Program-made: the position numbers and the translations under genes | IMG/VR virus record: IMGVR_UViG_3300018466_000003 | Location: 1-49,179 of that record | Strand: one strand, 5' to 3' | DNA: 49,179 nucleotides | Origin: a virus | The notes under the pieces: generated by a model | Database searches by the model: none | Told to the model about the DNA's origin: nothing | What the model saw: the letters and a program-made list of their open reading frames with translations, nothing else | In this document: in pieces, positions 1 to 49,179 of the stretch | How positions within the stretch are numbered: the first letter of the stretch is position 1 | Layout of the letters: each line of letters begins with the position of its first letter

Positions 1-308
1 CGGACATCCCGGACGCCGCCGACGTGTATCCCGAGTTCAACATCGGCGAGAAGCTGCGCGGATCGTTCGAGGAACAAGCGCTCGCCGCATCGACCGCGAC
101 CGGCCGCCCGTGGATGACCGCGAACGAAACCCGCGCCCTGTTCAACCTGGCCCAGCACCCCGACGGGGACGGCCTGGTGACGCCGCTGAACGTTCTCGTT
201 GGCGGACAAGCATCGCCGCGTGACAGCGCCCCGAAAGCTGTTGCTGCGCAACGACTCGACCGCTACCCGAACACGCCCGAACTTCCGCCACCTGGGGAGG
301 ACTCCTAG
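1..308 (+). CDS. Portal protein, C-terminal end (partial)
   Basis: This is the last ~102 codons of a gene that begins before the window; complete codons start at base 3 and the stop is TAG at 306-308. The translation carries the end of an HK97-type portal: a TANETRALFNL stretch followed by DGDGLVTPLNVLVGG. That is the usual G-x-T-x-NE-x-R...GGD...P-N ending of siphovirus portals. The portal is the dodecameric ring at the capsid vertex through which DNA is packaged. The prohead protease ATG follows the stop with no gap, the normal order portal-protease-capsid. Identity is from motif plus context; the N-terminal clip and wing domains are not visible. Confidence 0.85.
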   Translation, partial: DIPDAADVYPEFNIGEKLRGSFEEQALAASTATGRPWMTANETRALFNLAQHPDGDGLVTPLNVLVGGQASPRDSAPKAVAAQRLDRYPNTPELPPPGEDS

Positions 309-1049
309 ATGTACATCAAGTCAGCCCCGGTCACGATCAAGGCCGCCGGGGAACAAGACGGCGCCGAAGAGGGCGTGTTCGAAGCGATCGTGTCCGCGTT
401 CAACAACGTCGACACCTACGGCGACGTGGTGATGCCAGGCGCGTTCGCCGAGTCGTTGAAGGAATGGCAAGCGTCCGGCGACCCGATCCCCGTGTTGTGG
501 GCACACGCAAGCCACGACCCCGACTATCACATCGGCTACGTCATGGAAGCCGAGGAACGGCCAGAGGGGCTGTGGGTCAAAGCCCAGCTCGACCCGGATG
601 ACTTGGCGGACAAGCAAAGCAAGACCAGCAAGGTGTTCCGCCTGCTGAAAGGTAGGCGTGTCAAGCAATTCTCGTTCGCGTTCGACGTCATCGACGGCGG
701 ATGGGGAGAACGCGACGGCCACGACGTCTACGAGCTGCGCACGCTCAAGCTGTACGAAGTCGGCCCCTGTCTGATCGGGGTCAACCAGAACACCGAACTA
801 CTCGAAGTCAAGGGCCGCAAGGAAAAGCCGCCTACGACCAGCACCGGCGATGACCCCGGCGTGCAGACGCCGCCGGTCAGCCCGCAGAAGAACAACACGC
901 ACGACGACGACAAGGCCAAGCCTGCCGCGTCTGAGCCAACTCCGGAACCGTCCACTGTGGCCACGCCGGAGCCCGTTCAGGCCAGGTCGGGAACCGCCTC
1001 GGCACGTCTGCGCGCCGACGCCGAGCTGATCTCGCTCGACGTCATGTGA
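309..1049 (+). CDS. HK97-family prohead protease
   Basis: Encodes 246 aa. The N-terminal half (residues ~15-165) fits the HK97 prohead (U35) serine protease fold: an AIVSAFNNVDTYGDVVMPGAF motif, the conserved PVLWAHASHDPDYHIGYV segment with the catalytic-type His, and a later KQFSFAFDV strand with the Ser. The C-terminal ~80 residues are low-complexity (Pro, Thr, Ser, Glu), possibly a scaffold-like tail. It processes the capsid protein delta domain during head maturation. The ATG directly abuts the portal stop, and the capsid gene follows 23 bp later. Confidence 0.9.
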   Translation: MYIKSAPVTIKAAGEQDGAEEGVFEAIVSAFNNVDTYGDVVMPGAFAESLKEWQASGDPIPVLWAHASHDPDYHIGYVMEAEERPEGLWVKAQLDPDDLADKQSKTSKVFRLLKGRRVKQFSFAFDVIDGGWGERDGHDVYELRTLKLYEVGPCLIGVNQNTELLEVKGRKEKPPTTSTGDDPGVQTPPVSPQKNNTHDDDKAKPAASEPTPEPSTVATPEPVQARSGTASARLRADAELISLDVM

Positions 1050-1072
1050 CGCCTACGAACTGAGGAGAACCC

Positions 1073-2386
1073 TTGCCTACCAAGGTTGAGGAACTGACCG
1101 AGCGGCTCAAGACCGTGCTGCTGGACATCCGCGCACAGGCGGACAAGGCAGACGCGGAAGGCCGCGACTTCACCGACGAGGAACGCGCCGCCGTGACCGC
1201 GAAGTACGCGGAAGCCGAGGCGCTCAAGAAGGATCTGACGACCGCGAAGTCCGACGCCAAGGTTCGCCAGGCTGTGCGCGACCTGGGTGACGGCATTGAT
1301 TTCGAGCCGGACCAGGGTGGCAGCAAGGCGCGCCCGGACGGGCTGATCGTCCCGGATGGACGGAAGTCTCTCGGCCAGCTGTACACCGAGTCCGCCGAGT
1401 ACCGGACGCTTCTGGAGTCTGTCCCAGGTGGACAGTTCACGAAGCAGCACCGTGTTCAGTCCCGGCCGACCGGCTTCACGCACCTGGTGCCGCCGAAGCG
1501 TGGCGCCAAGGCGCTGGTCACCGGTGCGTCCGACACGTCCGCTGGTGCGTTCGTCGTCAACGACTACCTGGGTCTTCAGGTCGGCGCCGACATTTTCCAG
1601 CGCCCCCTGATGCTGCGGGACTTGATCACCGGCGGCACCACCACGTCCGACACCGTCGAGTATGTGCGCGTCACCGGATTTACGAACGCCGCTGTGCCCG
1701 TGGCCGAAGCGACCACGACCTCTAACGGCACGAAGCCGGAATCTGCGCTCACCACTGCGAAGGTCACGACCCCGGTCAAGACGATCGCGCACTGGATTCC
1801 CGCGACGAAGCGTGCTTTGTCTGACGCTGCACAGGTTCGCACTCTGATCGACTCCTTTTTGGAGTATGGCCTCGAAGAGGAACTCGAAGACCAGATCGTT
1901 TCCGGTGACGGAACCGGCGAGAACTTCGAGGGTCTGACCACCGTCAGCGGCACCCAGTCTCAGGCGTGGGACAGCAACATCTTTACGACCACGCGTAAGG
2001 CGAAGACGAAGGTTCGCACCGTCGGCCGGTCCGTCCCCACCGCGTACCTGCTCAACCCCACCGACGTGGAGACCATGGATCTCCTACAGGACAACGAAGC
2101 CCGGTTCTACCGTGGCGGTCCTATGGGGACGGTCGGCGGCGCGCTCGGCACCGCACCGCTGTGGGACCTGCCGGTGATCGAGTCCGAAGCTGTTGCCGCC
2201 GGTACCGGCTGGGTGGGTGACTTCCGCAAGGCGATCATCTGGGACCGCGAACAGTCCGCCATCACCATGAGCGACTCGCACGCGTCGTTCTTCGTGCAGA
2301 ACCTCGTCGCGATCCTGGCCGAGATGCGCGCCGCGTTCGGCGTCATCCAGCCGAGTGCGTTCGTCGAGATCGACCTCACGGCGTAA
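1073..2386 (+). CDS. HK97-fold major capsid protein
   Basis: Encodes 437 aa from a TTG start preceded by a GAGGAG ribosome site at 1062-1067. Residues 1-~100 are a charged, helical region rich in Glu/Lys (ELTERLKTVLLDIRAQADKA), the delta/scaffold domain expected to be cut off by the upstream protease. The rest matches HK97-fold capsid proteins, with the characteristic LRDLITGGTTTSDTVEYVR strand, an EELEDQIVSGDGTGENFEGL loop and a late NLVAILAEMRAAFGVIQPSAF segment that is a hallmark of the family. It forms the icosahedral shell. The unusual TTG start is supported by the good ribosome site and the absence of a better in-frame ATG nearby. Confidence 0.95.
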   Translation: MPTKVEELTERLKTVLLDIRAQADKADAEGRDFTDEERAAVTAKYAEAEALKKDLTTAKSDAKVRQAVRDLGDGIDFEPDQGGSKARPDGLIVPDGRKSLGQLYTESAEYRTLLESVPGGQFTKQHRVQSRPTGFTHLVPPKRGAKALVTGASDTSAGAFVVNDYLGLQVGADIFQRPLMLRDLITGGTTTSDTVEYVRVTGFTNAAVPVAEATTTSNGTKPESALTTAKVTTPVKTIAHWIPATKRALSDAAQVRTLIDSFLEYGLEEELEDQIVSGDGTGENFEGLTTVSGTQSQAWDSNIFTTTRKAKTKVRTVGRSVPTAYLLNPTDVETMDLLQDNEARFYRGGPMGTVGGALGTAPLWDLPVIESEAVAAGTGWVGDFRKAIIWDREQSAITMSDSHASFFVQNLVAILAEMRAAFGVIQPSAFVEIDLTA

Positions 2387-2396
2387 GGGGATTCTC

Positions 2397-2612
2397 ATGG
2401 CCTACCTTGACCCCGCCGCCGGTGCAGCCCGTGCAGCGAAGCGCGCCGCGCACGTGGCGAACGCAGCGGCGGCGACGGCGGCCGCCGCCGCCGGTGCCGC
2501 CCCGACCGACGACGAGTACGACGCGCTGCTAGCGGACGTGAACGCGTTGCGTACCACCGTGAACGCGTTGCTTGCGTCCCTGCGGACCGCTGGCCTGATC
2601 GCATCGTCGTGA
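2397..2612 (+). CDS. Small head-associated (fibre-like) protein
   Basis: A 71-aa protein starting at ATG 2397, 10 bp after the capsid stop. The first half is almost pure Ala/Gly helix; the second half is an amphipathic helix (DDEYDALLADVNALRTTVNAL). Short Ala-rich proteins with a C-terminal VNALRTTVNALLASLR-type coiled coil commonly follow capsid genes in actinophages and are sometimes labelled head fibre proteins. A role on or in the capsid is inferred from that and from position only. The stop overlaps the next gene by four bases (GTGA). Confidence 0.6.
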   Translation: MAYLDPAAGAARAAKRAAHVANAAAATAAAAAGAAPTDDEYDALLADVNALRTTVNALLASLRTAGLIASS

Positions 2613-2935
2613 CGTATCAGGAGACGTCGCCGCGCTGCTCTGTATGTGGCACAGCACATGCCGCGTGCGGGCAGGGCGGCGACGTCACCCCCGTGGACAT
2701 TCCCATTGTGGAGACCCGAATGCCCTCCGAACTGCGGCTCTACACCGTCACGGTCAACGGGTACGAGACCCGAATGCGACTCGACGACACCGACGCGGCC
2801 CGTCTCGGCGCGGCCCTAGTGGACAGTGCGCCAGAGCCGGAACCAGAGCCAGAACCAGAGCAGCCCGAACCGCGCAAGCGCAAAGCACGGACGAACGTCC
2901 CGAACCGCGCGCGTGCCGCCGACGACAACAAGTGA
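2609..2935 (+). CDS. Hypothetical protein with N-terminal Cys cluster and Glu-Pro tract
   Basis: Encodes 108 aa from a GTG that overlaps the previous stop. Residues 8-20 hold CSVCGTAHAAC, a possible zinc knuckle. The middle is a small beta-rich region (LRLYTVTVNGYETRMRL). Residues ~72-85 are an EPEPEPEPEQPEP tract, followed by a basic tail. Sitting between capsid and connector genes, it is probably a head-associated or assembly protein. The function is not recognised. Confidence 0.55.
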   Translation: MTYQETSPRCSVCGTAHAACGQGGDVTPVDIPIVETRMPSELRLYTVTVNGYETRMRLDDTDAARLGAALVDSAPEPEPEPEPEQPEPRKRKARTNVPNRARAADDNK

Positions 2936-2950
2936 TCGAGGGGGTGCCCG

Positions 2951-3514
2951 GTGAGCGCGCCCGTTGATGCCGAGTTCCTCGCTGACCCTGCCGAACTGGC
3001 CGCGCTGACCGGGCTGGCCGTCGACGACGCGCGGCTACGCGCCGCGCTGCTGGCAGCGTCCCGCCGGTTCGCCGGTGCCGTCCGGCACCCGGTGCGGCTG
3101 GTCGAGGCAGACGAGTCCGTACTCGACGGCAACGGCACCGCGACCCTGCTGCTCCCTGCTGCCCCTGTGACGGCCGTGAGCCTCGTAGAAGTCGCCGGGG
3201 TAGCCCTCACCGCCGACGAGTACGCCTGGTCCGCAGACGGGCTCCTAGAGCGCGAAAGCGGCTGGCCCCGCGCCCGGCGCAACGTGCGGGTCATCTGGTC
3301 GCACGGATACGACCCCGTGCCGGGCATGGTGGCTGACGCGGTCGCGACGGCGGCGCACATCGCGCTCAACACCGAGCCGGGGCTGTCCACGCTGTCTGTC
3401 GGCGGCATGTCGGTGAGCTACGCGACCCGGTTCGGTGGCGCGGTCAGTGGTGCGACCGAAGCATGGTCGGCGGCTGTCGAGACGTACAGGCTCAACCGGG
3501 GTGAGCGCCCGTGA
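2951..3514 (+). CDS. Head-tail adaptor (connector) protein
   Basis: Encodes 187 aa, GTG start. The fold signature is that of gp6/gp15-type connector proteins: an N-terminal helical region (LAALTGLAVDDARLRAALLAASRRF) where a ring of helices docks under the portal, then beta strands, then a conserved segment (VRVIWSHGYDPVPGMVADAVATAAHI) seen in many siphovirus adaptors. It extends the portal channel and receives the stopper encoded immediately downstream. Assignment is from motif and from its place as the first gene of a five-gene head-tail joining block. Confidence 0.75.
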   Translation: MSAPVDAEFLADPAELAALTGLAVDDARLRAALLAASRRFAGAVRHPVRLVEADESVLDGNGTATLLLPAAPVTAVSLVEVAGVALTADEYAWSADGLLERESGWPRARRNVRVIWSHGYDPVPGMVADAVATAAHIALNTEPGLSTLSVGGMSVSYATRFGGAVSGATEAWSAAVETYRLNRGERP

Positions 3515-3864
3515 CGATGATGTACACCAGCAGCATCACGATCGTGCGGCCCGCGTGGATCACCGACCGGTACAACTCTCAGCGGCTCGACTGGGAGCAA
3601 GCCACCCGCACGCCAGTCACCGGCGTGTCCGTGCAGCCGACCATCACCACTGAGACCACGACCGAGCCGCGTACGCAGACGATCACCGGATGGCGCGTGT
3701 ACACGCGTGCAGGCATCGACGTCGACATACACGCGACCGACCGTGTCGAGCTGGAGAACGGCACCGTGTGCGAAGTCGTCGGCGAAGTCGCCCGCTGGCC
3801 GCACCCGATCCGTACCGGCGCAGTGCATCACGTCGAGTTTGACCTACAGCGCGTCCGGGGGTGA
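3511..3864 (+). CDS. Head closure / stopper protein
   Basis: Encodes 117 aa; the GTG start overlaps the adaptor stop. It is a beta-rich small protein (TITGWRVYTRAGIDVDIHATDRVELENGTVCEVVGEV) with the pattern of gp16/Bacteriophage stopper proteins, in which a beta-barrel carries a GxVYEVxGxP-like strand. Such proteins close the DNA exit of the filled head. Position between adaptor and neck genes supports this; residue-level confirmation would need structure comparison. Confidence 0.7.
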   Translation: MTMMYTSSITIVRPAWITDRYNSQRLDWEQATRTPVTGVSVQPTITTETTTEPRTQTITGWRVYTRAGIDVDIHATDRVELENGTVCEVVGEVARWPHPIRTGAVHHVEFDLQRVRG

Positions 3865-3870
3865 ACGCCC

Positions 3871-4173
3871 ATGGCCCGCCGTGTCCAGGTGCGCGTGAAG
3901 GTGCGCGTCACCGATGACCTTTTCCGCGCTGTCGTCGCGATGCCGAACGTGCGCGCTGAACTTGCCCGCACTGCGCGCACACTCGCCGCAACCGCGCGAA
4001 GCCTTGCGCAGCAAGACGACGCAGACACGGACATCACGGTCGAGGACGGCACCCGTCCGAAGGGCCGCACGTTCTCGCGCGTGGTGTCGAGCAACTACGA
4101 CGACAGCGAATGGGGCACCGCGACACGCAAGCGCACGCGGGCGCTCGGACGTGCCGCCGGGTTCCGCGCCTGA
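3871..4173 (+). CDS. Neck / tail-completion-like protein
   Basis: Encodes 100 aa starting ATG 3871, strongly basic. It is helical in residues 20-50 (LFRAVVAMPNVRAELARTARTLAATARSL) and ends in an Arg-rich tail. Actinophages carry a similar ~100-residue protein between the head closure gene and the tail terminator, usually named neck or head-to-tail connector protein. The exact role is inferred from gene order. Confidence 0.55.
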   Translation: MARRVQVRVKVRVTDDLFRAVVAMPNVRAELARTARTLAATARSLAQQDDADTDITVEDGTRPKGRTFSRVVSSNYDDSEWGTATRKRTRALGRAAGFRA

Positions 4174-4202
4174 ATGTCCACTCACGTAAGGGAAACCCTC
4201 GC

Positions 4203-4397
4203 ATGCCGCGAATGATCATCGCGTTTGACGCGGACAACGACCGCATCGGCACCACCGTCGACATGGACGACGAGGCCGCGCAGATTGCTGTCCGTGAAGG
4301 ACGTGCGCGCTACGCCGACCCCGAGCCAGCAACCGAACCGGCACAGCCGGACGCGTCGCCGGTGACGTCGCCGCCCGCTGGAATCGTTGAGCCGTAA
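4203..4397 (+). CDS. Small conserved head-tail region protein
   Basis: Encodes 64 aa from ATG 4203, with AAGGGAAA upstream as a weak ribosome site. The N-terminal half (MIIAFDADNDRIGTTVDMDDEAAQIAVREGRARYAD) resembles short proteins found in tail/neck blocks of many actinophages. The C-terminal half is Pro/Ala/Glu-rich and probably disordered. Function not recognised. Confidence 0.5.
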   Translation: MPRMIIAFDADNDRIGTTVDMDDEAAQIAVREGRARYADPEPATEPAQPDASPVTSPPAGIVEP

Positions 4398-4400
4398 GCC

Positions 4401-4817
4401 ATGACAGCACCGGGCGCCTACCCGGACACCGAAGCCGTCCTCATCGCGTGGCTGTCCGCGCAACTCGCGCCGACCACGGTTCTCGCGGACCTGCCCCCGA
4501 ACCTCGAAGACGTACTCCCGGTCGTGCAGATCACCGGGCTACCCGGACAAGTCGACTCGCGCGGATGGAACGGAAACCGATGGCTGACCGGCCGTCCACG
4601 ATTCGACGTGGATGTGTTCGCCGCCACCCGCGAACAAGCGTCTGATCTGTGCCGCGACGTTGAGGCTTTGCTCGCAACGCTTCCCGGTGTGCAGACAGAC
4701 GGAACCGTTGTCGCGCAGGTAGTCGAGGAACTAGGACCGGAACGGCGCCCGGACTTCAACGCCAACGTCCGCCGCTACGGCGCGACATACGGCCTCGTGA
4801 TCAGGCCAGCGCACTAA
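4401..4817 (+). CDS. Tail terminator protein
   Basis: Encodes 138 aa. It has the layout of gpU/DUF3168-like tail terminators: an N-terminal helix (YPDTEAVLIAWLSAQL), a strand with LPVVQITGLPG, and a central RPRFDVDVFAATREQASDLCRDVEALL strand-helix pair. Tail terminators cap the growing tail tube and bind the neck. It lies just before the tail tube gene, as in most siphoviruses. A hairpin at 4831-4855 follows. Confidence 0.75.
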   Translation: MTAPGAYPDTEAVLIAWLSAQLAPTTVLADLPPNLEDVLPVVQITGLPGQVDSRGWNGNRWLTGRPRFDVDVFAATREQASDLCRDVEALLATLPGVQTDGTVVAQVVEELGPERRPDFNANVRRYGATYGLVIRPAH

Positions 4818-4830
4818 CCGTCACATCCCA

Positions 4831-4855
4831 GCAACCCGCCCGCCGCGCGGGTTGC
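4831..4855 (+). terminator. Hairpin between tail terminator and tail tube genes
   Basis: Nine-bp perfect stem GCAACCCGC / GCGGGTTGC with a 7-nt loop, followed by only a short T-containing run. It could be a partial terminator or an RNA-processing hairpin that raises tail tube expression. Its presence is directly visible; the role is inferred. Confidence 0.55.
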
Positions 4856-4877
4856 TTGTCATGCAAGGAGAAAATCT

Positions 4878-5447
4878 GTGGCTACCAACGCGGAACTTGC
4901 GCGTCTGGGTGTGACGGGCGCTCTTTACGTCGCACCACTCGGCACGACCGTACCGACCAATCTGGACGCTTGGGGCGCCGGATGGGTGGACCTCGGCTAC
5001 ATCAGCGACGACGGAGTCACCGAATCCACCGACGAAGACCGCCAGGACTTCACGCCGTGGCAGTCCGCGACTCCAATCAGGACCGAGATCACGTCGTCCG
5101 TTCAGACGTTCTCCGCAACCCTGTGGGAGTCCAAGGCCGCAACGGTGTCCCTGTTCTACCGGGTTCCCGAAGCGGACATGACCGTTACCGGCACCGCGCC
5201 CAACGAGATCGTTTCCTTTAACCAGCAAGGAAAGCCCGACCGCGACACGCGCGCGTACGGCATCGACGTCATCGACGGCACCTATCACCGCCGGATCATC
5301 CTGCCCATGGCTGAAGTCACCGAACGCGGCGACATCAACTACAAGAGCGACACCCTGATCGGCTACGAGGTCACGATCACCGCGTACCCCGGCAGCGACG
5401 GCATCAGCGTGAAGCGTCTCTTCAAGGAGGGATGGGTTCCCGCGTAA
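4878..5447 (+). CDS. Major tail tube protein
   Basis: Encodes 189 aa from GTG 4878, preceded by an AAGGAG ribosome site at 4865-4870, one of the best in the window, as expected for an abundant protein. Sequence features match siphovirus tube proteins: GALYVAPLGTTVPTNL, WVDLGYISDDGVTES, an FSATLWESKAATVSLFY strand and a C-terminal SDTLIGYEVTITAYPGSDG segment. The protein polymerises into the tail tube. It is bracketed by hairpins on both sides, consistent with a separately controlled transcript. Confidence 0.9.
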   Translation: MATNAELARLGVTGALYVAPLGTTVPTNLDAWGAGWVDLGYISDDGVTESTDEDRQDFTPWQSATPIRTEITSSVQTFSATLWESKAATVSLFYRVPEADMTVTGTAPNEIVSFNQQGKPDRDTRAYGIDVIDGTYHRRIILPMAEVTERGDINYKSDTLIGYEVTITAYPGSDGISVKRLFKEGWVPA

Positions 5448-5470
5448 GGGAAAACCCCCTCGACTGATCC

Positions 5471-5515
5471 GGGACCGCCGATACGCCCATGGGTGGGTGA
5501 CGTGTCGGCGGTCCC
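5471..5515 (+). terminator. Strong hairpin after the tail tube gene
   Basis: Eleven perfect pairs (GGGACCGCCGA / TCGGCGGTCCC), extending to 14 with one G-T wobble, around a 17-nt loop. No T run follows, so it may lower rather than stop transcription into the chaperone and tape-measure genes. Attenuation after the tube gene is common in phage tail operons. Confidence 0.65.
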
Positions 5516-5560
5516 ACCCCTCAACCCGCCCGTACACCACCCGCAACGGAGTACACCGCA

Positions 5561-5908
5561 GTGTCCACATACGACCTTGACGCGATCGTTGATCAGCGGC
5601 GCGAAGCCGTCGGCGGCGACAACGTCACCTTTACCTTTGCCGGTACCGAATTCTCGTTCCCTCACCCGCTGCTCGCAGACGACGAGTGGAAGAGCGGACT
5701 CGCCGACATCAGCGGCGACATCGAGTTCGGGCAATACGTACTCGGCGACGAATACGACAAGTTCGTTGAGGCGGGCGGACGTTCGTCGTATCTCGCGATC
5801 CTCATGGACCAGATTCGCCGGGAAGCCTACGACGAAGACCGTGACGGACGCCCTACACGGCCGCCAGTCTCCTCGCGGGCACAGCGGAGGCAACCGAAGC
5901 GGACCTAG
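5561..5908 (+). CDS. Tail assembly chaperone, short form
   Basis: Encodes 115 aa from GTG 5561. The body (VTFTFAGTEFSFPHPLLADDEWKSGL ... EFGQYVLGDEYDKFVEAGG) has the pattern of lambda gpG-like tail chaperones in actinophages, which coat the tape measure before tube assembly. The normal stop is TAG 5906-5908. The last ~20 residues are Arg/Pro-rich and look like out-of-frame translation past the frameshift point. A -1 shift in the 5845-5905 overlap would fuse this protein to the next reading frame. Confidence 0.8.
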   Translation: MSTYDLDAIVDQRREAVGGDNVTFTFAGTEFSFPHPLLADDEWKSGLADISGDIEFGQYVLGDEYDKFVEAGGRSSYLAILMDQIRREAYDEDRDGRPTRPPVSSRAQRRQPKRT

Positions 5909-6243
5909 CCGCCACCTACGGCGGCGATCCCATCGGCGACTACTGGCGCGGTCGAATCACGTTGCGGCGTCTACGTGTTCTCATCGAGCACCTACCGCCA
6001 AACGGTGCGCGAGCCCGTGCAGTCAAGGGCCACGCGTGGACAGACGACACCTACCTCGCGGCGATCACCGCTGACCGTGTCGCCGAAGCGGCAGCGGGCA
6101 TCGTCCGTGCGCTCGGCGGCAAAGCGTCGCGACCAAAAGCGTTGCCGCGTCCCGATAAGAGCCGCAACCGCACTGGGAGTCGCGGCCGTATGCCCGCGTC
6201 CGAAGTCGTGTCCTACCTGGACAGTCTCAAACCTGCGCGGTAG
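5845..6243 (+). CDS. Tail assembly chaperone, frameshift extension (gpGT-like)
   Basis: The -1 frame relative to the short chaperone is open from just after a TGA at 5842-5844 to the TAG at 6241-6243. It reads YTAASLLAGTAEATEADLAATYGGDP then IGDYWRGRITLRRLRVLIEHLPP, a typical chaperone extension. The first ATG is not until 5962, well inside the conserved part, so the domain is almost certainly made only by -1 frameshifting from the upstream gene. No perfect X-XXY-YYZ heptamer is visible. The best slip candidate is the CGC-CCT codon pair at 5849-5854, where the A-site codon can re-pair as CCC. Confidence 0.75.
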   Translation, partial: RTPYTAASLLAGTAEATEADLAATYGGDPIGDYWRGRITLRRLRVLIEHLPPNGARARAVKGHAWTDDTYLAAITADRVAEAAAGIVRALGGKASRPKALPRPDKSRNRTGSRGRMPASEVVSYLDSLKPAR

Positions 6244-6256
6244 GGGGTGACGTCGC

Positions 6257-9200
6257 ATGCCTGCCCGTGGTGGAAACGCCGTCTGGATCGACGTACTCCC
6301 GTCGCTGGTCGGATTCGGTGCCGAGCTTGCTAAACAGGCCATTGGCGGGAGTCGTCGCGCCGGGCAGGCAATGGCTACCCAGCTTGAACGCGTAGCCAAG
6401 GACGCCGGTAAGGCGGCCGGTGAAGCGCTGGCCGCCGGTGTCGAAGACGCGAAGGACCGTGTCAAGGACGCCGCCGACGACATGACCAAAGCACACGACA
6501 AGGTGGCAGACGCCGCCGGTCGAGTCACCGTCGCCGAAGCGAAGCTCACCGACGCCCGCAAGAAGTACACCGAAACCAGCGCCCAAGTCATTACGGCACA
6601 AGAACGTCTGTCCGCCGCCACCCGCGCGCACACGGCCGCTGAACGCGGCGCTACCCGCGCGGTCGCAGAGCACGACCAGGCAACCGCGCACCTGACCGAA
6701 TCGCAGCGCCGCCAGACCGAGGAGACCGCGCGGACCGAAAGCGCGATCGCCAACATGGTGCGCTCAATGTCCAAGGTGGACACGAAGCGCATTGACTCCG
6801 GCTCGAAGTCGATGGCGAAGTTCAGTGCGGCGGCGTACGCGTCAGCGGCGGGCATCGCCGCTATCGGGTCCTCGCTGCCCGCTATCGCTGGCATCGCTGG
6901 CATCTTCGCTCAAGCCAGCGGCGCAGCGCTCATACTGCCGGGTGCGCTTGTCGCCGGTGGCGTCGCGGCGGGCACGCTCAAGCTCGGGTTGAGCGGCGTC
7001 GGCGCCGCCCTGAAGGAATGGGACGACGCCGAGAAGTTCGCCGAGAAGATCAAGGAACTGAGCACCAACGCGCGGGGCTTCGCGGTCGAGGTGCGGGCGC
7101 TCCGGCCGGAGTTGATCGGGCTGCGCAACGTCGTGCAAGACCGGCTCTTTGCCGGAGCTTCGGACGACGTCAAGGCACTCGGACAGACCTACATTCCCGT
7201 GCTGCGCAAGGAACTTGCCGACGTGTCGGGAGAGTTCGGCCTCGCGCGTCAGAGCCTGGTCAGCTTCGCGGTCCAGGGCAACACGGTTCGTGACGTCACG
7301 TCCATCCTGAACCTGACCGAGCAGCAGGTGCACAACGTCCGGGGCGCCGTCGCGCCACTAGCGGCGGCGTTCCTGGACATGTCCGTTGTGGGCGGCGAAG
7401 CGTTGGCGCGTATGACTTCCGGGCTCGAAGGCAGCGCCGTCGGGTTCGCCGCGTTCATCAGCAACGCCCGCGAAACCGGCCAGATCGAGCAGTGGATCAA
7501 CGCCGGAATGCAAGCACTCCGCGACCTTGGCGAGTTGTTCGGCAACATCAGCGCCATCATCAGCACCGTGTTGGGCGCAGCGAACCGCGAAGGCGGCTCG
7601 TTCCTCGACACGCTGAACGCGGTGACCGGAAGCGTTGTCGCGATGCTGCAAAGCGCCCAAGGACAAGAGGCTCTCTCGACGTTCTTCCGTACCGTGCACG
7701 ACACGGTTCAGGCCCTCTTGCCGGGGTTGCGCTCAGTGGGCGGCGCGGTGCTAGACGGGATCATCAAGCTCGGACCGCAGATTCCCCCTGTGGCGCGGGC
7801 GTTCTCGGACGTCGCGATCAGTCTTGCGCCGCTGATTCCGGACCTCGTATCGCTGGCGGTCAGCATCCTGCCGCCGATCGTGTCTCTGGTCCGGGAACTA
7901 GCACCCGCCGCCGGAACCCTTGCCGCCGCATGGCTTGGCGGATACGCGGCACTGCTGTTGTTCAACGGCGCCGTGGCGTTCTTCAACGGCATCAGGTGGA
8001 TCATCGGGTTCTACAAGGCTTGGGCCGCAGGGCAAATCGCGCTCAACATCGCGATGACGGCCAACCCGGTAGGCATCATCGTTGCGGCAATCGGCGCCCT
8101 CATCGCAGCGATTATCTATCTGTGGAACAACAATGAGGGTTTCCGCAACTTCTTCATCAACGCCTGGGCCAGCATCCGCGCCGCAGTCATGACCGCCTGG
8201 GACCAGCACATCAAGCCCGCGTTCACGGCGATCGTCACCGCCGTCAAGGCGGTAGGCGACGCGGCCGTGTGGCTCTGGCAGAACGCGATCGTGCCAGCCG
8301 CCGAAGCCATCGGCGCAGCAGCATCTTGGTTGTGGCACAACGTCCTTGAGCCGTTCTTCGGTTTCATGTTCGACGCCACGCGGCTAGTCGCGGTCGTCAT
8401 CACGACGTTGTTCGTCGCACCGATCGTGATCGCGTTCAACCTCCTGTCGGCTCTGGCGCTCTGGTTGTGGCAGAACGGAATTCGTCCGGCGTTCGAGGGT
8501 ATCGCGGCGGTCGCAACGTGGTTGTGGCGCACCGTCATGGAGCCCTTCGTGGCGCTGCACGTCGCCGCGTTTCGGACGATAGCCAGTCTGGCGCAATGGT
8601 TCTACGACGCCGTGATCAAACCCGTGTTCGACGCCATCGGATTCGTAGTCGGCTGGGTGATCGGCCAGGTCGTCGCGGAATTCAACAAATGGGTTGCCAT
8701 CGTTCAGGTTGCGTACCTGGCGATTCAAGTTGCGCTCGCCGCCATCGGTGACTTCTTTACGTGGCTGTGGGACAACAAGATCCTTCCGTTTGTCAACTTC
8801 GTCGTGTCCAAGCTTGAGTTTTTGGGGCTGTGCTTCCAAATTCTCTGGACCGGCTACGTGCAACCGGCACTCCAGTCCATCGGCGATTTCCTGAGCTGGG
8901 TGTGGGACAACACGATCGGCAGGGTCTTCAGCCTCATCTCGTCCGGGGTGGAGGGTGTCGGCGGCGCGTTCGAGTCTGCGGTCGGATTCATCGAACGTGT
9001 CTGGGGCGGACTCCGTGAGATCCTCGCGAAGCCCGTCAACTTCGTGATCCAGACCGTGTACAACGACGGCATTCGCGCCGTGTGGAACAAGGTCGCGGAT
9101 TTCGTTGGTATAGACGGACTTCCGGCGATGGACCCGATCACCTTCGCCGGTGGTGGCGTGCTCCCCGGCTACGCACCGGGACGCGACATCGTTCCGGCGC

Positions 9201-10123
9201 TGCTGTCACCAGGCGAGGCCGTGTTGGTGCCGGAGGCCGTGCGGCTGATCGGCGCGCGCAATATCTTGGCCCTCAACGCATCCGTGTCGGGTCGTCGCGG
9301 CAACACCGGCGGCAACGGCTACTCCGGCGGCGGCGTCGTTCAACGGTTCGCCGGAGGCGGCGTCGTCGGCAGCCTCCTCAACTGGGTGTCCGGCATCGGT
9401 GACTCCGTGGCGAAACTGTGGGCGGACCCAGCCGCGTTCATCAAGGCACAGCTAGGTTCTAGCGGATGGCTCGACCTACTCGCACGCGGACCGGCCAAGC
9501 TCATAGAGCAAGGGGCCGAGTGGCTGTGGGAGAAGATCAAGGGGTTCTTCAGCTTCTCCAGCGATGCCGCCGCATCAGCGGCCGGTGCCGCAGGCGGCGT
9601 GCCGGTCGGCTGGCAACAGATGTGGGCGATCATCAGCGCGCAGTTCCCCGGCGCGACCCTGAACTCTTCCTACAGGCCAGGAGATCCGGGGTACCACGGC
9701 AAGGGCAGGGCGATCGACATCGGCGGCCCCATGGGCGCCATCAACAGTTGGATCGCGCAGGTCTACCCCAACTCCACCCAGTTGATCTACACGCCCGGCG
9801 TGAACATCCTCAATGGACGGCCGTTCACGTACGACGCGCCGACGCAGGCTGATCACTACGACCACGTGCACTGGGCTTTCGACCACGGCGGCTACCTCAT
9901 GCCCGGCATGAGCACCGTCTACAACGGAACCGGAAAGCCCGAACCCGTCCTCACCGGGGAGCAGTGGAAAGCCCTGTCCAGCAACAACATTGGCAACGGC
10001 GAACCGGTGCAGATCGTAGGCACCCTGGCCGTTGCCAACGACGGTCTCAGCGTTCTCATCAATGGGCGCATCGAAGCGGCGAACCAAGCGACCGGTACGG
10101 CCGCCATGAGTCGACGGAGGTAA
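6257..10123 (+). CDS. Tape measure protein with C-terminal M15-like peptidase domain
   Basis: At 1288 aa this is the longest gene. Residues ~30-170 form an Ala/Lys/Glu-rich coiled coil. The centre has long hydrophobic helices (for example IALNIAMTANPVGIIVAAI, near residues 594-625) and repeated WLWxN units (LWNNN, WLWQN, WLWHN, WLWDN). Residues ~1113-1211 form a separate domain with SSYRPGD, YHGKGRAIDI and HYDHVHW, the zinc-ligand pattern of M15/VanY-type D,D-peptidases. The protein sets tail length and is ejected first; the peptidase could open peptidoglycan during DNA entry. ATG 6257 lies 13 bp after the chaperone stop. Confidence 0.92.
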   Translation: MPARGGNAVWIDVLPSLVGFGAELAKQAIGGSRRAGQAMATQLERVAKDAGKAAGEALAAGVEDAKDRVKDAADDMTKAHDKVADAAGRVTVAEAKLTDARKKYTETSAQVITAQERLSAATRAHTAAERGATRAVAEHDQATAHLTESQRRQTEETARTESAIANMVRSMSKVDTKRIDSGSKSMAKFSAAAYASAAGIAAIGSSLPAIAGIAGIFAQASGAALILPGALVAGGVAAGTLKLGLSGVGAALKEWDDAEKFAEKIKELSTNARGFAVEVRALRPELIGLRNVVQDRLFAGASDDVKALGQTYIPVLRKELADVSGEFGLARQSLVSFAVQGNTVRDVTSILNLTEQQVHNVRGAVAPLAAAFLDMSVVGGEALARMTSGLEGSAVGFAAFISNARETGQIEQWINAGMQALRDLGELFGNISAIISTVLGAANREGGSFLDTLNAVTGSVVAMLQSAQGQEALSTFFRTVHDTVQALLPGLRSVGGAVLDGIIKLGPQIPPVARAFSDVAISLAPLIPDLVSLAVSILPPIVSLVRELAPAAGTLAAAWLGGYAALLLFNGAVAFFNGIRWIIGFYKAWAAGQIALNIAMTANPVGIIVAAIGALIAAIIYLWNNNEGFRNFFINAWASIRAAVMTAWDQHIKPAFTAIVTAVKAVGDAAVWLWQNAIVPAAEAIGAAASWLWHNVLEPFFGFMFDATRLVAVVITTLFVAPIVIAFNLLSALALWLWQNGIRPAFEGIAAVATWLWRTVMEPFVALHVAAFRTIASLAQWFYDAVIKPVFDAIGFVVGWVIGQVVAEFNKWVAIVQVAYLAIQVALAAIGDFFTWLWDNKILPFVNFVVSKLEFLGLCFQILWTGYVQPALQSIGDFLSWVWDNTIGRVFSLISSGVEGVGGAFESAVGFIERVWGGLREILAKPVNFVIQTVYNDGIRAVWNKVADFVGIDGLPAMDPITFAGGGVLPGYAPGRDIVPALLSPGEAVLVPEAVRLIGARNILALNASVSGRRGNTGGNGYSGGGVVQRFAGGGVVGSLLNWVSGIGDSVAKLWADPAAFIKAQLGSSGWLDLLARGPAKLIEQGAEWLWEKIKGFFSFSSDAAASAAGAAGGVPVGWQQMWAIISAQFPGATLNSSYRPGDPGYHGKGRAIDIGGPMGAINSWIAQVYPNSTQLIYTPGVNILNGRPFTYDAPTQADHYDHVHWAFDHGGYLMPGMSTVYNGTGKPEPVLTGEQWKALSSNNIGNGEPVQIVGTLAVANDGLSVLINGRIEAANQATGTAAMSRRR

Positions 10124-10129
10124 AGCCCT

Positions 10130-10867
10130 GTGGCTAACGAGTTCCGTGAGATCAGGGATTACCTGTTCGGGACGCTGACGAACGCCGCGACCATCTCAGA
10201 CACGACCATCACGTGCAGCGACTTCACGGTTCTGCCGACGACGTACACCACCGGCCGGTATCTGCCGCTGGTGCTGCACGACCCGGCGCTGAAGTTGTAC
10301 GAAGTCGTGTGGGTGACCGCCCACTCTGCGGCGTCAGCATCAGTGACCGTGGTCCGCGCCAAGGAAGGCTCGACGGCTCGGGCATGGCCGTCCGGTTCGC
10401 AAGTGCTGTGTGCGCCAACGGTTCGGGATGGGCTGCCCGTGACAACGCGGGCATCCCTTCCGTCCGACGCCAACATTGGTCAGCGCTACTCGCTCACCGA
10501 CGAAAGCGTTGTAGTGCAACGTCTCGCAACGACGTGGGGGCCGTCAGTCGGCGTATGCCAAGCCTCGGAAGCGGGTCCGCGTCGGAGCGGAACGATCCCG
10601 TCCACCGCTGTGATCACCATGCGCGGTGGACACAAGACCGGCACGGCGAACGCGTCCGGGCTCGTCACGATCACCCACGCCGTCGCGTTCACCACGGCCA
10701 CGATCGTCAGCACGATCGCCCTTGTGGACGCTGACACGTCGTGTGTGCCCGCTGTGTCATCGGAGACGGCCGCCGGTGTCACGTTCATCTTCTACAAGTG
10801 CAGTGACGGCTTGCCGGTCGCGAACGGCACCGGCGTCGAGTTCCAGTACTTGTCGATCGGCTACTAG
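10130..10867 (+). CDS. Minor tail protein
   Basis: Encodes 245 aa from GTG 10130, six bases after the tape measure stop. It is beta-rich and Thr/Ser/Val-rich throughout (ATISDTTITCSDFTVLPTTYTTGRYLPLVL; TGTANASGLVTITHAVAFTTATIV), as expected for a tail-tip or fibre protein. Position directly after the tape measure is where distal tail and minor tail genes lie. No enzymatic motif is seen. Confidence 0.6.
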   Translation: MANEFREIRDYLFGTLTNAATISDTTITCSDFTVLPTTYTTGRYLPLVLHDPALKLYEVVWVTAHSAASASVTVVRAKEGSTARAWPSGSQVLCAPTVRDGLPVTTRASLPSDANIGQRYSLTDESVVVQRLATTWGPSVGVCQASEAGPRRSGTIPSTAVITMRGGHKTGTANASGLVTITHAVAFTTATIVSTIALVDADTSCVPAVSSETAAGVTFIFYKCSDGLPVANGTGVEFQYLSIGY

Positions 10868-10869
10868 TC

Positions 10870-12297
10870 ATGTGGGCGCGCGTAGCTCTCGGGCGCGGGC
10901 CGTGGTCCGCCGACGATGTGCCCAACGTTCGGCCGCCGGGGTGGCAGGAAGTGCCCCCGCCGATCCCGGACGCCACCGCCACGTACACCTATCTCACGCA
11001 GACCGGCGCGGCGGCGTGGGCGTCACGGACCTGGGCGGGCGCACAGGCAACGCCGACGTTCCCCGGCGGCGGCATCCTGGCGGCGCCACGTCCTGAGGAC
11101 GGCGTGGTGCACCTGTGGTTGTGGTGGCCGGACGCGCCGACCTTCCACGTCATGCGGGAAACGCCGGACGGTGTCCGCACGCCGGTACGCGGCGCGTTCG
11201 GCCTGCCGGTCACCACGCCGACGCGACGCAACGTCAACCCCAACGGGGGCTTTGAGACCGGCCTGAACGGCTACACCCAGCTTCACGGGGGTGTCACCCT
11301 CACCCAGTCGCAAACGGCCCCCTACGTGGCGCACAGGGCCAGCGCGATGCGCATGATGTCCAACACCACCACCACCGGCGTCATCTCGCCGGGCGTGTTC
11401 GCTGGCGCCGGTAGCTACACCGTCGGGTTCAACATCGGCTCGACGACATTGCCGACGTCAGTGGTGTGGTCGATTGCGTGGCTCGACAACCTGGGCGCGT
11501 CGGCCGGAAGCACCACGCTCACGCTCACCGCAGACGAACTGAACGCGATGGTGGGCCAGACGACCCGCGTCGTGCGCCAGTTCGCCGCGCCGACCAACGC
11601 AGTGTCCGGCGCAGCAACACTCACCGTCTCCGGTATCACCGCGTCCGTGACAGAGGTCTACCTCGACGCGGTGATCTTCGAACGCGGCACCACGGACGGC
11701 TCCTACTTCGACGGCACGACCGCGTTGGGTGCACAGTGGACCGGCGTAGCCGAGCTGTCCGAATCACTCCTGGCGCCGGTGATCGAACTCGACGACGGCG
11801 AAGCGCCGATGGACATCCCCGTCACGTATCAGCTGTTCGTCACGGTGGCGTTGGGCGGTCGCGTCGAGTCGACACCGGTCGTGCTCGACAGCAACGACCA
11901 GGTGTGGATCACGCACCCGTCAACACCCGACACGCCCGTACTGATCACACCACTCGGCAGCGCGCCCGTGATCGAGTACGCGGCCGTGCAAGGCGTGTTC
12001 TACCCGCTCGGGCGCAGGTACCCGGTCGTGATCTCCGCATCGCAGCGGCACAGCGCCACCGGCACGATCACGTTCGGCGTTGTCAGCACACAGGAACGCG
12101 TCGACCTCGAAGCGCTGCTGTCAGACCTGTCACCCGTGCTGCTGCGGGTACCGGCGGGCTATCACCCCGGCGACATGTGGCTATCGCTCGCCACGCTCAC
12201 GATCGACCCGCAGGGCCGAAAGCCTTGGCAGGAAACGCGGACCATCACGTCCCCGTTCTGGGAAGTCGAAGCGCCGGACGCGTTGATCACCGCGTGA
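10870..12297 (+). CDS. Minor tail protein with carbohydrate-binding-like module
   Basis: Encodes 475 aa from ATG 10870. Residues ~118-285 look like a jelly-roll carbohydrate-binding module: it opens with NPNGGFETGLNGY, contains a YTVGFNIGSTTLPTSVVWSI strand and closes with EVYLDAVIFERGTTDGSYFDG. This layout is frequent in actinophage minor tail proteins. The C-terminal half (ITFGVVSTQERVDLEALLSDLSPVLLRVPAG) resembles distal tail/baseplate proteins. It probably sits at the tail tip and contacts host-surface glycans. Confidence 0.7.
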   Translation: MWARVALGRGPWSADDVPNVRPPGWQEVPPPIPDATATYTYLTQTGAAAWASRTWAGAQATPTFPGGGILAAPRPEDGVVHLWLWWPDAPTFHVMRETPDGVRTPVRGAFGLPVTTPTRRNVNPNGGFETGLNGYTQLHGGVTLTQSQTAPYVAHRASAMRMMSNTTTTGVISPGVFAGAGSYTVGFNIGSTTLPTSVVWSIAWLDNLGASAGSTTLTLTADELNAMVGQTTRVVRQFAAPTNAVSGAATLTVSGITASVTEVYLDAVIFERGTTDGSYFDGTTALGAQWTGVAELSESLLAPVIELDDGEAPMDIPVTYQLFVTVALGGRVESTPVVLDSNDQVWITHPSTPDTPVLITPLGSAPVIEYAAVQGVFYPLGRRYPVVISASQRHSATGTITFGVVSTQERVDLEALLSDLSPVLLRVPAGYHPGDMWLSLATLTIDPQGRKPWQETRTITSPFWEVEAPDALITA

Positions 12298-12307
12298 GGG
12301 GGTCACC

Positions 12308-13414
12308 GTGTGGCCACTGTCGGCACCCGCTCAACGCGCACTCTCCCAGTCGCACGGCATGACCGTTCGCGCCACGGCCTACGGCGCGTTCGGCATGCAA
12401 GAGATCCCGATCGACGGCGGATCAGTTGTGTCAGACGGAAAGTCACAGGTGCGCCGCACCGCGACGCTGTCAACGTCGGCGAACCTGTGGCCCGTCGACC
12501 CCCGTTCGGTACTGGCGCCGTTCGGTACAGAGATCCAAGTGGACTACGGGATTGTGCTCACCGGCGGCGCCGTCGAGTGGGTGCCGCTCATACGCGGACT
12601 TCTCACCGAAGCAAGCCGGGAACGACCGATCGACACGAACGGACAACTACCGCTAACGCTGGTCGACCGGTCCGCGCGCGTCGCGGAAGACCGCTTCACC
12701 GCACCCGTTCAAACCGTGTCCGGCGCCACCACCGTCACTGAGATCCGGCGCCTGATTCAAGAAACCCTAGGCGTAGCAGTGCCCGTCACTGACTACACAG
12801 GATCGGTGCAGGTCGCCGCCGTGCTCGACATCGAACGCGAACGATGGGCCGACGGCGTAGAAGCACTAGCGAACAGCATCTCAGCCGAAGTGTTCTTCGA
12901 CCCACAAGGAAACGGGATCATTCGTCCTCAGCCGCTGATCACCGACACTCGCGTGTGGACCGTGAACAGCGGCGAGCAAGGCGTGTTGATCAGCAAGGGC
13001 GAGAAGCTCGCCCGTGAAGGTGTGTACAACGGGGTCGTCGCATCCGGCCAACGCAGTGACGGCACGGCGCCCGCGACGGCGACCGTGTGGGACACAGACA
13101 CCGAGTCACCGACGTACTACCTCGGGACGTTCGGCCGCAAGCCACGGTTCTACACCTCTCAGATGCTCACCACCGTGCCGCAGTGCACCGCTACCGCGAC
13201 GGCGTTGCTGGCGCGGGTCAAGGGAATGAGCGCACAGATCAGCCTCACGACGTTGGCGAACCCCGCGCTCGAAGCCGGAGACGTCATCCTTGCCCACGAC
13301 GTCGAAGAGGGCACCGCGCAAGCGCACATCATCGACAAGGTGGCCGTGCCACTGTCCCCATCGGACACACAGCCCATCGAAACCCGCTCAGTCGAGCTAC
13401 CGGCAGAGTCCTAG
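12308..13414 (+). CDS. Minor tail / baseplate hub-like protein (DUF5047-like)
   Basis: Encodes 368 aa from GTG 12308. It resembles the actinophage minor tail family often annotated DUF5047: IPIDGGSVVSDGKSQVRRTATLS near the start, FGTEIQVDYGIVLTGG, an EVFFDPQGNGIIRPQP strand and a late NPALEAGDVILAHDVEEG. The fold suggests a hub-type beta domain that connects tube and tip. Family naming is from memory of the motif pattern; a profile search would settle it. Confidence 0.65.
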   Translation: MWPLSAPAQRALSQSHGMTVRATAYGAFGMQEIPIDGGSVVSDGKSQVRRTATLSTSANLWPVDPRSVLAPFGTEIQVDYGIVLTGGAVEWVPLIRGLLTEASRERPIDTNGQLPLTLVDRSARVAEDRFTAPVQTVSGATTVTEIRRLIQETLGVAVPVTDYTGSVQVAAVLDIERERWADGVEALANSISAEVFFDPQGNGIIRPQPLITDTRVWTVNSGEQGVLISKGEKLAREGVYNGVVASGQRSDGTAPATATVWDTDTESPTYYLGTFGRKPRFYTSQMLTTVPQCTATATALLARVKGMSAQISLTTLANPALEAGDVILAHDVEEGTAQAHIIDKVAVPLSPSDTQPIETRSVELPAES

Positions 13415-13426
13415 GAGGCGCATCCC

Positions 13427-13645
13427 ATGCTCCCCGAAGACGCCATCAACACGTTGATCGAGGAAGCCGTCGCGTCCCTGCGGCTAGTCGGCACAGTGAC
13501 CGGAACGAGCGGCACCAAGGTACTCGTGACCGTGCGCGGATCGCTGCTGACGTTGCCCCGCCTCGCTTCGTACACGCCGACAAACGGCGACGTCGTACAC
13601 ATTCAAGGCCCGGCACCGTGGCTGGTGCTCGGCAAAGCCGCCTAG
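13427..13645 (+). CDS. Small OB-like tail-region protein
   Basis: Encodes 72 aa. The ATG is preceded by AGGAGG at 13413-13418, a near-perfect ribosome site. The sequence LVGTVTGTSGTKVLVTVRGSLLTLPRLASYTPTNGDVVHIQGP suggests a small beta barrel. Such proteins occur just after hub genes in actinophages. Specific function unknown. Confidence 0.55.
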   Translation: MLPEDAINTLIEEAVASLRLVGTVTGTSGTKVLVTVRGSLLTLPRLASYTPTNGDVVHIQGPAPWLVLGKAA

Positions 13646-13663
13646 CCCGTAAGGACTCTTGTC

Positions 13664-13969
13664 GTGGCATTCGTCGACATGGCGTACCTCGCCGAACATC
13701 CCGGCTTCCGCGAACGCGTACGGATCGCGATGATCACAGCGGCTGTAGACATTGGCGCAGAAGCAAACGACGGAAGCGAGTACCGCCGACTGCGACGCGC
13801 TCACTCCGTCAACGTCCTGCAAAATCAGGATGCGTTCGCTGGCGTCTATGCCTGGGTCGTGGCCTCGAACGTCGCCATCAGCTTCACGAGCAGCGACAGC
13901 GACATTCAGTTCACGGTCAACTCCAGGTGGGACGCCGTCGCCGGTGCTGCGCCCGATCCCGTCCCCTAG
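13664..13969 (+). CDS. Hypothetical tail-region protein
   Basis: Encodes 101 aa from GTG 13664. A helical N-terminal half (YLAEHPGFRERVRIAMITAAVDI) is followed by a beta-rich C-terminal half (VAISFTSSDSDIQFTVNSRWDAVAG). It has no recognised motif. Location between minor tail and lysis genes suggests a virion component or a gene joined to the late operon. Confidence 0.5.
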   Translation: MAFVDMAYLAEHPGFRERVRIAMITAAVDIGAEANDGSEYRRLRRAHSVNVLQNQDAFAGVYAWVVASNVAISFTSSDSDIQFTVNSRWDAVAGAAPDPVP

Positions 13970-13989
13970 CAAGCCCGAAGGGGGTTCCC

Positions 13990-14283
13990 GTGCTCCCGCA
14001 GCGGTTGACGAACATTCTGACGATCCTCATCAGTCTCGTGTGGACTGCCAACGTCGTAGTCGGCTTCGTGCGGCCAGAGCTACGGGACCCGTTGGTCAAC
14101 GCCATTTTCGCCGTGGTCGTGGGAACCGTGTACGCGTTGGGCCGTCGTGGCACCACCGGCGACGACGGCAACGCGGTGCAGAACGCGCGACGGCGCCTCG
14201 GCGACATGATCTCAGGCGACGACCCGAACCGCGCTCACCCAGCCGCACCGGCTGACACCACCAGAGAAGGTGATCAGCGGTGA
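13990..14283 (+). CDS. Putative holin (two transmembrane segments)
   Basis: Encodes 97 aa from GTG 13990. There are two hydrophobic helices (ILTILISLVWTANVVVGF and LVNAIFAVVVGTVYALG) separated by a short charged turn, then a hydrophilic C-terminal tail. Size, topology and position two genes before the endolysin fit a class II holin. The next gene starts at the overlapping GTGA. Holin identity is inferred; no family signature was recognised. Confidence 0.6.
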   Translation: MLPQRLTNILTILISLVWTANVVVGFVRPELRDPLVNAIFAVVVGTVYALGRRGTTGDDGNAVQNARRRLGDMISGDDPNRAHPAAPADTTREGDQR

Positions 14284-14828
14284 CCACATGGACGTACCTA
14301 CTCCAGACCGTCGGCGTCGGCGCAGTCAGCTTCTTTCTTGGTTACCTCGCAGGGCGCGCCGCCCGTGACGTACACCGGATCGCTGAAACCGTTGCGACGA
14401 AAGGAGAACCGGTGATCCCACGAAGCAGGTCCGTGACGGGACGTGTGCCCGGCAGGCCACACGTGACGCAGCTTGTCATCGCCGTAATCGTCGTCGCGCT
14501 CGGCATCATCACCGTAGTGCAAGGCATGATCCAGTCATCCGCCGTACGCCGGATCTCCGACTGTCACGCGGCTTTCGCGAACGCACTGGCCGACGCGATC
14601 GAGGCGCGGTCGGTCGGAAGCCAGCAGGCGCAAGACGCGCTAGACGAACTCATGCGCACGGTCGGCGGTCTCGCCGCCGCGCCGCCAGTCGATGAGGCAG
14701 AAAGGCAGCGGCGCAGCGAAATCGCTCGCAAGGCCGTCAGCGACTACGTCGCCAAGCGCGCCGAAGTCAAGGCGCTGCAACAGAAGAACCCGTATCCGCA
14801 GCCACCACGCGAGTCGTGTCCGCGCTGA
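14280..14828 (+). CDS. Membrane protein of the lysis cassette
   Basis: Encodes 182 aa from GTG 14280. There is a transmembrane helix at residues 5-26 ([19 protein letters not shown]) and another near 63-83 ([20 protein letters not shown]), followed by a ~95-residue charged, helical region. It may be a second holin, an antiholin or a spanin-like helper. Its place between the holin candidate and the endolysin supports a lysis role. Confidence 0.55.
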
Positions 14829-14847
14829 ACACGAAAGGGGTCGCGCT

Positions 14848-15978
14848 GTGGAGTACGGAACTGATCTGTCCATGTGGAACGCTGTCGCGGACGCGAACGC
14901 AGTGCGCGCCAACGGCATCACCTACGCCTGGTGCAAAGCAACCGAAGGTGTCGGGTACGTCGATCCGACGTTCTTCAACAAGGTGCGGCAGCTCAAAGCG
15001 GCGGGCATCGTCACCGGCGCCTACCACTTCATGCGTGCCGGTTCCGCTGTCGCGCAAGCAAACCACTTCCGGCAGGTAGCAGGAGACGCCGGTTGTCTCG
15101 ACGGCGGCGCGCTCATGCCCATGGCAGACATGGAAGCCGCCGACGTCAGAGTCGGCGCCAACGGCTACGTCAACGGGTTCTTCGACGCGCTCCGCGTGGA
15201 ACCGATGGACTGCTACGGCAACCTTGACTGGTTCCGCAACGTGCTGGACTTCAACGCGTGGGGACGCCGCGACATCCTCGGGCACCTGGCGCACTACAAC
15301 GGCGACCCCGGCAATCCCGGATGGCGCTACCCCCGTGCCGCTGTGCACCAGCACACCCAGACCGGCACCATTTCCGGCATCGCCGGGCACGTCGACCGCA
15401 ACGCCACGCTGGGCACCTACGACCTTGCGTCCATCACCATCGGCCGCGTTGCGCCCCCCATCGCAGCACCCGGCGGCGGCGGCGTGATCGCTGACCCCGG
15501 CGACACGTGGACGGTGAGCGCCGGTGACACGCTGTCCCGCATCGCATCCGCGTGGAACATGACCGTGTCTGCTGTCGCTGTCGCCAACGGCATCCCCAAC
15601 GCTGACCTCATCCATGTAGGCCAAGTGATCCGCAAGCCCGGCAGTACCGGCGCGACGGCGCCCCCGCCGGTCGGCGGGAGCTACACCGTCGTATCCGGTG
15701 ACACGCTATCCGGCATCGCCGCGAAGCTCGGAACGACAGTCGCCGTACTGGTCGCGCTCAACAGGATCTCCAACCCGGACAGGATCTACAACGGACAGAC
15801 CCTCGCGGTACCCGGCGGCACTGCTGCTGCGGAACGCGTGTACGTCGTGGTCGCCGGTGACACGCTGTCCGGCATCGCCGGACGACTCAACTACCCCGGC
15901 GGCTATCAGGCATTGGCGCGGCGCAACAACATCACAGACCCGGACCGCATCTACCCCGGACAGCGCATCGTCTACTAG
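14848..15978 (+). CDS. Endolysin: GH25 muramidase with three LysM domains
   Basis: Encodes 376 aa from GTG 14848, with AAAGGGG at 14834-14840 upstream. Residues 1-~200 are a glycoside hydrolase family 25 lysozyme: GTDLSMWN at the start, [29 protein letters not shown] and a D-x-E pair in MADMEA, the expected catalytic region. Three LysM repeats follow ([36 protein letters not shown]), each ending with an IxxGQ-type motif, separated by Pro/Gly linkers. It cuts the glycan chain of peptidoglycan, anchored by LysM. Its end overlaps the convergent gene by four bases. Confidence 0.95.
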
Positions 15979-16349
15979 AAGGGTTCGTCGTCGGCGTCAT
16001 CGTCGAACGGCAAAACCGGCACACCCGCCGACCGGGCAAGCTGCACAGTGCCGGACGCGCCGCGCGAACGGTTGTGGACAAACGCAAGCAACATATCGGG
16101 GCGGGTCGTGATCACCTCCGCGTTGCGGATGGGACCAGCAGCGTCGCCGTACCTATCCCAGTCGGCAGGCCACGGTTCGTCACGGCCGCCCAGCGACTGC
16201 CAGATACCGGCAAGCTGCCGGTCACCCTTCGGACAATCCCCGTGGACCAACACGGCGTCCGGGTACAGCGCGTAGACCTGCGTCAGCACCCGCCGTGCCA
16301 ACGACCACCGCCGCCACGTGCGTGAACACGTCACCATGATCCGCTTCAC
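15975..16349 (-). CDS. SLOG-superfamily (DUF2493-like) protein
   Basis: Encodes 124 aa from GTG 16349. It opens with IMVTCSRTW, followed by [37 protein letters not shown] and [14 protein letters not shown]. This is the DUF2493/YspA-type SLOG Rossmann-like pattern (SRTW, HGxCxxGxD, DW...GxxRN, GT). SLOG proteins are thought to bind nucleotide-derived ligands; in phages the role is not established. It is the last gene of the leftward operon and overlaps the endolysin stop tail-to-tail by four bases. Confidence 0.75.
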
Positions 16350-16573
16350 GGACCAAACTCCTGTAGCGGCAAGGCTTCGGCCTCGACGACCGCGCCGTCC
16401 GCGTACGTGACGCGCACCCGAACGGGGCCGTGCGTGCAAACCAGCGGCGGGATTGAAAGCACGCCCCCGCCCTCGATCGTGGTTGCCCACACCATGTCTC
16501 CCGCTGCCTTCGAGAAGAACTCGATCACGATCGGGAATGCGCACGACTTCATCTCGACAACCGGAATGTGCAT
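16346..16573 (-). CDS. Hypothetical small beta protein
   Basis: Encodes 75 aa from ATG 16573, chosen because GAGAGG lies a suitable distance upstream; an ATG at 16597 would add eight residues. The sequence (FPIVIEFFSKAAGDMVWATTIEGGGVLSIPPL, then GPVRVRVTYADGAVVEAEAL) suggests a beta sandwich. The stop overlaps the SLOG gene start by four bases, so the two are probably co-translated. Confidence 0.6.
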   Translation of the reverse strand: MHIPVVEMKSCAFPIVIEFFSKAAGDMVWATTIEGGGVLSIPPLVCTHGPVRVRVTYADGAVVEAEALPLQEFGP

Positions 16574-16609
16574 GACACGCGCGCCTCTCTGTCGCATGTG
16601 GATTGATGC

Positions 16610-16652
16610 CGCACCGCCGGGCGGCGGAGCCCTACACCCGCCCGGCGGTGCG
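16610..16652. terminator. Strong hairpin inside the leftward operon
   Basis: Fifteen-bp stem (left arm 16610-16624, right arm 16638-16652) built from GCACCGCCGGGCGG and its complement, with a 13-nt loop. No T run is visible on either strand. It separates the HTH gene from the last two genes of the leftward operon and may reduce or process transcript there. Confidence 0.55.
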
Positions 16653-16654
16653 TC

Positions 16655-16975
16655 TCAACGCTGACGACGGCGCATGATCAGACGCGCGTCAGCGGAGTAC
16701 GCGGCGGTCAGTTGCCGCCGGATATCTGGATGCCGCAACAGGTCCGGCGTCGACTCGACGCCGTACAGCGCCCGCAGACGCCGGAGCAACGCAGCAACAC
16801 CGCTACGCGAGTAGTGCGCCGACCGGCACACCGTCGCCTGCGTCGCACCCTGATCGATCTGGCGCAGTACAACAATCTCACCTAGCTTCAACCCGTCAGC
16901 CACCTGACGCTTTCGCCGCCGGGCGACCGGCGCAGGCCGTACCCGCTGGTGCTCGCTCTCCGGATCACCGCTCAC
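16655..16975 (-). CDS. LuxR-type HTH protein
   Basis: Encodes 106 aa from GTG 16975, with GAGGAG upstream. Residues ~27-85 fit a LuxR/GerE-like helix-turn-helix: LKLGEIVVLRQIDQGATQATVCRSAHYSRSGVAALLRRL followed by RALYGVESTPDL. The order LxxxE-V-x-x-GxT...A...S-x-x-G-V...LR-ALYGV is typical. It has no sensor domain, so it is a stand-alone DNA binder. Its start overlaps the stop of the zinc mini-protein upstream (GTGA). Confidence 0.65.
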   Translation of the reverse strand: MSGDPESEHQRVRPAPVARRRKRQVADGLKLGEIVVLRQIDQGATQATVCRSAHYSRSGVAALLRRLRALYGVESTPDLLRHPDIRRQLTAAYSADARLIMRRRQR

Positions 16976-17130
16976 TGCGCTCTCCTCTTCCCAGACTTGC
17001 CGCGTCTCGGCGCGGGCTTGCACTCCGCCGCATGGTTGCCCTGCAACGCATACGGGAACCATCGGCGGCACCACCGGCACACCGCCCCCCTCGGCCTTCC
17101 TCGTTGGCGCCAAATCCCACCTTGCGGCAC
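16972..17130 (-). CDS. C2HC zinc-finger mini-protein
   Basis: Encodes 52 aa from GTG 17130, with GGAAGGGA just upstream. It reads AVCRWCRRWFPYALQGNHAAECKP: Cys-x2-Cys, 12 residues, His-x3-Cys, a complete four-ligand zinc finger, followed by a basic tail. The stop TGA overlaps the downstream GTG. It is short but supported by the ribosome site, the overlap and the ligand spacing. It may bind DNA or RNA. Confidence 0.65.
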   Translation of the reverse strand: MPQGGIWRQRGRPRGAVCRWCRRWFPYALQGNHAAECKPAPRRGKSGKRRAQ

Positions 17131-17161
17131 AACGTCCCTTCCGTGATCGACGCCTTACTGA

Positions 17162-17200
17162 GCCCCCGTGCGCACCCATCGGTGTGCACGGGGGCCTTTT
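17162..17200 (+). terminator. Rho-independent terminator, rightward
   Basis: A 14-bp stem (17162-17175 with 17182-17195, one wobble pair) and a 6-nt loop, followed on the + strand by CTTTTGTC. On the + strand it would stop transcripts running out of the lysis genes through the antisense of the leftward genes. On the - strand only A residues precede it, so it is a poor terminator in that direction. Confidence 0.75.
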
Positions 17201-17226
17201 GTCGTGCGCAGTAACGGTGTTCCGCG

Positions 17227-17352
17227 TCAGCCCCGAATGATGCCGGTGGCTTCACAGTCCACACGCGACATCCCGATCACGTGCACACCACCGCTGACGC
17301 GGACCCTTCCGGACCAGTCGACCGCTACCGCGCACGCCCCGATGCACCTCAC
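17227..17352 (-). CDS. Small hypothetical protein
   Basis: Encodes about 41 aa from GTG 17352: CIGACAVAVDWSGRVRVSGG followed by VHVIGMSRVDCEATGIIRG. The frame is open upstream and continues as RCPRHVCSRHTG, with more Cys, but without an obvious start there. Cys-x3-Cys plus a later Cys suggest a metal site. Accepted because it fills the only gap in an otherwise gapless leftward operon and has protein-like composition. Confidence 0.45.
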   Translation of the reverse strand: MRCIGACAVAVDWSGRVRVSGGVHVIGMSRVDCEATGIIRG

Positions 17353-17401
17353 GCCCGTGTGCCTGCTACAGACATGGCGGGGGCATCGGAAGTCACGCGC
17401 G

Positions 17402-17587
17402 TCAGCCCGCGTTCGTTCTCTTCTTACGGTCCCGCACCAGGATGAAACCCACCACGGACACCAGGACCCACGCCGCCAGGGGCGGACAGCCGTGCGACGT
17501 GTCCACGATCTGCCACACCGTCCACGTGAGACCAGTGCACAGCAACGACGTACCCACCGCGCGTCGCCCGAAACGCAGGGCGTTCAC
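17402..17587 (-). CDS. Small membrane protein
   Basis: Encodes 61 aa from ATG 17587, with two hydrophobic segments (VGTSLLCTGLTWTVWQIV and PLAAWVLVSVVGFILV) and a basic C-terminus, giving an inside-in hairpin topology. The start overlaps the preceding stop by ATGA. Function not recognised. Confidence 0.6.
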   Translation of the reverse strand: MNALRFGRRAVGTSLLCTGLTWTVWQIVDTSHGCPPLAAWVLVSVVGFILVRDRKKRTNAG

Positions 17588-17757
17588 GACGTCCGCCGGT
17601 ACACCACGTACCGCCCGACATAACCGTCATACACCATGTTCTTTCCCATGCCGGGCACCCGTTTCAGCGGCGGAGGCAGATCACCCGGCTTCATCTTGCG
17701 CTTCGGTTCGATCTGCTCGAACGTCTGCGCTTTCGCCAACTTCGTCTTGATCACCAT
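17584..17757 (-). CDS. Small basic hypothetical protein
   Basis: Encodes 57 aa from ATG 17757, which overlaps the previous gene's TAA (TAATG). It is Lys-rich (MVIKTKLAKAQTFEQIEPKRKMKPGDLPPPLKR) and ends NMVYDGYVGRYVVYRRTS. Similar short proteins are frequent in actinophage leftward arms. No function is known to me. Confidence 0.6.
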   Translation of the reverse strand: MVIKTKLAKAQTFEQIEPKRKMKPGDLPPPLKRVPGMGKNMVYDGYVGRYVVYRRTS

Positions 17758-18023
17758 TACCTGATCTCCCACCGGCGGGGGTCAGCGGCCGTGACCGCTA
17801 GCCCCGTCTGAATGATCTTCCAGATGAGACACGCCTCTTCCGGTGTCACGTCCGCCAGAATCGATGACGCGGCGCCCAGTTCCGTTGCCGCGTAACGGTA
17901 TGCCGCCAGAATGTGCGCGCGTTCCGGATGGCACAGCCACGACGTGGGGCGCACGTGGTACCCGCCCGACCACAGAACACCCGTCATACGCTGGACATAG
18001 TCCCCTTCGTTGTCCTGCCTCAC
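17757..18023 (-). CDS. Hypothetical protein
   Basis: Encodes 88 aa from GTG 18023. Mostly helical: VRPTSWLCHPERAHILAAYRYAATEL followed by DVTPEEACLIWKIIQTGLAVTAADPRRWEIR. The GTG overlaps the stop of the basic gene upstream (GTGA). No domain recognised. Confidence 0.6.
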   Translation of the reverse strand: MRQDNEGDYVQRMTGVLWSGGYHVRPTSWLCHPERAHILAAYRYAATELGAASSILADVTPEEACLIWKIIQTGLAVTAADPRRWEIR

Positions 18024-18199
18024 CCTTCGTCCTCACCGAGTCCCGCGCGGCACTCCCGCCTACCCTCGCGCCGCTCACGTCGCCGCGTACGACGCTTCAC
18101 CGCCGACGCGACACCAGCCCGGCGCAGGTACACGAGAAGGCGCCTCCACCCGGTGTGCACGTCGTTCTCCTCGGACGTGATGATCCTGCGCCGCGTCAC
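18020..18199 (-). CDS. Small Arg-rich protein of the actinophage EExD type
   Basis: Encodes 59 aa from GTG 18199: MTRRRIITSEENDVHTGWRR, then LLVYLRRAGVASAVKRRTRRRERREGRR. The pattern I-T-x-E-E-x-D...R...Y-x-x-R-x-G...KRR-x-x-RRERR is common in mycobacteriophage and related small proteins of unknown role. The strong positive charge suggests nucleic-acid binding. It links the zinc protein upstream and the 88-aa gene downstream by short spacing and overlap. Confidence 0.7.
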   Translation of the reverse strand: MTRRRIITSEENDVHTGWRRLLVYLRRAGVASAVKRRTRRRERREGRRECRAGLGEDEG

Positions 18200-18205
18200 C
18201 GCACG

Positions 18206-18475
18206 TCACCCTTTCTCCCGCACGACCCGCGTCCGCTTGGAACCGCACGATGTGCACGCCATCTGACCGGCGCCGGTGTGGGCAGGTCCCAGGTTGAACA
18301 CCCGCCGACCGTGCCCGTAGAGGCCGTCCTGAAACTCGTTGCGGCACAGGCAGTCGGCCAGGGTCGTCCGCCCCGCCGGAAGTGCTTTCGCCTTCTTGCC
18401 GTGCTCCTGAGAGGCCGCGCGTGCCGCAATCGCCGCGCGCTTCGTCGTCCGCTTCCGGTGCTTCTTACTCGCCAT
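18206..18475 (-). CDS. Small zinc-ribbon-like protein
   Basis: Encodes 89 aa from ATG 18475, with AAAGGA upstream. A basic N-terminus (ASKKHRKRTTKRAAIAARAAS) precedes CLCRNEF and a later CTSCGSKRTR, giving two Cys pairs for a zinc ribbon. The start overlaps the membrane gene's stop by 11 bases. Probably a nucleic-acid-binding protein; specific role unknown. Confidence 0.6.
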   Translation of the reverse strand: MASKKHRKRTTKRAAIAARAASQEHGKKAKALPAGRTTLADCLCRNEFQDGLYGHGRRVFNLGPAHTGAGQMACTSCGSKRTRVVREKG

Positions 18476-18728
18476 GATCCTTTGCCACACTTCGGTTCCC
18501 AGCGCGCACACCACGCGCGCGCTTACACGCCCTGACCACCAGAGCCAGACCGACCAGACCCGCGCCCGCCAACACCATCGCGAACGCGTAGAAGTCGTCC
18601 ACCGTCAACCCGTCCAGCGGGTCCAGATTGGACGGAAGCCAGCACAACCCCACGACCTGCACCAGCAGGCCGCACAACATGAGCGCGAGATTCCCGCGCT
18701 CGCCCACTTCCACGCGACGCGTCGTCAC
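18465..18728 (-). CDS. Small membrane protein
   Basis: Encodes 87 aa from GTG 18728. Two transmembrane helices (LALMLCGLLVQVVGLCWL and FYAFAMVLAGAGLVGLALVV) are followed by a basic tail (RACKRARGVRAGNRSVAKDHGE). It overlaps the 3' third of the gene at 18523-19008 in another frame by 206 bp. Its hydrophobic pattern is convincing, so the long overlap is the odd feature. Confidence 0.55.
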   Translation of the reverse strand: MTTRRVEVGERGNLALMLCGLLVQVVGLCWLPSNLDPLDGLTVDDFYAFAMVLAGAGLVGLALVVRACKRARGVRAGNRSVAKDHGE

Positions 18729-19008
18729 GTAGCCGCATCCCTTCCGCTGCAAGCCTGTTAGCGCACCGGCGACACTGCGCCATGCGGTCCGCCTTGTCTC
18801 TCTCCAGCTGGTTGCCGGTGCCGCGCCACTCGTCGAATCTGTCGACCGGCACCCCGCACACCGCGAACCTGTGCCGCGCCTCAACGTTCACCGCGTGCGT
18901 GACAGCGCCACGCGGAGAGAACCGCCACCCGATGTTGTGCAACTCGATGATCAGCGCCGCCGCCCGCTCGTCACGCGACGGCGCATCCCCGGTGCGTCTC
19001 TTCGTCAC
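18523..19008 (-). CDS. Hypothetical protein with Cys-x2-Cys motif
   Basis: Encodes up to 161 aa from ATG 19008. Residues 1-~95 look genuine: RDERAAALIIELHNIGWRFSPRGAV, RHRFAVCGVPVDRFDEW and CRRCANRLAAEGMRL. The remaining ~65 residues are Gly/Arg/Ser/Val-rich and lie opposite the good reading frame of the 87-aa membrane protein. The true product may end near codon 95 through a frameshift or a base error. The start overlaps the upstream HTH gene (ATGA). Confidence 0.5.
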   Translation of the reverse strand: MTKRRTGDAPSRDERAAALIIELHNIGWRFSPRGAVTHAVNVEARHRFAVCGVPVDRFDEWRGTGNQLERDKADRMAQCRRCANRLAAEGMRLRDDASRGSGRARESRAHVVRPAGAGRGVVLASVQSGPAGRVDGGRLLRVRDGVGGRGSGRSGSGGQGV

Positions 19009-19277
19009 GCGGGCTCCGTTGTCGCTTCGCGGCTGCGGCGCGGCGTCAACACCCGGTAGATGGCACCGGGGGTGAGCCCCAACAAGTTGCCGATGCGCTT
19101 GTTGTCCATGTGATGCACGTTCTTGAGCACCAGGATTGCCGCGCGGCGTTCCTCAACGGCGCTCGCATACACGACCTTGGTTGCCTTCAAGGCCCGGTCA
19201 GCCTCGACGCAGCGCGCCACGTCGACAGCAAAGCCGTTGTCGCACGGGGCATCGATCGCATCCGCAGTATCGATCAC
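19005..19277 (-). CDS. HTH DNA-binding protein
   Basis: Encodes 90 aa from GTG 19277, with a purine-rich GAGGTGGGA upstream. Residues ~45-78 (AAILVLKNVHHMDNKRIGNLLGLTPGAIYRVL) form a sigma-region-4/homeodomain-like helix-turn-helix. The N-terminal half is helical and acidic. A small regulator or a structural DNA binder. Confidence 0.6.
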   Translation of the reverse strand: MIDTADAIDAPCDNGFAVDVARCVEADRALKATKVVYASAVEERRAAILVLKNVHHMDNKRIGNLLGLTPGAIYRVLTPRRSREATTEPA

Positions 19278-19558
19278 GTTCCCACCTCACAGCATCCATC
19301 GCACGGGTGTACGGCCTCCTGCGGCCACGTAAGGACTTTCAGGTCATCAGGGTCCGGGTGAAGTTCGTCGTGCTCGCAGCGACGAAGCATCATCCGCGCC
19401 ACGGGATGCCAGACCAACGGCGCCGTGTTCAGCACGTGATCACTCGGCCGGTGCACCGGGCAACTCTGCGACGCGCACACATCGGCGCCGTGCACGGACA
19501 TCACCCGACCGTCGTGCAGACAGATCACGTCCGTGTAGGCCAACGGGTTCTCAGTCAC
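19274..19558 (-). CDS. Conserved Cys/His-rich actinophage protein
   Basis: Encodes 94 aa from GTG 19558. Cys and His residues are spread evenly: VICLHDGRVMSVHGADVC, QSCPVHRPSDHVLN, LRRCEHDELHPDPDD and VHPCDGCCEVGT. Comparable short proteins with CLHDG and CxHxxLHPDPDD occur in actinophages. Likely a zinc protein of unknown function. The start overlaps the preceding stop (GTGA). Confidence 0.6.
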   Translation of the reverse strand: MTENPLAYTDVICLHDGRVMSVHGADVCASQSCPVHRPSDHVLNTAPLVWHPVARMMLRRCEHDELHPDPDDLKVLTWPQEAVHPCDGCCEVGT

Positions 19559-19734
19559 GCTGCCACCCGGATGACGCGCCAACACCGGGTGGGGTGTCCG
19601 TCCACAGTGGCGTGCGCCGTCGACGGCGGCGGCGCCATTGTGGTACGTGACGGCGCCCCCGGCGCGCCACACGACAACGGCACCAGCGCCAAGACCGCGC
19701 ACACGCCGACCACGGCGGCGGCGCGCTTCCTCAC
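19555..19734 (-). CDS. Small exported or membrane-anchored peptide
   Basis: Encodes 59 aa from GTG 19734, which overlaps the ParB-like gene's stop. It starts MRKRAAAVVGVCAVLALVPL then SCGAPG: a basic N-region, a hydrophobic core and a cleavage-like site with a Cys that could act as an imperfect lipobox. The remainder (SRTTMAPPPSTAHATVDGHPTRCWRVIRVAA) is short. It could be secreted or anchored at the cell surface. Confidence 0.5.
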   Translation of the reverse strand: MRKRAAAVVGVCAVLALVPLSCGAPGAPSRTTMAPPPSTAHATVDGHPTRCWRVIRVAA

Positions 19735-20765
19735 GCCGCCTCCTTGGACGGCAACGGCAGCGCGATTCCCCACTTGCGCGGAACTTCCTCCCACTTCGGC
19801 GGCACGAACACATCCGGGATCTTGCTCTTGCCGTGCTCCCACAACAGTTGCGTGACCTTCTCGCCCTGGCACCAGTACTCCCACGCCCGCAGGATCAAAC
19901 CCAGTGACTCCGACGGCTTCGGACGACGCCCCCGATACTGGTTGCGTTCCGCCCACCGGTTCAGCGCGTAACGCGGATCACCGTCCTTGCATCGGCGAGT
20001 ATCGGCCACCCCGTTGATGAACTCGTGGATCACCGACAACGCCACCGAGTCACCCTTAGCCTGTTGCCGCAGAAGGAACACCGCGACCGTCGCCGCCGAG
20101 TGCGGGATACGCGCCGGGTTGTTCATCGGCCGCGAGATCTGATAGCACGCACGCATGTCCGGGTTCGCTTCCAGGAAGCGGATCACGCGCTCCGTGATCG
20201 GCGCGCTTGCCCGCCTCCACTGTGGATACTCGATCGGCGGCTCGTGATACTTCTGCATGTATTTGAAGTACAGCCCAGTGTTCGTGGAGTGATTGTGCCC
20301 GTTCGGTTCGTTCAGCATCTGGCCGGTGCTGCGCTTACGGCCAGAGTCCAGCTTCGCGAACACAGCAGGGTCCCAGTTGTGTTCGACGTTCTGCGGAATC
20401 CAGATGTCCGGCCGCGTCTCCGCCGCCAGAAGCAAAGCGCGACAACGGGTCTGGCCGTCAATCAGCTCGCCGTCCCATGAGACGACCATGCCCTGCGGCG
20501 ACGGCTGATCCCAGTCACCGGCGAGCATCTGCTCAGCCCACGCCTCGATGTAGAGCGAGGATTCCTTGCGGTTAAACGATGCGTTCACGTCCAGCAGCTG
20601 ACGTGCCAGCTTCGCATCAAGGCGCACCAGCCGGTGGCAGAACGTCTCACCGGGATTGAGGTTCTCAGGTTCCGGCCCGGTCAGCGGCACATACCGCAAC
20701 ACGGAGCGGCTACGCCGCTGTGCTGCGGTCTCTCGCTCGGCTACCGCCGTCGGCATTACGGACAT
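19731..20765 (-). CDS. ParB/sulfiredoxin-fold protein
   Basis: Encodes 344 aa if ATG 20765 is used; it sits at better distance from AAGGAAGG than the ATG at 20771. Residues ~50-140 show the ParB-like core: FNRKESSLYIEAWAEQMLAG, DWDQPSPQGMVVSWDGELID then GQTRCRALLLAAETRPD, with the D-G-Q-x-R motif. The C-terminal half is helical. In phages this fold occurs in regulators, nucleases and DNA-modification partners; which applies is not evident. It is the longest gene of the leftward operon. Confidence 0.65.
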   Translation of the reverse strand: MSVMPTAVAERETAAQRRSRSVLRYVPLTGPEPENLNPGETFCHRLVRLDAKLARQLLDVNASFNRKESSLYIEAWAEQMLAGDWDQPSPQGMVVSWDGELIDGQTRCRALLLAAETRPDIWIPQNVEHNWDPAVFAKLDSGRKRSTGQMLNEPNGHNHSTNTGLYFKYMQKYHEPPIEYPQWRRASAPITERVIRFLEANPDMRACYQISRPMNNPARIPHSAATVAVFLLRQQAKGDSVALSVIHEFINGVADTRRCKDGDPRYALNRWAERNQYRGRRPKPSESLGLILRAWEYWCQGEKVTQLLWEHGKSKIPDVFVPPKWEEVPRKWGIALPLPSKEAA

Positions 20766-20964
20766 CGGCATTCCTTCCTTGTGACATGAACGAGGCTGCG
20801 CGGAAACGGCGCCGGAACCGCACGCGGCCCAGCCGACTGTGAACGGCCTCGGCCTGAAGTTCGAGCGCGCGGCACTTCCACGCGATGAGACGCTCTCCTA
20901 AAAGGACATTGCCTGCCGCGCAGGTCACGGTCGTGGCCAGTAGATACAACTCGGTCGGCGTCAC
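20710..20964 (-). CDS. Small membrane-anchored protein
   Basis: Encodes 84 aa from GTG 20964, with GGGAAGGG upstream. One hydrophobic helix (LYLLATTVTCAAGNVLL) is followed by a charged, Arg-rich region. Its 3' end overlaps the ParB-like gene start by about 55 bp. Function unknown. Confidence 0.55.
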   Translation of the reverse strand: MTPTELYLLATTVTCAAGNVLLGERLIAWKCRALELQAEAVHSRLGRVRFRRRFRAASFMSQGRNADVRNADGGSRARDRSTAA

Positions 20965-20994
20965 AGCGCCCTTCCCTCGTTGGTGTCCGCGCGG

Positions 20995-21444
20995 CTACCC
21001 AGCCCGGCGCGCGCCCCCATGCGGCCGTTGCGGCCGGTCGTGTGAGGCGTCCCACGACAAGTGAGGCGCGCAGGCATTGTGTTCGGCATACACCGCGATC
21101 CCATAGGCGCACATGCGATCCGCGAACTCGGCACGCTCGCGCGGGTCCCGGCTGATTTGATCCCAGTCGTAGATCACCAGCGCGTCCGGTTGCTGACGCG
21201 CCAAGTACGAGAACACGCGGCGCATCGACGGCCGGTCCAACTTCACGCGCGGCCCTACCGCTGGCCCCTCATCGAGGAACACCGCGTCAACGCTCAGCCC
21301 GTGGTCCAGGCAGATCTGATGACACGCCGTCTCACTGCGCGTCGACGGCTTCTTCTGGCCGTGCTGCACCGGCAGCACCACCACGGCCCGCAAACCAGCC
21401 GGGTTGTCTGGCAGAGGCGCGGTCGTGCTGGTCGTGTACGCCAT
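20995..21444 (-). CDS. Serine-recombinase-like protein lacking the catalytic serine
   Basis: Encodes 149 aa from ATG 21444, first gene of the leftward operon. It follows a resolvase N-terminal domain along its length: LRAVVVLPVQHGQKKPSTRS where recombinases have the R-x-x-Y-x-R-V-S-x-x-x-Q start; DHGLSVDAVFLDEG; RPSMRRVFSYLARQQPD; and ALVIYDWDQISRDPRERAEF, which matches the VxxLDRLSRD block. The YxRxS motif is replaced by LPVQ, so strand cleavage is not expected. It is much shorter than an integrase. It may bind recombinase or DNA as a regulator; that is inference. Confidence 0.65.
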   Translation of the reverse strand: MAYTTSTTAPLPDNPAGLRAVVVLPVQHGQKKPSTRSETACHQICLDHGLSVDAVFLDEGPAVGPRVKLDRPSMRRVFSYLARQQPDALVIYDWDQISRDPRERAEFADRMCAYGIAVYAEHNACAPHLSWDASHDRPQRPHGGARRAG

Positions 21445-22004
21445 GACTGCGTTGCTCTCCCTACGTGCCCCATCCCTACGTCAGCGCGGTACTTGGCGCT
21501 GCGTAGGGATTTCCTGGTGTCTCGCACCCGACTGTCCAAAAGTGAGTGATCGGGTGAGACAGACCGTGGACCACGTGTCGAACTGCGTCAAGCTGTGACG
21601 CGGTCGGTTCGCACAATCGAGCGAACAGTTCTTATGGCAGTTGCACAACGCAGCGGGGGGGCCGCTCGTTCAGTGTGGGTGCTCTCAGCAGGTCCTTTGC
21701 TGCCAACGATGTCCTCACCACGAGGTTCACTGAGTCCAGTAAGGACAGACGGGCGGTACGACCTTTGCAGTACGGTCCGTGCCACAGGTAACCCGCCCGG
21801 ACCACAAGCGGCCCGGCCGCAACACGGAGCGCATGCCTTACCCCACAGCGAAAAAGTAAGTCGTGCGGGCAGGCCGCTCCGTCAGCGGCCCAACCGCACG
21901 CGGCGGGCCTCACCAGCGCAGACGTAGGACATTCGGTGTGAAACGGACGCAGAGCGGCCCGGCCGCTCACTCTGACTTCCGGGCCACCAAGGAAAGGACA
22001 CACA
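21445..22004. promoter_or_regulatory. 560-bp divergent control region
   Basis: No convincing gene is seen between the leftward operon (start 21444) and the rightward gene at 22005. The region holds three TCCCTACG half-sites next to the leftward start, a 23-bp motif at 21533-21555 shared with the repressor region, dyads at 21585-21601 (GCGTCA/TGACGC) and 21607-21626 (GTTCGC/GCGAAC), and a G7 tract at 21652-21665. It also has two copies of GCGGCCCGGCCGC (21808-21820 and 21954-21966). Divergent promoters are likely, but no clear -35/-10 pair was found. Confidence 0.55.
21458..21510. promoter_or_regulatory. Three TCCCTACG half-sites, one pair as an extended dyad
   Basis: TCCCTACGT occurs at 21458-21466 and 21473-21481 as direct copies, and its inverse GCGTAGGGAT at 21501-21510. 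The second and third form an inverted repeat with arms of about 15 bases (ATCCCTACG plus CAGCGC, one extra T on the left) around GGTACTTG. It lies 14-66 bp upstream of the leftward ATG at 21444, where an operator for that operon would be. Confidence 0.55.
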
Positions 22005-22247
22005 TTGAGTGCACTGTGGACCGGCATTGCTGCATGGCTGGCTCTGGCCCTCGCCGCCTACGGGATGGCTGTCGCGCACAGCGCGCGGCTCCGCGCGATG
22101 GACGCGGAGCGATACGCACGCGACGCCGCCGACATCGCCGAAGCGTCCGTGAAAGCGCTCGGCACAGTCAACGTGCCCCGACACCTTCGACGCGTAGCCA
22201 ACAGCGGTACCGAGAACACCAGCCCGTGGACACCGCCGTCCGGGTGA
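22005..22247 (+). CDS. Small membrane-anchored protein
   Basis: Encodes 80 aa from TTG 22005, supported by AAGGAAAGGA immediately upstream. One transmembrane helix near the N-terminus (LWTGIAAWLALALAAYGMAVA) is followed by an amphipathic, Ala/Arg/Glu-rich helix (RAMDAERYARDAADIAEASVKAL). It resembles short phage membrane proteins with a cytosolic coil. Function unknown. Confidence 0.6.
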   Translation: MSALWTGIAAWLALALAAYGMAVAHSARLRAMDAERYARDAADIAEASVKALGTVNVPRHLRRVANSGTENTSPWTPPSG

Positions 22248-22316
22248 CACACCCCCATCGACCGGACCCGGCACGCGGTACCGTGACCACGTCACTGCGC
22301 GCCACGGGTCCGGCAA

Positions 22317-22350
22317 CGTGCCGTCCGCGAACCAGGCGACGGACGGCACG
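22317..22350. terminator. Hairpin 1 of three in the 22.25-22.52 kb gap
   Basis: Eleven-bp perfect stem (CGTGCCGTCCG / CGGACGGCACG) with a 12-nt loop, no T run. It follows the membrane gene at 22005. Confidence 0.5.
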
Positions 22351-22364
22351 CGCCGCAGTGACAC

Positions 22365-22401
22365 CGGGTCCCCGGCTTGTGAGCAGCTTGCCGGGGACCC
22401 G
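22365..22401. terminator. Hairpin 2 of three in the 22.25-22.52 kb gap
   Basis: Twelve-bp perfect stem (CGGGTCCCCGGC / GCCGGGGACCCG) with a 13-nt loop, no T run. The 276-bp gap contains nothing else that looks coding. Confidence 0.5.
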
Positions 22402-22457
22402 CCCCCACGTCGTCGGCGTGCGGGCCACATGCCCCGGACCCGCCCCGTCAGACGACA

Positions 22458-22494
22458 CAGGCCCCAACCGGACCGCGCTCCCGGTTGGGGCCTG
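22458..22494. terminator. Hairpin 3, matches the hairpin after the next gene
   Basis: Fourteen-bp stem whose arm contains AGGCCCCAACC, separated by a 9-nt loop. The same 11-base arm recurs in the larger hairpin at 22798-22842, so the zinc-protein gene at 22524-22775 is framed by two related hairpins. Confidence 0.55.
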
Positions 22495-22523
22495 CCTGTG
22501 CAACGTAGATCCGTGAGGTAGCG

Positions 22524-22775
22524 ATGATGACCCCGGCCAAGGTGTTCAGCTCTCAGCGTCGCGCAGAGAGACCGAAACGCCCGTGCCGTTGGTGTGCCAG
22601 CGGGCACGTCCCAGCTGAGTACCGCACCAAATGGCCGGTAGTTGTCCAGGTCGAGGACATCGACGGCGAGCTGGTCGACTGGAGCCCGCCGCGCGTGATC
22701 GAGCTGTGCGCCTTCCATATGCGGCACGCTGTGCGATACGCGGGTGTACGCGCCTACAGGTTCAGGAGTGTGTGA
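22524..22775 (+). CDS. Small zinc-binding protein
   Basis: Encodes 83 aa from ATG 22524, with GAGGTAG upstream. CRWCASGHVP near residue 20 and IELCAFHMRHAV near residue 61 supply two Cys pairs/His ligands; the middle is beta-like (WPVVVQVEDIDGELVDW). A compact zinc protein of unknown role. Confidence 0.6.
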   Translation: MMTPAKVFSSQRRAERPKRPCRWCASGHVPAEYRTKWPVVVQVEDIDGELVDWSPPRVIELCAFHMRHAVRYAGVRAYRFRSV

Positions 22776-22797
22776 CCCCTGTCGTTGCGCCACAGAC

Positions 22798-22842
22798 AAC
22801 GAGAGGCCCCAACCAGAACCGTTCTGGTTGGGGCCTCTCGTT
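22798..22842. terminator. 22-bp perfect hairpin, likely bidirectional terminator
   Basis: Left arm 22798-22819 and right arm 22821-22842 are perfectly complementary across 22 positions (starts AACGAGAGGCCCCAACC). It lies between the rightward zinc gene and the leftward Cys-rich gene, where a bidirectional terminator is expected. It is the longest perfect hairpin found in the window. Confidence 0.75.
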
Positions 22843-22860
22843 CGCCAGGGGGTTTCGTGG

Positions 22861-22977
22861 CTAGCGGTGGTGACTACCCCTCCTGTTCGTACACGTCATG
22901 CAACTGCACCCCTGAGGATGCCGTTCGTGCTTGCACGTGCCGCACATGCAGTTCGGCCCGCACTCAGTCTCACTCAT
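22861..22977 (-). CDS. Cys-rich mini-protein
   Basis: Encodes 38 aa from ATG 22977: MSETECGPNCMCGTCKHERH, then PQGCSCMTCTNRRGSHHR. Seven Cys and several His in 38 residues give two tight metal-binding knuckles (CGPNCMCGTC and CSCMTC). A TAGGG-type ribosome site precedes it. It is too short for most gene callers but compositionally distinctive. It is in line with the leftward HTH gene upstream and may be co-transcribed with it. Confidence 0.6.
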   Translation of the reverse strand: MSETECGPNCMCGTCKHERHPQGCSCMTCTNRRGSHHR

Positions 22978-23020
22978 GATCCCTACCCTGCCTCTCTTCT
23001 TTGGTTGGCGCTGCGCCTGT

Positions 23021-23722
23021 TCACGCTCGTGACCCACGATCAGCGCACGCTGTGTGCTCGCAATACCCCGCCCCGAAAGGCGAGAGTTCTTCTGGCAGGT
23101 CAGCGAACGCCAATGCGGCGGCAGTCGCTAGTCGTTCCTGCCAGTCATAGAACCTCAGGCAGGGCGTGAAGCCCCGCATCCTGAGGAACCTCAAGTGCGC
23201 CAACGACAACAGCACCGACGGCGGAGTGTCCAGCGCACGGCACAGCTCGACGAGACCGCGTGGTCCAGGCACCGCTCGACCGGTCTCGTAGTGGCCTACG
23301 ACATCCCAGCCGAGGCTGATCCTGTGCGTGATGTGTTGGCGGCCGACACCCTTCCTCGTGCGCACCTCGGCTAGCGCATCACCGAGCACGCGCGCGTACG
23401 CGGCCTCACCCTCGCTGCAAACGTCCTTGCTGACGTACACGGCCGCACGGCCACGCAGATCAACCACACCGGTCAGGAATGCCTCCGTCGGCCGGTACAG
23501 GTTCCCTCTGAGGGTCGTTCGGTGAACCGCCCCGGCAAGCGACAGACGCAACAGCCTGCGCTGTGCCCGTGTCTGAGTCGCCCCTGTGGCGTCGCGGATC
23601 TCCCGAAGCGTCAGCCACTCATTCGGGCGCTGCGCGAAGGCGTCCAGCAGCGACTCTGTGAGACGGCCGAGATTGCCATCTAGTCCAGGGGTCACTGTCC
23701 CGTGATGTACCAACGTGATCAA
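23021..23722 (-). CDS. Two-domain regulator: winged helix plus XRE-type HTH
   Basis: Encodes 233 aa. Residues ~20-75 form a winged-helix domain (LLDAFAQRPNEWLTLREIRDATGATQTRAQRRLLRLSLAG). Residues ~110-175 form a Cro/C1-like HTH (LAEVRTRKGVGRQHITHRISLGWDVVGHYETGRAVPGPRGLVELCRALDTPP). The TTG at 23722 is the first possible start and lies 5 nt after a TATAAG box at 23727-23732, suggesting a nearly leaderless transcript. A GTG at 23695 is an alternative. Probably a phage regulator expressed in lysogens. Confidence 0.65.
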   Translation of the reverse strand: MITLVHHGTVTPGLDGNLGRLTESLLDAFAQRPNEWLTLREIRDATGATQTRAQRRLLRLSLAGAVHRTTLRGNLYRPTEAFLTGVVDLRGRAAVYVSKDVCSEGEAAYARVLGDALAEVRTRKGVGRQHITHRISLGWDVVGHYETGRAVPGPRGLVELCRALDTPPSVLLSLAHLRFLRMRGFTPCLRFYDWQERLATAAALAFADLPEELSPFGAGYCEHTACADRGSRA

Positions 23723-23756
23723 CTCTCTTATAGAAAGGGCTTGGCAGACAACGCAA

Positions 23757-23799
23757 AAAGGGGCGTCCGGCTAGTGAGCAGCTAGCCGGACGCCCCTTT
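23757..23799 (-). terminator. Rho-independent terminator (leftward)
   Basis: Eighteen-bp perfect stem (arms 23757-23774 and 23782-23799) with a 7-nt loop. Reading leftward it ends in a run of five T, ideal for stopping the operon 25286-23812; reading rightward it ends in TTTGG. It insulates the XRE operon from the regulator at 23021-23722. Confidence 0.85.
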
Positions 23800-23811
23800 G
23801 GATTCAGTGCA

Positions 23812-24222
23812 TCACACCCGCGCCAGAGCGTGCCGCCGTCGCGTGCGCTCGACTGCGCGCCGACGGGGCAACGCCCGGTCGTACTGAACGATCATCTCAA
23901 TGAACCGGCGATCAACCGGCAACGGACCCAACTCCGCACGCGCGGTCGCGTCGCGTGACGCGACCGCCACACGTGCGAAGAACTCCACCGGATTCGCGTC
24001 GTATTCGCCGCAGAACGTGACGACCAAGCTGATCGACGGCTTCGCTTCGCCGGACTCGTACCGGGACATCTGGTTGCGCAGCACACCATGCGTGCGCGCC
24101 ACGTCGATCTGCGTCTTACCCGCGTGCAACCGCAACTGACGCAGCATCTGGCCCAGCACCACGCAGTAGGGCAGCGCGTCACCATCCGGTGCGGCCCACC
24201 ATTTCGCGTGCGTCGTCATCAA
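23812..24222 (-). CDS. XRE-family transcriptional regulator
   Basis: Encodes 136 aa from ATG 24222 (a second ATG follows at once), with GAGAGGAAGAG upstream. Residues ~22-80 are a Cro/C1-type HTH: LGQMLRQLRLHAGKTQIDVARTHGVLRNQMSRYESGEAKPSI then SLVVTFCGEYDANPVEFF. The C-terminal ~50 residues are Arg-rich and carry no peptidase or ligand domain. Last gene of a four-gene leftward operon that ends at a strong terminator. Confidence 0.8.
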   Translation of the reverse strand: MMTTHAKWWAAPDGDALPYCVVLGQMLRQLRLHAGKTQIDVARTHGVLRNQMSRYESGEAKPSISLVVTFCGEYDANPVEFFARVAVASRDATARAELGPLPVDRRFIEMIVQYDRALPRRRAVERTRRRHALARV

Positions 24223-24635
24223 CTCTTCCTCTCAGTCGGATCATGGTCTTCGGCGGCCGGTCCATCCGGGACAGCGTCCGGCAGCTGGTAGAGATCGACG
24301 TACGGCAACGGCAAGCCCAACTCCTTTGCCTCATCACGCAACAGGCGCTCACCGGTGCCGTGGACACGCTCGATCTCGGCGCGGATCACACGGACGGCGT
24401 GCGCCGCACCGCGACGCGTCAGCAGGTACCCGACGCTGCGATCACGCGGGCCCTTCAAGGTGAGTAGCTCGAAGTGCAACAGGTTCGCGATGATCAGCCA
24501 CACCGTCGGCAACGGCACCTTCCCGCCCAGTTGCGGAAACAGGTCCTGCACCGGGTGCAACGCACCCTTCGCGTTGCACAGCACCAGCAACACCAGCGCC
24601 CGCTGACGCGACGTCGGCAACCCGTCACCAGCCAT
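24219..24635 (-). CDS. Winged-helix (PadR/MarR-like) protein
   Basis: Encodes 138 aa from ATG 24635. The N-terminal ~85 residues read as a winged helix: TSRQRALVLLVLCNAKGALHPVQ, LFPQLGGKVPLPTVWLIIANLLHFELLTL, GYLLTRRGAAHA. A helical C-terminal part follows (VIRAEIERVHGTGERLLRDEAKELGLPLP). It overlaps both neighbours by a few bases, so all are co-translated. Likely a DNA binder; target unknown. Confidence 0.6.
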   Translation of the reverse strand: MAGDGLPTSRQRALVLLVLCNAKGALHPVQDLFPQLGGKVPLPTVWLIIANLLHFELLTLKGPRDRSVGYLLTRRGAAHAVRVIRAEIERVHGTGERLLRDEAKELGLPLPYVDLYQLPDAVPDGPAAEDHDPTERKS

Positions 24636-25131
24636 CGACGCCACCGCCGGTAGCGGGACGCTCAGACGACGCCACAGGCCTACGCGACAGCGCGACCGTC
24701 CCCGTGTCCGTGATCCAGTACCCAGCACCGGCGCCCTGCACAGCGAAGTCGATCAGGCCCAACCGGATGAGTTCCTTCAGCGCCAACGTCACCTCCTCCG
24801 GCGCGCCCCGCTCAACAAGGGAGCTAAGCGGCACCCGATGATCCGGGCTGGACCCCTCCAGCGTCGACAGAATCCCGGCGCCGTGAACGTCCACCGCAGA
24901 CAGCCGGGCTACCGCATCGGCCCGCAACCCTTGTGCAACCCGTTCGAGGTCCTCCACCAGTGACAGCTGATTGACCGCGCTCATCCCCGCATACGGGTCG
25001 CCGTTGAGCATGCGCTGTAGCCCGTTGTTGTAGTTCGCGAAGCGCTGGTTGATCTGCCTCATGGTCCCGAGAGCAGCGCGGTTCGCCGAAGCTCTGTCGC
25101 TGGTGCTCTCCCAGTCAGTGTCGTCACTCAT
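24625..25131 (-). CDS. Coiled-coil plus winged-helix protein
   Basis: Encodes 168 aa from ATG 25131. Residues 1-~85 are helical (SDRASANRAALGTMRQINQRFANYNNGLQRML; NQLSLVEDLERVAQGLRAD). Residues ~95-155 suggest a winged helix (VPLSSLVERGAPEEVTLALKELIRLGLIDFAVQGAGAGYWITDTGTVAL). It overlaps the next gene by 11 bases. It may pair with the winged-helix protein encoded downstream. Confidence 0.55.
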   Translation of the reverse strand: MSDDTDWESTSDRASANRAALGTMRQINQRFANYNNGLQRMLNGDPYAGMSAVNQLSLVEDLERVAQGLRADAVARLSAVDVHGAGILSTLEGSSPDHRVPLSSLVERGAPEEVTLALKELIRLGLIDFAVQGAGAGYWITDTGTVALSRRPVASSERPATGGGVDGW

Positions 25132-25286
25132 GGGAGCCACCTGGCCCGACGCCTACGCCCGAACGCCCCTGACCTGTTGTAGCGCGAGAGAGCAGCGTTC
25201 CCGAGCCTTATCCGAACTGCGATGACGCTCAGCCCTACGACCCCGGTGACGAACACCGTCGTTGCGATCACTTGCACATCGATCAC
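25128..25286 (-). CDS. Small membrane protein leading the XRE operon
   Basis: Encodes 52 aa from GTG 25286, or 49 aa from GTG 25277, which is better spaced from GGGAAGGG. One hydrophobic helix (VIATTVFVTGVVGLSVIAVRI) is followed by a basic tail (RYNRSGAFGRRRRARWLP). Its TGA overlaps the next ATG (ATGA). It gives a membrane component to an otherwise DNA-binding operon. Confidence 0.55.
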   Translation of the reverse strand: MIDVQVIATTVFVTGVVGLSVIAVRIRLGNAALSRYNRSGAFGRRRRARWLP

Positions 25287-25396
25287 CCTTCCCACCGACT
25301 AGGGCCGATGGGGTTCAACGGGGTGCGCGAAGACGCCCCCGCGTCGGGTGCGCGACGACGCTCCCGGTCACCTCACCAGCGTGAACCCACTATGCC

Positions 25397-25455
25397 CTGT
25401 ACCGTACAGAGTTGCATTGTCTGATCGGGTGAAGGTTCAGGAATCGGGTACAACG
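25397..25455. promoter_or_regulatory. Operator/promoter region of the DUF5753 regulator
   Basis: The divergent gap 25287-25481 contains the perfect palindrome CTGTACCGTACAG at 25397-25409, the 11-mer TGATCGGGTGA at 25422-25432 (also at 21547-21557) and GAATCGGGTACAACG at 25441-25455. The last matches 14 of 15 bases at 28796-28810 in the operator before the excisionase-like gene. GTAC-containing half-sites seem to be the common element. Autoregulation by the XRE-DUF5753 protein is the simplest reading, but untested. Confidence 0.45.
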
Positions 25456-25481
25456 CAGGGTGGTCGATTAGGGTGACTGGT

Positions 25482-26354
25482 ATGGCTGATGGCACACCAC
25501 GGGCGCGACGGCGGATTGGGCGCCTCGTGGAGACGTACATCCCGAAGGGGATGACACACCAAGCTCTTGCGGACGCCATCGGCGTACGGCGCCAGACAAT
25601 CTCGCGGATCATCAGCGGTGAAACTCTCGTGCAGTGGCCGACCATCGCCGCTGCACTCCTAGAACTGAGTGCACCGTACGAGGTGATCCGGCAAGCGAAG
25701 CTCGAACACGAGAACGCGGCAATCACTTTCGCGACGATCGAGCACGCACGCGACTTGAAACCGAAGTATCGCAACTTCCGTGCCGATGAAGGCGAAGCGT
25801 GGCAGGAACGCACGTTTGACCCGTCACTGATCACCGGTCTGGCGCAGTCAGAAGAGTACGCGTTGCATTGCGCCCGTGCCGCGTGGCGACGCATCGAAGG
25901 TGAAACGTGGAACGAAAAGGCGTCCGCCGAGCGCCGAAACCGGCAAGCGATCCTGTACCGCGAAAAGGCCCCGCTCAAGCTGCACGCGCTCATCGAAGAG
26001 AACGCGCTGTACCGCATCGTCGGAAGCGCACAGGTCACGCGTGACGCACTCGACTACCTGCTACGCCTGGTCAGCGACCAGGACAACGTCTCGGTACAGG
26101 TCGTACCACGGGACGTGCCCGCGTTCGGCGCGTACAACCCGATCGTCCTGCTGGACTTCGACGACCCCCAAGAACCTCTCGGCGTGTTCATTGAAGGTTG
26201 GTCGGGGATCGACCAAATCGACCCGGCCAACGCCAAGGAAATGGATGTCCTGCGGAACGTCTGGGATGACGTGGCAGGGATCGCATTGAGCGCGGACGAC
26301 TCAATGCGAGCGATCGAAAAGGCAAGGGACAAGGTGAGCAAGCTATGCATCTGA
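25482..26354 (+). CDS. XRE regulator with DUF5753 domain (WhiJ/Scr1-type)
   Basis: Encodes 290 aa from ATG 25482; a GTG at 25473 would add three residues but has no spaced ribosome site, whereas AGGG lies eight bases before the ATG. Residues ~20-75 are an HTH (GMTHQALADAIGVRRQTISRIISGETLVQWPTIAAALLEL). Residues ~95-275 match DUF5753: FDPSLITGLAQSEEYA, RRNRQAILYREKAPLKLHALIEENALYRIVG, DNVSVQVVP. In Streptomyces this family (WhiJ-like, Scr1) pairs with small DUF397 proteins and controls development or acts as a TA-like module. A DUF397 gene overlaps its stop here. Such pairs are normally chromosomal. Confidence 0.85.
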   Translation: MADGTPRARRRIGRLVETYIPKGMTHQALADAIGVRRQTISRIISGETLVQWPTIAAALLELSAPYEVIRQAKLEHENAAITFATIEHARDLKPKYRNFRADEGEAWQERTFDPSLITGLAQSEEYALHCARAAWRRIEGETWNEKASAERRNRQAILYREKAPLKLHALIEENALYRIVGSAQVTRDALDYLLRLVSDQDNVSVQVVPRDVPAFGAYNPIVLLDFDDPQEPLGVFIEGWSGIDQIDPANAKEMDVLRNVWDDVAGIALSADDSMRAIEKARDKVSKLCI

Positions 26355-26524
26355 CAGGCCCCGCATGGCGCAAGAGCAGGCGGAGCAGCACGGACGCACA
26401 GTGCGTCCTGGTCCACAGTTCGCTGACGCTAGCGGGCGACACCAAGGACCCGGAAGGGAATTCCATCCCGATCACGCCCGAGTTCATGCGCGCGGTCAAG
26501 GCGGGTCAGTTCGACCCCCGATAG
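26345..26524 (+). CDS. DUF397-like partner protein
   Basis: Encodes 59 aa from ATG 26345, overlapping the upstream stop by 10 bases. The sequence follows DUF397: AWRKSRRSSTDAQCVLVHSS (usual W-x-KSS-x-S...CVEVA), AGDTKDPEGNSIPIT (usual RDSKDPxGPxLxF) and FMRAVKAGQFD. These proteins are the expected partners of XRE-DUF5753 regulators and are thought to antagonise or modulate them. A strong terminator follows at 26541. The tight overlap supports joint function. Confidence 0.8.
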   Translation: MHLTGPAWRKSRRSSTDAQCVLVHSSLTLAGDTKDPEGNSIPITPEFMRAVKAGQFDPR

Positions 26525-26540
26525 GGACACGCTAGATAGG

Positions 26541-26577
26541 ACGGCCCCCCGGTCACTCACGTTGACCGGGGGGCCGT
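26541..26577 (+). terminator. Terminator after the DUF397 gene
   Basis: Fifteen-bp perfect GC-rich stem (arms 26541-26555 and 26563-26577), 7-nt loop, then TTTG on the + strand. Closes the DUF5753/DUF397 operon. Confidence 0.8.
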
Positions 26578-26644
26578 TTGAATCCTAAGGGGCCACGGTC
26601 AGACCACGCACCGCGCGACGGCCCAGCACCGTAGGCTGAAACAG

Positions 26645-26685
26645 CACGGGACCCGAGGAACGCACCCCGTTCCTCGGGTCCCGTG
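26645..26685. terminator. Terminator between convergent genes
   Basis: Eighteen-bp perfect stem (26645-26662 with 26668-26685), 5-nt loop. It lies 13 bp beyond the stop of the leftward gene at 26699-26890; reading leftward, GCTGTTTCAG follows. Probably serves the leftward gene, with a second barrier for rightward transcripts. Confidence 0.75.
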
Positions 26686-26698
26686 TCCATCTGTGGCA

Positions 26699-26890
26699 CT
26701 ACGCGGCGGTGATCATCGCCACGTCGCCGATCTCGCGCCGGTCGATCTCGCAGCGCCACGCCAACACCAGCGTCACCAGCTCATCGTCTGCCTCCTCCGG
26801 CGTCAGCAGCACGACCGCCGCGCCCAGCCGATCAAGCAACCGGTCATCAGCTGTCGACGCGCACTCGTCAGGGTCCCCGTAGAGATCCAT
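26699..26890 (-). CDS. Small acidic protein next to attP
   Basis: Encodes 63 aa from ATG 26890, with GGAGGAG nine bases upstream: MDLYGDPDECASTADDRLLD then RLGAAVVLLTPEEADDELVTLVLAWRCEIDRREIG. Short acidic proteins with DDxLLDxLG...DDxLxxxLxxWRxEID are widespread in actinophages, often beside integrases. Function unknown; a role as recombination directionality or integrase partner cannot be excluded. It is divergent from the integrase across the attP candidate. Confidence 0.65.
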   Translation of the reverse strand: MDLYGDPDECASTADDRLLDRLGAAVVLLTPEEADDELVTLVLAWRCEIDRREIGDVAMITAA

Positions 26891-26961
26891 CGGACTCACC
26901 TCCTCCCCGCCGGTAGCCACGCTGACCACCCGCAGCGAAGGGTTCGAGCCGCTGACCAGCG

Positions 26962-26979
26962 GCGTTACACCGGTAACGC
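26962..26979. promoter_or_regulatory. Short dyad upstream of integrase
   Basis: GCGTTAC-ACCG-GTAACGC, a 7-bp stem with a 4-bp centre, in the gap between the acidic gene and the attP candidate. It could be an operator for either divergent gene. Confidence 0.35.
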
Positions 26980-27025
26980 GGTCGCCCCGCCGCGCGATAC
27001 AGGCCAGCGAAGCTGACCCAACGAG

Positions 27026-27075
27026 GTGCATTACAACCCGGTAGTGGTCTTGCCCACTCGGCGGTTGTAATGCAC
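27026..27075. other. Candidate attP site of the serine integrase
   Basis: A 50-bp imperfect inverted repeat: arms GTGCATTACAACC (27026-27038) and GGTTGTAATGCAC (27063-27075) are perfectly complementary, and an inner AGTGG-x-C / G-x-CCACT pair adds symmetry. The exact centre is TT at 27050-27051. Length, symmetry and position 20 bp before the integrase start match attP sites of large serine integrases, in which the enzyme dimer binds each half and exchanges at a central dinucleotide. No competing long dyad is seen nearby. Confidence 0.7.
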
Positions 27076-27094
27076 ATGGAGGAGTATCCGCGCC

Positions 27095-28693
27095 ATGGGC
27101 ACCACCACCGCCGTCCGCGCCGTCATCTACCTGCGACTTTCCGATCTGCGACTGATCGAACCTGGGCCCGACGGGATCGAGAAAGCGTTCTGCGCGCGTG
27201 AGAAGGATCTGCGCGAACTGGCCAAGCGTGTAGGCGCGACGGTCGTCAAGGTCATCCGTGAGAACGACCTCCGTTCCCGTGGCAAGGGACGGCAACAGGG
27301 CGTGTCCGCGTTCAAGCGCAAGAAGATCACCTTGCCGGACGGGCGCGAGACGTGGCGCGTGATCCGCAAGGGCTTCGATGAGATCCTCCGGGACCTGTGG
27401 GTGGGCACCGTGACGTTGCTGCTCACCGAAGACCTGGACCGGATGGTGCGTGACCCGCGTGACCTCGAAGACCTGATCGAGGTAGCGGAACGGCGTGGCA
27501 TTAGTGCCCGGTCGCTGAGCGGAAGCCTCACTCTCACGAACGGCGGCACCGATTCTGAGATCACCATGGCGCGCATCATGGTGACGATGGCAAACAAGTC
27601 GAGCCGCGACACGGCGCGGCGTGTATCTGAGGCGCGGCGGCGCGCGGCAGAGAACAACCAGCCGACCGGCGGGGGCCGCAAGTTCGGGTTCGAGATCGAC
27701 GGCATGACCCCCATTCCCGCCGAAGCCGCCGTTGTCCTGGACTGCTCGACGCGTGTCCTGCAAATCGACGCTAAGGCGAAAGAGAAGAACCCCAACACGA
27801 CGAAGCTCACTTCGCTCCGGTCGTTGGCGTTGGAACTCCGCGCGGGTGACGTACCGACTGTGACCGGTGCGCAATGGTCAGCCGAGACGCTGCGGGACAT
27901 TCTGCTCCGTCCGCGCAACGCCGGAATCACCGTCCACCTTGGCGAGGAACTAGGACGTTTCACGTCGGACCCGATCGTCCCCGAAGACATCTATCGCGCT
28001 GTTGTCGCGTTGCTGACCGATCCGTCCCGCACGACCGGTTCCGGACCGGCGGCGAAATGGCAGGGCTCCGGCGTGTACCTGTGTGGCCGGTGCGATGACG
28101 GCGAGACGTACATGGAAGCGACCGGCGGCGGCACCGCTTGTGTCCCGTACTACCGGTGCGAGGGACACAACCACGTCCGCCGGACGTCTTCCTACGTTGA
28201 CGAGATGGTGTCTGCCGCCGTGGTCGCGCGGTTGTCCCGCGCGGACGCGGTCGACTTGATTCCGACCGTGGACGTACCCGACGTAGACGTGCCCGGATTG
28301 CAGGCTGAGAGCGCCCGTATCCGCGCAAGCTTGAAGAGCTTGGGCGGAATGCTGGTGCGGGGCCTCATCGATGAGGACCAGCTTCTGGACGCCACCCAGG
28401 TAGGGCGTAAGCGGCTTGCTGAGATCAAAGATCTGCTCGACGTGACGATCGTGGAATCGCCCCTCGCGCCGCTGATCGGCGTTGACGACGTGGCGGCCGA
28501 ATGGGCAAAGCAGCCGGTGCACATCCGGCGCGAGATCATCAGCACCCTGTTCGTGGTGAAGATCCTGCCGACCGTGAAGGGTGCCAAGTTCGTGCCGGGC
28601 ACCCGGTTCTCGCGGTCGTCGGTGGTGATCGAGCCGAAGCCCGCGCCGGTGTGCGTGACGGCGCCGGTGGAGACGCTGCCCGCCGCCGCGTAG
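27095..28693 (+). CDS. Large serine integrase
   Basis: Encodes 532 aa; ATG 27095 is preceded by GGAGGAG. Residues 8-~165 are the resolvase catalytic domain: AVIYLRLSDL carries the nucleophile Ser16, and LLLTEDLDRMVRDPRDLEDLI matches the LDRLxRD block. A recombinase domain follows (GRKFGFEIDGMTPIPAEAAVV; WSAETLRDILLRPRNAG). A zinc ribbon has Cys330, Cys333, Cys349 and Cys355, and a coiled coil lies near residues 405-445. It inserts phage DNA into a host attB site without host factors; excision needs a directionality factor. A terminator follows at 28701. Confidence 0.95.
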   Translation: MGTTTAVRAVIYLRLSDLRLIEPGPDGIEKAFCAREKDLRELAKRVGATVVKVIRENDLRSRGKGRQQGVSAFKRKKITLPDGRETWRVIRKGFDEILRDLWVGTVTLLLTEDLDRMVRDPRDLEDLIEVAERRGISARSLSGSLTLTNGGTDSEITMARIMVTMANKSSRDTARRVSEARRRAAENNQPTGGGRKFGFEIDGMTPIPAEAAVVLDCSTRVLQIDAKAKEKNPNTTKLTSLRSLALELRAGDVPTVTGAQWSAETLRDILLRPRNAGITVHLGEELGRFTSDPIVPEDIYRAVVALLTDPSRTTGSGPAAKWQGSGVYLCGRCDDGETYMEATGGGTACVPYYRCEGHNHVRRTSSYVDEMVSAAVVARLSRADAVDLIPTVDVPDVDVPGLQAESARIRASLKSLGGMLVRGLIDEDQLLDATQVGRKRLAEIKDLLDVTIVESPLAPLIGVDDVAAEWAKQPVHIRREIISTLFVVKILPTVKGAKFVPGTRFSRSSVVIEPKPAPVCVTAPVETLPAAA

Positions 28694-28700
28694 CCCACCT

Positions 28701-28743
28701 CACAGGGACCCCCACCTGGTCATCCGGGTTGGGGGTCCCTGTG
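28701..28743 (+). terminator. Terminator after integrase
   Basis: Fourteen-bp perfect stem (arms 28701-28714 and 28730-28743) plus inner pairs, followed by GTGTAACG. Closes the integrase transcript. Confidence 0.7.
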
Positions 28744-28783
28744 TGTAACGGCGTGGCTCGCACCGGCGATCAGATCATCGTGT

Positions 28784-28812
28784 AACGTCGTACCCGAATC
28801 AGGTACAACGTT
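28784..28812. promoter_or_regulatory. Palindromic operator before the 28.8 kb operon
   Basis: Arms AACGT-c-GTACC (28784-28794) and GGTAC-a-ACGTT (28802-28812) surround a 7-bp centre, ten of eleven positions complementary. The right half repeats almost exactly at 25441-25455. It sits 26 bp before the GTG of the excisionase-like gene, where a repressor would block the promoter of the whole rightward operon. Confidence 0.6.
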
Positions 28813-28837
28813 CGAGAGTCAAGGGAGTGTGATCACA

Positions 28838-29512
28838 GTGGGAGTACTCGACCGGCGCGACGTCGCACGGTTGCGCGGCGTCAAGGCGGGCACGATCAAG
28901 GCCTACCAGCAGCGCTACCCCGAGGGGCACCCGTACGCGTTCCCCGTGCCGGACGACACGAAGAACGGTGGCCCCGTGTGGGATGAGTCGCGCGCCGACG
29001 AACTGCGCGCGTGGCAGGGTCGCGGACGCGGCACCGGCGGCGGCCGTCGGCGCAAGACGTCCGCCGGTGACACCCCCGCAACGGGCGCTGTGGCGCACGC
29101 TGCGCCCTCCACCCGTGAGGCGCAGCACGCACCGGCGCCGGTGACCGTGGACGTACCCGGCGCGTTCCACACGTTCCTATCCGGCACGGGCGGCGCACAG
29201 GGTGAGGACGGAGAGACGCCGTTTTTCTTGGCGTACTGCACCGCTAGGCGGGTGGCGCGGGGGCGTGGCTACACGCTGCGTCTGACGGTCCCGGCGTCCG
29301 ACGCGCGGGAAGTTCTAGGGGACTTGATCGTCTACGCGGAAGCGTGCATCAGCGCCAATCAGGACCAGGTGCACGAACCGGGCGCACGCTCCGAACTTGC
29401 CGCCGCCCATAAGGTTCTGGACCGGTGTCTGACGGCACAGCGCGGCTTGCTGCGCCGTTCTCGCACTCCCGCAAGGGGCGCTGAGTCGCACGCTGACGCG
29501 TCGAGCGGGTGA
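28838..29512 (+). CDS. Excisionase-like HTH protein
   Basis: Encodes 224 aa from GTG 28838, chosen because AAGGGAG lies ten bases upstream; GTG 28829 is too close to it. Residues 1-~65 are a MerR/excisionase-like winged helix: VLDRRDVARLRGVKAGTIKAYQQRYP, then FPVPDDTKNGGPVWDESRADELRAWQGRGRG. A Pro/Ala linker leads to a helical C-terminal domain. Small MerR-like proteins next to serine integrases sometimes act as recombination directionality factors, so this is a candidate, but it could equally be the operon regulator. Confidence 0.6.
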   Translation: MGVLDRRDVARLRGVKAGTIKAYQQRYPEGHPYAFPVPDDTKNGGPVWDESRADELRAWQGRGRGTGGGRRRKTSAGDTPATGAVAHAAPSTREAQHAPAPVTVDVPGAFHTFLSGTGGAQGEDGETPFFLAYCTARRVARGRGYTLRLTVPASDAREVLGDLIVYAEACISANQDQVHEPGARSELAAAHKVLDRCLTAQRGLLRRSRTPARGAESHADASSG

Positions 29513-29607
29513 TCGGCCACGCACGCACCTACGCGGCGGCCGGTGAGTTGCTTGCACAGCACCACGGACTGACGAACTACACCGTTGATGTCGATCACGA
29601 AAAGTGA
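29509..29607 (+). CDS. Small hypothetical protein
   Basis: Encodes 32 aa from GTG 29509, overlapping the preceding stop (GTGA): MIGHARTYAAAGELLAQHHG then LTNYTVDVDHEK. It fills the gap before the next ribosome site with no stop and a protein-like composition. Function unknown. Confidence 0.4.
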   Translation: MIGHARTYAAAGELLAQHHGLTNYTVDVDHEK

Positions 29608-29622
29608 GGGAGATCCCCAACC

Positions 29623-30522
29623 ATGTCTAGCAACTATCGCGAGATCACCGAACAGGAGCGCGAACTCCTCCGGGACCACGCGCAGAAGTTCGGGGCAGAG
29701 TACGGCGGCGGCACCGTGACGTCTGAGGCGTACAAGACTGGCACCCACGCCGATGCGATTGAGTTTGCCCTCGATCTGCCGCAGGAGTTCGCCGGGGGAC
29801 GCGCTGAGGTGAGAGCCGTCGACGGCGTCATCACCGTGCGGATGCGCGCCGAACAGCAGCCGCACAAGATCGAAGACATCGAAGCGGCACGCGTGCTCAA
29901 CGCGGCGCGAGTACAGCTCGACACCATCGGCTCCCGCTCCCGGCCGTTCTATGTGCGGCCCACGTACATGAACCCGGTGAAAGATCTCCTCTCGCGTGCG
30001 CTGATCACGTTGTGCGGCGACGAGGACCGGGCGCAGCAAGTGTATGAACGGCTGCTGAACGGCGCCGACGTCGCCGACGCGTTGGCAGACGCACGCCGAC
30101 AGTGGATCACGGACGAGTTCGACGACACTCTGACGTTCGGTCAAGATGACCGGGGCGGCTTTGTCGCCGCTGACGATGTCTGCCGCTACGAGGTATGGGA
30201 AAGCTCCGAATCCGGGTGGACTCTGCGCGTGAGTCAACTCGCGGACAACGGTGACACGGTCAAGCGGGCAGCGCTGTACGCGCTGCCCTGCATGTTCACT
30301 GCCGAACTCGTCGCCCGCGCTTACAGCGCATCCCCAGACCTGTCTCTTAACCGTGAGGGAATGCTCGGCACTGCACGTGACCGGGCGCTGGCCGCGATCG
30401 AGCGCCACAAGTGCCACGGGTGCGCGCGTGACGCGCACAGCGTCGGCCACGTCCCGAACTGTCCACAAGCGACCGACAGCGCCGACTACACCGGGCGCGT
30501 GACCGAGGAGGTACAGGCATGA
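29623..30522 (+). CDS. Hypothetical protein with C-terminal zinc cluster
   Basis: Encodes 299 aa from ATG 29623, with AGGGAGA upstream. A helical start (EITEQERELLRDHAQKFGAEY), a beta-rich middle (DAIEFALDLPQEFAGGRAEVRAVDGVITVRM) and a helical PVKDLLSRALITLCGDEDRAQQVYERLL segment are visible. Near the end, CHGCARDAHSVGHVPNCP gives Cys-x2-Cys...His...Cys. No known family recognised. It is the largest unknown gene of this operon. Confidence 0.6.
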   Translation: MSSNYREITEQERELLRDHAQKFGAEYGGGTVTSEAYKTGTHADAIEFALDLPQEFAGGRAEVRAVDGVITVRMRAEQQPHKIEDIEAARVLNAARVQLDTIGSRSRPFYVRPTYMNPVKDLLSRALITLCGDEDRAQQVYERLLNGADVADALADARRQWITDEFDDTLTFGQDDRGGFVAADDVCRYEVWESSESGWTLRVSQLADNGDTVKRAALYALPCMFTAELVARAYSASPDLSLNREGMLGTARDRALAAIERHKCHGCARDAHSVGHVPNCPQATDSADYTGRVTEEVQA

Positions 30523-30842
30523 CGCCGCAACAGGTCCGCGCGTACGTCGCCGAGTACCGCAGGCTGGCCGGTCTGGTGCGCGGCATTCGGGCCCGTCAAC
30601 TGGCCTACCGGGGTCAGCGCAGTTCGAGCACGATCATGGGTCACGTCAACGAGATGATCGAGATTCAGGACCGGCTGAAGAGCGCGGGTCACACGAAGAT
30701 CGAGGGCATGTTGCGCACGTGGCATGAGGAACTACAACGCGCCGTTCGCTACTCCAACAGCTCGCACGAGGAGAAGAGTCACCGCGCGATCGCGCGTGAG
30801 GCAAGCCGTTCTATCAACAAGGCTCTGGAGATGATCAAGTGA
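30519..30842 (+). CDS. Helical hypothetical protein
   Basis: Encodes 107 aa from ATG 30519, overlapping the previous stop (ATGA). Nearly all helix, with heptad-like spacing (VRAYVAEYRRLAGLVRGIRARQ; HVNEMIEIQDRLKSAG; LRTWHEELQRAVRYS). Likely a coiled-coil partner of a neighbour. Confidence 0.55.
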   Translation: MTPQQVRAYVAEYRRLAGLVRGIRARQLAYRGQRSSSTIMGHVNEMIEIQDRLKSAGHTKIEGMLRTWHEELQRAVRYSNSSHEEKSHRAIAREASRSINKALEMIK

Positions 30843-31051
30843 CTCCGAAGCCTATGAGGGTCGCCGTCACGGTGATCGTTGAGCTTGCGGACCCATCCCA
30901 GTGGACGCGCGCGTTCGGAGTGGAGGGTCACGCTGCGATCCGTGAGGACGTCAAGCGGTACGTCGCGAACGGCGTCGACGGCGTCTTCGGCAACGGTGAG
31001 GTCGAGGCCGAGGTGTACCTGAAGAACAACAGCCGAAACGAAAGCGAGTGA
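30839..31051 (+). CDS. Hypothetical protein
   Basis: Encodes 70 aa from GTG 30839 (overlap GTGA). A strand-helix-strand layout (MRVAVTVIVELADPSQW; AAIREDVKRYVANGVDGVFG; EVEAEVYLKNN) suggests a small ferredoxin-like fold. Function unknown. Confidence 0.55.
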   Translation: MTPKPMRVAVTVIVELADPSQWTRAFGVEGHAAIREDVKRYVANGVDGVFGNGEVEAEVYLKNNSRNESE

Positions 31052-31518
31052 TGACAGTGATTCCACAGGCAGAACTGGACCAGCGCACGGAGTTCCTCGC
31101 AGCGATGCCGAGACAGCTGCTCGGCTACGTCATGGTGGAAGTGCGTGCGTGGAAACTGTTGGACGGCAACCCGTTCGGCAGCTCGGCTGCTCTGGTGATC
31201 ACGCGCTACGACGATGCGCAGCGCGGCGCCGACGGTCCGTATCAGACGGTTGTCCTTACGCGTTACCAGAACCCCGACGGCGGTTGGGATCTCGGCGACA
31301 TCGAGCACGGACACAACACGCTCGACGCCGCGCGCTTCGTCGCACGGGAACGGGCCGAGGTCGAGCGGATGTACCTGCTGCTGTGTGAGTGGTACCGGCA
31401 CTGCGACAACTACGCCGACGGCGCCGTCGCGCACTCAATCCTCGGCAAGGTGCCGACGTGCAACCGGTGCGCTGCAAAGCACAGCATGACCCTCGTTCCG
31501 TTCGGGGCGCAGGTATGA
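31048..31518 (+). CDS. Hypothetical protein with CxxC
   Basis: Encodes 156 aa from GTG 31048, overlapping the previous stop (the second codon is ATG). It has a central helix (TLDAARFVARERAEVERMYLLLCEWYRHCDNYAD) and a C-terminal CNRCAAKHS. No domain identified. Confidence 0.55.
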   Translation: MMTVIPQAELDQRTEFLAAMPRQLLGYVMVEVRAWKLLDGNPFGSSAALVITRYDDAQRGADGPYQTVVLTRYQNPDGGWDLGDIEHGHNTLDAARFVARERAEVERMYLLLCEWYRHCDNYADGAVAHSILGKVPTCNRCAAKHSMTLVPFGAQV

Positions 31519-31772
31519 CCGGGCCTCAGTCTGACGACAACAACGTCTGGGCAGACCCGTACGGCGAGAAGCCCCGGCCGGTTGGCAGAGACGTCACCCT
31601 GTGGTTCGGTGCCTATGGCGCTGACGGGCGTGGCTTCGAGGTCCGGTACCGCAACGGCGCATTGCGCATCACCGGCAACGCCGTTGCCGGTGAACTGGTA
31701 GTAGTGCCAACGGGAAACGACCAGGTCGTAATCGACATCGTGGACAGATCACGCGGCAAGGAAACGTCATGA
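31515..31772 (+). CDS. Hypothetical beta-rich protein
   Basis: Encodes 85 aa from ATG 31515, overlapping the preceding stop. Contains RDVTLWFGAYGADGRGFEVRY then RNGALRITGNAVAGELVVVP, alternating strands of a small beta barrel. Function unknown. Confidence 0.55.
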   Translation: MTGPQSDDNNVWADPYGEKPRPVGRDVTLWFGAYGADGRGFEVRYRNGALRITGNAVAGELVVVPTGNDQVVIDIVDRSRGKETS

Positions 31773-32317
31773 ACAACACCGCCGGGTGGAGAGCCGAACA
31801 GCACGGCGACCACTACCTGATCAGCAACGGCCCGCGCTACCTGTTGGCGCAGCACGGCAACGACAACGGCACCCCGCACCAGTTCGACCCTGCGGACACC
31901 GGCGCGTGGCAATGGGCGTTGGCGCGGCTCAACGGGGAGAACGTCGACGTGTCCAGAGTGGACGGCGACGGGTACGTGTGGATCATCACCGCCCAGACCG
32001 GCGGACGTCACGCCGTGGACGACTACCTGATGTGCGTCGGCCGGATCGACGAGACCGAAGGCGGGTGGGAAGCGTTCGCGCCCAGCGGGACGTTGCTGCG
32101 CCACTGGCACGGGTGGAACTCCGACGACCAGACGCCCGGCTACCCCGACCAGGCCGACGCGGTGCGCGCGGTCGTGAAGTTCCACGACCTCACCGTGCAG
32201 TCCCGCGCAACGGCGCTCGCCACCGGCAGCGCCAGCGCCGTCACAGAAGAGGGACCGTGGCGCGTCAAGTGGGCGCGCACCACGGGCAGGGCCTACCTCG
32301 TAGCAGAAGGGAAGTAG
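31769..32317 (+). CDS. Hypothetical protein
   Basis: Encodes 182 aa from ATG 31769 (overlap ATGA). The N-terminal half has short strands and Trp (GTPHQFDPADTGAWQWALARLNGENVDVSRV); the C-terminal half includes YPDQADAVRAVVKFHDLTVQSRA. No recognised family. Confidence 0.55.
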   Translation: MNNTAGWRAEQHGDHYLISNGPRYLLAQHGNDNGTPHQFDPADTGAWQWALARLNGENVDVSRVDGDGYVWIITAQTGGRHAVDDYLMCVGRIDETEGGWEAFAPSGTLLRHWHGWNSDDQTPGYPDQADAVRAVVKFHDLTVQSRATALATGSASAVTEEGPWRVKWARTTGRAYLVAEGK

Positions 32318-32321
32318 AGCC

Positions 32322-32717
32322 ATGACGAACGAAGTCCCGGGGATCAACTCCGGGGAGCGCCTTGTTCGTAGCGACCTCATCCGCGCGGCCCTTGATGCGG
32401 CAGGGCTGGACAAGGTTCGGATCGTTCCTGACTACAGCCAACGGTGGGGCGGTTGGGAGCAGACCGGCCCGGCGTTCGCGGTGGGGGTTCACGAGTGGGA
32501 CATCGCAAGGTTCGTCTACCACCTTGCGATGACGTGCACGGAGCGCGGTCTTTCCAAGGAAGGCGCGCAGCTCGTGAAGGATGCGCGGACAACGGCGGAC
32601 CCCAAGGGTCGCCCGCTTGTGGTGTTCCTCGGTTGGCGCCTCGCGACGGCGGCGGGTGAGCCGTTGCACCGCGCGCCGGAGCGGGTCAGCCCGCGCGGGC
32701 AGTCCAACCGCCGGTAG
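32322..32717 (+). CDS. Hypothetical protein ending the operon
   Basis: Encodes 131 aa from ATG 32322. Contains SDLIRAALDAAGLDKVRIVPDY and VGVHEWDIARFVYHLAMTCTERG; soluble and mixed alpha/beta. Followed by a hairpin at 32739-32767, which marks the end of the rightward operon that began at 28838. Confidence 0.55.
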   Translation: MTNEVPGINSGERLVRSDLIRAALDAAGLDKVRIVPDYSQRWGGWEQTGPAFAVGVHEWDIARFVYHLAMTCTERGLSKEGAQLVKDARTTADPKGRPLVVFLGWRLATAAGEPLHRAPERVSPRGQSNRR

Positions 32718-32738
32718 GCGACTCAGCAACAAGACGAA

Positions 32739-32767
32739 GCCCCCGCCCGTGGTCACCGGGCGGGGGC
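32739..32767 (+). terminator. Hairpin at end of the 28.8-32.7 kb operon
   Basis: Eleven-bp GC stem (GCCCCCGCCCG / CGGGCGGGGGC), 7-nt loop; no T run. Likely the operon terminator. Confidence 0.6.
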
Positions 32768-32885
32768 ATCGTGCTGAGTGCGCGGGCTGCCCTGCGCGCA
32801 TTCGCGGGGCTTGCGCGCAGACCGCGCGCAACGTGCGCCCACTGGACGCTCAGCGCGCCCGTACCGTTCGAGAGTACCCAGGACC

Positions 32886-33044
32886 CTAGGCGGCGCGCTC
32901 TGACGTCTCAGCGTCCACCTCAGCTAGCGGCACGACGTCGGCGGTGCCCCGGCGCCGGTGCGCGTTCTCCGCGTTCCTCCGCGTCTGCGACGCGCTCAGC
33001 TTCGGCGGCTTCGGCCGCGAGGTCCGGCGGCCGGGCCGGTGCAC
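32886..33044 (-). CDS. Small basic protein in an alternative frame (tentative)
   Basis: A 52-codon frame from GTG 33044 to TAG 32886: RPKPPKLSASQTRRNAENAH then RRRGTADVVPLAEVDAETSERAA. It has very high third-position GC and a convincing C-terminus, but it overlaps the 3' end of the membrane gene at 32920-33273 in another frame. Either the two genes overlap or only one frame is used here. No clear ribosome site. Confidence 0.4.
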   Translation of the reverse strand: MHRPGRRTSRPKPPKLSASQTRRNAENAHRRRGTADVVPLAEVDAETSERAA

Positions 33045-33273
33045 CGGCGGCACGTGCCGCCTCGGCAGCGGCGCCCAACGTGTGCGCGGCTGTGCACAAC
33101 TCGTCGACCCGCGTCATGAGGCCGCCCTCGATCCCCTCGATTGAGCGACACACGTCCGAGCGAAGCCGGTCGATCCGGACGGCCAGCAGCGCACACACCC
33201 ACCCGACGGCCGCCAACATCACCAGCACCGCTAGCGGGTGGTCGTGTGGGCCGCGTGCCCGCGTCAGAGCCAT
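32920..33273 (-). CDS. Membrane-anchored coiled-coil protein downstream of repressor
   Basis: Encodes 117 aa from ATG 33273, with GGATGG upstream; a GTG at 33348 overlapping the repressor stop would add 25 residues. One transmembrane helix (PLAVLVMLAAVGWVCALLAV) is followed by a helical region (RIDRLRSDVCRSIEGIEGGLMTRVDEL) and an Ala/Glu/Arg-rich tail. Co-transcription with the repressor suggests expression in lysogens, for example in superinfection exclusion; that is inference. Confidence 0.5.
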   Translation of the reverse strand: MALTRARGPHDHPLAVLVMLAAVGWVCALLAVRIDRLRSDVCRSIEGIEGGLMTRVDELCTAAHTLGAAAEAARAAGAPARPPDLAAEAAEAERVADAEERGERAPAPGHRRRRAAS

Positions 33274-33344
33274 GATCAACCGCCATCCGTGATCTTGGTA
33301 CGTGTCTCGCGCCGTCCTACCGCGACCGGCCGAGACGCGCAACC

Positions 33345-33824
33345 TCACGCGCTGTCGTCATCCTGGCGCGGCGTCGGCGGCGGCAGCTGCCCGGTTGCGA
33401 TGCCGACCCACTCGACCAACGCCGCGAAACCCGGCACGGAGTCACGGAGCTTGCGCAGACCGGCGACCAGCTGCCGCGTGGTGACGTCGTCGAGCTTGCC
33501 CGCAGCTAGGTGCGCCGTCAGCAGCTCGACGGCCACGTCTGGCCGTCCCGCGTTCTCGAACTGCGTCGGCGTGATGCCCAGCGCACGCGCCAACTTGACC
33601 AGGGTCGCCGCTTTGGCCGCGTACGGGATGACCGCGCCGCTTGCGGCTCGGCTCTGACGCTCGCCGGTCTCGATCAGGTACAGCACGGAGTCGCTGAGAC
33701 CGGTCAGCTTCGTCACGTCGGGGCGCGACAGCCCTAGCTCGTCGCGCGTCTTGCGGATCAGGTCGCCGACGATCTTCGTCCGCAGGAAGTTCGCGGTCGG
33801 CTCATCCGGGGCGGCGCTGCTCAT
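33345..33824 (-). CDS. XRE-family repressor, immunity repressor candidate
   Basis: Encodes 159 aa from ATG 33824, with TAAGGTG upstream. Residues ~15-75 are a Cro/C1-type HTH: LIRKTRDELGLSRPDVTKLTGLSDSVLYLIETGERQSR, then AATLVKLARALGITPTQFE. The C-terminal half is helical without a protease dyad (LAAGKLDDVTTRQLVAGLRKLRDSVPGFAALVEWVG). It is divergent from the Cro-like gene at 33944 across 119 bp containing dyads, the classic lysis-lysogeny switch, and next to the early operon. That makes it the best immunity-repressor candidate among several regulators. Confidence 0.75.
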   Translation of the reverse strand: MSSAAPDEPTANFLRTKIVGDLIRKTRDELGLSRPDVTKLTGLSDSVLYLIETGERQSRAASGAVIPYAAKAATLVKLARALGITPTQFENAGRPDVAVELLTAHLAAGKLDDVTTRQLVAGLRKLRDSVPGFAALVEWVGIATGQLPPPTPRQDDDSA

Positions 33825-33837
33825 GCGGCGGCACCTT

Positions 33838-33943
33838 AGCGGGGGGGCCGCCACACCGCATTGGCACCCCCAACGGGGGAACCTGTGGACAAATCCCTTA
33901 CTTCTGCTGTCCAAAGTAAGTGACCCGGTCCTAATGTCACTTC
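33838..33943. promoter_or_regulatory. Operator region between repressor and Cro-like genes
   Basis: Contains AGCGGGGGGGCCGC (33838-33851, also at 21652-21665), an inverted pair CTTACTT/AAGTAAG and TGGACA/TGTCCA around 33885-33920, and TGTCCAAA followed by GTAAGTGACCCGGT (33908-33929), shared with 21533-21555. A possible -10 box TAATGT at 33932-33937 lies 7 nt from the Cro-like ATG, suggesting a leaderless or near-leaderless transcript. Confidence 0.6.
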
Positions 33944-34198
33944 ATGCCACAGAGGACGCGGGAACCTCGGGCAAGCCTCAACCACTCACCACAAGCGCTG
34001 CGGTGGATGCGCGACGCCAAGGGACTCCGTCAACGCGAACTCGCAGCAGCCGTAGGGATTTCCCGGTCATACCTGAGTGAACTTGAGTGCGGCACCCGAT
34101 CGGCACCGCCACACCTGATCAACAAACTCGCCGCCTACTTGCGTTGCGCGGCAACGATGCTGGAGCACCGGCACCCCGAACAGGACGCCGCCGCATGA
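33944..34198 (+). CDS. Cro-like XRE regulator
   Basis: Encodes 84 aa from ATG 33944. It is almost entirely an HTH: ALRWMRDAKGLRQRELAAAVGISRSYLSELECGTRSAPPHLINKLAAYLRC. Divergent from the repressor and first gene of the early operon, it corresponds to Cro in lambda-like switches. No upstream ribosome site is seen, in keeping with a very short leader. It overlaps the next gene (ATGA). Confidence 0.75.
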   Translation: MPQRTREPRASLNHSPQALRWMRDAKGLRQRELAAAVGISRSYLSELECGTRSAPPHLINKLAAYLRCAATMLEHRHPEQDAAA

Positions 34199-34422
34199 CC
34201 ACCCCCCAACAGTCCCGTGTGGACACCACACCCGAGTCGCTCGACGACTACGTGCAACGCCTCATCGCAGGGTTCCCGCCGCTCACCGAACACCAGCGGA
34301 CACGCATCGCCGAACTACTACGTCCAGTCCGCAACCACCCACCCGCACGGAAGACCAGTGATGGCACCGAAAACGACCGAACTCAACCCGTTGCAACGCC
34401 GCCACGAGGCGGCGATCGCTGA
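34195..34422 (+). CDS. Small early protein
   Basis: Encodes 75 aa from ATG 34195: LDDYVQRLIAGFPPLTEHQR then TRIAELLRPVRNHPPARK, a short helical stretch seen in many actinophage early proteins, followed by a disordered tail. Overlaps both neighbours. Function unknown. Confidence 0.55.
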   Translation: MTTPQQSRVDTTPESLDDYVQRLIAGFPPLTEHQRTRIAELLRPVRNHPPARKTSDGTENDRTQPVATPPRGGDR

Positions 34423-34672
34423 ACTCAAACGCGTCAGCGACACCTGCAACGACGCACCACACGGAACCTGGTTGCGGCGCATGGCATACGCCCGACGCGT
34501 CCTCGCGATCATCTACCGCGAAGCGTCCGACCGGCACCGCAGCGACACGATCGAATGGCACGGGCTACGCGAAGTCTCGCTACTGCTGGAGAACTACGCC
34601 GCCACCAACCTCACCGCCGCGTACCTGCACGACCTGGATACCGAGCGGTCCACACAGGAGAGTGATGCATGA
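34361..34672 (+). CDS. Helical early protein
   Basis: Encodes 103 aa from ATG 34361, overlapping the previous gene by ~60 bases. Helical (LQRRHEAAIAELKRVSDTC; LRRMAYARRVLAIIYREASDRHRSDTIEWHGLREVSLLLENYAA). No motif recognised. Confidence 0.55.
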   Translation: MAPKTTELNPLQRRHEAAIAELKRVSDTCNDAPHGTWLRRMAYARRVLAIIYREASDRHRSDTIEWHGLREVSLLLENYAATNLTAAYLHDLDTERSTQESDA

Positions 34673-35223
34673 CCGGCACCGGCTACACGCCAGACGCTGA
34701 CCCGCTGGTGGAGATCGAGCGGCTCAAGCTCGCTGTGCGCGTCGAACGGGAACGCCGTGTCATGGCGGCCCTGTGGGGATCGCTCGACGACGAATGCCCT
34801 AGCGCGTTCAGCCTCTACCGCCGCACCGAAGACACCCCGGACGGCGAACGAGGCGGCGTACTCGCTTACGGCGTCCAGTGGGCAGACGCAACCGTCACCG
34901 TGCGGTGGACGCACACCACCAACCGCTCCGGCGTACCGACCGACACGTACACCATGCGCACCTTCGACAGCCTCACCGATCTACAAGACCGGCTAGCTGA
35001 CGGCGTCACTCTCGTGTGGCTGTCCGAAGACATCGACGACCTACGCAAAGCGATCACCGCCGGTGTCGAACACGACATGCGTCAGCGTGCCCGCACCGAC
35101 ACCGTGAGGGACGCCGTCGCGCGTGCACTGCTCTACGCGGAACCCGTCACGCTCACCTGGCCGCAGTGCCTCAACCTCGCCAACGTCACGCTGATCACCT
35201 TGTTTGACAAGGGCGAATCGTGA
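34669..35223 (+). CDS. Hypothetical early protein
   Basis: Encodes 184 aa from ATG 34669 (overlap ATGA). A helical N-terminus (LVEIERLKLAVRVERERRVMAAL), a beta-rich core (YGVQWADATVTVRWTHTTNRSGVPTDTYTMRTF) and a helical end. No family recognised. Confidence 0.55.
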   Translation: MTGTGYTPDADPLVEIERLKLAVRVERERRVMAALWGSLDDECPSAFSLYRRTEDTPDGERGGVLAYGVQWADATVTVRWTHTTNRSGVPTDTYTMRTFDSLTDLQDRLADGVTLVWLSEDIDDLRKAITAGVEHDMRQRARTDTVRDAVARALLYAEPVTLTWPQCLNLANVTLITLFDKGES

Positions 35224-35444
35224 TCGCCATGAACATCACGGTGCTGACGCTGTTCGCGCTGTCCGTGATCGGCATCGCCGCCGTGGTGCTAGCCGACCAG
35301 CCCGACGAGACCGGCGGCGACGAAGACGGCCACGACGAAACCGAACGGGACGCCGCGTGGATCGCTGAACTCCGCGCACTCAACGACGCAATGCCGTACG
35401 TACGCAAACACCGTGCCCGGCAACGAAAGGCAGACGTGCGATGA
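35220..35444 (+). CDS. Small membrane protein
   Basis: Encodes 74 aa from GTG 35220 (overlap GTGA). One N-terminal helix (ITVLTLFALSVIGIAAVVL) followed by an acidic stretch (DETGGDEDGHDETERD) and a basic tail. Function unknown. Confidence 0.55.
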   Translation: MIAMNITVLTLFALSVIGIAAVVLADQPDETGGDEDGHDETERDAAWIAELRALNDAMPYVRKHRARQRKADVR

Positions 35445-35794
35445 ACATCAAGCTAGGGCCGCTGCCCAAAGGTGACGCGAACGGTGTCGGTGTCATCACC
35501 CAAGCCCTGATCGAACAGCCGCACCGCTATCACGTGCTGCTGTGCATTGTGGACTGTTCCAAAGTCACCACTGATCTTGACAGCGGCGAAAGCGTTCCGC
35601 TGGCACGCATCCGCCGGGCCGAGGTTGTGACCCCCGACGATCTCAAGACGGCCGAGAAGTTGATCCGCCGATCGCTGGAACGCCGCAGCGGCACGACCGT
35701 GTTGCCGCTGGAGATCGAAGACGAGATCAGCAGCGCGTTCGCGAACGTGGACCCGCACACCGGCGAACCGTACGGAAAGGACACGGACCAGTGA
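35441..35794 (+). CDS. Hypothetical early protein
   Basis: Encodes 117 aa from ATG 35441. A beta-rich N-terminal half (HRYHVLLCIVDCSKVTTDLDSGESVPLARIRRAEVV) and a helix (TAEKLIRRSLERRSG). The pattern of a small barrel binding a strand, followed by DPHTGEPYG, is frequent in actinophage early operons. Role unknown. Confidence 0.55.
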   Translation: MNIKLGPLPKGDANGVGVITQALIEQPHRYHVLLCIVDCSKVTTDLDSGESVPLARIRRAEVVTPDDLKTAEKLIRRSLERRSGTTVLPLEIEDEISSAFANVDPHTGEPYGKDTDQ

Positions 35795-36141
35795 TCGAGT
35801 TCAGCCCGGTGGTGGGGCCGCCGCGCCCGGACCAGTACCGGCCGGTGTGCGGCTTCGCAATAGACCCACAGTCACCGGCGTGTGACGCGCCCGCCGTCGC
35901 TCACCTCGTTGTGTGCCGTGACACCGGCATAGCACCACGACCAGCAGATCTCGCGAAGCTCTCCGCGTGTGCAACCCACGCGCCGATCGCCCGGCTCGCC
36001 GGAAACCTCGTGATGGAACACGCACATCGGGGCGTCTGTGACCTGCCCGGCACCCAATGGGATTTCCAGCGGAACCGTTGCGTACTAGACGATTCCGGCC
36101 GGTCCCGCGCAGACCAGGCGGCGATGGCGGTGCCAGCGTGA
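35791..36141 (+). CDS. Cys-containing early protein
   Basis: Encodes 116 aa from GTG 35791. Cys residues at spaced positions (PVCGFAIDPQSPACDAPAV; LVVCRDTG; LSACATHAP; GVCDLPG) suggest a zinc-stabilised protein. It immediately precedes the exonuclease and overlaps it (GTGA). Function unknown. Confidence 0.55.
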   Translation: MIEFSPVVGPPRPDQYRPVCGFAIDPQSPACDAPAVAHLVVCRDTGIAPRPADLAKLSACATHAPIARLAGNLVMEHAHRGVCDLPGTQWDFQRNRCVLDDSGRSRADQAAMAVPA

Positions 36142-37046
36142 ACCGGCTCAGCAAGTGCGCCGACCTCATCGGCACCCACGCGTCGAACTCCTCCGCGTGG
36201 CACGACCTCCGCGCCACCGGCATCGGCGGAAGCGACATCGCCGCCATCCTCGGGTTGTCCCCGTGGCAAAGCCAGTTTTCGTTGTGGCACCGCAAGAACG
36301 GCATGGTGACCAGCGCACCAGCCAAGCCTGAAATGCTGTGGGGCCACTACCACGAAGACACCATCGCCCGCTGGTACCGCGACACCCACCCAGACGTACG
36401 CGTGTCCCGAACCGGCACCTGGCGCAACCGCCACAGGCCATGGCAACTGGCCAATCCGGACCGGCTGCTCACCGGCAAACACATCCTGGAAATCAAAACC
36501 GACCGGTCCGGCGACGGATGGGGACAACCCGGAACCGACGAGATCCCCGTGCACTACCGCGCACAAGTGCTGTGGTACCTGGACTGCCTCGGCTGGGACA
36601 CGGCTCGCGTCGCCGTCCTCATCGGACTGTCCGACGCCCGCGTGTACACCATCCCGTGGACCGAAGCCGAAACCACGATCATGCGTGACGCGGCAGAAAA
36701 GTTCTGGCGCTCACTCGAAACCGGGACGCCGCCGCCGCTTGACGGCAGCGACTCCACCTACCGCGCCATGCGAGAGCTGCACCCGCACATCGCCGACGCC
36801 GAGATCGAGATACCGGCGGTGCTGCGCGACTACTACCGGGCCGCGCTGGCATCTGAGAAGGACGCTGCTGAGACGAAACAGCTAGCGGCAGCGGAACTAC
36901 TGGACTACATGGGAACCGCCCGCAGGGCCGTGTGTGAAGGCGAAAGCGTGGCCGTCCGCGTGGCAGGACCACGCGGCGGGACGCCGTCGCTACGGCCGTC
37001 GCCCGTCAAACGCGACGGTGGACAGAAGATCGGGGAAGCAGCGTGA
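36138..37046 (+). CDS. YqaJ-like viral recombinase (alkaline exonuclease)
   Basis: Encodes 302 aa from GTG 36138, overlapping the previous stop. Matches YqaJ/lambda-exonuclease nucleases: WHDLRATGIGGSDIAAILGLSPW near residue 22, GHYHEDTIARWY, and the PD-(D/E)XK core NPDRLLTG...ILEIKTDRSGDGW with the E-I-K catalytic pair. It makes 3' single strands from DNA ends. Immediately followed by RecT, the standard two-component recombination system of phages. Confidence 0.88.
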   Translation: MNRLSKCADLIGTHASNSSAWHDLRATGIGGSDIAAILGLSPWQSQFSLWHRKNGMVTSAPAKPEMLWGHYHEDTIARWYRDTHPDVRVSRTGTWRNRHRPWQLANPDRLLTGKHILEIKTDRSGDGWGQPGTDEIPVHYRAQVLWYLDCLGWDTARVAVLIGLSDARVYTIPWTEAETTIMRDAAEKFWRSLETGTPPPLDGSDSTYRAMRELHPHIADAEIEIPAVLRDYYRAALASEKDAAETKQLAAAELLDYMGTARRAVCEGESVAVRVAGPRGGTPSLRPSPVKRDGGQKIGEAA

Positions 37047-37858
37047 CCACCCAGAGCATTGAAAAGGCGTTGGCAGACAAGAAAGCCCTCGCCGTCATCA
37101 GCCAATACCGGGGCGACTTCGCGGCCGTGCTGCCCACACACATGACGGCGCGCGTCGACCAGTGGCTACGGCTCACCCAAGGGGCGCTCCGCCGCAGCGA
37201 CGCACTCCAGGCTGTGCTGAAGAACAATCCGGGGAGCGTGCTCGCCGCGCTGCTGGACTGCGCGCGGCTGGGACTGGAGATCGGCGACACCTACCACCTG
37301 GTGCCGATGGGCGGCGCCGTCGTCGGCATGCCCGACTACACCGGCCTTATTGAGTTGATCTACCGCGCCGACGGGGTCCAGACGGTGCAGTGCGGCATCG
37401 TCTACGAACGCGACCTCGAACACCACATCTGTGAGTCCGGCGCACGCATGCCCCGGTTCAAGTTCATCAAGTCCGAAATGGACCGGCCCTATCACGCGCC
37501 CGATTGGTTCAGCGACCGAGGCCAGATGATCGGCGCCTACGCCTACGCCGAAATGCGCGGCGGCGGCGTCTCACACGTGGTGCTACGCAACAAAGCTGAG
37601 ATCGAGAAGGTACGCGCCGTCTCGAAAACCGCGAACCACGCGGACAGTCCGTGGAACAAGTGGCCAGACCGCATGTGGTTGAAGACCGTCATCCGCGAAC
37701 TCGCAAAGTTCGTGCCCACGTCTGCGGAAGACCGGCGCGGCCTCACCATCGCAGACCTAGGCGACCCGCCGCCGCCGGTGCGACTCGACGACGGCGACTT
37801 CGTCGACGGGGAGATCATCGACGAACGCGCCGAACCGCCCAGCACCAGCAAGAACTAG
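37043..37858 (+). CDS. recT: RecT-family single-strand annealing protein
   Basis: Encodes 271 aa from GTG 37043, overlapping the exonuclease stop. Typical RecT features: SVLAALLDCARLGLEIGDTYHLVPMGG, MPDYTGLIELIYRADGVQTVQCGIVYE, GAYAYAEMRGGG and SPWNKWPDRMWLKTVIRELAKFVP. It anneals the strands produced by the exonuclease, for recombination and possibly genome circularisation or repair. The C-terminus is acidic and disordered. Confidence 0.92.
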   Translation: MTTQSIEKALADKKALAVISQYRGDFAAVLPTHMTARVDQWLRLTQGALRRSDALQAVLKNNPGSVLAALLDCARLGLEIGDTYHLVPMGGAVVGMPDYTGLIELIYRADGVQTVQCGIVYERDLEHHICESGARMPRFKFIKSEMDRPYHAPDWFSDRGQMIGAYAYAEMRGGGVSHVVLRNKAEIEKVRAVSKTANHADSPWNKWPDRMWLKTVIRELAKFVPTSAEDRRGLTIADLGDPPPPVRLDDGDFVDGEIIDERAEPPSTSKN

Positions 37859-37997
37859 ACCCCTTACGCAGCACCACAACCACCAGCCCGGTGCCTGCCG
37901 TGGCGTTCCCTCCGAGCGCACGCCGAACGATCCTCCGTACGTCCGGCTAGCTGCGCCGAGGACCCGCAGAACGCCCACCCCTAGGCAGGCACCACCA

Positions 37998-38033
37998 GGC
38001 GGGGCGGCGATGCCCCCTCACCGCCGCCCCGCC
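37998..38033 (+). terminator. Hairpin between RecT and replication genes
   Basis: Twelve-bp stem (GGCGGGGCGGCG / CGCCGCCCCGCC), 12-nt loop, within a 211-bp gap. A second, distant pair GGTGCCTGCC/GGCAGGCACC frames the gap at about 37.89 and 37.99 kb. It may attenuate transcription before the replication genes. Confidence 0.5.
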
Positions 38034-38069
38034 GCTCCCGCTTTCCCTTGCACCACAGGGAGACCCAAC

Positions 38070-38234
38070 GTGGACACACCCACATCGGACGACGCACCCC
38101 TACCCAGCCGCGCCGACCTGTGGCGGCGCCTCCAACTCGCCCGCGCATGCCTCCAACACGGACGCACAGACCCGTTGCTACTGCTGGCAATCCTCGACGG
38201 CGCCACCATCAACGAACTCATGGAACGGGAGTAA
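38070..38234 (+). CDS. Small hypothetical protein
   Basis: Encodes 54 aa from GTG 38070, with GGGAGA upstream: SRADLWRRLQLARACLQHGR then TDPLLLLAILDGATINELMERE. A short helical protein just before the replication initiator. Function unknown. Confidence 0.5.
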   Translation: MDTPTSDDAPLPSRADLWRRLQLARACLQHGRTDPLLLLAILDGATINELMERE

Positions 38235-38238
38235 CGGC

Positions 38239-39384
38239 ATGGCCCGTATCCGCACGATCAAGCCCGAATTCTGGGAAGACGACACAATCGGCATCCTGTC
38301 CCTACACGCACGACTCCTGTTCATCGCAACGTGGAACGTCGCTGACGATGAGGGCCTCCTCAGGTGGACTGCCGCTTATCTCAAGTCCGTGGCGTTCCGC
38401 TACGACTGGGAGATCACCGAAGCCGCCGTTGCCGACATGATGACCGAACTCGCCGACAACGGGATGGTGCACCCCTACCAGGGCGGCAAAGCCAAAGACC
38501 GTCTCGGATGGATCGTCAACTTTCACAAGCACCAGAAGGTAAACCGGCCGCAGCCGTCGCGGCTCGCCGCGCCGTCACTGCAAAATCCCGCCATCCTCGG
38601 CGTGTACATGCGGCGCGACAACCGAAAGTGCCACCTGTGCAACAGGATCGTGCGGAACAAGGGCTACGAGTCCAGGGCGTACCCGAGTGATGCGGCCTCG
38701 CTCGATCACGTCATCCCAGTCAGCGCCGGGGGCGGCGACCACCCGACGAACATCCGCGTGTCCCACGTCGGCTGCAACAAGGCACGACGCGATCGTCCGG
38801 TTGAGGAGTACCGGCAGATGCTGAAGCAACGGGGGGCGGCGGCCCTACCGCTCGAACCCTCAGCGGCCCCGCCGCCCGACGATCCTCAGTGGACCGACGC
38901 AGTGAACAGCTCCAGTACCGATTCACTGAACGACGCAGACACCAGTTCAGTGAACAACTTTCCGCCTGGCGGAAACACGCAGGTCAGCAACTCACTGAAT
39001 GATTCAGTGAACAATTCACTGCCGGAATGGAATGGAAAGGGAAAGGAAGGGAAGGGAAAGCCTCCGGCGGTCACGCGCGCTACGCGCACGGACGCGCGAG
39101 ACGCCGACCTCGCAACGCTGACCGCGCAGACCATCACGGCGGCGTGGGTTGACCGCGTCCGGAGCAACGGCGTCGAGCCGCCTAAGAACCTGATCGGTCA
39201 GGCCGCGCGGACGGTGAAGCAACTCCTAGACGGTGGCAACGATCCGCAGCGCGTTCTCAGCGCCGCATGCCTTGCCGCATCGAAGGGTTTCGCGACGGTT
39301 GACCGGGAACTGTTGCGCGCCAACGGTGACCCTGACGCGGACCGGCGCGACCCGAACACCGGACGCATCGTGGACTGGGCGTGA
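38239..39384 (+). CDS. Replication initiator with embedded HNH domain
   Basis: Encodes 381 aa. Residues 1-~110 are the winged-helix start of phage replication proteins (MARIRTIKPEFWEDDTIGIL, RLLFIATWNVADDEGLLRW, VNFHKHQKVNRPQPSR). Residues ~128-190 are an HNH endonuclease module: CHLCNRIVRN, LDHVIPVSAGGGDHPTNI and HVGCNKARRDRP. Residues ~215-262 are a Ser/Asn-rich linker whose DNA carries the origin-like repeats at 38899-39021. A DnaD-like helical domain closes the protein (NLIGQAARTVKQLLDGGNDPQRVLSAACLAASKGF). The ATPase follows with a GTGATG overlap. Confidence 0.75.
   Translation: MARIRTIKPEFWEDDTIGILSLHARLLFIATWNVADDEGLLRWTAAYLKSVAFRYDWEITEAAVADMMTELADNGMVHPYQGGKAKDRLGWIVNFHKHQKVNRPQPSRLAAPSLQNPAILGVYMRRDNRKCHLCNRIVRNKGYESRAYPSDAASLDHVIPVSAGGGDHPTNIRVSHVGCNKARRDRPVEEYRQMLKQRGAAALPLEPSAAPPPDDPQWTDAVNSSSTDSLNDADTSSVNNFPPGGNTQVSNSLNDSVNNSLPEWNGKGKEGKGKPPAVTRATRTDARDADLATLTAQTITAAWVDRVRSNGVEPPKNLIGQAARTVKQLLDGGNDPQRVLSAACLAASKGFATVDRELLRANGDPDADRRDPNTGRIVDWA
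38899..39063. other. Candidate replication origin: iterons inside the initiator gene
   Basis: Six copies of TTCASTGAA or close variants lie at 38899-38908, 38922-38932, 38946-38957, 38992-38999, 39003-39010 and 39015-39021. The fourth and fifth form the palindrome TCACTGAATGATTCAGTGA. A second palindrome, TTTCCGCCTGGCGGAAA, is at 38959-38975. A strongly purine-biased tract (GGAAAGG-type) follows at ~39024-39063. Iterons followed by a skewed tract inside the initiator gene is the lambda ori arrangement. Confidence 0.7.
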
Positions 39385-40700
39385 TGGGCAACCCGATTCC
39401 TGCTGACGTCGTGGCGGAACGTCAGACGATCGCGATCGTGCTTGCGCCGCTCTGTCCGGAGGAGATCCTGGCGCGGTTCGTGGTGATCCCGCCGGACGCG
39501 TGGCAGCACCCGGCGCACAACGTCGTGGCCGCCGTGGTCCGTGATCGCATCGTGCGGCGCATCCCGATCGACCCGCTGATCGTGGCCGAAGACGCGTCGG
39601 CGGCGTGCGGCACCGACCACCAGGCGGCACGGGTGCGGCAGCTCGTGATCGACGTCGCGACCGGCTCGCCCCCGTGGACGGCGTTCGACTGGTACGCCGA
39701 GCAGGTCTTGCGGCAGGCCTACCTGCGCAACGTCCACCGGGCAGCAACCCGCTTGGCGCAACTGGCAGAACGCGGCCTAGACGGCGCCGACATGGGCGAC
39801 GTCGCCGCCCAGCTACGCGCCTACATCGACGAGATCGACGGCGGCTACGGACTCACCGACGCGGACAAGCCCATCAGCCTGGAAAAGCTGATGGCACAAC
39901 AGGAAGAGGCCCACGACTGGTTGGTGCCCGGCTTGCTCGAACGCACCGACCGGCTGATCGTCACCGGCTTCGAAGGGGCAGGGAAAACCGAACTCGTCTC
40001 CCAGTTCGGGATCACGTTGGGCGCCGGTCTGCATCCGTTCACCGGCGGGCTGGTGCACGCGAAGCCGCTGCGGGTGCTGGTGCTGGACGCGGAGAACTCC
40101 CGGCGGCAGATCCGCCGCCGCTGGGCACGGATGCGGTCCCGAGTGGACGAACTCCGGGCACGTGCCGACGCTGACCCCGTCGACTGGGACGACACCGTGC
40201 GGTTCGTCATCCGGCCGGACGGCGTCGACCTCGCGTCACCGCCGGAATGCGCGCGGCTCGAACAAGCCATTGCGCTCACCGGCCCGGACGTCGTCATTGG
40301 CGGGCCGCTGTACAAGCTCACCCGAGCCGACGTGCGAGACGAACCGGCAGCGCGGGCACTCGTCGATGTGCTGGACCGGCTGCGCGTCAAGCACCGGTTC
40401 GCGCTGGTCGTTGAGGCGCACGTCGGCCACGGCGGCGAGTTCACCGGCGGACGCAAACTCCGGCCGGTCGGGTCCAGCCTGTTCCTCCGCTGGCCAGAGT
40501 TCGGTGTCGGATTGCGGGCGCATTCCGAAGCACGCCAACAAGAACGGCCCGATCTCGTCGAACTCGTCTCCTGGCGCGGCGCCCGTGACCAGCGTGATTT
40601 TCCGAACCTGTTGGGCCACTCACGCCGCGAACTGCCTTGGACACCACGGGATACGGCCTACCGCAAGCGAAACCACATGCCGGAATGGAGGCGGGAATGA
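39381..40700 (+). CDS. RepA/DnaB-like replicative ATPase
   Basis: Encodes 439 aa from GTG 39381 (ATG 39384 equally possible). Residues ~8-110 resemble the DnaB N-terminal domain (VVAERQTIAIVLAPLCPEEILARF; PAHNVVAAVVRDRIVRRIPIDP). Residues ~185-400 are a RecA-fold ATPase: Walker A GFEGAGKT, Walker B LRVLVLDAEN, then GPDVVIGGPLYKL and LVVEAHVGHGG. This is the layout of RepA-like/DnaB-like helicases or helicase loaders in actinophages. It probably cooperates with the initiator upstream. Confidence 0.8.
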   Translation: MMGNPIPADVVAERQTIAIVLAPLCPEEILARFVVIPPDAWQHPAHNVVAAVVRDRIVRRIPIDPLIVAEDASAACGTDHQAARVRQLVIDVATGSPPWTAFDWYAEQVLRQAYLRNVHRAATRLAQLAERGLDGADMGDVAAQLRAYIDEIDGGYGLTDADKPISLEKLMAQQEEAHDWLVPGLLERTDRLIVTGFEGAGKTELVSQFGITLGAGLHPFTGGLVHAKPLRVLVLDAENSRRQIRRRWARMRSRVDELRARADADPVDWDDTVRFVIRPDGVDLASPPECARLEQAIALTGPDVVIGGPLYKLTRADVRDEPAARALVDVLDRLRVKHRFALVVEAHVGHGGEFTGGRKLRPVGSSLFLRWPEFGVGLRAHSEARQQERPDLVELVSWRGARDQRDFPNLLGHSRRELPWTPRDTAYRKRNHMPEWRRE

Positions 40701-40891
40701 ACCACCGACGACGGGAGACACCAGCGATGACGCGGTTCCTGGCCGGTGGCGTGACATGCGTCGCGCTCGGCTGGTGCGTCGGCGGCATGATCGCCGCCGC
40801 CATGCACGGGCAGACCGGGCACGCCGTCCTGTTCGCGCTGCTCACCGGCGGGACCATCGCCTACCTGTGGCGCCTGGCGGTCCAGCGATGA
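40697..40891 (+). CDS. Small membrane protein
   Basis: Encodes 64 aa from ATG 40697 (overlap ATGA). Two transmembrane helices (FLAGGVTCVALGWCVGGMIAAAM; HAVLFALLTGGTIAYLWRL) after a basic N-terminus. Function unknown. Confidence 0.55.
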   Translation: MNHRRRETPAMTRFLAGGVTCVALGWCVGGMIAAAMHGQTGHAVLFALLTGGTIAYLWRLAVQR

Positions 40892-41418
40892 CCGGCGGCG
40901 GCGCAGCAGCCCGCAACAAGGGGGCCCGTGCCGAGAAGGACCTCGCCCGCTACCTGCGGACGTGGTGGCCTCTCGCGGAACGCAAGTGGGACAACGGATG
41001 GCGCAGCAGCGACCGCGTATCAGCCGACCACGGTGACATTCGCGGCACGTCGCCGATCGTGTGGCAAGTCAAGCACTGTAAGGATTTCCGGCTGGACGAG
41101 TTCATGCGTCAGACCGCCGAACAGACTGTTGCGGCCGGTGCTGACTTCGGCGTGTTGGTGCAACGGCGCGACGGCACCAGCGACCCCGGCCGCTGGTGGG
41201 CGTGGCTGACCGTGGCCGATGTGCTGCTGATGGGCGGCCTCGACCTGGTGCCGCGCGACGTCGACCCGGCGACGCTCACGGCACCGGTGCGCATCGAGCT
41301 GCGGCACGTCGTCGCGCTGCTGATCGCCGCCGGATACGCAAGCCCTGTGGGCGCGTCTCAGAGCGACGCAGACCCCCAACCCGCACCAACCACCCTAGGG
41401 AGCGCTGAAAGTGGCTGA
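40888..41418 (+). CDS. PD-(D/E)XK, Holliday junction resolvase-like protein
   Basis: Encodes 176 aa from ATG 40888. Residues ~8-90 fit a restriction/resolvase nuclease core: NKGARAEKDLARYL (Glu), DHGDIRG (Asp) and IVWQVKHCKDF (Q-x-K). Then EQTVAAGADFGVLVQRRDG and WWAWLTVADVLL complete the fold. Such proteins follow replication ATPases in actinophages and may resolve recombination intermediates. Nuclease class is inferred from motif order. Confidence 0.65.
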   Translation: MTGGGAAARNKGARAEKDLARYLRTWWPLAERKWDNGWRSSDRVSADHGDIRGTSPIVWQVKHCKDFRLDEFMRQTAEQTVAAGADFGVLVQRRDGTSDPGRWWAWLTVADVLLMGGLDLVPRDVDPATLTAPVRIELRHVVALLIAAGYASPVGASQSDADPQPAPTTLGSAESG

Positions 41419-41713
41419 GAAGCCAGCCCCTAGGGGCGCAATGGGCATCCCGAAGCGACCTACCCCGGCAACCTGCCGGGGATGCACCGCCCGGTGGCAC
41501 GGGACCCGGCGGGCGCACTGCGCCGCGTGCCACCACACGTTCAGCTCCGTGACCGCGTTCGACCGGCACCGCACCCCCGACGGCGACCACGGGCAGTGCC
41601 TCGACCCCGCCACGCTCGCCGCACTCGTCTACCGCCACGGCGCCTGGTCGTGGCCACCCATGCCAGAGCACGCCCGGCGACGCCGCGCCGGACAACCACC
41701 CCGAAAGGATTGA
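41411..41713 (+). CDS. FDXHR-type zinc-binding protein
   Basis: Encodes 100 aa from GTG 41411. CRGCTARWHGTRRAHCAACHHTFSSVTAFDRHR then GQC is the FDXHR zinc motif: CxxC, W-x-G, AHCxxCHxTFS, FDxHR, and a late Cys. The family is common in actinophage early operons; function is unknown. It overlaps the previous gene by eight bases. Confidence 0.75.
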   Translation: MAEKPAPRGAMGIPKRPTPATCRGCTARWHGTRRAHCAACHHTFSSVTAFDRHRTPDGDHGQCLDPATLAALVYRHGAWSWPPMPEHARRRRAGQPPRKD

Positions 41714-41715
41714 CC

Positions 41716-41892
41716 ATGGTTCAGCCGTGCCCCGAATGCCGCCAGACCCGGCGACACAAGCTGTCATGCGACGTGCCCAACCGCGCACTCCGTCGCGGCG
41801 ACGGCACCACGTCCACCGTGGACACCGTCGACACCTACAGCCCCGGCGAGACCAACGACAGCAGCAGCTGCGGAAGCGGCGGGGGCGACTGA
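41716..41892 (+). CDS. Small Cys-containing protein
   Basis: Encodes 58 aa from ATG 41716, with GAAAGGA upstream. CPECRQTRRHKLSC at residues 5-18 is a zinc-ribbon-like half; a Thr/Ser/Asp-rich tail follows. Function unknown. Confidence 0.55.
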   Translation: MVQPCPECRQTRRHKLSCDVPNRALRRGDGTTSTVDTVDTYSPGETNDSSSCGSGGGD

Positions 41893-41893
41893 C

Positions 41894-42139
41894 ATGGGCC
41901 CCGTGTTCAACGTCATTCCTGCCACCACCAAAGACCTACGTGTCAGCAGCGACCAGAAAGCCCGCGCCGTACGCACCATCGCCCACTACGCACACGACGC
42001 CGACGACCTCCGCGAACTGCTCGACATCATCGGACTCGACGCCGCCGACCGGCACCCCGCCCCCGTCCAACCGGTCGACACACCGGACGCACGCGCCACC
42101 CCCACCCGCCATCGCCACCGATACACCCGACAGCGCTAA
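41894..42139 (+). CDS. Small hypothetical protein
   Basis: Encodes 81 aa from ATG 41894. Helical (SSDQKARAVRTIAHYAHDADDLRELLDIIGLD) with a basic, His/Arg-rich end. No motif recognised. Confidence 0.5.
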   Translation: MGPVFNVIPATTKDLRVSSDQKARAVRTIAHYAHDADDLRELLDIIGLDAADRHPAPVQPVDTPDARATPTRHRHRYTRQR

Positions 42140-42161
42140 CCCACCCCCGAAAGGACAACCC

Positions 42162-42356
42162 GTGAACAACCACCACCGCCGCCGGGAAAAGCTCCCCGTG
42201 CTCGCCGCGTTCGGATTCCTCGGCCTCCTCGGCGGCGCCCTCGCATGGGTCCTATCCGGACACTGGGAATGGATCGCCGTCGGTGCCGCCGTGTTCCTCG
42301 CCGTCGCCGTCATCGGCGCCGCACTCGACAGCAGCGACGACCAGCACAAGGACTAG
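42162..42356 (+). CDS. Small membrane protein
   Basis: Encodes 64 aa from GTG 42162, with GAAAGGA upstream. Two transmembrane helices (VLAAFGFLGLLGGALAWVL; WIAVGAAVFLAVAVIGAAL). Function unknown. Confidence 0.55.
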   Translation: MNNHHRRREKLPVLAAFGFLGLLGGALAWVLSGHWEWIAVGAAVFLAVAVIGAALDSSDDQHKD

Positions 42357-42361
42357 CCGCC

Positions 42362-43036
42362 GTGAACCGATGCCACATCAACGGGTGCGTCCGCGACGTT
42401 CACCACCTACCCGCATACGCGTGCGACACATGCGTTGTCCGCATCCTGCGGCACCTACGGGAAATCGAGATCTACACGTCGATCATCCGCACCACCAAGC
42501 AACCCGGACGCGGCAACGACGGCACCCGCCGGGCACCCGGCTACGGATCACGAAGCCCTGCCAACGACACCAAGCTCGCCGCCGACGACTACCGCACACG
42601 GTCCACAGGAGACGGACCAGACGATCAAGACGACGTCATGTCCATCGTCGGCACCATCCACGGGATCAACCTCGCGCTACGCGACGAACTCGGCATCCTC
42701 GACACCACGCGGGGCGTCGACCTCGGCCGCGAGTTCGGATGGTTGCGCGCGCACATCGCGTGGTGCGCGGAACACCCCTGGGTCGCAGACCTTGCCGACA
42801 ACATCGCTGAACTACACGCGCAAACCCGGCGGCTCGCCGGTGACGGACCCCCGCCGCCGGTCGGACAGTGCCTACGCGACGGATGCGACGGCGACGTGTA
42901 CCCGGCGCTGATCGACGACCCGCAACACCCCCGCACCGGTCGCATCGACGGCGGCCGGTGCAACACCTGCGGCTACGCCTACGACTGGAATGATCTTGTG
43001 GCCGTCCACCGCCACCGCCTGGAAGGGAGCCGATGA
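42362..43036 (+). CDS. Zinc-binding early protein
   Basis: Encodes 224 aa from GTG 42362. Two Cys clusters: CHINGCVRDVHHLPAYACDTC at the start, and CLRDGCDGDV ... CNTCGYAY near the end. Between them is a helical region (MSIVGTIHGINLALRDELGI; HIAWCAEHPWVADLADNIAELH). The end cluster followed by YDWNDLVAV is common in actinophage proteins that carry an N-terminal zinc site. Function unknown. Confidence 0.6.
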   Translation: MNRCHINGCVRDVHHLPAYACDTCVVRILRHLREIEIYTSIIRTTKQPGRGNDGTRRAPGYGSRSPANDTKLAADDYRTRSTGDGPDDQDDVMSIVGTIHGINLALRDELGILDTTRGVDLGREFGWLRAHIAWCAEHPWVADLADNIAELHAQTRRLAGDGPPPPVGQCLRDGCDGDVYPALIDDPQHPRTGRIDGGRCNTCGYAYDWNDLVAVHRHRLEGSR

Positions 43037-43221
43037 CCACCGACACCGGGCGGAAAGTCCTCGCCGCGCACCTCATCCGCTGCGCCAGAGACGACATCCC
43101 CGTCGACAAGATCCGTGGCTACCTATACGCGTTCGACATCCCTCACGGCGACCACGCCGACGAACTACACGCCATGGCCGAACTGATCGCCAACGCACAG
43201 ATCACCATCACATGGGGGTGA
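43033..43221 (+). CDS. Small hypothetical protein
   Basis: Encodes 62 aa from ATG 43033 (overlap ATGA): VLAAHLIRCARDDIPVDKIR then GYLYAFDIPHGDHADELHAMAEL. Soluble and helical. Function unknown. Confidence 0.5.
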   Translation: MTTDTGRKVLAAHLIRCARDDIPVDKIRGYLYAFDIPHGDHADELHAMAELIANAQITITWG

Positions 43222-43228
43222 ACACCCG

Positions 43229-43453
43229 ATGCGAGCACGACCACCCATTGTGGACACCAGCACCGAACGCACACTCGTCGACCGGCGCACACTCGCCTAC
43301 ATGACACAGCGGCCCGTCAGCACCATCCGGGCGCGCTGCGAAGTCGTCAGCTACCACCCCGACGGGCGCGCGCTCTACGACCACGACGCGGCCCGCGCCG
43401 TCCTAGCGGTCACCCCGCCGCGTGGACATTCGTACGTCCCACTTGCCACCTGA
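43229..43453 (+). CDS. Small HTH-like protein ending the early operon
   Basis: Encodes 74 aa from ATG 43229. LVDRRTLAYMTQRPVSTIRARCEVVSYHPDGRALYDHDAARAVL resembles a MerR/excisionase-type winged helix (a helix pair, then the wing and a final helix). It could be a DNA-binding regulator or another directionality-factor candidate. Followed by a hairpin and a strong terminator. Confidence 0.55.
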   Translation: MRARPPIVDTSTERTLVDRRTLAYMTQRPVSTIRARCEVVSYHPDGRALYDHDAARAVLAVTPPRGHSYVPLAT

Positions 43454-43478
43454 CCGCAACCTGTAGCACCCTTGCCGC

Positions 43479-43498
43479 GCGGGCAGAACTCTGCCCGC
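43479..43498 (+). terminator. Short hairpin after the early operon
   Basis: Eight-bp stem GCGGGCAG / CTGCCCGC with loop AACT. Lies just before a larger terminator. Confidence 0.5.
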
Positions 43499-43537
43499 AA
43501 TCCGCCACGTGCTCACGCCCTTGCGACCACTGGCGCC

Positions 43538-43584
43538 CGAAACCCCCGACATTAGGCCGCCGCCTAACCGTGTCGGGGGTTTCG
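43538..43584 (+). terminator. Strong terminator of the early operon
   Basis: Outer 14-bp stem (43538-43551 with 43571-43584) and an inner stem TTAGGC/GCCTAA, followed by TCTTGT. It separates the replication operon from the virion-type genes that follow. Confidence 0.85.
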
Positions 43585-43613
43585 TCTTGTCCGGACACAA
43601 TGGAGGGACCACC

Positions 43614-43802
43614 GTGACTGACGTGCCATACCCCGGACCGGCCGACGCTGACCCGAACGACACCGGGACCGTGTCCCCGGACGTGCCGGACACCGCCCCG
43701 CCGGTCACGCCGGACACCGTGACCCCGCCCGTCAGCGGCCAGGCCGACGACGCCGACGCCGACGCGGACGACGCCGACGCCGACGACGGCGACGCAAGCT
43801 AG
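43614..43802 (+). CDS. Small acidic Pro/Asp-rich protein
   Basis: Encodes 62 aa from GTG 43614, with GGAGGGA upstream. The first half is Pro/Asp/Thr-rich; the end is DDADADADDADADDGDAS, almost entirely Asp and Ala. Likely disordered. It opens the block of virion-type genes. Function unknown. Confidence 0.55.
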   Translation: MTDVPYPGPADADPNDTGTVSPDVPDTAPPVTPDTVTPPVSGQADDADADADDADADDGDAS

Positions 43803-43893
43803 GGAGTCCCCGGCGCACCGGGTGCACCGCCACACAGGCGACACCGGGGACGCCGCAGACACTACCCGCGCGACCGAAGTGGACAGACAGCCG

Positions 43894-44082
43894 ATGGCAT
43901 GGCGCACCGGCCACAAGAACGCCCGGAACATCTACTACGCCACCAGCGGCGCCGACATCCACGTCGGCGTGATGTTCACCGAAGCACTAGGCCGCTACGT
44001 GGCCGACGAACTCAACCGACGCGACGCCGACCAGCCACCCCTACCCGGCGGCGACATCGGCACCCCCGCGCGACCCGACTAG
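43894..44082 (+). CDS. Small conserved phage protein
   Basis: Encodes 62 aa if ATG 43894 is used: MAWRTGHKNARNIYYATSGA then DIHVGVMFTEALGRYVADELN. GTG starts at 43879 and 43822 are also in frame, and no strong ribosome site distinguishes them. Short proteins of the WRTGxxNxRNIY...LN type are frequent in actinophages. Function unknown. Confidence 0.5.
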   Translation: MAWRTGHKNARNIYYATSGADIHVGVMFTEALGRYVADELNRRDADQPPLPGGDIGTPARPD

Positions 44083-44109
44083 CGCACAGCCGCAACCGAA
44101 AGAGGCACC

Positions 44110-44457
44110 ATGCCCGCGACCGCAGTCGCCGTCACCTCTGTGCCGCACGGCGTAGCGACCAACAACAGCACCGGCGTAGCCGTCGACGGCACCAACGGCA
44201 ACACCGTCGTCAACTCCAGTGCAGGCAAGACGTTCGTGCGCTTCACCAAAACCGACGCGTCCACGTGCACCGTCTCCGTCGCCATCACCCGCAAGGTAGC
44301 CGGACAGAGCGTCACCCCGATCTCGCTCACCATCCCCGCCACCACCGGAGACATCCTCTACCCCCTCGGCGACCCCAACGACTTCGGCGAAACCGTCACG
44401 TTCACGTACACCGCCGCCACCGCCGCCACCAAGATCTTCGCGTTCAGCCGCCCCTGA
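44110..44457 (+). CDS. Small virion-type protein
   Basis: Encodes 115 aa from ATG 44110, with GAAAGAGG upstream. An all-beta, Thr/Val/Ala-rich sequence (GKTFVRFTKTDASTCTVSVAITRKVAGQSVTPISLTIPATTGDILYPLGDPNDFGETVTFTYTAA) of the kind found in capsid decoration or tail-surface proteins. It directly precedes the fibre gene. Role inferred from fold type and context. Confidence 0.55.
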   Translation: MPATAVAVTSVPHGVATNNSTGVAVDGTNGNTVVNSSAGKTFVRFTKTDASTCTVSVAITRKVAGQSVTPISLTIPATTGDILYPLGDPNDFGETVTFTYTAATAATKIFAFSRP

Positions 44458-44485
44458 AACCCTGACCGCGCAAGGGGGTTGACCG

Positions 44486-45913
44486 ATGCCCCTACCGGCG
44501 TCCCTCGCGATCAAAACCCTGCACGGCCGGTACAGCGCACTACCCAACGGCGACGCCCCCACCGGCCGCGTCGACTTCGTAGCCCCCGCCGTACTCCGCG
44601 TCACCGCCGACGACACCATCGTGTTGCCGACCGTGTACACCGCCACCGTCGCAAATGGACAATTCACCGCGCTACTGCCCGCCACCGACGACCCCGCCAT
44701 CAGCCCCACCGGCTGGACCTACGAAGTCGTCGAACGCCTCACCGGGCACCCCATCCGGCGCTACCGCATCGCGATCCCCGTGGCGACCGTCGGCACCCTC
44801 GAACTAGCCGACATCCCCCACGCCACAACGATCGTGCCCACCGCGTCCTACGCCACCACGGCAGACATCGTCGCCCTCGACGCCCGCCTCGACGAACTCG
44901 AAGCCGCCCCCGGCGGCGGCGTCACCGACCACGGCGCACTCACCGGACTAGCCGACGACGACCACGGCCAGTACTACAACGCGGCACGACTCACCACCGC
45001 GCTCAGCCCCTACGCCACCACCGCCGCCGTCACCACCGGGCTAGCGTCCAAATCGGACACCGGCCACACGCATACCCAAGGTCAAGTCACCGGCCTCACC
45101 GCCGACCTTGCAGGCAAAGCCGCCACCGTCCACACACACGCACAAGCGGATGTCACCGGCCTCACCGGCGCGCTCGACGGCAAAGCCAACACTGCGCACA
45201 GCCACGCACAAAGCGACGTCACCGGGCTAGCCGATGCGTTGGACGACAAGGCAGACGCTGCCCACGTCCACGCACAAGCCGACGTCACCGGGCTGACCGC
45301 AGCACTCGCAGGTAAAGCCGCCACGGCACACACCCATGCCACGGCTGATGTCACCGGGCTAGACGCTGCCCTCGCAGGCAAAGCCGCCACCGCGCACACG
45401 CACATCATCGGCGACACCACAGGGCTCAGCGCCGCACTCGCAGCACTAGCAACGAAACCCACCGTGCGGTCCGCGTACATCACCACCGGCGACGTAGCCC
45501 TACCCGACACCAGCGGCGCGTGGAGCCGCCCCGGCGAAGCCAACGGACTCCCCGCAGGATTCACCCTCGACCTACCCGCCGCCATCGGCGACTGGGTAGA
45601 ACTCGGCATCCACGCAATGAAAAGCGACAACACACAAGCCTTTTTGGACGGCGCCGTACTCGTCGGCACCAGCGTTGTTCGCTACCTAGCCAGCGGCACC
45701 AGCACCCCCGCCGTCGAAGGTGACCCCGCCTGGTACCCGCCACCCTTCAAAGGCGTCACCACCAGCCGAGGATTCATCGTCGAAGCCGGACACCTCGACA
45801 GCGGCAGCGTGAAGTTCATCCTGGCCAACAAAACCGCCGGAGGCGGAACGCTCTACGCGTCAGCGTCCTTCCCGTTCCACTGGGTCGCGAAGAACCTCGG
45901 GCCGGTGAACTGA
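44486..45913 (+). CDS. Tail fibre / receptor-binding-type protein with repeats
   Basis: Encodes 475 aa from ATG 44486. Residues 1-~115 are a globular beta domain that could dock to the tail. A DHGALTGLADDDHGQYYN motif at ~148-165, typical of phage fibres, leads into six repeats of ~22 residues at 194-319 (unit like HTHAQADVTGLTGALDGKANTA). The C-terminal 150 residues form a separate beta domain (FTLDLPAAIGDWVELGIHAM; GVTTSRGFIVEAGHLDSGSVKFILANKTAG), probably the receptor-binding head. It is encoded far from the main tail operon. Confidence 0.75.
   Translation: MPLPASLAIKTLHGRYSALPNGDAPTGRVDFVAPAVLRVTADDTIVLPTVYTATVANGQFTALLPATDDPAISPTGWTYEVVERLTGHPIRRYRIAIPVATVGTLELADIPHATTIVPTASYATTADIVALDARLDELEAAPGGGVTDHGALTGLADDDHGQYYNAARLTTALSPYATTAAVTTGLASKSDTGHTHTQGQVTGLTADLAGKAATVHTHAQADVTGLTGALDGKANTAHSHAQSDVTGLADALDDKADAAHVHAQADVTGLTAALAGKAATAHTHATADVTGLDAALAGKAATAHTHIIGDTTGLSAALAALATKPTVRSAYITTGDVALPDTSGAWSRPGEANGLPAGFTLDLPAAIGDWVELGIHAMKSDNTQAFLDGAVLVGTSVVRYLASGTSTPAVEGDPAWYPPPFKGVTTSRGFIVEAGHLDSGSVKFILANKTAGGGTLYASASFPFHWVAKNLGPVN
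45065..45442 (+). repeat. Tandem ~66-bp coding repeats in the fibre gene
   Basis: Six in-frame copies of a ~66-bp unit encode the 22-residue HTHAQADVTGL-type repeat. Copies are similar but not identical, so they have diverged since duplication. Copy-number change here would lengthen or shorten the fibre. Confidence 0.75.
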
Positions 45914-45918
45914 CCACA

Positions 45919-46269
45919 ATGGACCTCTACTTCGAGCCGTACTGGCGCGACGTCGGCCACCTCGTCGCATGGCTCGACGCACACCCCGCCCTCTACGGCG
46001 ACGCACTCCAGTGGAGAGTCGGGAAAATCGTCGAAGAAGTCGGCGAAGCACAAGCCGCACTCGGTGCCATCGCACAACAAAACCCGCGCAAAACCGGGAT
46101 CACCGGCAACGGCATCAGCCCCACCGCACGACTCGCCGCCGAACTCTGCGACGTCATCATCACCGCATCCGTCGCACTCCACACACTCACCCCCGCGCCC
46201 GCCGAACAAGTCGCCGCGCGCATCGACGCCATCCGAGAACGCATCACCCCCCAAGGAGAACCAGCATGA
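45919..46269 (+). CDS. MazG-like protein
   Basis: Encodes 116 aa from ATG 45919. ALQWRVGKIVEEVGEAQAALGAIAQQNPRKTG followed by ARLAAELCDVIITASVALH is the MazG-like core with EExGE and ELxD metal-binding motifs. MazG-family enzymes hydrolyse nucleoside triphosphates or alarmone-like nucleotides; phage versions may alter host nucleotide pools. Only one MazG-like domain is present. Overlaps a 20-codon gene (ATGA). Confidence 0.75.
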   Translation: MDLYFEPYWRDVGHLVAWLDAHPALYGDALQWRVGKIVEEVGEAQAALGAIAQQNPRKTGITGNGISPTARLAAELCDVIITASVALHTLTPAPAEQVAARIDAIRERITPQGEPA

Positions 46270-46328
46270 TCGGCCAGCTCATCGACCAGCTCACCGCACT
46301 CATCTGCGCGCTGCTCGACATCCTGTGA
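46266..46328 (+). CDS. Tiny hydrophobic peptide (tentative)
   Basis: A 20-codon frame, MIGQLIDQLTALICALLDIL, linked by ATGA overlap to the MazG-like gene and by GTGA overlap to the next gene. It is amphipathic to hydrophobic. It may be a real micro-protein or a coupling reading frame that passes ribosomes to the next gene. Confidence 0.4.
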   Translation: MIGQLIDQLTALICALLDIL

Positions 46329-46504
46329 CACCGCACTACTGCGCACAACGCGCCGCCGCAGCACTAGCCGCAGCACAAGAACGACTCACCCGCGACGCCG
46401 TCCGCGCGGACAGCGAAGCCGCACACGCACTCGTCGCCATCGCCGACTCCTGGCGGTACCTACTCGAAGCGCTCGACGACCACCCGCGCGCCACCGAACC
46501 CTAG
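46325..46504 (+). CDS. Small helical protein
   Basis: Encodes 59 aa from GTG 46325: QRAAAALAAAQERLTRDAVR then ADSEAAHALVAIADSWRYLLEALDD. A single coiled-coil-like helix. Function unknown. Confidence 0.5.
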   Translation: MTPHYCAQRAAAALAAAQERLTRDAVRADSEAAHALVAIADSWRYLLEALDDHPRATEP

Positions 46505-46532
46505 ACACCGCAACGAAAGCGCCCACCCACCC

Positions 46533-47015
46533 ATGGACGTTGACCTGAGCGCACACGAATTCGCCACCGCCGTACACGTCGGCATGATGCGCATGACCGC
46601 ATCCGCCAACAACAAGCACAACCACGCAAGCACCTACCAGCGTGGCTACCTCGAGCGGCTCGAACAAGAAGCCCTCGGCGCATGCGGAGAAATCGCGCTG
46701 TGCAAAGCCTTGGGCTACTACTGGGTGCCCAGCGTCAACACATTCCACGATGTAGCCGACGTCGGCCGAGGCATCGAAGTACGCGCCACCCGGCGCCACG
46801 ACGGACGCCTCATCGTGCGCGACAACGACCCCGTCGACCGGTGGTACGTACTCGTCACCGGCGAACCCCCGCGCCTCACCGTACGCGGCTGCATACGCGG
46901 CCACGACGCCCGGCGCAACGAATGGCAGCGCAACCCGCACGGGCACCGCGTCGCCTGGTTCGTGCCGCAGCACGCACTACGGCCACCACCGGCACAACCC
47001 GCACTCACCGCGTAG
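46533..47015 (+). CDS. Nuclease-like (PD-(D/E)XK-type) protein
   Basis: Encodes 160 aa from ATG 46533. GACGEIALCKALGYYWVPSV (Glu), TFHDVADVGRGIEVRATRRHDGRLIV (Asp, then E-V-R) and DRWYVLVTGEPPRLTVRGCIRGHDA follow the order of a restriction-endonuclease-like core with E-x-R replacing E-x-K. Similar proteins occur in many actinophages. Nuclease activity is a hypothesis. Confidence 0.5.
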   Translation: MDVDLSAHEFATAVHVGMMRMTASANNKHNHASTYQRGYLERLEQEALGACGEIALCKALGYYWVPSVNTFHDVADVGRGIEVRATRRHDGRLIVRDNDPVDRWYVLVTGEPPRLTVRGCIRGHDARRNEWQRNPHGHRVAWFVPQHALRPPPAQPALTA

Positions 47016-47038
47016 ACCGCCGCCGCTCGGGGGGCGCC

Positions 47039-47809
47039 ATGCCGACAGCACCACAAAGCCGGTGCGTCGAACCCGGCTGCACCAGCCTCACCGAACGCGG
47101 CCGGTGCGACGCACACAAAGCCCGTAAACCCGTCTCAGAGCAACGCACACGCTACGGGGGCAACTCCACCTGGGGACAAGGCTCAACCGGCCGATGGCGA
47201 CGCGTACGGGCCATACAGCTCGCCCGACACCCCGCATGCAACCGGTGCGGCGCCCCCGCCGACGAAGTCGACCACGTCATACCCCGCGCCATCGGCGGCG
47301 CCATGTACGACCCCGTCAACCACCAAAGCCTCTGCGTCGACTGCCACAGGGCCAAAACCGCACAGGAGATGGGGCGCACCTTGGCCGGACGCGCCGGACA
47401 ACCACGCACCTACCGCGTAGACAACCGCGTCATCGTCGTCACCGGCTCACCCTGCGCAGGCAAAACAACCTACGTCGCCCAACGCAAACAGCCGCTCGAC
47501 ATCGTCTTCGACTTCGACGCACTAGCACTAGCCCTAGGCGCACCCGGCGACCACGCACAACCCGCACACTTCGTGCCATTCGTCTGCGAAATGCGAGACG
47601 CGTTCCTCGCGAGGCTCACCCGCAAACACCACGCCCCCCGCGTCTGGATCATCACCACCGAGCCATCCCTAGCGGACCAACTCATTGGGGCACAACATGT
47701 TCGCGTCGAAGCCACGCGCGACGAATGCATGGCCCGCGCAGTCACAGCAGGACGACCACACAGGTGGACCGACCTCATTGACGCATGGCACACCAAACAC
47801 GGACGCTGA
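47039..47809 (+). CDS. HNH endonuclease fused to a P-loop kinase-like domain
   Basis: Encodes 256 aa from ATG 47039. Residues 8-26 form a Cys/His cluster (CVEPGCTSLTERGRCDAH). Residues ~62-115 are an HNH nuclease (CNRCGAPADEVDHVIPRAIGG then SLCVDCHRAKTAQE). Residues ~128-256 are a P-loop kinase-like domain: VIVVTGSPCAGKTTYVAQ (Walker A), IVFDFDALALAL, and RVEATRDECMARA. HNH proteins beside terminase genes help cos-type DNA packaging. The kinase fusion is unusual and its substrate is unknown. Position near the expected terminase fits a packaging role. Confidence 0.8.
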   Translation: MPTAPQSRCVEPGCTSLTERGRCDAHKARKPVSEQRTRYGGNSTWGQGSTGRWRRVRAIQLARHPACNRCGAPADEVDHVIPRAIGGAMYDPVNHQSLCVDCHRAKTAQEMGRTLAGRAGQPRTYRVDNRVIVVTGSPCAGKTTYVAQRKQPLDIVFDFDALALALGAPGDHAQPAHFVPFVCEMRDAFLARLTRKHHAPRVWIITTEPSLADQLIGAQHVRVEATRDECMARAVTAGRPHRWTDLIDAWHTKHGR

Positions 47810-47824
47810 AACGGGGCACACGCG

Positions 47825-47932
47825 ATGCTGCTGCTGATCGCAGTCCTATTCGGACTCGTCGCCTACGACGACTGGCGGCGCGGCATCCGACCCTTCGACC
47901 GCGTACGCGACGACCAGGAGACCCGCCCATGA
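47825..47932 (+). CDS. Small membrane peptide
   Basis: Encodes 35 aa from ATG 47825: MLLLIAVLFGLVAYDDWRRG then IRPFDRVRDDQETRP. One hydrophobic N-terminal helix and a basic tail. The stop overlaps the next ATG (ATGA). Function unknown. Confidence 0.5.
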   Translation: MLLLIAVLFGLVAYDDWRRGIRPFDRVRDDQETRP

Positions 47933-48165
47933 TCACCGCAAAGATCAAGTGCACCACCAAGAGCCCCACCACCGGCGACTACCAGGTGATCACGTTCAGC
48001 CCCGACTACGCCGACGGCCGCAACAAAGAATGGGCAGCAGCAACCCCCGCGCTCTCCCTCACCATGACCGTCAAGGAAAGCGCCGCCGAACACTTCACGC
48101 CCGGCGGCGCCTACACCCTCACGTTCACGCTCGACACGGAACAGTCCTCACAGGACAACGACTAG
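47929..48165 (+). CDS. Small beta-rich protein
   Basis: Encodes 78 aa from ATG 47929. Alternating strands (ITAKIKCTTKSPTTGDYQVITFSPDYADGRN; LSLTMTVKESAAEHFTPGGAYTLTFTLDTEQ) suggest a compact beta barrel. Last rightward gene before the convergent ParB-like genes. Function unknown. Confidence 0.55.
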   Translation: MITAKIKCTTKSPTTGDYQVITFSPDYADGRNKEWAAATPALSLTMTVKESAAEHFTPGGAYTLTFTLDTEQSSQDND

Positions 48166-48173
48166 CGGCGCCG

Positions 48174-48737
48174 TCACTCCTGCTCTTCCTTGCCAGGCAT
48201 GGGGACACCGTCAGCAGACCACTTGCCATCCCAGATACGTTCAGCCAGAAAGTGAGTCGTCGCAGCATCATGCGGCGACCGGTACGCGTCGAGCACCCGC
48301 AACGCATCCTCACGAGACAACCGGCGAACGCCGAGAACATCCGCCGGTGGACGACGCCGCCCGCGTGACTCGATCTGCACGAACTCATCCGACGCGTTGT
48401 GCCACACGTCCAATGTGATCGCACGATCAGCATTGATCACAGCCAACACCAAGTGACGGCCACACATGACACGGCCACGCTGATCGAACACCACGTGATG
48501 CTCCGGGTTGAACTGCCACGGCCGATCAGGATCGACCATCGCAGCCGCCAACTCACGCACACGCGGCCACGACACGAAGCGCTCCACCGGCATCCGGCGC
48601 TCCAGCTCCCGCGCCAACTCCGGCGTCAGCAACACGCCACTGTGGACGAACGCTTTGAACGGCGTCAGCCTCTCCGGAATCGGCCCCGTACAACGAGGAT
48701 CGTAGGCAATCAGCGGACCCTGCAACGGATCACTCAC
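48174..48737 (-). CDS. ParB-like protein (paralogue 1)
   Basis: Encodes 187 aa from GTG 48737, chosen for GGAGG six bases upstream. ELERRMPVERFVSWPRVRELAAAMV, then WQFNPEHHVVFDQRGRVMCGRHLVLAVINADRAITLDVWHN is a ParB/sulfiredoxin-like core with G-R-H-L replacing the usual G-Q-x-R. The end is helical. It overlaps the next upstream gene, which has the same design. Role unknown; members of this fold act as regulators, CTP-switch DNA binders, nucleases or DNA-modification partners. Confidence 0.6.
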   Translation of the reverse strand: MSDPLQGPLIAYDPRCTGPIPERLTPFKAFVHSGVLLTPELARELERRMPVERFVSWPRVRELAAAMVDPDRPWQFNPEHHVVFDQRGRVMCGRHLVLAVINADRAITLDVWHNASDEFVQIESRGRRRPPADVLGVRRLSREDALRVLDAYRSPHDAATTHFLAERIWDGKWSADGVPMPGKEEQE

Positions 48738-49179
48738 CGAAACCTCCAGCAGCGACCAGACCGTCACCCTTGACGTGCGTCACATCCGTCCACACCGCGA
48801 CACCCGACTGCACAACCGCATGCAACAAGTGCTGGCCAGACAGAGTCACGCGCGGCGGCACCCACACGCCGACCGCGTCAGCAGGCCAGTACAGCAAACC
48901 GTCCGGCGCCAACGAAACCGGATCAGGCTCGGCGATATACCCCTTGATCCGGTCCACATGCTGCTGAGACAACGGACGAGAGTTCAACCGGTACCGATCC
49001 AACAACATCGCAGCAACCGGCGGCGTGATCTTCACCCGGCCCGCGAACGGCTCACCGCGCACCAGCGACACCGCGCGGTCAACGCTTCGATCAGCAAGCC
49101 GCAGAAAGTACGCGGCCTCAACCACCGACAGTGCGACGTCAGCGCGCAGACGCAGCTGGAGCTGCCCGGCTCGTCCCGC
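48730..49179 (-). CDS. ParB-like protein (paralogue 2, 5' end outside the window)
   Basis: The frame stays open to the right edge, so the true start is not seen; the first GTG inside is at 49125. LLDRYRLNSRPLSQQHVDRIKGYIA, then YWPADAVGVWVPPRVTLSGQHLLHAVVQSGVAVWTDVTHV reproduces the ParB-like layout of the downstream gene (N-x-R near the start, G-Q-H-L, then AVVQSG). The two genes overlap by eight bases, so they are translated together and probably form a heteromeric pair. Confidence 0.6.
   Translation of the reverse strand, partial: AGRAGQLQLRLRADVALSVVEAAYFLRLADRSVDRAVSLVRGEPFAGRVKITPPVAAMLLDRYRLNSRPLSQQHVDRIKGYIAEPDPVSLAPDGLLYWPADAVGVWVPPRVTLSGQHLLHAVVQSGVAVWTDVTHVKGDGLVAAGGFGE

Follow-up and report, generated by a model that had tools for sequence, protein, structure and literature searches.

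The window, by which we mean the whole 49,179-nt stretch analysed here, is a contig of a temperate siphovirus (IMG/VR record IMGVR_UViG_3300018466_000003) carrying a WhiJ-BldB-type gene pair, in which an XRE-DUF5753 regulator is followed by a small DUF397 protein. Sequence comparisons indicate that this is probably a host pair that was taken up from a bacterial chromosome along with the control region in front of it. It is probably neither an immunity repressor nor a toxin-antitoxin unit. Our preferred reading, in which we place about even confidence, is that the captured pair serves as an accessory regulator, autoregulated and acting on a divergent leftward operon at the lysogeny stage.

The gene pair and its genome setting

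The window phage is a temperate phage of actinobacteria. Genes for the capsid protease, capsid, head-tail, major tail, tape-measure and endolysin proteins occupy 0.3-16 kb, while recombination and replication genes (RecET, Rep, DnaB) lie at 36-41 kb. The pair is followed by a gene for a serine integrase of 532 aa (27095-28693, plus strand; PF00239 and PF07508; phrog_95, 4e-44), and the first-pass annotation was thus right to describe a phage with such a pair beside its integrase. A related prophage in an IMG isolate genome (L109) encodes a capsid protein 81% identical to that of the window; no DUF5753 gene was found in the relatives identified through the capsid, most of which are fragments. 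In the leftward region, the minus-strand ORF at 20995-21444 encodes only 149 aa and matches the resolvase N-terminal domain (PF00239, 30.7 bits).

A divergent repressor (minus strand) and Cro-like (plus strand) pair with HTH_31/HTH_3 matches, at 33345-34198, faces the RecET/Rep/DnaB early operon and, judging from this arrangement, is likely to be the main immunity switch. The WhiJ-type pair was also considered as a cI-type immunity repressor, which it probably is not in view of the separate pair at 33.3-34.2 kb.

The regulator (25482-26354, plus strand, 290 aa) matches the DUF5753 profile PF19054 over positions 2-177 of 178 with 105.9 bits (cut-off 23.4), its N-terminus matches HTH_3 with 28 bits (cut-off 23), and the protein matches phrog_9908, a family of DNA binding proteins, at 3e-28. 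Its start at ATG 25482, where it had first been set, agrees with an alignment in which MADGTPRAR corresponds to the MA-x-G-[TS]-T-R of twenty chromosomal homologues; the upstream in-frame GTG at 25473 is a less likely start. The partner (26345-26524, plus strand, 59 aa) matches the DUF397 profile PF04149 with 27.5 bits, just above the cut-off of 24, and phrog_10815 weakly. These two PHROG families are those that the annotators of phage Samy assigned to its own pair, SAMYPH_90 and SAMYPH_91. The identification of a WhiJ/Scr1-type regulator with a DUF397 partner is therefore upheld by profile searches, and the module is complete and overlapping as claimed, with both genes on the same strand and sharing 10 nt (26345-26354). 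Two perfect hairpins lie 3' of it, at 26541-26577 (15-bp stem) and 26645-26685 (18-bp stem). As possible terminators they lend partial support to the claim that the module has a terminator of its own, but no T-run is present at either and a T-run terminator scan of 25200-28900 called none at the module. Between the hairpins and the probable attP lies a 63-aa minus-strand ORF with a good ribosome-binding site (26702-26891).

DUF397 proteins are characterised by CxE and RDS motifs (PMC7159879). The window protein has CVL in place of CxE and GDT in place of RDS/RDT, whereas among 50 other partners of chromosomal, plasmid, viral and phage origin, 49 have CxE and 48 have an R-D/E-S/T motif; both are also missing in one viral contig, L127. 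Since BldB itself is a poor match to the DUF397 domain (PMC10294661), a divergent member of the family by profile, lacking its signature motifs, seems a fair name for the window protein, which may not work in the usual way. This loss bears on the proposal, made from gene neighbourhoods (PMC2701414, repeated in PMC7159879), that such pairs are type II toxin-antitoxin addiction units. Here the DUF397 protein would be the toxin and the XRE protein the antitoxin, stabilising the prophage or excluding other phages, and an overlapping two-gene operon that is mobile, and common on plasmids too, would suit such a unit. However, 14 Streptomyces coelicolor DUF397 proteins were overexpressed and not one proved toxic (PMC10364602), Scr1/Scr2 is presented as a positive regulator and not a toxin-antitoxin pair (PMC6262351, as cited in PMC10364602), and the window partner has lost its signature motifs. 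We consider this explanation very improbable, and the suggestion of a toxin-antitoxin-like unit in the first-pass annotation is disfavoured.

Chromosomal descent and the control region

The nearest homologues that we found are chromosomal, with ~40% identity over the full length, and belong to one genus of the Pseudonocardiaceae, the family of Kibdelosporangium banguiense. An adjacent DUF397 gene was recovered for 18 of the 20 chromosomal copies read. When other genes of the window were looked for within ~10 kb of the chromosomal copies, none of those tested turned up, and the copies are therefore not relatives of this prophage; the window capsid has no homologue in 25 genomes of the genus with the closest DUF5753 copies. 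In a phylogeny of 63 proteins, a comparison that the first-pass annotation had proposed, the window regulator nests within the chromosomal clade, with support of 96/82 for the smallest set and 99/96 for the next; as the chromosomal sample was picked for closeness to the window, the tree gives the direction of nesting and not the host. Other viral and phage copies fall elsewhere in this tree, and the sequence comparisons suggest that phages captured such pairs separately.

The branch leading to the window regulator is long (1.04 changes per site), and its DNA specificity may for this reason have changed. The long branch and the lost DUF397 motifs would also fit a captured host pair that has lost its function and is decaying as a passenger. 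This is quite improbable in our view: both reading frames are intact with strong third-position G+C, the DUF5753 profile match is complete, and the promoter blocks have been kept.

The promoter/operator region (25397-25481, plus strand) matches those of the chromosomal homologues block by block and in the same order. It contains a 13-nt palindrome, CTGTACCGTACAG (25397-25409), the block TCGGGTGAAG (25425-25434), GAATCGGGTACAACG (25441-25455) and the block CAACGCAGGGTGG (25451-25463). The three promoter blocks of the chromosomal clade, TCGGGTGAAG, ACGCAGGGTGG and, shortly before the ATG, TTAGGGTGA, all occur in the right order within 60 bp of the start codon, and across the 49 kb the plus strand reaches equally high block scores at just 3, 6 and 3 positions. 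The TTAGGGTGA block contains the -10-like TAGGGT (25469-25474), 7 nt before ATG 25482, and the mRNA of the pair is probably leaderless; a sigma-70 promoter scan of 25200-28900 returned no promoter. The retention of these blocks points to capture of the pair with its own control region and, probably, to autoregulation. Further upstream, in the divergent intergenic region, a direct repeat read from the sequence, GGGTGCGCGA[A/C]GACGC (25321-25336 and 25346-25361, plus strand), is a candidate binding site only.

A second site had been named by the first-pass annotation, which proposed that the regulator binds both 25397-25455 and 28784-28812. Upstream of the gene at 28838 there is indeed a 25-nt imperfect palindrome, CGTCGTACCCGAATCAGGTACAACG (28786-28810), and the 15-mer GAATC[GA]GGTACAACG is common to 25441-25455 and 28796-28810 (14/15 bases identical) and occurs nowhere else in the 49 kb. 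This sharing carries little weight alone, because 35 of 300 random upstream regions (~12%) likewise gave a one-mismatch 15-mer match somewhere in the non-coding DNA. The site at 28786 also lacks the conserved promoter blocks. The two sites thus share the 15-mer as supposed, to an extent that chance may also produce, and 28786-28810 is a possible, weak candidate for a second operator.

The gene downstream of this palindrome (28838-29512, plus strand; start codon placed by the spacing of its ribosome-binding site) encodes a DNA-binding protein (phrog_597, 9e-6) whose winged-helix N-terminus looks AlpA/Xis-like by eye. The pair could be an extra lysogeny or excision switch, a role that the first-pass annotation had suggested in part, in which the regulator, bound at 25397-25455 and 28786-28810, would control this gene and hence excision. 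The 15-mer, exact in both upstream regions when R is allowed and lying in a palindrome at the second, speaks for this possibility, as does the placement of such pairs near the integrase in many phages. Against it stand the frequency of chance matches and the missing promoter blocks, as well as prophage L109, which has two homologues of the winged-helix protein (48-49% identity, with differing C-terminal parts) and in whose 19-kb record neither a serine integrase nor a relative of the DUF5753 protein was found. Furthermore, phage Austintatious has no integrase and keeps the pair, which is therefore not dependent on the integrase. We regard such a switch as decidedly unlikely.

Probable placement at the prophage end and recurrence in other phages

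Between the pair and the serine integrase gene, immediately 5' of the latter, is a 50-bp inverted repeat (27026-27075) with 22-nt arms that are 82% complementary and a 6-nt centre (GTGCATTACAACCCGGTAGTGG TCTTGC CCACTCGGCGGTTGTAATGCAC). Its size, symmetry and place fit the attP of a serine integrase, and it is probably the intact attP of this phage. Recombination there would put the pair and the leftward operon at the end of the prophage opposite the integrase.

The integrase-side placement noted in the first-pass annotation recurs in other phages. Across the window and those viral records of at least 30 kb that have an integrase, 15 of 17 genomes have the DUF5753 gene no more than 10% of genome length away from an integrase, with distance taken around the circle and the nearer integrase used where there are two; a naive binomial estimate gives about 3e-9 to 7e-8, for records that are not fully independent. 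In prophages, whose ends may contain host DNA, the pair tends toward the end opposite the integrase (for example G429, G431, G433 and G453). A search for att direct repeats at prophage ends, an approach for which the cores of serine att sites are too short, gave a convincing result only in G453; its 23-bp terminal direct repeats enclose the module, which is at the far end from the integrase. In phage Samy, the integrase and the pair are separated by the annotated att repeat. A comparison of Austintatious (L161) with Ididsumtinwong (L160) shows that ~2.25 kb including the integrase is missing from the former just after the DUF5753/DUF397 pair; the DUF397 gene of Austintatious is seemingly present and unannotated.

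Phage-borne pairs are more widespread than the first-pass annotation implied. Scanning viral contigs with an alignment of plasmid homologues yielded 29 DUF5753 loci, of which 21 are in records with a DUF397 gene, nearly always directly adjoining, and at least 20 viral contigs other than the window carry the pair. A search with a homologue from a Streptomyces plasmid matched 14 phage records, among them Darolandstone, Picard, Mojorita, Samy, Success, PIS 136 and Ididsumtinwong; the adjacent gene is annotated as DUF397 in Darolandstone, Picard, PIS 136 and Ididsumtinwong. Scans of viral contigs with single proteins and tblastn of phages had returned no close phage relatives of the module, negatives that reflect limited sensitivity, since the plasmid-derived alignment and query then found the 29 contigs and 14 phage records; an alignment built from ten divergent homologues varied too much to be useful for scanning. 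DUF5753/DUF397 pairs were found on actinomycete plasmids too. The window pair is therefore a good example of something already known, since such pairs are present in the sequenced phages Darolandstone, Picard, Samy, Success, PIS 136 and Ididsumtinwong; what is added here is the recurrent integrase- or att-side placement, the indication that phages acquired such pairs on separate occasions, and a partner without the signature motifs. A separate viral DUF5753 lineage (L135-L144) mostly comprises records with no DUF397 gene, and in two of these (L142 and L143) a different protein, of the ...FRHTAWRLET type, is encoded before the DUF5753 gene on the same strand, possibly representing another partner family.

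The Streptomyces phages Darolandstone, Picard and Samy resemble the window in carrying the pair near a serine integrase and in having a separate repressor, namely an annotated repressor/cro in the first two and SAMYPH_32 in Samy, whose authors name a gene other than the pair as the immunity repressor (PMC11302927). Separate cI/cro pairs are present in Ididsumtinwong and Austintatious as well. None of the three phages gives a significant tblastn match to the window regulator, however, and their DUF397 proteins keep the CVE and RDS motifs, unlike that of the window. Darolandstone and Picard, moreover, encode a divergent abaA-like HATPase (HATPase_c_2) and thus have abaA-whiJ-bldB-like triads, the third gene of which is absent from the window.

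The divergent operon and the proposed role of the pair

Leftward of the pair lie minus-strand ORFs that we infer to form an operon (25295-23021). The first (25128-25295) encodes a small hydrophobic protein with no Pfam match, not recognisably an abaA-like HATPase; the genes after it encode HTH proteins or unmatched ones. Two products look like winged-helix proteins and have no Pfam match (24625-25140 and 24219-24728), and they are followed by an XRE protein (23812-24222) and an HTH protein (23021-23722), the only two with Pfam HTH_31 matches. Relatives were not found in plasmids for the protein of 24219-24728, nor in phages for that of 23021-23722. We consider this operon a candidate target of the regulator. 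As two or more HTH proteins are encoded in it, a small regulatory cascade at the prophage end may start from the pair.

The closest characterised parallel is the iosA-whiJ9 locus of Streptomyces venezuelae, where the XRE-DUF5753 gene whiJ9 is directly followed by the small DUF397 gene bldB9 and where, as in the window, a divergent gene lies across an intergenic regulatory region (PMC10294661). WhiJ9, which is subject to autorepression, binds direct repeats in that region and is required to activate the divergent gene; BldB shows no DNA binding and forms hetero-oligomers with its paralogues (PMC10294661). The window pair differs in being phage-borne, in having a divergent gene that is not recognisably iosA or abaA, and in a DUF397 protein lacking the usual CVE and RDS. 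Scr1/Scr2 and other S. coelicolor XRE/DUF397 pairs have the same domain make-up and similar sizes (~290 aa and ~60 aa), but are chromosomal (PMC10364602).

By analogy with WhiJ9, the XRE-DUF5753 protein of our preferred reading would bind the shared intergenic region (25296-25481). After capture of the pair and its control region by a temperate actinophage, the regulator would repress its own promoter, with a probably leaderless transcript, and switch the leftward operon, which would itself encode accessory regulators at the end of the prophage. The DUF397 protein would not bind DNA; it would instead bind the regulator and tune it. Situated at the prophage end, the pair would then operate as a lysogeny-stage accessory regulator, apart from the cI/cro-like immunity switch.

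A different outcome, in line with the effect on host development that the first-pass annotation thought possible, would be lysogenic conversion directed at the host, with the regulator or its partner entering the host WhiJ/BldB paralogue network and altering development or specialised metabolism. The closest relatives are host chromosomal pairs, BldB hetero-oligomerises with paralogues (PMC10294661), and in S. coelicolor both differentiation and the production of antibiotics change when XRE/DUF397 pairs are overexpressed (PMC10364602); placement at the prophage end suits a moron, and the abaA-like ATPase is even present in Darolandstone and Picard. The pair's own divergent phage operon is nevertheless the simpler target, and we think conversion unlikely, if worth keeping in mind. 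More speculatively, the motif-less DUF397 protein could be a decoy that hetero-oligomerises with host DUF397/WhiJ paralogues and does not perform their normal job, thereby rewiring host development in lysogens, with the att-adjacent placement keeping the pair expressed when integrated; we hold this idea to be doubtful.

Actinomycete genomes contain many WhiJ/BldB-type pairs. That such pairs recur near integrases in unrelated temperate phages, and are found on actinomycete plasmids as well, suggests their use and spread by mobile elements. One phage with one divergent operon and one partner offers a small, testable system for learning the role of such pairs.
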